26,312 bases of DNA from a virus. The DNA is taken from positions 1-26,312 of IMG/VR virus record IMGVR_UViG_3300033143_001034, one strand, 5' to 3'. Shown here piece by piece: positions 1 to 26,312 of this stretch. The position numbers and the translations under genes were made by a program. Below the pieces are notes generated by a model. The model made no database searches. It saw only the letters and a list, made by a program, of their open reading frames with translations, and had not been told where the DNA came from. Each line of letters begins with the position of its first letter. Positions within the stretch are counted from its first letter, which is position 1.

Positions 1-70
1 CAGGAGATGTTATAGCATTTATCTCAGTCTGTGTAAGACTAAGTAAAATTAAAGTATCATTTGCTTCCAT
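1..70 (-). CDS. N-terminus of a tail fibre or appendage protein (partial)
   Basis: Only the first 23 codons are inside the window; the gene runs off the left edge. The ATG at 70-68 shares one base with the TAA stop of the preceding gene (TAATG), the same coupling seen at several neighbouring junctions. The visible N-terminus reads MEANDTLILLSLTQTEINAI and then TSP. The L-T-x-T-x-x-x-A-I-x-S-P pattern is familiar from short segments of Bacteroidota phage tail and fibre proteins, where it is usually followed by a G-L-x-I-Y-N motif that would lie outside this window. Position at the end of a run of fibre genes supports an appendage role. Function is inferred from this short motif and from context only. 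Confidence 0.5.
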   Translation of the reverse strand, partial: MEANDTLILLSLTQTEINAITSP

Positions 71-576
71 TATATTATTAATCTAAATAGTCCATCGGCA
101 ACATTACCATTTCTACTTGCTTCTATAGTATTAATTCCTGTTCTTTCTATTCTCCAACCTATAGTTCTCCCATCAGAGAGCCTAAAAACTTCAGGCTTAA
201 TATCCAATGTTCCTAGACTATGTGTTACAGTAAAAGTTGTTCTACCTCCTGCAAAAGCTCTTGCAACAGTAGATTCAGCACTATCAAGGTCTACATTGAA
301 AGATAGTACCCCAAACCCAACAGCAGTATAATTAGGATGTAATGTAACTGTCTTAACCGCAGTTTGAGTATCTACTGCTAAAATATCTTCGCCTGTAATA
401 TCATCCCTAAGCCTCCAAGAGTTTATTACATTTGTTAAAGTCTTCCATAGAAAGCCGCCTCCTTGACTATCAATCTCTGGATTGGTAGTTACTACAAAGT
501 TCAACTCATCATCAAAAGTTACAGCATCTCCAGCTAAATAATGCCCTTCTGTTTTATTTACTTTTCTTTGTGCCAT
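70..576 (-). CDS. Small tail fibre/appendage protein with beta-rich C-terminal module
   Basis: A 168-aa protein with no signal peptide or membrane segment. The C-terminal third, from about residue 110, reads as a beta module with the pattern T-F-T-V-T-H-S-L-G followed by hydrophobic strands and ending in F-R-L-I-I. Modules of this type, with an F-x-V-x-H-x-L-G turn, are common at the ends of phage tail fibres and baseplate-associated proteins. The end of the 477-aa fibre protein in this window (5249-6682) has a similar module, with ITAATHGKG and a terminal G-R-V-I-I-T. The gene sits between two other small appendage genes, sharing TAATG stop/start overlaps at both ends, so these are probably made together. 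It could be a fibre tip or a fibre-associated subunit; which one cannot be told from sequence. Confidence 0.6.
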   Translation of the reverse strand: MAQRKVNKTEGHYLAGDAVTFDDELNFVVTTNPEIDSQGGGFLWKTLTNVINSWRLRDDITGEDILAVDTQTAVKTVTLHPNYTAVGFGVLSFNVDLDSAESTVARAFAGGRTTFTVTHSLGTLDIKPEVFRLSDGRTIGWRIERTGINTIEASRNGNVADGLFRLII

Positions 577-824
577 TATATATCATTTATTGTTTGTGGT
601 TGCCACTCTGGAGTAGCCAATAGTTCTGTTATCCCCTCGTAGGTAAACTCAGAAACACCTGTCAGGCAGCTATGGTTAGCTGTGTCCCCCTCTGGTAGCT
701 TGCACACTAACTTAGTATTGTCTAAATTAGGGTGTACATATAGGTTTCCAAATACCACTTCTTCTATCTCTGTAAGAAGAGGGTTTGTTGTGCTTGGTGT
801 AAAATATCTACTAATATGTGCCAT
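576..824 (-). CDS. Hypothetical small protein in the tail fibre cluster
   Basis: An 82-aa protein I do not recognise. It starts at the ATG at 824-822, 9 bp after the stop of the upstream LamG-type gene, and its TAA overlaps the start of the next fibre gene by one base. The sequence is soluble, with two cysteines (in KLVCKLP and HSCLTG) and an aromatic/acidic C-terminus (EWQPQTINDI). There is no signal peptide, membrane helix or coiled coil. Tight coupling on both sides and its place inside the appendage run suggest a small virion or fibre-assembly protein. That is inference from position alone. Confidence 0.5.
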   Translation of the reverse strand: MAHISRYFTPSTTNPLLTEIEEVVFGNLYVHPNLDNTKLVCKLPEGDTANHSCLTGVSEFTYEGITELLATPEWQPQTINDI

Positions 825-833
825 GTTATGTTT

Positions 834-1571
834 TTAAGTTGGGCAATCATCTACTCTATCTCCTAGCTGTAAACCCGAAGATGTAAATATAGAGTTGCCT
901 GCTAGGTCAGGAAAATCCCAAGTTACACCATTGAATGTAGCACTTGCTATATCTGGAGCAGCTACTAAATTAGCTCCTTGTGTCCACGTTGTACCTATTA
1001 ATCCAAAATTGTATTCTGTCACTACATCTGCTGGTGTAAGTTCAATATCCCAAGTTCTCATTTGACCATGATTACCTACTGCAAAACCTGTTGGAGGTTG
1101 TGCGCCAATAGTAAAGTTTTGAGCTGTCAATAATGACCCTGCAAAATTGTTTTGCTGTGTAGATAAAGATTGTTGAACCCCATTATAATAAATGTTTACC
1201 CCACTAGCATCTGCATTACCATTATATGTTATTGCGTAATGATTCCATCCTGCACCTAAAGAGGTAGCCGTTGTTCTTACGTAGATATATGTGGATGGAC
1301 TGCCTATTAATTGGACTAACAATTGACCCCCTGTATCCCTTAAAAATCTATATCCTGACCCTCCTCCTATTTTAGAAGCCAATGCTCTAAACACCCCAAA
1401 AAAGTCTTTATGCCAAAAAGTAAATGTAAAAGGGTCACCTATATTAAAGTCAAACACAGTACTTCCACTAGCCTCTATAAGTGTAGTAGCCCCATCCATC
1501 TGCATACTACGGCAGGGTACTGTCCTTAGTAAATTTAACTCCCGTAGATGTACAAGTTCTCTAATTATCAT
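834..1571 (-). CDS. LamG/concanavalin A-like lectin-fold appendage protein (putative receptor binding)
   Basis: A 245-aa protein. Residues about 47-188 look like a laminin-G/concanavalin A-like jelly roll: F-T-F-T-F-W strand near 48-53, then the W-N-H-Y-A-I-T-Y-N-G strand at 109-118, I-Y-Y-N-G-V at 127-132, and the closing M-R-T-W-D-I-E-L-T-P helix/strand at 171-180. The last two patterns are characteristic of the Laminin_G_3 family, where the final motif usually reads as a strand followed by L-(S/T)-x-x-E/D. In phage such domains usually bind surface glycans, so host receptor or glycan attachment is the likely role. The ATG overlaps the TAA of the preceding fibre gene by one base. The protein has no signal peptide, as expected for a virion part. 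The fold is well supported; the ligand is unknown. Confidence 0.72.
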   Translation of the reverse strand: MIIRELVHLRELNLLRTVPCRSMQMDGATTLIEASGSTVFDFNIGDPFTFTFWHKDFFGVFRALASKIGGGSGYRFLRDTGGQLLVQLIGSPSTYIYVRTTATSLGAGWNHYAITYNGNADASGVNIYYNGVQQSLSTQQNNFAGSLLTAQNFTIGAQPPTGFAVGNHGQMRTWDIELTPADVVTEYNFGLIGTTWTQGANLVAAPDIASATFNGVTWDFPDLAGNSIFTSSGLQLGDRVDDCPT

Positions 1572-2587
1572 TACACATATATTATTTCACTAAAGATAGT
1601 TTCTGCTTTCCATTCAATTTCTTTACCAGTTTCTCCAGTTACTTTAATATCTAATGTTGAAGCCCCAGCTACGATAGCTACAGATACTCCTGTCATTGCA
1701 GCATCTTCTGCTATGTATTCATCAATAACAGTATCAACTAATGCTGGTGTTCCTGCTATGTTTTTAATAGCTCCTCTAAATTCATGTACCCAAATATCTC
1801 CAATTGTACCAGCACTTGGTGCTAAAGATTGAATAGCAGTAACTCTAGTAACAAAAGATTGTACAGATTGTACTGCAATGGCTTGTGACCCACCTAATGT
1901 AAGTTGTACATTATTAGTAGTTTGTCCTGTTTGAACTACTGCTCCTCCAGTTATATCTGATAAGTAAGCAATTGTACCCGAAGCATCTTGTAACGTAGCA
2001 GTTCTATCTGCTGTTGCTGTAGAAGGTACAATTAAAGTATCAAATAAAACTCCAGATTCTTGGAAAGACATTTGATTTGTATAAGCAGTGTTAGCAGTTT
2101 TAGCAGAAATACCAACTCCCCCAACAATCACAGTATGTTCAATTGTACTTGCAAATGATGATTTTGTTAGATTAGAACCACTATTTAAAAACAGCGCAGA
2201 TCTTGTAGCATTAGTGTTTCTAATCACAGCAGCATTACCTAATACTGAAATAATTGAAGCTTGGGCTGCTACCATTTCGCCATCAAAAAATGAAATATAT
2301 GCGGTATTATATCCAACTTGAACTTGCGGTGTTCCCACCTCGGTTGAGTAAAAGTGTCCACCTGCAAACGCTCCACTGTCTGTACTTAAAAGCAATGTGG
2401 AATCGCCACCATAATTTAAGTCTAATTGACTACCTCCAGAGGAAGAGTCTAATGTATCTCCAGCAGTCATAACAATATCAGTACCACCAGTAATATTACC
2501 TATTACTAATGTTTCAGCTAGATCTTCTCTACTTTCATTTTGAAACCCTTTTTTTAATAAAGGATTAAATACTAATTTCTTTGCCAT
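1571..2587 (-). CDS. Tail fibre-like protein
   Basis: A 338-aa protein rich in Gly, Ser, Thr, Ala and Val with the repetitive short-strand texture of trimeric phage fibres. Near the N-terminus (residues about 26-48) there is a N-I-T-G-G-T-D-I-x-M-T-A-G-D-T-L segment of the kind seen in fibres of Bacteroidota phages, and around residue 200 a T-A-T-L-Q-D-A-S-G-T-I-A-Y-L-S-D segment that is a very common fibre linker. The C-terminus (L-D-I-K-V-T-G-E-T-G-K-E-I-E-W-K-A) resembles a terminal beta domain found on many appendages. The gene is coupled by one-base TAATG overlaps to the gene before it (144 aa) and the LamG gene after it. The fibre assignment is good; whether it carries the receptor site or only a shaft is unknown. 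Confidence 0.72.
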   Translation of the reverse strand: MAKKLVFNPLLKKGFQNESREDLAETLVIGNITGGTDIVMTAGDTLDSSSGGSQLDLNYGGDSTLLLSTDSGAFAGGHFYSTEVGTPQVQVGYNTAYISFFDGEMVAAQASIISVLGNAAVIRNTNATRSALFLNSGSNLTKSSFASTIEHTVIVGGVGISAKTANTAYTNQMSFQESGVLFDTLIVPSTATADRTATLQDASGTIAYLSDITGGAVVQTGQTTNNVQLTLGGSQAIAVQSVQSFVTRVTAIQSLAPSAGTIGDIWVHEFRGAIKNIAGTPALVDTVIDEYIAEDAAMTGVSVAIVAGASTLDIKVTGETGKEIEWKAETIFSEIIYV

Positions 2588-3021
2588 TATGATAAGGTTG
2601 AACTAGTTACATAAAAATCTCCTGCTACACCAGCATATAAAAATGTATCCGTAACAGATAAAGCTAATGCAGCTGAGCTATATACAATAGTACTTATACG
2701 TCTATCAACAGGATCTGCTGGATCAAGGTAAGTATAAGTTGCTACTAGATCATTTGCCTCAGTTTGCATTTTATGTAAGTCACTTTTAGCACCACCTAGT
2801 AATGTTTCTATATCAGCTATATTAGTATTTATAGTTGTAAGTAATGCAGTTTGTGCTTGTTGTTCGACAAGAGTAGCATCCCCAGCGCCGCCTCCTCCAG
2901 CCATTATTGCAATTAATTCAGCAATGCCTGTTCTGACACGTCGTAACTCATGAATAGTTGTTTTTTGATTATCTTGACTATTAAACCTTGAAGTCCCAAC
3001 GTTTGTATTTCTTACACCCAT
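2587..3021 (-). CDS. Small virion appendage protein
   Basis: A 144-aa protein. After a polar N-terminus with a short helical stretch and a Gly-rich hinge (AGGGGAGDAT, residues about 41-50), a coiled-coil-like segment follows (L-V-E-Q-Q-A-Q-T-A-L-L-T-T-I-N-T-N-I-A-D-I), then a beta-rich C-terminus from about residue 92. The G-D-A-T-x-x-x-Q-Q hinge followed by a short helical bundle and a strand-rich end is a layout I associate with small fibre or head-fibre-type proteins of Bacteroidota phages. It begins just downstream of a weak terminator-like hairpin (3043-3071) and its stop overlaps the start of the 338-aa fibre gene. The role is inferred from texture and location. Confidence 0.5.
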   Translation of the reverse strand: MGVRNTNVGTSRFNSQDNQKTTIHELRRVRTGIAELIAIMAGGGGAGDATLVEQQAQTALLTTINTNIADIETLLGGAKSDLHKMQTEANDLVATYTYLDPADPVDRRISTIVYSSAALALSVTDTFLYAGVAGDFYVTSSTLS

Positions 3022-3042
3022 TCTATTTATATTTTTAAGTTT

Positions 3043-3071
3043 TAAAGAAGAAGGATATTTAAATCCTTCTT
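3043..3071 (-). terminator. Stem-loop downstream of the 80-aa virion protein, weak terminator-like
   Basis: On the minus strand a 9-bp perfect stem (AAGAAGGAT with ATCCTTCTT, 3071-3063 and 3056-3048) encloses a 6-nt loop, followed by CTTTAAAA. The T-run is only three bases, so it may be a leaky terminator or an mRNA-end stabiliser rather than a strong stop. It separates the 80-aa gene from the downstream fibre gene run. Confidence 0.5.
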
Positions 3072-3089
3072 TATTTTAATTTATTTCTC

Positions 3090-3332
3090 TTATAGTACGA
3101 AAGCAAGTGCTCCAGTAGCTAATTGATATATATCTCCAGTTTGTTTGCCAGCAGCTACAGCAGCAGCGTCATTAGCATACACATCGAGTAATTGACTATA
3201 TGCTTGTAAGTAAGCAATTGCAAATTTGCCCACATCTACTCCTTTATCATTTTTAATAAGAGCAGTAGCAGCTTGTTTAGTTACCTTAATTTTTTGGCTT
3301 ACAATTAATTTTGGTAATTCGTGTTGACTCAT
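3090..3332 (-). CDS. Small virion-associated protein with a DAAAVAAG-type C-terminal motif
   Basis: An 80-aa protein. The last 28 residues follow the pattern Y-A-N-D-A-A-A-V-A-A-G-x-x-x-G-D-I-Y-x-x-A-T-G-A-L, ending in F-V-L. This short motif (acidic residue, Ala-rich helix, A-G, then G-x-x-Y and a final small strand) is common as a tail on phage fibre and structural proteins, but here it forms about a third of a free-standing small protein. The N-terminal part (IVSQKIKVTKQAATALI) is amphipathic. The gene lies between a Cys-rich 84-aa gene and a hairpin at 3043-3071. A minor structural or fibre-tip role is likely from motif and place; the exact function of the motif is not established to my knowledge. 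Confidence 0.55.
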   Translation of the reverse strand: MSQHELPKLIVSQKIKVTKQAATALIKNDKGVDVGKFAIAYLQAYSQLLDVYANDAAAVAAGKQTGDIYQLATGALAFVL

Positions 3333-3354
3333 TTTTATTTTATTTTATTTATTA

Positions 3355-3609
3355 TTAATTACAATTTCTACAAGTTAAGTTACGTCTTCTATTTAAAGAA
3401 GCAATGTAAGCATCAATTTTTTGAATCAAATCTACGGGAATCTTAACATCGCAATCATTTACAGTTTCAAGAGATTCCTTTACAAAGACATAGCCTTGTA
3501 ATTTTAACATCTCTAATAGTAATTCCTCTATATCACAATCCATTCCCCACATTACTTTTGCTGAGTACAATATAGAATATTCAGCTAATTTACATTTAAG
3601 TTGATCCAT
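3355..3609 (-). CDS. Small Cys-containing protein, possible partner of the Cys-rich adhesin
   Basis: An 84-aa protein I do not recognise. It is mostly helical, with five cysteines (6, 25, 53, 80, 83) and a terminal C-R-N-C-N motif. It lies 21 bp after the stop of the 532-aa protein, whose own C-terminus is Cys-rich and ends in C-G-C-N-S. The matching Cys endings of two adjacent genes suggest that the products may be joined through disulphides or a shared metal site, or that the small gene is a split-off copy of the larger protein's C-terminal Cys domain. This is inference; no catalytic motif is visible and there is no signal peptide. Confidence 0.5.
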   Translation of the reverse strand: MDQLKCKLAEYSILYSAKVMWGMDCDIEELLLEMLKLQGYVFVKESLETVNDCDVKIPVDLIQKIDAYIASLNRRRNLTCRNCN

Positions 3610-3630
3610 AACAATAATTTAATATTTTAT

Positions 3631-5229
3631 TTAACTATTACACCCACATCCGTTTCTTTTTGATATGATAGTATTTTGATATATAGTACAATCACATTCA
3701 TTTAAGAGTGTTTCTAAGTAAGCAAATAAATCGCATATATTTGCACATGGTATATCAGTGCATTGATTAAATTGAGTTAAAGCATCATATAGTATTTGAA
3801 CCAATGGAGTACACCCATTAGCTAGTGCTTTAATTATTAAGCAATAAGTTTCACAATCTACAAAAGTACAACCTGTTATACTTGAATTACTTATACCACT
3901 ATCATTTAATGTTATTTGATATATTCCATCCCAAAAGACAGTTGTAGTACTAGTTATTGCACTTGGTGTAATTTCTATTACTGTATTGTTTACATTTTCT
4001 ACTATGGTTATTCCAGTTGGTAAAGGAGGATAAGTTGTAGTTACTGTACTAATAGTATAAGTTACTATTCCTCCATAAGAAGGAGTTATTGTATAATCTA
4101 ATGTATATACAAAACCATCAATAGTAGTTATAATAATTTTATTAGTTTCTACTATAACTGGAAATCCTGATGGCAATACAGCAGGAACTAAAGTTTCTAT
4201 ACCTCCTAATACTATAGGATTAGTAATTCCTACTAGAGTTGTTAATGTAGGATCACTATTATTTCCTGCAGTATATTGAACTGAAGTTATACAATCCGGT
4301 GCAATGTTAAGGCCATTAAGTTGTAAACTAAATAAGTATATAAGATAATCATTACCTCCTACACTTACAACAGTAGTAGTAGCTAATTCTGAACCAGGTA
4401 CAATTGCTAATGAAAAATCATATTGCGGTGCTAATTTTAAATCTAAAGAATTGTTACAACAATTTTGTTCTAACTGTAATCCTAAGTATTTCATTTCTGA
4501 GTTATCTACACCAGCTCTACCTATTAGTTTTTCTACTAAATCAGTAGATTCTGAGCTAACTGTCAATAAAGTACAATCAACATTAGATGTTACTATAACA
4601 TCAACAGGAGTTTCTATAACTGCTTCAAATGTAGCCTCAGTATATAAGTCATTAAGTATAAATCCATTTATTAAATCTGTCATACTTAATAAAGCACTAA
4701 TAGTGCCAGTAGTTGCATATTGGGTTTCAAAAGCTGCACCAGTAGGATTAGAATCATCAAATACGGCGTTATTAGTAAAATCTATATCATATGTACTAAA
4801 AAAAGGACTAGCTCCATATAAGGCTACTCCTAGTGCTGTTACTTGCTTTTCTACGGGATTTAATACAACTATGCCATTAGGTAATACAAATGTATCTAAC
4901 TCTAAATTTATCAAGTTAATATTGCCTGCGCCATCATTAACAACTAACATAGATGTTCTAGCAGTTCTACCTAATGAATCAGTAGTACTTAGTTCTATTC
5001 TAGCAGTTTGTATTATGTCTTGTATTCCGACTGTAAATTCCATTTCAGTAGTAGAACCACCAAAAAGAATAACAGGAACTCCTGTTAAATTAGTTACAGA
5101 CCATACGCTGGATACTATAGTTATTCCTTCAGATAATGAACTATCATTTTTAAATGAAAAGTTATTTATAACAGGAGCTACAACTCCAGAATTAATATAT
5201 CCCGTAAAAGTTATTTTTGGTATTAACAT
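3631..5229 (-). CDS. Large virion adhesin/fibre-like protein with Ig/PKD-like start and Cys-rich end
   Basis: A 532-aa protein that is almost wholly beta in composition (Thr, Val, Ile, Ser, Asn). Residues about 15-100 have the spacing of an Ig/PKD-type domain (a V-W-S-V-T strand, then F-T-V, then R-I-E-L-S-T-T-D-S-L-G-R-T). The last 80 residues hold 11 cysteines (454, 459, 463, 473, 490, 495, 499, 512, 514, 528, 530), several in C-x3-C, C-x4-C and C-x-C spacings, a strong bias against the Cys-poor body. No signal peptide is present, so it is probably assembled into the virion rather than secreted. Neighbours are fibre genes. It is likely an appendage or decoration protein stabilised at its end by metal or disulphides; exact position on the particle is unknown. 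Confidence 0.6.
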   Translation of the reverse strand: MLIPKITFTGYINSGVVAPVINNFSFKNDSSLSEGITIVSSVWSVTNLTGVPVILFGGSTTEMEFTVGIQDIIQTARIELSTTDSLGRTARTSMLVVNDGAGNINLINLELDTFVLPNGIVVLNPVEKQVTALGVALYGASPFFSTYDIDFTNNAVFDDSNPTGAAFETQYATTGTISALLSMTDLINGFILNDLYTEATFEAVIETPVDVIVTSNVDCTLLTVSSESTDLVEKLIGRAGVDNSEMKYLGLQLEQNCCNNSLDLKLAPQYDFSLAIVPGSELATTTVVSVGGNDYLIYLFSLQLNGLNIAPDCITSVQYTAGNNSDPTLTTLVGITNPIVLGGIETLVPAVLPSGFPVIVETNKIIITTIDGFVYTLDYTITPSYGGIVTYTISTVTTTYPPLPTGITIVENVNNTVIEITPSAITSTTTVFWDGIYQITLNDSGISNSSITGCTFVDCETYCLIIKALANGCTPLVQILYDALTQFNQCTDIPCANICDLFAYLETLLNECDCTIYQNTIISKRNGCGCNS

Positions 5230-5248
5230 AGTTTAAAGTTTAATGTTA

Positions 5249-6682
5249 TTATGTTATTATGACTCTTCCTGGAAATCCTCCTGCTCCTTCTTGTAATTCT
5301 ACATCCCCATTAAGTTGTATTCGTATTTCTACTAATGTTGTAAGTCCTACTCCTGTAGGAATTTCTACTACTCCACCAACTATTCCATTAATAACTTGTA
5401 CTACTGGATCTAATCCTTTTCCATGAGTAGCTGCTGTAATTATTATTCTATTAGGCGTAACTGCTCCCCAGTCAGCTAATATAAATGATTGTACATATTT
5501 TAAAGGTTTCCATTCAGTTTCTCCATCAATCTTATTAATAAGAGTTAGTACATCTCCATTACCATCTGTAGTTCTATCTTGTAATGTAGGTGCACCTGAA
5601 GCTACATCAGGAGTAGTTATAAATATTGCATTATCAAATAATAAATTTACTCCACCATTTCCACCAATAGAGCTAATAGAATCACTAATAAAGATAGTAG
5701 TATCTGGATCTGTACTACTTACAAATCTTAAACTAGAAATTGCATCAGTAGTTACACTAGTATTAACTAATAGTGGTCCTCCTAATCGTACGTTAGTTCC
5801 TGGGACAGGCGGTATATTTAAACCATTATCTGCAGTTATTACTGTACCCCCAGTGAAAGCATTTGCTCTCCAATATAAGTTACCTCCACCATCTGAAGTT
5901 AACACTTCTAAATTAGCACCATCAACAGGTGGTAATCTATATATTTTAGTAGCTGTTTCATCTTGCAACTCCATTCCTCCAATCTTATCAAAAACATAAA
6001 ATTTTCCTGCAAGAGGAACTACAGAACTAGAAGATATAGTAACATTTCCTCGTTCTATTTGAATGCTATTAGTATCTGTTACTCCGGGAGGAGTATTTAT
6101 GTGAGTAAATAACAATTTAGTCTTATCTAAATAAACACTAGATTCATCGAATCCTCCAATTCCAGTTAATGTTTTAGTGGTAGCATTAAAAGTATGATCT
6201 CCTAGTACTTGATTAGCAGCACCAAACCATGCGTATTCACCTGTACCAAGTGCATCTTCAACTCCACCAGCAGTGTAAGTATCAGCAAATCCGTAGAAAC
6301 TTAAAGGTATACCTGTTCCAGAATATAGAAATGTATTTTGTCCTGCTCCAAGATTTAAATCTTGTTGATAGTTACCTAAAATTGTTAATGCATTAAATGG
6401 AAAAGGAGTAGGAGTACCAATACCAATAGGTTTAGTATCATTATAAACTTCAGTAGGAGTTTCTACCCAATCTGTATCTGCTATTAATCCAATTAAAGTT
6501 GAAACATCAGCCCAATCAGTATGATAGTCTCTGTTAGAACATTTAATAAGTACATCGTTAGTTATTCCTCCTCTGGGCAAAAGCCCGATTTCATAAAAGT
6601 CATGTTCACGTATAGCAGAAGTTTGACCAGATACTAAAACAGTTCTACTTATAAAGGTTCTTTCTCTTTTGTTACAAGGCAT
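5249..6682 (-). CDS. Tail fibre/appendage protein
   Basis: A 477-aa protein with typical fibre texture. Near the N-terminus, residues about 32-60, G-L-L-P-R-G-G-I-T-N-D-V-L-I-K followed by C-S-N-R-D-Y-H-T-D-W matches the widespread fibre segment in which a G-x-x-L-x-K-x-S is followed by D-Y-x-x-x-W. The middle has many short strands with G, T and D turns, and I-Y-R-L-P and D-G-A-N-L-E-V-L-T-S-D-G-G-G-N-L-Y-W segments that repeat the same theme. The last 65 residues form a beta module (ITAATHGKG to G-R-V-I-I-T) similar to the end of the 168-aa protein at 70-576. It starts after a strong terminator (6696-6728), so its expression is probably set separately from, and below, the upstream 479-aa protein. 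Confidence 0.72.
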   Translation of the reverse strand: MPCNKRERTFISRTVLVSGQTSAIREHDFYEIGLLPRGGITNDVLIKCSNRDYHTDWADVSTLIGLIADTDWVETPTEVYNDTKPIGIGTPTPFPFNALTILGNYQQDLNLGAGQNTFLYSGTGIPLSFYGFADTYTAGGVEDALGTGEYAWFGAANQVLGDHTFNATTKTLTGIGGFDESSVYLDKTKLLFTHINTPPGVTDTNSIQIERGNVTISSSSVVPLAGKFYVFDKIGGMELQDETATKIYRLPPVDGANLEVLTSDGGGNLYWRANAFTGGTVITADNGLNIPPVPGTNVRLGGPLLVNTSVTTDAISSLRFVSSTDPDTTIFISDSISSIGGNGGVNLLFDNAIFITTPDVASGAPTLQDRTTDGNGDVLTLINKIDGETEWKPLKYVQSFILADWGAVTPNRIIITAATHGKGLDPVVQVINGIVGGVVEIPTGVGLTTLVEIRIQLNGDVELQEGAGGFPGRVIIT

Positions 6683-6695
6683 TATTTAATAATTT

Positions 6696-6728
6696 AAAAA
6701 ACAGATGATGGTACAAAACCACCATCTG
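6696..6728 (-). terminator. Strong intrinsic terminator after the 479-aa virion protein
   Basis: On the minus strand CAGATGGTGG (6728-6719) pairs with CCATCATCTG (6711-6702), 10 bp with one G-U pair, around a 7-nt loop, followed directly by six T (6701-6696). This is a textbook Rho-independent terminator for leftward transcripts. It separates an apparently abundant structural gene from the fibre genes. Confidence 0.88.
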
Positions 6729-6769
6729 CTTATATGTAAATTTAATTTTTTACTATTAAGTAATTAATC

Positions 6770-8209
6770 TTAAACAGCAATTACAGTATGTGGATAAATT
6801 GTAGTTGCCATAAACGCATTTATAACACCTTCAACAAATGTTTTTTGTGGATTAACACCACCTGTAAATCCTACAAATCCTGCGGTTTCAAAATTCTGCA
6901 CTGCAATAATAGTTTTTTGCGGAGAGAATGATGGCATACCACTTGAAGCTACTCGATTGGCACATGATTCAACAATGTACATATCATAAATGGAACCAGC
7001 TACGATTTCATTTGGAAATTCAACATGCATTTGTTGCCAAGCTTTACCACCAGGGTATTGACGATGTCCATGAGTATCTCTATAATATTGTAAGACTTCT
7101 TCTGCATAACCAGAACCTTCAGAAGGACCAGTTAACATTTCAGAAGCAGCAGTAGCACCGAATCCAGATTCTAATCCAACCTGTACGCGATGTTTAGTTT
7201 GTGACACTTCATCATAAAATGCCTCTGCCATATCTAAAGCTAATACTATAACTTGATCTACTTCAGCATCAGCAACGCCAACTGCAGTACCACCTGCTAT
7301 AATACGACCTACAACAGCTGTATTAGCAGCAGTAGGACGAGCATAAGGTACAATTTGTGATGCAGCAACAACTAATCCAGATGCAACCATAGCAGTTAAT
7401 GTTTGAATCAAATCAGCATCAACAGTTAACCTAATAGGTTGTCCATCATCTGTAAAACCAATTACAATAACATCACCAGCAGTTAATGCCAGTGCAGTAG
7501 TAAATGTAATAACGTTATTAGCAGCAGCTGGCACAATAGGTGTAACTGAGTTTGTGGGATCAAATACTACACAAAATGCAACCATCTCGCTAGCCATTTG
7601 AGTTTTTTGTGTATTAAAATCAAATACTATATGTTGTAGTAAATGGTCTCTACGTTGTGCATCAAGTGTATAAAGTGTTGAAGCAAAATAATCAGGAGTT
7701 GTAAAACGACCTTGCTTAAATGGAGTATTATTTCCATTATAAAGATCTATTCTCCAACCACGAAGTGCACCGTTTAAGATATATTCAGTTTCATCATTAA
7801 TTGCAACTTCACCAATAGTACCTGCTTCTGCACCTACTATCCATGAACTATTTTGTTTAGTAGTAGCACCTCTACCAACAGCTCTAACTGTACAAGTTCC
7901 TGAAATTCTAGGAGATTGTTCTAGAGTTTTTTGGTATAATGGAGTTCTATCTCCAGCTGTATCTCTGTGTTGGATAAACTGAATATAAGGAATTCCAGTA
8001 GCACCTGTAGTAGTTACTCCTGCAGTAATAGCAGCAGCATCTAATGCTTCATGATTACCAGAACCAACAAATTCAGTAAATACACCAATTCCACCTATAC
8101 CAACATTAATTGCATCTGTAACAAAGTTATATAAACGAAGGCCATCACCTAATTGAGCTACGCCTGGACGCAAAACTATAAAGTTTTCTACTTTTGATTT
8201 ATTAATCAT
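6770..8209 (-). CDS. Virion structural protein, probably abundant (tail tube or head/neck component, unassigned)
   Basis: A 479-aa soluble protein rich in Ala, Val, Thr and Gly, with a long central beta region (V-I-T-F-T-T-A-L-A-L-T-A-G-D-V-I-V-I-G-F around 235-255) and helix-forming ends. I cannot name its family with certainty. It follows the connector gene by 41 bp and is the only gene before a strong terminator (6696-6728), which is what one expects of a product made in large amounts, such as a tail tube/major tail protein or a decoration protein. The N-terminal phrase K-V-E-N-F-I-V-L-R-P-G-V-A and the C-terminal V-I-N-A-F-M-A-T-T-I-Y-P-H-T-V-I do not match any fold I know well. No ATPase, protease or hydrolase motif is visible. 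Structural role is inferred from position, composition and size. Confidence 0.6.
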   Translation of the reverse strand: MINKSKVENFIVLRPGVAQLGDGLRLYNFVTDAINVGIGGIGVFTEFVGSGNHEALDAAAITAGVTTTGATGIPYIQFIQHRDTAGDRTPLYQKTLEQSPRISGTCTVRAVGRGATTKQNSSWIVGAEAGTIGEVAINDETEYILNGALRGWRIDLYNGNNTPFKQGRFTTPDYFASTLYTLDAQRRDHLLQHIVFDFNTQKTQMASEMVAFCVVFDPTNSVTPIVPAAANNVITFTTALALTAGDVIVIGFTDDGQPIRLTVDADLIQTLTAMVASGLVVAASQIVPYARPTAANTAVVGRIIAGGTAVGVADAEVDQVIVLALDMAEAFYDEVSQTKHRVQVGLESGFGATAASEMLTGPSEGSGYAEEVLQYYRDTHGHRQYPGGKAWQQMHVEFPNEIVAGSIYDMYIVESCANRVASSGMPSFSPQKTIIAVQNFETAGFVGFTGGVNPQKTFVEGVINAFMATTIYPHTVIAV

Positions 8210-8250
8210 TTTTATTTATTATTAAAATTTATTTAAAAATTTTGAAAAGT

Positions 8251-9036
8251 TTATTTATTCTTATTATCTATTTGTACTGATGTTTGATAGCCAAACTGAT
8301 CTTGTATTTCTTTAAAAGCATACAGTACAGCTTTGTCTACTATTTCATCATGAAAATTCTTGTGAATGTCACAATTTACTAAGGCTGATGTAGCCGGAGC
8401 AACTGTAACTTTATCATCAATATGTATATAAGTACCAAGGCATACTCTATCTGGTTGCTTAATATAATTCAGTTGAACTGATGTTATACTAAATTGGGGC
8501 ACTCCTGCGTAGTTTGTTGTATCAAAATAGATACTATAAAGGTCAGCATTAGCTGTCGAAACAAGAGTACTTCTTCCAAAGTTAGCATGTACTCTACTCC
8601 AATCGAAATTAGGCTCATTAAACGTATTTTTTCTATCGTCTATTTGCCATTCTTTGTGGTCGATAGTTTTAGCACAATCATTTTTATCTATTATTATTCT
8701 AGCAGAAGTAAGAAATAAATAGGGATAAGTTAAATCCCTTAATCTTATTTCATATTTACCACTGCCAAGACTAACAGGAGTTAAAGCCGGTTGTACTGGG
8801 TCCTTGATATGTAAAGTCATTAGATTACTTATACGCTCTTGATTTGTTTCAAAACCTGCTTTCTTAGGTTGATCTCCTCCAAGAGGATAACCAAAACCAT
8901 AACGTTCTTTTACCCAAGCTTGTATAGCTCTATTAAGATAAGCATCCTTCTCATTATCATAAAAGTCTGCTCTATCTTGAGATGCTACACGATCTAATCT
9001 TAAGTCAAATTCGTAATGCATTTCATCTATAAGCAT
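8251..9036 (-). CDS. Head-tail connector (adaptor/neck ring) protein
   Basis: A 261-aa protein. The N-terminus (residues about 5-45) has the helical pattern of phage head-tail adaptors: a hydrophobic/charged helix, then D-A-Y-L-N-R-A-I-Q-A-W-V-K-E-R-Y. This Y-L-N-x-A/G-x-x-x-(F/W)-(V/I)-x-x-R-Y signature recurs in ring proteins that dock under the portal in podovirus-like and crAss-like phages. A central beta part follows (K-Y-E-I-R-L-R-D-L-x-Y-P-Y near 93-105), and a C-terminal helix (F-H-D-E-I-V-D-K-A-V-L-Y-A-F-K-E-I, about 229-245) of the kind also seen in that family. Its place two genes after the major capsid gene agrees. I rate the connector assignment as likely; which ring it forms is unknown. 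Confidence 0.65.
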   Translation of the reverse strand: MLIDEMHYEFDLRLDRVASQDRADFYDNEKDAYLNRAIQAWVKERYGFGYPLGGDQPKKAGFETNQERISNLMTLHIKDPVQPALTPVSLGSGKYEIRLRDLTYPYLFLTSARIIIDKNDCAKTIDHKEWQIDDRKNTFNEPNFDWSRVHANFGRSTLVSTANADLYSIYFDTTNYAGVPQFSITSVQLNYIKQPDRVCLGTYIHIDDKVTVAPATSALVNCDIHKNFHDEIVDKAVLYAFKEIQDQFGYQTSVQIDNKNK

Positions 9037-9060
9037 AGTAATCTATATTTTAATTATTAT

Positions 9061-10152
9061 TTAATACCTAGTTTTAGCACGATATTGAGATCTTAAAACC
9101 TCAACCTCTTCTTGATACTCTGGAGCAATTAAGAACTGACGAATGAATGCATCCTTAGATTTCCATTCCCATGATTCTCTTTTACCGCCGTCACTAGAAG
9201 GCTGCGACCAGAATAGTTTATTATTACGCATAGTCAATAATCCTGGAATAGACAAAAGATCAAAAAGTTCTACATGTCCTTCAAAGATTTCTCTAGTTGC
9301 AATATCTTTCCATAAATTATAGATACTCATAAACTCATCATATGTCTCATCACTACGAGTAACGAAGTCATTGATAGTAGAATAAGCATCAGCCTTAGCA
9401 TCTCCTTTGATTTTAAGTTGTAATGCTTTACAGAAATCTGCAATAGTATTATCATTTAAAGACATAAGTTCTTCTAAGCGTGCCCCAAACTTATGGGTTT
9501 TACGAACAGATTCTGATTCTCTATTTGAACGCTCAGTCTCATCTACAATATAATGTGTAGCACGTGAATTATGGTGCAACTCATCAAAAGAATTAGCAAC
9601 CATTTTATGTACTTTTAACATATAGTAGTTCATCTCTTGGATAGGGTTATTTAAATCTAAATAAGTAACTCCATCATTAAGTAAGATTCTAGATTCGGAA
9701 CGTTGATAAAATGGTGTATCACCAGGTAATTTTGAAGCCAATGTATCAGATACTTGATTAGTATAATGCCCTCTAGGTTTATTATGCTTATATTCAAGTA
9801 ACTCTTGACGTCGGATTCTTTTATTTCCTTTTAGCAACTCTTCCCAACCAGGACGATAAAAATCTAATTCTTTATAAGGATTATCTACGATTTCATTTAA
9901 ACCAGTAAGTAATCCATTTCTACTCAAAGGAGCACAATATTCTACTACTGTACCTGGTAGACGAGTAAGATTTTTAGCATCTTTAGATTTTGTATGGTAC
10001 CTCTTTGTACCATCTGCGTTCGTTGTATACTTAGGTGCTCCTCCAGCTACATTAAGAACTTCCATTTTAACCTTTACAGAGCATTTCTTAAAAGGACTTG
10101 GTTCGATCTTAACTATATTTGGACTAGTGCCAGTATTAATTATCTTTGGCAT
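9061..10152 (-). CDS. Conserved capsid-module protein of unknown role
   Basis: A 363-aa soluble, mostly helical and highly charged protein. It follows the major capsid gene after a hairpin (10179-10214) and precedes the connector gene by 24 bp, a slot often held by a capsid-associated or head-completion protein in crAss-like phages. Visible features are a basic N-terminal region (F-K-K-C-S-V-K-V-K-M near 21-30), a long helical middle (N-S-F-D-E-L-H-H-N, about 196-204), and an aromatic C-terminal part (L-F-W-S-Q-P, E-S-W-E-W-K). There is no recognisable enzymatic motif, membrane helix or signal peptide. I do not recognise the family; a head-completion, decoration or packaged internal protein are all possible. 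Confidence 0.55.
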   Translation of the reverse strand: MPKIINTGTSPNIVKIEPSPFKKCSVKVKMEVLNVAGGAPKYTTNADGTKRYHTKSKDAKNLTRLPGTVVEYCAPLSRNGLLTGLNEIVDNPYKELDFYRPGWEELLKGNKRIRRQELLEYKHNKPRGHYTNQVSDTLASKLPGDTPFYQRSESRILLNDGVTYLDLNNPIQEMNYYMLKVHKMVANSFDELHHNSRATHYIVDETERSNRESESVRKTHKFGARLEELMSLNDNTIADFCKALQLKIKGDAKADAYSTINDFVTRSDETYDEFMSIYNLWKDIATREIFEGHVELFDLLSIPGLLTMRNNKLFWSQPSSDGGKRESWEWKSKDAFIRQFLIAPEYQEEVEVLRSQYRAKTRY

Positions 10153-10178
10153 ATTTCTTAATAAATTTTTTCGTTGTT

Positions 10179-10214
10179 AAATAAATGTATGAGGAGAATG
10201 ATATCTCCTCATAC
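10179..10214 (-). terminator. Stem-loop immediately after the major capsid gene, probable partial terminator
   Basis: On the minus strand a perfect 11-bp stem (GTATGAGGAGA, 10214-10204, with TCTCCTCATAC, 10197-10187) has a 6-nt loop and is followed by ATTTATTT (10186-10179). The stem is strong but the T-run is broken by A residues, so it would probably stop only part of the transcription, or protect the 3' end of capsid mRNA. This would give more capsid message than downstream neck and fibre message. Confidence 0.65.
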
Positions 10215-10260
10215 TAGTTTTAAATTATTTAGTACAACACTTTAGTTAGTTAGTTGTTTT

Positions 10261-11841
10261 TTATGCTATGTTCAAGAAAATAGCACCGCATCTAGAAACA
10301 TCAGCAATCATAAGACCTGCAGATTTTTCTTTAATAAGTGAATATCCTGAGATACCACCTGCTAATCCATATCCACCATCAGTAATAGGTAGTCCTGATT
10401 TAGGATCCCACTTACCTTTATGTGAAATGTCATAGTCACAATATTGTTCCTTAACCATTGAAATGTTAGGGTCACTTAATCCTGTACCTTGTTGCTTAGT
10501 AGTTCCAAAGTCTAAGATATCTGCTCTCCATGAATCAATAGTATAATTAGGGAATACTGGGTGCATTCTTGGTTGGAAGTAACGGTTATCATAACTTGGG
10601 TTAATCATAACTTGTACCTCCACGATGAATCCTTTGTATGAAGCAAAGTAAGCACCGTAATCCATGTGATGATAATCTGAACCTTTACGAATAAAGTGAG
10701 TATCTAATGTTAGGAATGTAGCTGAATCAGCTTTTACCATTGCATCAAACATCTCAGCAAATTTAATTCCGCAAGATAAAACAATCTTAGCATCACCTCT
10801 ATTTCTTTTATCTTTCAATATAGCAGTAAACCAATCATTCAATTGTGAAAGAGTTAGGTTACCATTATGTTGTAGTACATTACCAGCTTCTAGTTGCTCA
10901 CGCAATCCTGAACCTGTAGTAACTGTAAAGCCTTCTCTTGACTTAATGTAAGATGAAGCACGTCCTAAGACTAGTGCATCTTCTACGTCAGAGAAAATAC
11001 GATTATGCATTTCTGCTTCAGCCATTGATAAGAAGTTAGTCCATTTAACTGGATTACCTTTTTCATCTTGTGACATAAAAGGAATACGTAGTTGATTAAC
11101 ATACTTACCGTAGTATTCATCTCCATATTTGCCTTCGTCTGCACAGTTTTTAGCTTTACGAGCTGCACGGTCAGATAATTCAAACTTAACAGCAAATTGA
11201 CCTAGTTGACCTTCAGATTCGAAGATAGTTGCAAATTGAAATCCACCATAATCTTGGTTAGATTCAGAAGCAACAGCACTAGATACTTTGCAAAATTCCA
11301 TATTCTCTTGAATTAATTCAGGAGGGAAGAATTCAGCTGGATTATCAGTTACTAATTGTACTGTATATATATATTCATTTACGCCAAGTTCTAATGGCTC
11401 TTCATCCATTACACGTAGACGATATGCATTGTCCTCTCCTTGAATGATATCAGGAAGTTGGAACCATGGTTTGTCTAATACAATTTGAAATGGTTGTTGG
11501 TTAAGACCTGGTCTTGGGTCAGTATTGATTGTTTGAGTTACACGTAGTTTTTGGTACATGTCTCCAGATAACCTCCAGCGATATATATGGTTCGTTAACA
11601 TTTTAACGTTACCTTTAGCTTCAGTCATACCAATCATTGGCTTATCGTGATACATATCAGTAGCAGAGAATACTCTAGCATATCCCATATTAATATTATG
11701 GGGCTGATCGATACCAAAAGCCGCGTGCAAGTGCTCAGACAATACTTCTCCACGTACTCCTAAACCAGGAGTTATACGAGTTGGTTTACGTCCAAATGAT
11801 ACTTGCGAATTAAAAAAGTTAGTGTTGCCTTGATGACTCAT
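10261..11841 (-). CDS. Major capsid protein
   Basis: A 526-aa protein with the size, composition and genome place of the HK97-fold major capsid protein of crAss-like and related Bacteroidota phages: portal, then scaffold, then this gene. The N-terminal segment (S-H-Q-G-N-T-N-F-F-N-S-Q, then F-G-R-K-P-T-R) would be the flexible N-arm. The centre (residues about 215-300) has a long charged helix-rich stretch ending in A-E-M-H-N-R-I-F-S-D-V-E-D-A-L-V-L-G, compatible with the spine helix and P-domain. The C-terminal half contains A-Y-F-A-S-Y-K-G-F-I-V-E-V and H-P-V-F-P-N-Y-T, strand-like. It is preceded by a 56-bp leader and followed by a strong stem-loop, consistent with high expression. I find no maturation protease in the window. 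The call rests mainly on context; no fold search was possible. Confidence 0.82.
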   Translation of the reverse strand: MSHQGNTNFFNSQVSFGRKPTRITPGLGVRGEVLSEHLHAAFGIDQPHNINMGYARVFSATDMYHDKPMIGMTEAKGNVKMLTNHIYRWRLSGDMYQKLRVTQTINTDPRPGLNQQPFQIVLDKPWFQLPDIIQGEDNAYRLRVMDEEPLELGVNEYIYTVQLVTDNPAEFFPPELIQENMEFCKVSSAVASESNQDYGGFQFATIFESEGQLGQFAVKFELSDRAARKAKNCADEGKYGDEYYGKYVNQLRIPFMSQDEKGNPVKWTNFLSMAEAEMHNRIFSDVEDALVLGRASSYIKSREGFTVTTGSGLREQLEAGNVLQHNGNLTLSQLNDWFTAILKDKRNRGDAKIVLSCGIKFAEMFDAMVKADSATFLTLDTHFIRKGSDYHHMDYGAYFASYKGFIVEVQVMINPSYDNRYFQPRMHPVFPNYTIDSWRADILDFGTTKQQGTGLSDPNISMVKEQYCDYDISHKGKWDPKSGLPITDGGYGLAGGISGYSLIKEKSAGLMIADVSRCGAIFLNIA

Positions 11842-11897
11842 TATTTAGTTGTTTTTAAAAATTTGTTTACTTAATTATTTATGAACTGCTTTTATAT

Positions 11898-13247
11898 TTA
11901 CATAAACCAGTTCCTATTTACATCTGTTACTCTAGGTTGTTTTACATTTCCTTTTTGTTGAGGATCAACATTACCCATTGTAGTTCTAGACATATTACTC
12001 TTATTTTGTAACCTTTGTACTATTTTATTTAAAGTAGATTGAGGTATTTCCTCAGTATTTGCTTCTCCAAACGTACTAGTCTCTAAATTAAATTTTGAAA
12101 TAAAATCTAAAAACACTTGAAAAAGCACAGGGTTATTAAAAATAATTTCCTGTTTATATTGCCATAAAGGCATTTCTTGTCCATTTTCTAATGTAACAAA
12201 AGAAGCTTCTCTTCTTACTGTTGCTTTTTTACCTTCGGACCATTTACGTTTATTAAGACTATCAATAAATACATGATTCCAATTATTAAGATCTTGCTGA
12301 AGTTGTAAATCAGCTTGCTCTTGTTGTTGCATTAATGCTAAAGTTTTTTGTTCTTCTAAACTAGCTTTATGTTGTGCTATTTGAACAAAGTGAGCTTTAG
12401 CGATTTCTGCTTCACGTCTGAGTGTTAAATTCTCTGCTAACCTTTCAATTTGAGCAGGTACATTTTCTATAATCTTTCTATCTCTATTATCACTTGGATC
12501 TAATCCATCTGTATGATATAATTTTACAATAGCTCTTTGTGCTCTTTCTGAAGAAATATTGTAAGTAGCAAAATCAAATTCTTCCTTTAGTATATTTTGC
12601 ATTTTAGGAAGATCTGTAAAATTTTTACCATAGTAACCATAATCAAATAATTGTAACATTAATGGATCATGTGCTACTTGATTTCTAACAAAGTCAAGGG
12701 CTTCATTCCTTTGTGCTGCTAGTGTATCATTCTTATACATTGCTAATGTATCTAAATCTAATCTACTATAATCTACATTCTCTGGTAAACGAATCATATC
12801 GAATTCCTCGAGGATATTAAATGCCAAAAGATAAGGATCTTCTCTATTTATTTGATTGCTATCTTCACGTTCTTGTTGCATATCATGCGGTAATCGTGGA
12901 GATTGCTGATTCAAATTCTGTTGTGGAGTTTTTGTACCACTATCTTGGAAGTCAGGATCTAATGCTGATGGTTGTACTTCAAGAGTTTTCTTATGTGCAT
13001 CTTCCCAATGGTCTCTTTCTGGTTCTCTAGGTTGACGTACAGCAGGAGTACTTCGTGGTTGTGATTGTACATGTTGTGGCGTATTTACTTGTAGGCCTCC
13101 TCCTGTATTCATTGTTGGAGTAGACGTAGGAAGATTTTGTGCAGCTGCTTCCATAGCTTTATTTTCATTAGCAATAATGCTATCCACATCAAAGTTATCA
13201 CCCCAAGAATTACTTGCTATTTGACTTAAGTCTGGTTTGTTTGCCAT
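11898..13247 (-). CDS. Scaffold-like capsid assembly protein
   Basis: A 449-aa protein between the chaperonin gene (11 bp upstream) and the major capsid gene (56 bp downstream), the usual slot for a scaffolding protein. Residues about 30-135 are low-complexity and rich in Gln, Pro, Ser and Thr, so probably disordered. Residues 135-260 are helical, and about 265-328 form a Gln/Glu/Ala-rich coiled coil (H-K-A-S-L-E-E-Q-K-T, then M-Q-Q-Q-E-Q-A-D-L-Q). The C-terminus is basic (Q-Q-K-G-N-V-K-Q-P-R-V near the end), as expected for the part of a scaffold that binds capsid subunits. Disordered start, coiled-coil middle and basic end are the standard scaffold layout. Sequence identity to a known scaffold was not checked. 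A minor virion protein is the main alternative. Confidence 0.68.
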   Translation of the reverse strand: MANKPDLSQIASNSWGDNFDVDSIIANENKAMEAAAQNLPTSTPTMNTGGGLQVNTPQHVQSQPRSTPAVRQPREPERDHWEDAHKKTLEVQPSALDPDFQDSGTKTPQQNLNQQSPRLPHDMQQEREDSNQINREDPYLLAFNILEEFDMIRLPENVDYSRLDLDTLAMYKNDTLAAQRNEALDFVRNQVAHDPLMLQLFDYGYYGKNFTDLPKMQNILKEEFDFATYNISSERAQRAIVKLYHTDGLDPSDNRDRKIIENVPAQIERLAENLTLRREAEIAKAHFVQIAQHKASLEEQKTLALMQQQEQADLQLQQDLNNWNHVFIDSLNKRKWSEGKKATVRREASFVTLENGQEMPLWQYKQEIIFNNPVLFQVFLDFISKFNLETSTFGEANTEEIPQSTLNKIVQRLQNKSNMSRTTMGNVDPQQKGNVKQPRVTDVNRNWFM

Positions 13248-13258
13248 TTTTTAATTTT

Positions 13259-14941
13259 TTAAATATTATGTATTGCCTTCTCAATAGACAAGATGCTTTT
13301 AGCTACAGATACTGCGTTAACTAGTGAATCTATTAATACTCCAGTTGGGTCATAAATAGTATAATCATCTAGTCCATAGAATTCATTAGTGATTACATTA
13401 TAACCTAGTTCATTATCTCTTATTTTAGGATATATTTCCTCCATATTTATATCAGAGTTTTTACACAACTGCTCGAATGGTTCTAATAAACTATTAACTA
13501 GAATACTATATCCTTCTCCAAGATGAGACTTTCTAAGTTCCTCAGCAGTTTTAATAAATGTATATCCACCACCAATACTGATACCTCTATCAATAGCAGC
13601 TTTAACAGCTTCTGCTGCATCGTCTATTCTATCTTTTTTCTCATTCATCTCTACTTCAGTTGGGGCACCTACATATATTACAGCTACACCTCCTGCTAAT
13701 GTTGCTAGACGTCTTTTATAGTAGACTTTATCGTTTTCACTTATGTCTTCTTCTGCAAGTCTAGTTTTCGTTATTTCTATAAGTTGATCTACAATAGGAG
13801 TTTCAGCAAACCCTCCTAAAATAGAAGTATAATCTTCATCTACTATAACTTCTTCTGCAAATCCAATTTGACCTGGTTCCTCAGCAGTACTTCTACTAGC
13901 ACTAGTTAATGCAGCTATATCATTCATAATTTCTGTCTTACGATCTCCAAAACCATCATGTTCTGTTATCATAATATTAAATTGTTCTGGATGCATAATC
14001 TTATTGTTAATTAAAGTCTGCAATACTACAGGCTCTATGTCATTAACTATAAATAGTATAGGATTATTCTTAACTAACCTACCATGTTCATCTCCATTAA
14101 CTATACTAATATATGGTTGTAAATCAGATATACTTCTAATAGTGTCATCAAATAATACTATGTATACTTTACTAGCTTTCCATTCCATTCTAACATGATC
14201 AGATAAAAATTGTGGAGCATAGAACCCTTTATTATATTTTATGCCTTTAACCTTATCAATTCTATTCTTTGTTTTATGAGACGACTTAACTTCAATATGT
14301 CCATACACTCCTATATCTTGTATAATGTCATATATAAAATTACCTATCTCTGTATTACTAGCTGATACAGTTGCAATATGCAATAGCTTTTCAAAGTTAG
14401 CTTCTATATTTAATGAGTGCTTTTTAATATACGTTATAGCCATGTCTTTAGCTGCATCTATTTCTTTAGATAACTCATAAAAACTCTTACCTTTTGCCAT
14501 AACTTTAAACCCCTCATTAATAATATATTGTGCTAAAATCAATGTAGTTGTTGTACCATCTCCACTAGACTTAACTGTTTTCTCTGCTGCCTCTCTAACT
14601 ATCTCAATAGCCATTCTTTCAATTGGATCATCAGAAGTTACCTGATTAGCTGCTGTTACACCATCTTTAGTAATTCTAGGTCTTTGTGTTCGTCTATCAT
14701 TAAACAGAACATTTTTTCCCTTAGCTCCTAATGTTACTTTAACAGTATCTGCTAACTTATTAACTCCTTTAATAATCTTTTCCTTAACAGTCATCTTCAT
14801 AGCTTCTTCTTTATATACTGTAAAATAAGCTTCCTCTTTATCTTGAAGTGTACTATTTAATTTTTTTGCAGATTTATAAAAAGGATGTGGAGGCATTCCA
14901 TTATCTTTAAGTACATTATCTAATTCTTCTTTACTTTTCAT
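13259..14941 (-). CDS. groEL: Phage-encoded group I chaperonin (GroEL/Hsp60)
   Basis: A 560-aa ATP-dependent folding chaperonin. Key residues by hand alignment to E. coli GroEL: the nucleotide loop VKVTLGAKGKN (67-77), TKDG with D93 (E. coli D52), GDGTTT at 127-132 (D87), D441 in RIDDA (D398, which activates water), GGG 457-459, and D531 in DPT (D495). The apical mark GFGDRK is at 330-335 and L-A-G-G-V-A-V-I-x-V-G-A at 415-426. All three domains are present, so it should assemble and hydrolyse ATP. About 48 residues precede the normal GroEL start (internal Met at 48 and 50 could be alternative starts), and the C-terminal GGM tail is missing. It lies between portal and scaffold genes, 11 bp before the latter, with no terminator, so is co-expressed with its likely clients. 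No GroES gene is seen. Chaperonins are known in several phages (for example Pseudomonas phage EL). Confidence 0.95.
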   Translation of the reverse strand: MKSKEELDNVLKDNGMPPHPFYKSAKKLNSTLQDKEEAYFTVYKEEAMKMTVKEKIIKGVNKLADTVKVTLGAKGKNVLFNDRRTQRPRITKDGVTAANQVTSDDPIERMAIEIVREAAEKTVKSSGDGTTTTLILAQYIINEGFKVMAKGKSFYELSKEIDAAKDMAITYIKKHSLNIEANFEKLLHIATVSASNTEIGNFIYDIIQDIGVYGHIEVKSSHKTKNRIDKVKGIKYNKGFYAPQFLSDHVRMEWKASKVYIVLFDDTIRSISDLQPYISIVNGDEHGRLVKNNPILFIVNDIEPVVLQTLINNKIMHPEQFNIMITEHDGFGDRKTEIMNDIAALTSASRSTAEEPGQIGFAEEVIVDEDYTSILGGFAETPIVDQLIEITKTRLAEEDISENDKVYYKRRLATLAGGVAVIYVGAPTEVEMNEKKDRIDDAAEAVKAAIDRGISIGGGYTFIKTAEELRKSHLGEGYSILVNSLLEPFEQLCKNSDINMEEIYPKIRDNELGYNVITNEFYGLDDYTIYDPTGVLIDSLVNAVSVAKSILSIEKAIHNI

Positions 14942-14954
14942 TTCTTTTTAATTT

Positions 14955-14982
14955 AACTAAGTATCAATTAAGATACTTAGTT
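14955..14982 (-). promoter_or_regulatory. Perfect stem-loop in the leader of the phage chaperonin gene
   Basis: AACTAAGTATC (14955-14965) and GATACTTAGTT (14972-14982) form an 11-bp perfect inverted repeat with a 6-nt loop. In the leftward mRNA it lies just after the portal stop and ends 13 nt before the chaperonin ATG. It is followed by AAATTAAAAAGAAA, not by a T-run, so it is not a normal intrinsic terminator in this direction. It could be an RNA processing site, an mRNA stabiliser, or an operator for a dyad-binding protein. Structure is seen; role is not known. Confidence 0.5.
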
Positions 14983-14996
14983 TAAGTGTGTAATGT

Positions 14997-17564
14997 CTAC
15001 TTCTTGGTAGACTTATCTTTTGCTGCTTTTGCTTTTATTTTTTCTAGTTTCTCTTTATTTTTAGCTTCAATCTTTTTTAAGTTAATAGCTTGTTGTTGAT
15101 TACCTGTTTCTTGACGTTCTTTTGCAGATAGCTCACTATCTCTTTGAGCTATACGTGCATCTTCTTGTGAAAGTTTATGACGTTCAATATTAAGTTTTTC
15201 TTGATCATTGAATACTTGATTTCTAAATTGTTCAATTTCAAGAACATCTGGCATACCATCTCTATCCCTATCTTTTTCAGGATCCCAAGCCATAGAATTA
15301 ATTTGTGCTTTAAGAACATCGAATTCGCCTTTAAGATTAATTTCATCCATACGTTGTTTTCTATCAGCTTCAATTTGCTCTTGTTGTTGTTTTTGCATTT
15401 CTTGCTCATGTTGTTGTTGAGCTTCTTGAGCTTCTTGTTCTCTTTTCTCAATTCCTTTTTCAATACCTTTAAGTTCTTCTTTAAATTCTGCTAAGTTATC
15501 AGTATCTAACATAGTTAAAAGAGTAGAAAAATTAATCTTATCATTTTGTATAAGTGCTTGCATAAACCCTTTAGCTTCTTGTAATGTTTGATGAGATCTA
15601 GTATTATTTCCTATACGTATAGAATACTCATCTTCTAAGGAGATTAAATCTAAATCAATTAATGCTATTTCATCATCAGATAATATTTGACGTACAAACC
15701 CTGTTTGCCCATCCATCGTTTTAACAGCTGTCTCACATAACGATTGTAATACACTTTGCCATAACATCTCATGACCTGCAAATATACTATTCGTAATATT
15801 CATAGATTGTGCCATGTCTCGTTGATTATCTGTAACATTAGTACTAGCTCCCGTTTGTGCTAAACGTTGATCTGATACCCCTGCAGATACTTTCATTTGT
15901 TGTTCTACAAATTCTAATAAATTAGTATAGTGTGTAAGTTGCTGTGAATTCGATAAGTCTAACCTTTCTGCAGGTTTAGTACTATAAGCTACATTAGTGC
16001 CTTGTGTATGTGCCAATGGATTATAAGGTAATACCCCATGATCTATACCTATTTGAAGGGCTCTTTCATAACCTACTCCTTTATCCATCATAAGGATATT
16101 AAGTAGTTGTATAACTCCTTTATCTTGTGTAATAAGTTTTAACCATTTAGACATAATTATATAGTATAGTTTCTGCCATGGTTTAATTCTATCCATTACA
16201 CAAACACTAAATGCGTTTCTATTGCCATATATAAAACCATGAATAGGTAACTTAGTTTTATAAGGGTTTAACATAGATTGATAAGCGTTCTCATGATCTG
16301 TAGTAGATGTCCATTCCCATTTAGATTTACTTTTAGAAAACATATGTGGTTTATAATTAACTTTCTTTGCTCTATCTGGAATAGCATACTCTTCATCTAC
16401 AAAAGTAGTAGCTTCTTTTCCATACTCATTTATATAAGTTAATTTTCCTATTCTCCTTTGAGATTTCCAATACATAGTGTACACTACACAATAGCTTTCA
16501 TAGTTATGTTTAGATTTATCTGAAGCATAAAGTCCATCTGATAATACATTAGTAGAACCATAAGAGGGAATAGTAGATAATGGATGTTGATAAGTATATT
16601 CATACTTTTTAATATTATCCCAATGTGAAGGAGATTCACCATTCTTTGAATGAAACTTAGCATCTGTCCCAAAGACTTTGCTATTATATTGTTTCAGTCT
16701 ATCTATATCTTTTTTATTAAGATTTTCTCCATACTTATCTAATACATCAGTAACTGTAAGTTCTTCTTTGTACCCTACATAATCTGAATCTTGTATAAAA
16801 GGAGTATCTGCAGATTTATGGAAAAATAGATTAAGTGCATTAATTTGTTTAACATAAGGTACATTAGTAGTTTCATCTACACAAACTTCTACAGCTTCCA
16901 CTCCTGCAATTAATGCGTCTTCAAACGTTTCATTTTTAAGCCATTTCAAATTCTGGTTAACAGCCATTGACTTTAATAGCTTATGAATTGTTTTTTCTTT
17001 TTTTGACTTATAATTTATATATTTACTTTCGATTTTTTCAGGATCAAGTAATTCAGCTTCTTTTCTATTAAATTCCTCTTGGGCTTGTTGTGTTACTTTT
17101 TCAACTTCTTCTGGCGGTGCTCCTTGAGTTTGTTCTTGAATCATTGCTTCTCCAATAGCTTGTTGGCGTTCTATTTCATTTGCTAACATACTATCCATAT
17201 AGTTACGATAATCACGTTCCTTAGCTCTAAGCATCTCATTAGTTGCTTTAGGTGATAAGTTAATTACTCCAAAGGACCAAGGCATTTTAGATTCTTCCCC
17301 TTTAAGCACCTCTATAATAGTATGAGTCTTATTGAATGGTTCTACAAACTTTTTACCTTCCCCTTTTTCTAAACCTAGTGTATCGCAATATTCTCTATAT
17401 TCTTCTTGTTCTATCTGATTATTCTTTAACCTATAGTTCTGCCATATACGATACCAGTCATTGCCGAATTCATCCACCCTAGATGCTATTGCATCTACTT
17501 GATTTGTTCTCCACGATTTATTTTTCTTGCTTGTAGCAAGTCTCTGTGGTTCAAATGCTATCAT
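14997..17564 (-). CDS. Portal protein (long crAss-like type) with C-terminal coiled coil and EF-hand-like loop
   Basis: At 855 aa this is far longer than classical portals, but near the size of portals in crAss-like phages. It lies directly after TerL (46 bp) and before the capsid genes. Residues about 30-300 begin with the helical N-R-L-K-type region (D-W-Y-R-I-W-Q-N-Y-R at 36-45) and F-V-E-P-F-N-K-T, typical for portal N-termini; 440-620 hold the clip/stem-like core, with I-H-G-F-I-Y-G-N-R-N and K-P-W-Q-K-L-Y-Y. Residues 695-850 are a long Q/E/K-rich coiled coil. Inside it, D765-R-D767-R-D769-G-M-P-D773-V-L-E776 fits the 12-residue EF-hand calcium loop exactly. The portal forms the dodecameric DNA gate at one vertex. 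The stop is TAG; reading through it would add only four codons, so there is no sign of stop recoding. Confidence 0.85.
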   Translation of the reverse strand: MIAFEPQRLATSKKNKSWRTNQVDAIASRVDEFGNDWYRIWQNYRLKNNQIEQEEYREYCDTLGLEKGEGKKFVEPFNKTHTIIEVLKGEESKMPWSFGVINLSPKATNEMLRAKERDYRNYMDSMLANEIERQQAIGEAMIQEQTQGAPPEEVEKVTQQAQEEFNRKEAELLDPEKIESKYINYKSKKEKTIHKLLKSMAVNQNLKWLKNETFEDALIAGVEAVEVCVDETTNVPYVKQINALNLFFHKSADTPFIQDSDYVGYKEELTVTDVLDKYGENLNKKDIDRLKQYNSKVFGTDAKFHSKNGESPSHWDNIKKYEYTYQHPLSTIPSYGSTNVLSDGLYASDKSKHNYESYCVVYTMYWKSQRRIGKLTYINEYGKEATTFVDEEYAIPDRAKKVNYKPHMFSKSKSKWEWTSTTDHENAYQSMLNPYKTKLPIHGFIYGNRNAFSVCVMDRIKPWQKLYYIIMSKWLKLITQDKGVIQLLNILMMDKGVGYERALQIGIDHGVLPYNPLAHTQGTNVAYSTKPAERLDLSNSQQLTHYTNLLEFVEQQMKVSAGVSDQRLAQTGASTNVTDNQRDMAQSMNITNSIFAGHEMLWQSVLQSLCETAVKTMDGQTGFVRQILSDDEIALIDLDLISLEDEYSIRIGNNTRSHQTLQEAKGFMQALIQNDKINFSTLLTMLDTDNLAEFKEELKGIEKGIEKREQEAQEAQQQHEQEMQKQQQEQIEADRKQRMDEINLKGEFDVLKAQINSMAWDPEKDRDRDGMPDVLEIEQFRNQVFNDQEKLNIERHKLSQEDARIAQRDSELSAKERQETGNQQQAINLKKIEAKNKEKLEKIKAKAAKDKSTKK

Positions 17565-17584
17565 TGTATTATACTTTTAAATGA

Positions 17585-17635
17585 TTAAATATCATGATCC
17601 CATGATATATTAAATATCATGTTCTTTCCATGATA
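17585..17635. repeat. Imperfect tandem repeat at the TerL/portal junction
   Basis: Two copies of about 23-26 bp (17610-17635 and 17585-17607) share TATCATGG and CATGATATTTAA on the minus strand and differ only in a short centre (AAAGAA versus GAT). The first copy encodes the last residues and stop of TerL; the second is non-coding, and its arms ATATCATG/CATGATAT form an 8-bp palindrome around GGAT just before the portal leader. It looks like a local duplication of the 3' end of terL. It might also be a protein binding site, but nothing shows this. Confidence 0.75.
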
Positions 17636-20111
17636 CATTATTTCTAGTGCTTCCATTACTTCTTTGACGTTCTTTATATACTGATTTCTCTTTAGACGAG
17701 CCATAGTTTCTTATAACCAAACCTTCCCAAAAATTCGAAACAGATCCTGGCCCTTCCATGTTCTTATTATATTCTAAGAAGTCTTCATTCCAATGCTCAT
17801 TAATTTGTATAATTGCACCCATCATTGCCATAACCGTATCAAAGTTACCTGTTCTATTATATGCAATAAGCTCTTCTATAAGAGCTCTATCTTCTAGTAG
17901 ATCTAAATTCCTAACTCCTTGAAGTTCAATAACCTCATCATTAGCATCAACTACTTTCTTATTACTTTGTCTAGTTAATAGCCATTCTAATACTAAATCT
18001 TCACCAATTTGTTTATGTCGTGAAGAGCCCATCGAATGTCCGTACTCTCGTAATAATGTCTTAGAATTTGGTAAATACTTCGATATAGTCATCTCTGGTT
18101 TAGACATCAATCTAGTAAGTTGTTTCTTTCTTATAAAGTATTGTAATATACCACCATCTCTATCATTTTCAAATGTAATCTTAGCATTATAATATTTGCT
18201 TAGTTTTAATAGTAATTCATGTACATGTTGTTGAGGTCGATCCTTAGCTCTACCACGATACGTACAAACAACTTTCTCTGCTCCGAAGTCATGTACAAAC
18301 TTTGGAGTCTTCATAACTATAATCGAAGTCAATGATTTACCTCCTGAAGTGTTCTGTCCAATAGGGTCAACACTTATAATATATGCTCCTTCTGGTACTC
18401 TACCAGATATCTTCATAGGAGCTTCGTATCTTAATAAACAACCTTCTCTATCTAAATTAGAGACTACTCGTTTATCTATAGGTTGTAATTTATTATCTAA
18501 GTCTACTTTAAAATATACATGTCCTCCTTGTTCTATTAACTCTCCTTTAACCCTTAACCCTTCGTAACCATGTCTAGACAAACGAATAGCTGAATCTCTA
18601 GCAAAAAGATCAGCTACTGGGAATATATTACCTTCAGGTGTTAAGAAAGCTTCACTAGGAGTTTTACAATACTGAGTTAAGTATTTATCATATTGATTCT
18701 TATCACCATTCTCTTGTTTAATACGACGTTCTTTATTAATATACATCTCTGCAACCCAAAACGTAGCATTGCCATTCTTATCAAGTGCTTCATAAGTAAC
18801 ATCTTCTATTACTATCTCAGCCCCAAAACAAGCCCACATCTCTGAAACAAACCATCCTGCTTGTTGGTCACTTACAGTATACTCATATGTGTTTTTAAAA
18901 GAAGCTAATTCAGCTGAGTCTGGTGAAGTAAATAATTCACTAAATCCATAAGAATGCCCTTTCTCGCCATTATCTTTTACCATCGATCCACCAGTACCAA
19001 AAATAATTGCGAGGCCCTTTATGATAGCACCTGGCTTTAATACTGGCCTAGTAAACTCCCAAGCATCTTTAAGTCGTTCAGTTTTACCTGCCTCTTCAAA
19101 ATATACTCTATCTGCACCTTGTCCTGCAGCTTTATCCGGTCTATTAGATAATGATACTGTAGATATTGTAGATAGTCTTCCACGTTTAGATGATGAATTC
19201 TTTGTACTCTGCAATCCAAATGTAAATGCTCCTGAGTCTTCTGTCATTGACATAGGTACATGCTTCCATCCACCATTAGTTCTTGGGTTACCTGGGTTCT
19301 TTCTACCGAATGGAGTATACTTTGTTAGCCAATCAACAATAACTATTGCCTTCTTAAAACACAAAGCAGCATCTCGACCAGTATCGGATGCTATCAGTAC
19401 ATTAGGTGGTGAAGAATATTTACTCTTCGGAAAAGCAGTAATCCAAACTGCACCAGATGCAGCTTTAAATGAGAATCCTTTACGGCGAGACTTAGCTACT
19501 ACGATACCTACTTTCTTATAACTTTGAGGTAACCCATAATTGCCTGGGCGTTCCCTTGCATCTATCTCTTTAAAAAAGTAATAGTCCATTGCTAGGAAAT
19601 CTGGGAAGTCTCTAACTCCTACTTCTTCCTTTTGCTCATTTCTTTGCATCTTATCGATTACACAATAGTTTAGAAAGAAATAAAATTCTCCACTAATTCT
19701 AACTCCACAAGGTTCCCCATCTATAATAGGTTCATAACCATTGATAATTCTTGTGAGTTCTTGTTTCCAAAAGTTTTTGTATGCTAAGGTTCCTTCGATG
19801 TATGGAGTATACGATGGTTTCATATTAGTACCTAGAGTTGCTTTCTTTGCAACATTAAATGCTATTGCAGCTGGAGCAAATATAGAACAGTCTTTAAAAT
19901 ATAAATAGTCCCAACAAGTATTAGCAACTGGATCTTTTAAGGATAACCTACTTATATCGCCATAAACCTTTTTAAAGCTAACTTCGTTAACTTCATCTGG
20001 AATAGCCCTTTTAATGTCATCATCTGTTACTAAATTAAATACTTTAGGATTAACCCATAACTTTTCTTTGGGTAAATGTAAAGTATTATTATTCGTTTTG
20101 GCTTTGCTCAT
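17610..20111 (-). CDS. terL: Terminase large subunit (packaging ATPase and nuclease)
   Basis: An 833-aa packaging motor protein. The N-terminal ATPase has the degenerate Walker A usual in terminases, A-K-S-R-R-K-G-F-S (206-214), and Walker B V-Y-F-E-E-A-G at 336-342 with catalytic Glu, then a coupling motif F-G-T-G-G at 371-375. The C-terminal RNase H-like nuclease has acidic residues at D582 (I-S-V-D-P-I-G), E648 (I-T-F-E-N-D) and D758 (N-F-D-T-V-M-A-M), the expected triad. Its length is at the upper end for the family but in line with crAss-like phages. The ATG overlaps the end of the upstream 224-aa gene by 23 bp, so the two are translationally coupled. It works with the portal at the packaging vertex to pump and cut DNA. 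Confidence 0.95.
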   Translation of the reverse strand: MSKAKTNNNTLHLPKEKLWVNPKVFNLVTDDDIKRAIPDEVNEVSFKKVYGDISRLSLKDPVANTCWDYLYFKDCSIFAPAAIAFNVAKKATLGTNMKPSYTPYIEGTLAYKNFWKQELTRIINGYEPIIDGEPCGVRISGEFYFFLNYCVIDKMQRNEQKEEVGVRDFPDFLAMDYYFFKEIDARERPGNYGLPQSYKKVGIVVAKSRRKGFSFKAASGAVWITAFPKSKYSSPPNVLIASDTGRDAALCFKKAIVIVDWLTKYTPFGRKNPGNPRTNGGWKHVPMSMTEDSGAFTFGLQSTKNSSSKRGRLSTISTVSLSNRPDKAAGQGADRVYFEEAGKTERLKDAWEFTRPVLKPGAIIKGLAIIFGTGGSMVKDNGEKGHSYGFSELFTSPDSAELASFKNTYEYTVSDQQAGWFVSEMWACFGAEIVIEDVTYEALDKNGNATFWVAEMYINKERRIKQENGDKNQYDKYLTQYCKTPSEAFLTPEGNIFPVADLFARDSAIRLSRHGYEGLRVKGELIEQGGHVYFKVDLDNKLQPIDKRVVSNLDREGCLLRYEAPMKISGRVPEGAYIISVDPIGQNTSGGKSLTSIIVMKTPKFVHDFGAEKVVCTYRGRAKDRPQQHVHELLLKLSKYYNAKITFENDRDGGILQYFIRKKQLTRLMSKPEMTISKYLPNSKTLLREYGHSMGSSRHKQIGEDLVLEWLLTRQSNKKVVDANDEVIELQGVRNLDLLEDRALIEELIAYNRTGNFDTVMAMMGAIIQINEHWNEDFLEYNKNMEGPGSVSNFWEGLVIRNYGSSKEKSVYKERQRSNGSTRNNVSWKEHDI

Positions 20112-20763
20112 ATTCTATTTCGTCCATTAGCTTATCATATAGAAATTCTCCTATTATGTTAGCAGTACTTTCTCCTTTATATATAGCAGTAGTTACTTTC
20201 TTTCTAAGACTAATAGTAGTTTCTATAGTTTTTTCCAATTGTGGTATAATTTTAATTAATGCAGTAGACATTTTTAGTTGCTTCTCTTGCATTTCCATTT
20301 TCATAGTTAACAAATCTACTTTACGATCGATATTGTCTGCTCGTTTTATTTCTATATCTATTTCTGTAATAACTCTTTCTAGTTGTGCAGTATCTTGCCT
20401 AACCCTAGACAGGTCATCTGCTATGGCATCACAAGACGCAACAGAAGCATCGAGTGCCCTTTTCTCTGCAGTCGTATCTAATGCCTTATATTTATCATAT
20501 GCAGCTATAAGTTTCTTATTAGGCTTCCATCTTTTCTTTCCTATGAAGTCTCTTATGATTTCTGCTTCTTTATCTTTTCTATCATAATAAGGCGAATCAT
20601 ACTCCCACATATGATATATGTATGCTAACCCTTTAGCATACTCTATCTTAGCAGTAGTCTTATCCATATCCCATAATTTAGCAAACTCTGGTAAATTAAT
20701 ACCTATAGGATTTAAATACGGCTGATCATGTCGCATTGTAAATAACTTATCCTTCAGCTTCAT
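20089..20763 (-). CDS. Conserved coiled-coil protein upstream of terL (possible small terminase or packaging partner)
   Basis: A 224-aa soluble protein. Residues about 40-95 contain a segment (A-Y-I-Y-H-M-W-E-Y-D-S-P-Y-Y, then W-K-P-N-K-K-L-I-A-A-Y-D-K-Y-K) that I associate with a family of uncharacterised proteins of large tailed phages. The rest (about 105-195) is a charged coiled coil. It overlaps the Cys-rich gene before it by 17 bp and terL after it by 23 bp, so it is part of the packaging operon. No small terminase is otherwise visible, and a coiled-coil oligomer next to terL would fit. But it lacks a clear helix-turn-helix, so a structural role is equally possible. Confidence 0.6.
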   Translation of the reverse strand: MKLKDKLFTMRHDQPYLNPIGINLPEFAKLWDMDKTTAKIEYAKGLAYIYHMWEYDSPYYDRKDKEAEIIRDFIGKKRWKPNKKLIAAYDKYKALDTTAEKRALDASVASCDAIADDLSRVRQDTAQLERVITEIDIEIKRADNIDRKVDLLTMKMEMQEKQLKMSTALIKIIPQLEKTIETTISLRKKVTTAIYKGESTANIIGEFLYDKLMDEIEYEQSQNE

Positions 20764-21181
20764 CGTTATTTGTTTCTATATGTTCCGTTATTTCTTTAAG
20801 TAGCTCTCGCAGTTCCCATGGTGGTAACATATCTATATCCTTATAATCATTAGAAACTTCTATTGCTGCTAAGTCTATATTCGGAACTTCTAATTGATGT
20901 TCTTCTTTATACTTTTCCCAATCTTCTTTATTTAACATTTCTCCCCACCTTCCCTTAGAATCTTCCTTCTTTGGTGCATAAAACATTTGAGGAGTAGCAC
21001 ATCCGCATTCTGTACATGACCCTGCATTTAAGCATTCTAAGCAACTAACTGCTCTACATACAGCTTGTTCCTTTATATATGAAGCAAGTCTTACAAAGGA
21101 AGATATGTTCTTTAAATAGTTCATATTTCCTTCAATAAAATTCCTAACATCCTTAGAAGTGACTTTATTCTTATTACTCAT
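20747..21181 (-). CDS. Small Cys-rich putative zinc-binding protein at the head of the packaging operon
   Basis: A 144-aa protein with six cysteines clustered in 20 residues (42, 47, 50, 56, 59, 61: C-x4-C-x2-C-x5-C-x2-C-x-C), followed by A-T-P-Q-M-F-Y-A-P and, after a short linker, G-R-W-G-E-M. The Cys spacing suggests a zinc site with four or more ligands. The N-terminal part is helical (F-I-E-G-N-M-N-Y-L) and the C-terminus is acidic. It is the first gene after the terminator at 21200-21229 and overlaps the 224-aa gene by 17 bp, tying it to terL. I do not recognise a named family. DNA- or nucleoprotein-binding during packaging would be a guess. Confidence 0.65.
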   Translation of the reverse strand: MSNKNKVTSKDVRNFIEGNMNYLKNISSFVRLASYIKEQAVCRAVSCLECLNAGSCTECGCATPQMFYAPKKEDSKGRWGEMLNKEDWEKYKEEHQLEVPNIDLAAIEVSNDYKDIDMLPPWELRELLKEITEHIETNNDEAEG

Positions 21182-21199
21182 AATATATAATTTTTAATT

Positions 21200-21229
21200 A
21201 AAAAAAGTCGATATATTACATACCGACTT
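21200..21229 (-). terminator. Strong intrinsic terminator between the lysis-side cluster and the packaging/capsid operon
   Basis: On the minus strand AAGTCGGTAT (21229-21220) pairs with ATATCGACTT (21214-21205), 10 bp including one G-U, with a 5-nt loop, followed by a T-run (21206-21200). This is a good Rho-independent terminator for leftward transcripts and marks a transcription unit boundary. Only about 18 bp lie between it and the next ATG, so a promoter for the next unit, if any, must overlap it, or readthrough supplies the downstream genes. I see no clear promoter here. Confidence 0.88.
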
Positions 21230-21261
21230 CTAATAACTAACTAAAGTATGTGTACTAACTA

Positions 21262-21819
21262 TTATTTCTTATTAAATTTTTCTTTTACTTTATCCCACCA
21301 TCCTTGGAATTCTCCGAGTATATATACGAATAGTCCAACATAGATAGTATTGATTATATTGAATGTCCATACACTTGCAATATCAGTAGAAACTATCTTA
21401 ACTAAGCTACCAAATCCAAATGCTGAAGATGTTAAAATAACTCCTAATAGTATCATAGTAGTAACGTATACAGTAAAATATGTTTTAGTACTATATTCCT
21501 TAAAAGATTCTAACCAATGCTTCATTACCTTTATTGGATTCTTAGTTGCAACTTTATTTTTAAGATCAACGACTTTACAAATGAGACTACAATTTTCAGC
21601 AGCAGCTTCTGCAAGTAACTGGTTTCTATTTTTTAGTATACTTTCTTGTCGTTTATGTAACTTAGTAGCTTTGGTCTTAGCTGTTTTAGCTTCTTTAGCT
21701 TTTTGTTTAGCTTTTCCAACTAGAGTCGCTTGAGCTTCTAGTGTCTTACTAAGAGTCATTACTTCTGTCTCTAATACTTCTACCTTTTGTTTAAGTTCTA
21801 ACTTAGTTATTCTTGCCAT
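21262..21819 (-). CDS. Coiled-coil protein with two C-terminal membrane segments (holin candidate)
   Basis: A 185-aa protein. Residues 1-92 are a highly charged Lys/Ala/Glu coiled coil. Two hydrophobic segments follow, about 115-138 (V-Y-V-T-T-M-I-L-L-G-V-I-L) and about 149-169 (N-I-I-N-T-I-Y-V-G-L-F-V-Y-I-L), and then a basic tail (W-W-D-K-V-K-E-K-F-N-K-K). Two membrane helices plus a charged tail, in a cluster with an endolysin and spanin-like genes, make it a candidate holin. The long N-terminal coiled coil is unusual for a holin, so an inner-membrane lysis regulator or another membrane protein remains possible. Its start is 3 bp downstream of the previous gene's stop, and a strong terminator follows. 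Confidence 0.55.
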   Translation of the reverse strand: MARITKLELKQKVEVLETEVMTLSKTLEAQATLVGKAKQKAKEAKTAKTKATKLHKRQESILKNRNQLLAEAAAENCSLICKVVDLKNKVATKNPIKVMKHWLESFKEYSTKTYFTVYVTTMILLGVILTSSAFGFGSLVKIVSTDIASVWTFNIINTIYVGLFVYILGEFQGWWDKVKEKFNKK

Positions 21820-21822
21820 TTT

Positions 21823-22167
21823 TTATTTATTTGATTTTGTTACTTCTCCTTCTACATTTTTAAATTCATTTTTATCTGATGCGGGCTTACCTGTAAATGT
21901 AAGATAAGTACTAAACTTAGCAATCATATCAAAACATAAATCTACTAACTCGTTTTTATTTGTATCTTGTTTTAAATTGTAATCCATGTTTGTTCCATCA
22001 AATAACTCTACTTCTCCATCTTCTATAACTTCTGCCATTCTCCACATCATAGTTATTTGTACATGTACGTTTTGTTCTATTGGTAATCCTGTGTATTCTT
22101 CTACAACTAACTTAACTATATCATATACTGACATGTTTGAGTAGTCATCATGATTGTTATGATCCAT
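21823..22167 (-). CDS. Hypothetical protein in the lysis cluster
   Basis: A 114-aa acidic, soluble protein I do not recognise. It starts with D-H-N-N-H-D-D-Y and has a helical core (V-Y-D-I-V-K-L-V-V-E-E-Y; V-D-L-C-F-D-M-I-A-K-F). There is no signal peptide, membrane segment or clear motif. It lies between the 169-aa membrane protein (39 bp upstream) and the holin candidate (3 bp downstream), in the same direction, so it is very probably translated, but its role is unknown. Confidence 0.55.
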   Translation of the reverse strand: MDHNNHDDYSNMSVYDIVKLVVEEYTGLPIEQNVHVQITMMWRMAEVIEDGEVELFDGTNMDYNLKQDTNKNELVDLCFDMIAKFSTYLTFTGKPASDKNEFKNVEGEVTKSNK

Positions 22168-22206
22168 ACAAATATATTTAAAAATAAGGCTAACTTCACT
22201 TCAATA

Positions 22207-22716
22207 TTACAACACTGACTTAACAATGAGAGCAGCTGCTATTCCTACTAATATAGTGCCTCCAATTGTAAATAAAACAGTGTTTCTACTTTTGATTCTT
22301 TTATTTTTCTCTTTTAACTTATTATAGTCAAATTGTAGTTCTTTATTAATACTCTCCTGTAAGCTAAATTGCTCTCTAAGTATCTCTTGCGCCCTCTTAG
22401 CACCTTCAAGTCTTCTTTGTTCTACTTTTAATATAGACTGCGTTAAGTTTAATGCTTGTCTACATAATGTAAGGCCTATACCTAATGAATCTAAGTTACC
22501 TTCACAAGCATCTAATTCCATAAGTAAGTACTGTTGTTTTTCGAATGTTATAATAATTTTCTTATCATCTGCTTCTGAGTAGAAGATTCCAGGTACGCCA
22601 TTAAGCTCTATTCTAAATGGTGGAAAACTATCCACCGAAATGTTTCCTACGCAAACTGTCGAGATAAGTAGGACTAACGTTAATGTGCTTAATAGTTTGA
22701 CTAAGTAAGATTTCAT
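22207..22716 (-). CDS. Envelope-spanning coiled-coil protein, possible spanin component
   Basis: A 169-aa protein with a signal-peptide-like start (residues 1-24, hydrophobic L-T-L-V-L-L-I-S-T-V-C), a soluble part, a coiled coil at about 85-143, and a C-terminal membrane segment (about 147-165, T-I-G-G-T-I-L-V-G-I-A-A-A-L-I-V). A Cys at position 22 sits where a lipobox Cys could be, but the residue before it is Val, which is not a standard lipobox. Outer anchor at the start and inner-membrane helix at the end is the layout of a unimolecular spanin (as in phage T1). It overlaps the end of the 132-aa gene by 89 bp in another frame, also typical of spanin pairs. The spanin call is therefore reasonable but not proven. 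Confidence 0.6.
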   Translation of the reverse strand: MKSYLVKLLSTLTLVLLISTVCVGNISVDSFPPFRIELNGVPGIFYSEADDKKIIITFEKQQYLLMELDACEGNLDSLGIGLTLCRQALNLTQSILKVEQRRLEGAKRAQEILREQFSLQESINKELQFDYNKLKEKNKRIKSRNTVLFTIGGTILVGIAAALIVKSVL

Positions 22717-23026
22717 TTTCTCGTTTTAAGGTTATTCTTTTATATTCTAGATTTTTTATTTCTTTTATCTTAGTTTCTAATAGTACAGCTTTTACAGCTG
22801 CTTTAGCTTCTAAAGTGTCTATTAGTTTACTATTGCTCTCCATAATCTCAAGTGCTTGACCTAATGACACATTCAACTCATCTATTTTAGCTTGATACTC
22901 TCTTGCATCTATTTCGCAATCAGGCTGAACAAAAAACCTTTTTTCTATTTGAGTCCATAATATTAAACTAAATACTGCTATAAATATTATTGCACCCACT
23001 AACTTAAGTATAGACTTATTTACCAT
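22628..23026 (-). CDS. Rz-like inner-membrane coiled-coil protein (i-spanin candidate)
   Basis: 132 aa counted from the ATG at 23026, which overlaps the end of the endolysin gene by 11 bp. An upstream ATG at 23134 would add 36 residues that are only an out-of-frame reading of the endolysin, so I reject it. Residues 6-25 are a single membrane helix (L-K-L-V-G-A-I-I-F-I-A-V-F-S-L-I-L-W), followed by a coiled coil at about 40-112 and a short tail. One N-terminal anchor plus a periplasmic coiled coil, directly after the endolysin, is the classic i-spanin (Rz) layout. Its downstream partner overlaps it by 89 bp. It would bridge to the outer membrane during the last step of lysis. The stop is TAG. 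Confidence 0.65.
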   Translation of the reverse strand: MVNKSILKLVGAIIFIAVFSLILWTQIEKRFFVQPDCEIDAREYQAKIDELNVSLGQALEIMESNSKLIDTLEAKAAVKAVLLETKIKEIKNLEYKRITLKRENEILLSQTIKHINVSPTYLDSLRRKHFGG

Positions 23027-23639
23027 AATTCTTATTAACGTTTTGTATTGATGTAAATATACTTTTAGATATAAGATCTTGAAATGTAGAAGACCATATA
23101 AGATCATAATCCTCTTTCTTATCCATAAAGCCACATTCTAATAAAATGAATGGACATTTAGATTTACTAATAATTGTAAACTTAGCTTCCTTATCTTCAC
23201 TAAGATTACCTGAACCTCTACCAAGTCTAGCTCTCAACGGAATAGTATCCTTAAATACATCAATAAACTCTTTAGCTATATAATCAGACTTAGTTTCACC
23301 AGGACTAGTAAAGATTTCCCAACCTGTACCCCCACCTGCATTAAAGTGAACTGATATCCCGTATACATTCTTATTAGTCTCATATATCTTATTTGCACGT
23401 CTTACCCGTTCTGATAATGATATATCTTCTAACTCTGGAGATATATGGTAATACGGCAATCTAGCATAGTCCATACGCTTAATACAGTTCTGTACTATCC
23501 ATCGATTAGCTACTCCCTCATATAATACTCCTTTATCCCAATTAGGACTTCTCTTGCCTTTTGTTTGATACTTGCCATCGATTGTTGAGCCATGGCCATT
23601 ATCCCATATTACTGATAGTTTCTTACTCATTTGCCTCAT
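23016..23639 (-). CDS. N-acetylmuramoyl-L-alanine amidase (Amidase_3 endolysin)
   Basis: A 207-aa endolysin of the Amidase_3 zinc amidase family, which cuts the bond between muramic acid and the stem peptide. Zinc ligands fit the pattern D-N-G-H-G (H16), E41 (in L-Y-E-G), and H98 (in I-S-V-H-F-N-A-G), with catalytic E168 in L-L-E-C-G-F-M. The length is that of a bare catalytic domain; there is no signal peptide and no wall-binding domain, so it needs a holin to reach the wall. Start: ATG 23639, or ATG 23630 (Met4, M-S-K-K-L-S), both overlapping the upstream gene by 17 and 8 bp; the second start gives a more usual N-terminus. It is followed by spanin-like genes, giving a standard lysis cassette. 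Confidence 0.9.
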   Translation of the reverse strand: MRQMSKKLSVIWDNGHGSTIDGKYQTKGKRSPNWDKGVLYEGVANRWIVQNCIKRMDYARLPYYHISPELEDISLSERVRRANKIYETNKNVYGISVHFNAGGGTGWEIFTSPGETKSDYIAKEFIDVFKDTIPLRARLGRGSGNLSEDKEAKFTIISKSKCPFILLECGFMDKKEDYDLIWSSTFQDLISKSIFTSIQNVNKNYGK

Positions 23640-23832
23640 TACACTTTTTAATTAATTCTTCTCTTTCTTTATCACTCATTAAGTAACCATAGTCTTCTAG
23701 TGCTTCTTCTAAAGTTAACTTCTTAGTGTATATCCACCCTTTATCTAAACCATGCTCTTTATTCCATAAAGCTATTTGATCTTCTCTAAATAATATCGGT
23801 GGAACTAATTCTATATCATTTTTCTTTTTCAT
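23623..23832 (-). CDS. Hypothetical small protein upstream of the endolysin
   Basis: A 69-aa soluble protein I do not recognise. It starts M-K-K-K-N-D-I-E-L and ends in a charged helical stretch (L-E-E-A-L-E-D-Y-G-Y; D-K-E-R-E-E-L-I-K-K-C). It overlaps the previous gene by 17 bp and the endolysin by 17 bp (or 8 bp if the later start is used), so it is clearly part of the coupled run. No domain or membrane segment is visible. Confidence 0.55.
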   Translation of the reverse strand: MKKKNDIELVPPILFREDQIALWNKEHGLDKGWIYTKKLTLEEALEDYGYLMSDKEREELIKKCNEANE

Positions 23833-24082
23833 CTTTCTTATATATTTTTAATAGCTCTTTAAGGAGTTCAAATTGATGACTATTAACTAATCTTATTAAA
23901 TTCTCTCTTTCAATATCTTCTATATCATCTAAAAGATTTATTACGGCCATGAAAACTTTTCTATCTTTCTCATACCAAATGTCCTCAAACCATTCTATTA
24001 GTTCAGTTTTACTTATTTTACCAGTGTATTTAGTTACATTACCTAACTGATTTCTAATCCCTGGATTACTCTTCTTTACCAT
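23816..24082 (-). CDS. Hypothetical small helical protein
   Basis: An 88-aa, Lys/Glu-rich, mainly helical protein I do not recognise (F-E-D-I-W-Y-E-K-D-R-K-V-F; V-I-N-L-L-D-D-I-E-D-I-E). It overlaps both neighbours by 17 bp and ends in TGA. The stretch K-I-S-K-T-E-L-I-E-W-F-E at about 22-33 is amphipathic. No motif suggests a function. It is part of the same coupled gene run as the endolysin. Confidence 0.5.
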   Translation of the reverse strand: MVKKSNPGIRNQLGNVTKYTGKISKTELIEWFEDIWYEKDRKVFMAVINLLDDIEDIERENLIRLVNSHQFELLKELLKIYKKDEKEK

Positions 24083-24329
24083 CTGTTTTTCTATTATTAC
24101 TAGGTGTTGCTATTATATGTATTTCTGTTCTAAAAGAACCAAAGTATTCATTTTTATATATCTTTACAATATCATATTTGATACTGTCGATATAAACTTC
24201 ATCTTTTTGTAAATCTACTTTTAGGATGTCTTTAGGGTGTTGTTTTAACACAAATCTTATTTCTCCAGTTTCTTCTAGCATATAAGATCTAATACTATCA
24301 AATCTTGGTATTTCCTTACTTATCTTCAT
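24066..24329 (-). CDS. Hypothetical small protein
   Basis: 87 aa from the ATG at 24329 (M-K-I-S-K-E-I-P-R-F-D). An ATG further upstream, at 24374, would add 15 strongly basic residues that are only the shifted-frame reading of the upstream gene's Lys/Glu tail, so the shorter start is preferred; it overlaps the upstream gene by 14 bp. The body is beta-rich (I-R-F-V-L-K-Q-H-P, D-E-V-Y-I-D-S-I-K-Y-D-I-V-K-I-Y). It is not a GroES: there is no mobile-loop or GroES-type motif. The function is unknown. Confidence 0.5.
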   Translation of the reverse strand: MKISKEIPRFDSIRSYMLEETGEIRFVLKQHPKDILKVDLQKDEVYIDSIKYDIVKIYKNEYFGSFRTEIHIIATPSNNRKTDGKEE

Positions 24330-24615
24330 CCTCTTCTTTTTTATGATTCTCCTTTTTATGATTCTCATATTCAACTCCTATATAGCAACCTGCCATTGAA
24401 CCAATAACATAACCTATAGCAATTATAATGTTTCCTTCTAATATAGCACCAATACCTATTGCTGTACTTACTAACCATATAAAAGTCATAAACCCTCCAA
24501 GTAATGCAGCATCTAATGCGTTACCTTCTACTATCTTAGTAATATTTATTGTTTTAAGAGCCATGTATACTAACTCAAAAACAGTTACTAATAGGAACTT
24601 AAATAATAACATCAT
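24316..24615 (-). CDS. Small membrane protein resembling the DUF5698 (UPF0316) membrane domain
   Basis: A 99-aa protein with three hydrophobic segments at about 2-20, 38-57 and 62-80, and a charged tail (K-K-E-N-H-K-K-E-E-D-E-D-K). The order F-E-L-V-Y-M-A-L-K-T-I, F-M-T-F-I-W-L-V-S, and A-I-G-Y-V-I-G-S-M-A-G-C-Y-I-G-V-E-Y-E resembles the N-terminal three-helix membrane domain of UPF0316/DUF5698 proteins, in which a G-x-x-x-G-x-Y-x-G-x-x-x-E motif closes the third helix. In cellular homologues a cytoplasmic domain (DUF2179) follows; here there is none. It overlaps its upstream neighbour by an ATGA. A membrane role in lysis (holin or antiholin) or host membrane change is possible but not shown. 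Confidence 0.6.
   Translation of the reverse strand: MMLLFKFLLVTVFELVYMALKTINITKIVEGNALDAALLGGFMTFIWLVSTAIGIGAILEGNIIIAIGYVIGSMAGCYIGVEYENHKKENHKKEEDEDK
24337..24366. repeat. 15-bp tandem repeat inside the membrane protein tail
   Basis: TTTTTTATGATTCTC (24337-24351) and CTTTTTATGATTCTC (24352-24366) are a head-to-tail duplication differing at one base. On the coding strand they give two copies of the pentapeptide E-N-H-K-K in the charged tail. It is probably a slippage-type duplication that adds charge without changing the frame. Confidence 0.75.
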
Positions 24616-24926
24616 GCTTTAGGTTGTTTATTAGGATATTGAATATCGATTTTTTGAATAGCCCAATAAGGAGAACCTCTTTTAATTAATTGTATATTTT
24701 TAAAACCATTTTCTGGAGTAATAACTGATTGATCAGCAGTAATAGCACCATTATGTTTATTACCATAATTACCTGTTACTTTACCAGATGCAGGATCTTG
24801 ATCTCCCCATCCTTTTCCTTTATAAGTAGCATTTGGTTTAATAGGTTCTACTACATATGTTTTACCTGTACGAAATGAATGTACATAATGTGTTCCATTT
24901 TTACCTACTTGTTTTCTCCAAGGCAT
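24612..24926 (-). CDS. Hypothetical small basic protein
   Basis: A 104-aa protein starting M-P-W-R-K-Q-V-G-K-N-G, rich in Gly, Lys, Tyr and Asn, without hydrophobic segments. The ATG follows the stop of the 239-aa gene by 6 bp and its TGA overlaps the start of the membrane gene (ATGA). I do not recognise a family: the Y-V-V-E-P-I, G-K-G-W-G-D and P-Y-W-A-I-Q-K-I-D-I-Q segments suggest a small beta-rich domain. Its place immediately after the putative nucleotide-sponge gene is noted but does not show function. Confidence 0.5.
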   Translation of the reverse strand: MPWRKQVGKNGTHYVHSFRTGKTYVVEPIKPNATYKGKGWGDQDPASGKVTGNYGNKHNGAITADQSVITPENGFKNIQLIKRGSPYWAIQKIDIQYPNKQPKA

Positions 24927-24932
24927 AATTAA

Positions 24933-25652
24933 TTATTTTTCGTTAGTATTTAATACTTCTCGTTGTTTTCTATCCATAATTCTTTTAGCTAGCCATAACT
25001 GAGCTTCTTCTAGCTTAGTAATAGCTATTGAGGTTTCTCTACTCGGTAGTTCTTGACTCTTTGCTTTTAAGTCAAATATCAACATATTAAGTAAACATTG
25101 AGTAGTAGTACCTGATTGACCAATAACAGTTTGTTTAACATCCATTGCAGCTACATAAAAACCTGGAATGTCATCCCCTGTTAATGGAGTATTACTATCA
25201 AGTACTTTATCCTCTTCAGTTAATATTCCAGTGCTATTTAAATTGATACCTGCATTCTTTTCGCCATCAAATATCTGTAACTGAAAAATAACTTCGCTTT
25301 CTGGGTCACCTTCTGTTTCTAAAACCTTAGCTTCTATTTTCTTTAATTCTGGATGATCTAATGGAAAGAACTGCTCTGTACCATCAGGGTCTTTATATTT
25401 CCATATAGGTCCTTTCCCTATGTCAGTTAGTTCTAAAATAGCCATTGCTTGCTTTGCCTTAGTACTCCTAACAAAATCTATTCTTATGTTAGTATCTTCT
25501 GCTACTAGCTCCTTATCTTCTACTATCTTAAATGTAGGCAAACTATATGAAGCGCCTTCTTTAACTACTGTAAATGATCCATTAGGATTTGCAGACCCTT
25601 TATTCTCATTTACTACCTTTCTTTCTAATATCTTTTCCATTGGTTTCTTCAT
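24933..25652 (-). CDS. Protein with Acb2/Tad1-like C-terminal helical hairpin (candidate anti-defence cyclic-nucleotide sponge)
   Basis: A 239-aa protein. Residues about 183-232 form two helices, the first T-T-T-Q-C-L-L-N-M-L-I-F-D-L-K, the second R-E-T-S-I-A-I-T-K-L-E-E-A-Q-L-W at 205-220. The second, with R-E-x-(S/A)-x-A-x-T-x-L-E-x-A-x-x-W, is the signature I know from the hairpin domain shared by Acb2 and Tad1, phage proteins that bind and sequester cyclic-nucleotide or gcADPR signals of CBASS and Thoeris defence. The N-terminal 180 residues look beta-rich and are not familiar; known Acb2 proteins are much shorter. The ATG overlaps the upstream DUF5664-type gene by 47 bp (a later ATG at 25640 is possible). 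The fold is my reading of a short motif; anti-defence function is inference. A general structural use of the hairpin is the main alternative. Confidence 0.62.
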   Translation of the reverse strand: MKKPMEKILERKVVNENKGSANPNGSFTVVKEGASYSLPTFKIVEDKELVAEDTNIRIDFVRSTKAKQAMAILELTDIGKGPIWKYKDPDGTEQFFPLDHPELKKIEAKVLETEGDPESEVIFQLQIFDGEKNAGINLNSTGILTEEDKVLDSNTPLTGDDIPGFYVAAMDVKQTVIGQSGTTTQCLLNMLIFDLKAKSQELPSRETSIAITKLEEAQLWLAKRIMDRKQREVLNTNEK

Positions 25653-26142
25653 TATTTATTTCTGTGAAATACATTAAAAACATTAAGTTTGATGCAGCAT
25701 GTGCTAAGTGACTTCGTCCAGATTCGTCGAAACGTTCCCCTTTCTTATAAGCCACTATATGTCTCATCATTGCTGCAAAGTATCTATTTTTTGCATTTGG
25801 AACTCTTTTCCAGTTATCATCACCATATGTGGTAGCACCATCTGTTAATACTTGTACTATTAACTCTATTGCTTCGAATGGCAATAAGTCCCATCTAAGC
25901 TTACCTTGATCGTCTTTACGTCCACATACTTCTAGTGATCCAAATGAACTACCATAGTAGGGATGATTAGTTATACCTGGAATGAAGTGTGCAGCAAAAT
26001 CAAAACCAAAGTCAGGGTTAGAGTCAGGCTCGAACCTACACCCATTTATAAGGCTTTTAATGTAAGCTTCCCAATTAGCATCTCTTTCATTCCTATTATC
26101 TCTATTATTCTTGTCATCTTTGTTATCTCCTTGTTTTCCCAT
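25606..26142 (-). CDS. dATP/dGTP diphosphohydrolase-like protein (DUF5664 family)
   Basis: A 178-aa protein with a polar, Asp/Asn-rich N-terminus (residues 1-22). Residues about 74-158 fit the DUF5664 domain: G-R-K-D-D-Q-G-K-L-R-W-D-L-L-P-F-E-A, then D-G-A-T-T-Y-G-D-D-N-W, R-Y-F-A-A-M-M-R-H-I, then G-E-R-F-D-E-S-G-R-S-H-L-A-H-A. Family members are all-alpha MazG-like nucleotide pyrophosphohydrolases that hydrolyse dNTPs to dNMPs, often found in phages. The conserved Glu, Asp and His residues of these segments would bind metal and nucleotide. It shares a one-base TAATG overlap with the gene before it and overlaps the putative sponge gene after it by 47 bp. A role in nucleotide-pool control is likely; the exact substrate is unknown. 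Confidence 0.8.
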   Translation of the reverse strand: MGKQGDNKDDKNNRDNRNERDANWEAYIKSLINGCRFEPDSNPDFGFDFAAHFIPGITNHPYYGSSFGSLEVCGRKDDQGKLRWDLLPFEAIELIVQVLTDGATTYGDDNWKRVPNAKNRYFAAMMRHIVAYKKGERFDESGRSHLAHAASNLMFLMYFTEINNEETNGKDIRKKGSK

Positions 26143-26312
26143 TATATCTTCTCTTTAGCTTTCTCTTTACGTTTAGGATCCCTTAGAATCCCAATTTGTT
26201 TAAGAATTGTTTTAAGTTCATTGAAGTCTAGTAATTGACCAGTAAATAGTCTTTCTACACTTCCAGTCACTGTTTCAAATATATCTACTCTTAAGTTCTT
26301 TGGATAGAAGAG
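26142..26312 (-). CDS. C-terminal fragment of an unknown gene (partial at right edge)
   Basis: An open frame enters from the right edge and runs 56 codons to a TAA at 26144-26142, sharing one base with the ATG of the DUF5664 gene. The visible tail reads R-V-D-I-F-E-T-V-T-G-S-V-E-R-L-F-T-G-Q-L, then a helical stretch and a strongly basic end (R-D-P-K-R-K-E-K-A-K-E-K-I). The one-base coupling and open frame support a real gene. Not enough is visible to assign a product. Confidence 0.6.
   Translation of the reverse strand, partial: LFYPKNLRVDIFETVTGSVERLFTGQLLDFNELKTILKQIGILRDPKRKEKAKEKI

Follow-up and report, generated by a model that had tools for sequence, protein, structure and literature searches.

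The window, by which we mean the whole stretch of 26,312 nucleotides that was analysed, part of a virus record in IMG/VR, carries at 13259..14941 on the minus strand an open reading frame that is intact from ATG to stop, with no internal stops, and encodes 560 aa. This frame matched Pfam Cpn60_TCP1 with 157.7 bits (cut-off 34.3) and phrog_5725 (chaperonin GroEL) with an E-value of 3.3e-110, and its top-scoring solved structures in the PDB were all group I chaperonins, far above those of group II. The AF2 model (mean pLDDT 84) displayed an ordered Cpn60 body preceded by 50 N-terminal residues of low confidence, and group I Cpn60s ranked first when this model was searched with Foldseek. On these matches we assign the frame to the group I chaperonins, chance being excluded, in agreement with an earlier note on this DNA that had announced a complete chaperonin of this group. 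Residues 1-50 form an extension absent from the relative L022 and from the second sub-clade of relatives; the extension may be lineage-specific, or the true start may be internal, Met47 and Met49 being possible. The protein has no GGM tail.

The genes of this region follow one another, from high to low coordinates, in the order endolysin (23016-23639), TerL, portal, GroEL, putative scaffold, major capsid protein (MCP), g363, ring protein (8251-9036, with a CrAss_Ring_3_4 match) and further virion genes. TerL (17610..20111, minus strand; phrog_6681, E 4e-98) is the first gene of the conserved head block. The portal gene directly before GroEL (14997..17564, minus strand) encodes 855 aa (99 kDa) and matches phrog_6547 (E 1e-75) and PF16510. 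Directly after GroEL comes the putative scaffold gene (11898..13247, minus strand; 449 aa, 52 kDa), followed by an MCP of crass type (10261..11841, minus strand; 526 aa, 59 kDa) that matches PF23898 Crass_capsid (E 9e-42) and phrog_11589. The portal-GroEL, GroEL-scaffold and scaffold-MCP gaps measure 55 bp, 11 bp (13248-13258) and 56 bp, the second being the distance that the earlier note had given. That note had placed the chaperonin between portal and scaffold: its portal is borne out by the family match, while its scaffold is a label taken from position, with no family match in the Pfam and PHROG searches and the same slot in all relatives. The window portal lacks exactly 90 bp relative to the otherwise near-identical contig L003, by micro-deletion or assembly collapse. 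Overlapping small late genes were also observed after the endolysin, at 23016-24082 and 24066-24615.

Between portal and MCP the terminator scan returned a single sense-strand candidate, a weak stem of 5 bp within the scaffold ORF, and no convincing terminator; this agrees with the earlier note, which had seen none between chaperonin and scaffold. The only strong sense-strand terminator of the scan is a hairpin with an 11-bp stem and a T-rich tail, directly 3' of MCP (10187..10214, minus strand), possibly the end of the head transcript; this hairpin was not found in L020 or L022. Sigma-70 promoter scans of the window gave chance-level results, and in this AT-rich genome terminator and promoter scans are weak evidence. 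We infer that GroEL is co-transcribed with portal, scaffold and MCP.

The window phage is crAss-like, with both PF23898 and PF25710 in the window and the order TerL-portal-MCP; an 87-kb relative, G001, adds the muzzle (crAss_MUZ) and Ring_1/2 proteins. Because identities to the closest named relatives are as low as about 30% for TerL, 24% for portal and 21-24% for MCP, we assign it to an uncultured and deep lineage of crass type. In four relatives (L101, L106, L127 and L082) the MCP and TerL genes are interrupted by inserts of 0.4-1.1 kb; those that keep the frame are taken for inteins and the others for introns or frameshifts, and such split genes fit the intron- and intein-rich crass groups already described (PMC7886860). 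The G001 loci L060-L064 encode a protein with an Acb2/Tad1 hairpin domain, a possible anti-defence sponge, and also contain a match to a host sigma70 decoy family and ORFs of 2566 and 4688 aa.

Conservation and descent of the phage GroEL

Relatives were collected from IMG/VR by scans with MCP, portal and GroEL queries, and profile HMMs served to read their gene order. In 29 contigs, corresponding to 17 portal clusters at 95% identity, GroEL is the gene next after portal, and the gene following GroEL is also visible in 26 of the 29. Seven contigs (5 clusters) from sister crAss-like lineages pass from portal to scaffold-MCP with no GroEL between, and no GroEL was found anywhere in the sister contigs G026 and G030 (59.6 and 83.5 kb); in another sister lineage, L096, GroEL lies upstream of TerL. 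In the portal tree the GroEL-after-portal state needs a single change (branch 95/92). As these gene orders have it, GroEL is fixed in the portal-scaffold slot and specific to one clade. Extra ORFs come and go beside the slot, in L020, L022 and L038. The earlier note had asked whether chaperonin and capsid genes co-occur across relatives, and would have counted a chaperonin far from the capsid genes against a dedicated capsid role: inside the clade GroEL always occupied this slot, which makes a dedicated role in the head the natural interpretation, and outside it this holds only in part, phi14:2, cr108_1 and cr111_1, like L096, carrying GroEL upstream of TerL.

The GroEL tree was built with the clade, 40 bacterial GroELs, one Salmonella GroEL and 25 other phage GroELs; it included AR9 but not the EL and OBP chaperonins. 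The clade was monophyletic (100/99, all bootstrap trees) on a stem of 1.83, outside the bacterial group, which favours a viral lineage in the question, raised by the note, of a grouping with viral or with Bacteroidota GroEL. Identity to the bacterial GroELs found is 32-37%, and the term 'host-like' used in that note is misleading. The phage GroELs of DAC16, LR756501 and L024 fell among bacterial ones, and the tree method is therefore able to detect host capture; a recent capture of a host groEL was considered for the window gene and ruled out by tree and identity. Within the clade, L021, then L022, then the window with L020 branch in the same order in the GroEL and portal trees, and pairwise GroEL identities correlate with those of TerL, portal, scaffold, MCP, g363 and ring (r 0.94-0.97). 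Between L041 and L042, dN/dS is 0.08 for GroEL, compared with 0.06 for portal, 0.09 for MCP and 0.12 for scaffold. At the level of sequence, these comparisons establish a single origin of the GroEL clade, its vertical descent and purifying selection. A tree of the C-terminal part placed the L096 GroEL, on long branches and with an SH-aLRT of 84, as possibly sister to the clade; a relocation of GroEL from before TerL to the portal-scaffold slot would fit this placement and is weakly suggested by it.

The ATP-site residues T30, K51, D52, D87, G88-T91, D398 and D495 are retained in all 16 of the 16 members compared, with rare Thr/Ser swaps. The apical surface is different. At nine groove positions, which we take to be the substrate- and GroES-binding residues of E. 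coli GroEL known from mutagenesis, the clade has on average 5.6 hydrophobic residues, against 7.9 in 80 bacterial GroELs. The V264 position is polar or charged in every clade member, K, E or Q stands at the V263 position in most members of the second sub-clade, and the L234 position is often polar; inter-ring residues are diverged as well. Judged from these alignments, the apical groove for GroES and clients is altered from the bacterial standard. Several clade GroELs carry intein-like in-frame insertions of about 300 aa (L045:1413-3836, L049:6079-8635, L082:4834-7419 and L122:2744-5002). Those of L045 and L049 sit in the ATP-binding loop (GDG|TTTT); the L045 insertion bears LAGLIDADG homing-endonuclease motifs, and the L049 GroEL is also frameshifted.

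A candidate co-chaperonin upstream of the head genes

The earlier note had reported no GroES in the window, and we found none: neither the window nor relatives of 66, 84, 87, 113 and 178 kb gave a Pfam Cpn10 match, even at an E-value of 10. In a control GroEL phage, G040, the same family was detected with E 3e-22. Near-identical repeats of 143 bp at the termini of the 178-kb contig (G034) suggest that it is near-complete. After these Pfam searches up to 178 kb we favoured the absence of any GroES, a reading that was dropped on the strength of more sensitive profiles and gene order, as follows. In named crass phages a diverged GroES-like gene lies beside an HU gene (50 records including crAss001, few of them also with GroEL), and a profile of these genes matched bacterial GroES at 96% in hhalign. 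This crass GroES profile pointed weakly (E 0.035) to a 244-aa ORF of G001 that adjoins an HU-like gene, an arrangement that matches the HU-GroES gene order of cr111_1 and crAss001.

When the 67 conserved ORF families of G001 were ranked, the 244-aa family came first against the crass GroES profile (E 4.6e-4, next 0.033) and also against a profile of bacterial and phage GroES (E 0.0046, next 0.042). The hhalign comparisons gave it 33-37% against crass GroES and 8% against bacterial GroES; it had no Pfam or PHROG match, and no similarity was obtained with the phi14:2 lid alone. AF2 modelled the candidate with low confidence (pLDDT 60), and the four best PDB matches of this model were GroES/Hsp10 (prob 0.66-0.90, E 0.05-0.17), no other match exceeding 0.1 among the matches listed. 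We consider that the 244-aa family is very probably a GroES-type protein. Homologues occur in L110, L111, G013 and G034, and also in the GroEL-less sisters L102, L132 and L126/L137, and the candidate is present in every relative extending far enough upstream; in relatives it lies 7-14 kb upstream, in the same late cluster. Its presumed mobile loop, located by alignment, reads IIL, IYI or IAV in the GroEL-less sisters and VDG, IDG or IDA in GroEL-carrying lineages. Other ORFs were considered as lids, namely those between portal and GroEL in L020 (130 aa), L022 (61 and 405 aa) and L038 (224 aa), and gave no GroES signal in the family search.

The candidate is known from relatives, the window ending before its expected position. 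At the window edge, 26142..26312 on the minus strand is the C-terminal end of a gene that is cut off there, as judged by eye from its 56-aa frame aligned with a G001 ORF. The G001 homologue (79242-79736) directly follows the lid candidate, and the candidate should therefore lie just beyond position 26312 in the window phage. Of the options that the earlier note had listed, the host co-chaperonin, another phage gene or none, the first and the last are probably wrong, since the diverged candidate encoded by the phage is expected one gene past the window edge.

Possible clients and partners of the phage chaperonin

GroEL was originally discovered through phage head assembly. For the present locus we favour, with moderate confidence, a private pair of GroEL and co-chaperonin that serves head assembly, with MCP as the likeliest client. 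One crAss-like lineage would have acquired a group I chaperonin long ago and fixed it in the head operon, where GroEL would be made together with portal, scaffold and MCP and would fold late virion proteins or prevent their aggregation. The late proteins captured by GroEL would be enclosed and folded with the phage's own lid, this partner probably being the strongly diverged GroES-like protein encoded 7-14 kb upstream. Since crass phages commonly have a lid gene and no GroEL gene, the lid is probably the older part, to which this clade added the barrel. Both the groove and the co-chaperonin have shifted from the bacterial standard, which suggests a private pair rather than the use of host GroES. 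Such a pair would give the phage independence from host GroEL/GroES. The presence of the lid candidate in GroEL-less sisters as well speaks against this reading, since the candidate may serve host GroEL.

As to clients, 59 kDa is close to the largest protein that an enclosed GroEL chamber accepts. MCP, which has this mass, would be the best main client: the 99-kDa portal exceeds what a standard chamber can hold, and an elongated shape is likely for the scaffold. The dedicated client among scaffold, MCP and portal that the earlier note had envisaged gains from the constant position of GroEL within the clade, portal (99 kDa) and scaffold (52 kDa) being poorer candidates than MCP. Against MCP, neighbouring genes need not be clients, and Vibrio phage SRILMA and other crass phages keep their GroEL elsewhere. 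A further-reaching version of the private pair, which we advance tentatively, is a two-part orthogonal chamber of GroEL and an ancestral lid, their contact surfaces reshaped for each other and no longer for host partners. Pointing this way are the different readings of the presumed mobile loop in GroEL-less sisters and in GroEL-carrying lineages, together with the polar turn of the V263/V264 pocket of the chaperonin. Equally tentative is the corollary that this lid was inherited from GroEL-less crAss-like ancestors, in which it would have capped host GroEL in the manner of gp31. If true, this would be a case from nature in which chaperonin and cochaperonin evolve, as a pair, a specificity of their own for a viral capsid protein.

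Foremost among the rival readings is a GroES-independent chaperonin of the kind found in EL, OBP and AR9, working as an ATP-driven holdase or folding ring, in which case the upstream GroES-like protein would be unrelated or would act on host GroEL. The loss of groove hydrophobics (5.6 of nine compared with 7.9 in bacteria), the polar or charged V264 position in every member and the absence of Cpn10 from contigs of up to 178 kb would all suit such a ring, and the EL and AR9 chaperonins do function without a lid (PMC7185714, PMC9598537). We nevertheless hold this reading to be rather unlikely in view of the GroES-like candidate present in every relative that is long enough upstream, and of AR9, which stands on its own long branch, apart from the clade, in the GroEL tree. 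A general late-phase chaperonin, to which the slot would bring timing and dose and whose clients would be tail, ring, fibre, endolysin or stressed host proteins, appears less probable still. Other phage GroELs are found beside DNA polymerase, before TerL or between tail genes, and those of EL and AR9 act on endolysin in vitro (PMC9598537), as a generalist might; the portal-scaffold slot, however, is fixed over deep divergence, though the extra ORFs around it vary. As for a captured host groEL without any phage role, a passenger or a decaying gene, phages do acquire such genes, DAC16, LR756501 and L024 being cases in point, but the tree and the signature of purifying selection largely refute it here: the viral lineage is deep and monophyletic with a long stem, dN/dS is low, the ATP site is kept and several members have inteins that leave the frame open across the ATP loop. 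We regard it as very improbable.

Among known systems, the folding of the T4 capsid protein gp23 needs GroEL and the phage lid gp31 (PMC3012670). The private pair proposed here would resemble it in that a chaperonin component specified by the phage acts on a capsid protein of HK97 fold, the client being deduced in our case from gene position and size. T4, however, supplies the lid only and uses host GroEL, whereas here the barrel is phage-encoded in the head operon and the lid is a candidate. The chaperonins EL gp146, OBP gp246 and AR9 gp228 are likewise phage-encoded and far from host GroEL (PMC7185714, PMC9598537), but they work without a lid, in giant phages, and the AR9 gene is not beside capsid genes. 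The Steigviridae phi14:2, cr108_1 and cr111_1, together with Dulem virus 41, resemble the clade in that they encode a GroEL of their own and, in the late block, a GroES-like gene; they differ in that their GroEL is located upstream of TerL and separated from portal by several genes, and in its weak or absent grouping with the clade. The flavophages elemo, immuto and Calle also carry a phage GroEL apart from host operons, but with a recognisable Cpn10 next to or near GroEL and neither gene in the capsid block. In SRILMA (L074, 4995-6575) GroEL lies inside the structural block, between the tail sheath and tail tube genes. Among marine Bacteroidetes phages, 36 environmental genomes grouping with phi38:1 and IAS virus likewise encode GroEL (Nishimura et al. 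2017, PMC5332604). GroEL genes in phages, including crass-type and marine Bacteroidetes phages, are thus already known. Within the open-licence literature, which is incomplete, we found neither a clade-wide GroEL held in the portal-scaffold slot nor the 244-aa lid family described, and chaperonins go unmentioned in the principal genomic survey of crAss-like phages.

The reasons for which certain phages encode a GroEL themselves are little understood, and a deep clade with GroEL in the head operon bears on this question. To our knowledge, the natural clients of the biochemically studied phage GroELs are not settled, and their genome positions vary. The GroEL-carrying clade and its GroEL-less sisters provide a natural contrast, useful for identifying the client and for following the passage from T4-style capping of host GroEL to a wholly phage-encoded chamber, and the clade offers testable, possibly host-orthogonal, chaperonin pairs. 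Some records filed as phage in the phage collection (AFYI01000007, AGRM01000005, OR848861, PQ520251 and OR846590) should not be counted as phage chaperonins: the Salmonella contigs among them are bacterial DNA with a host groEL, and the Listeria and Enterococcus records look bacterial, again with a host groEL.
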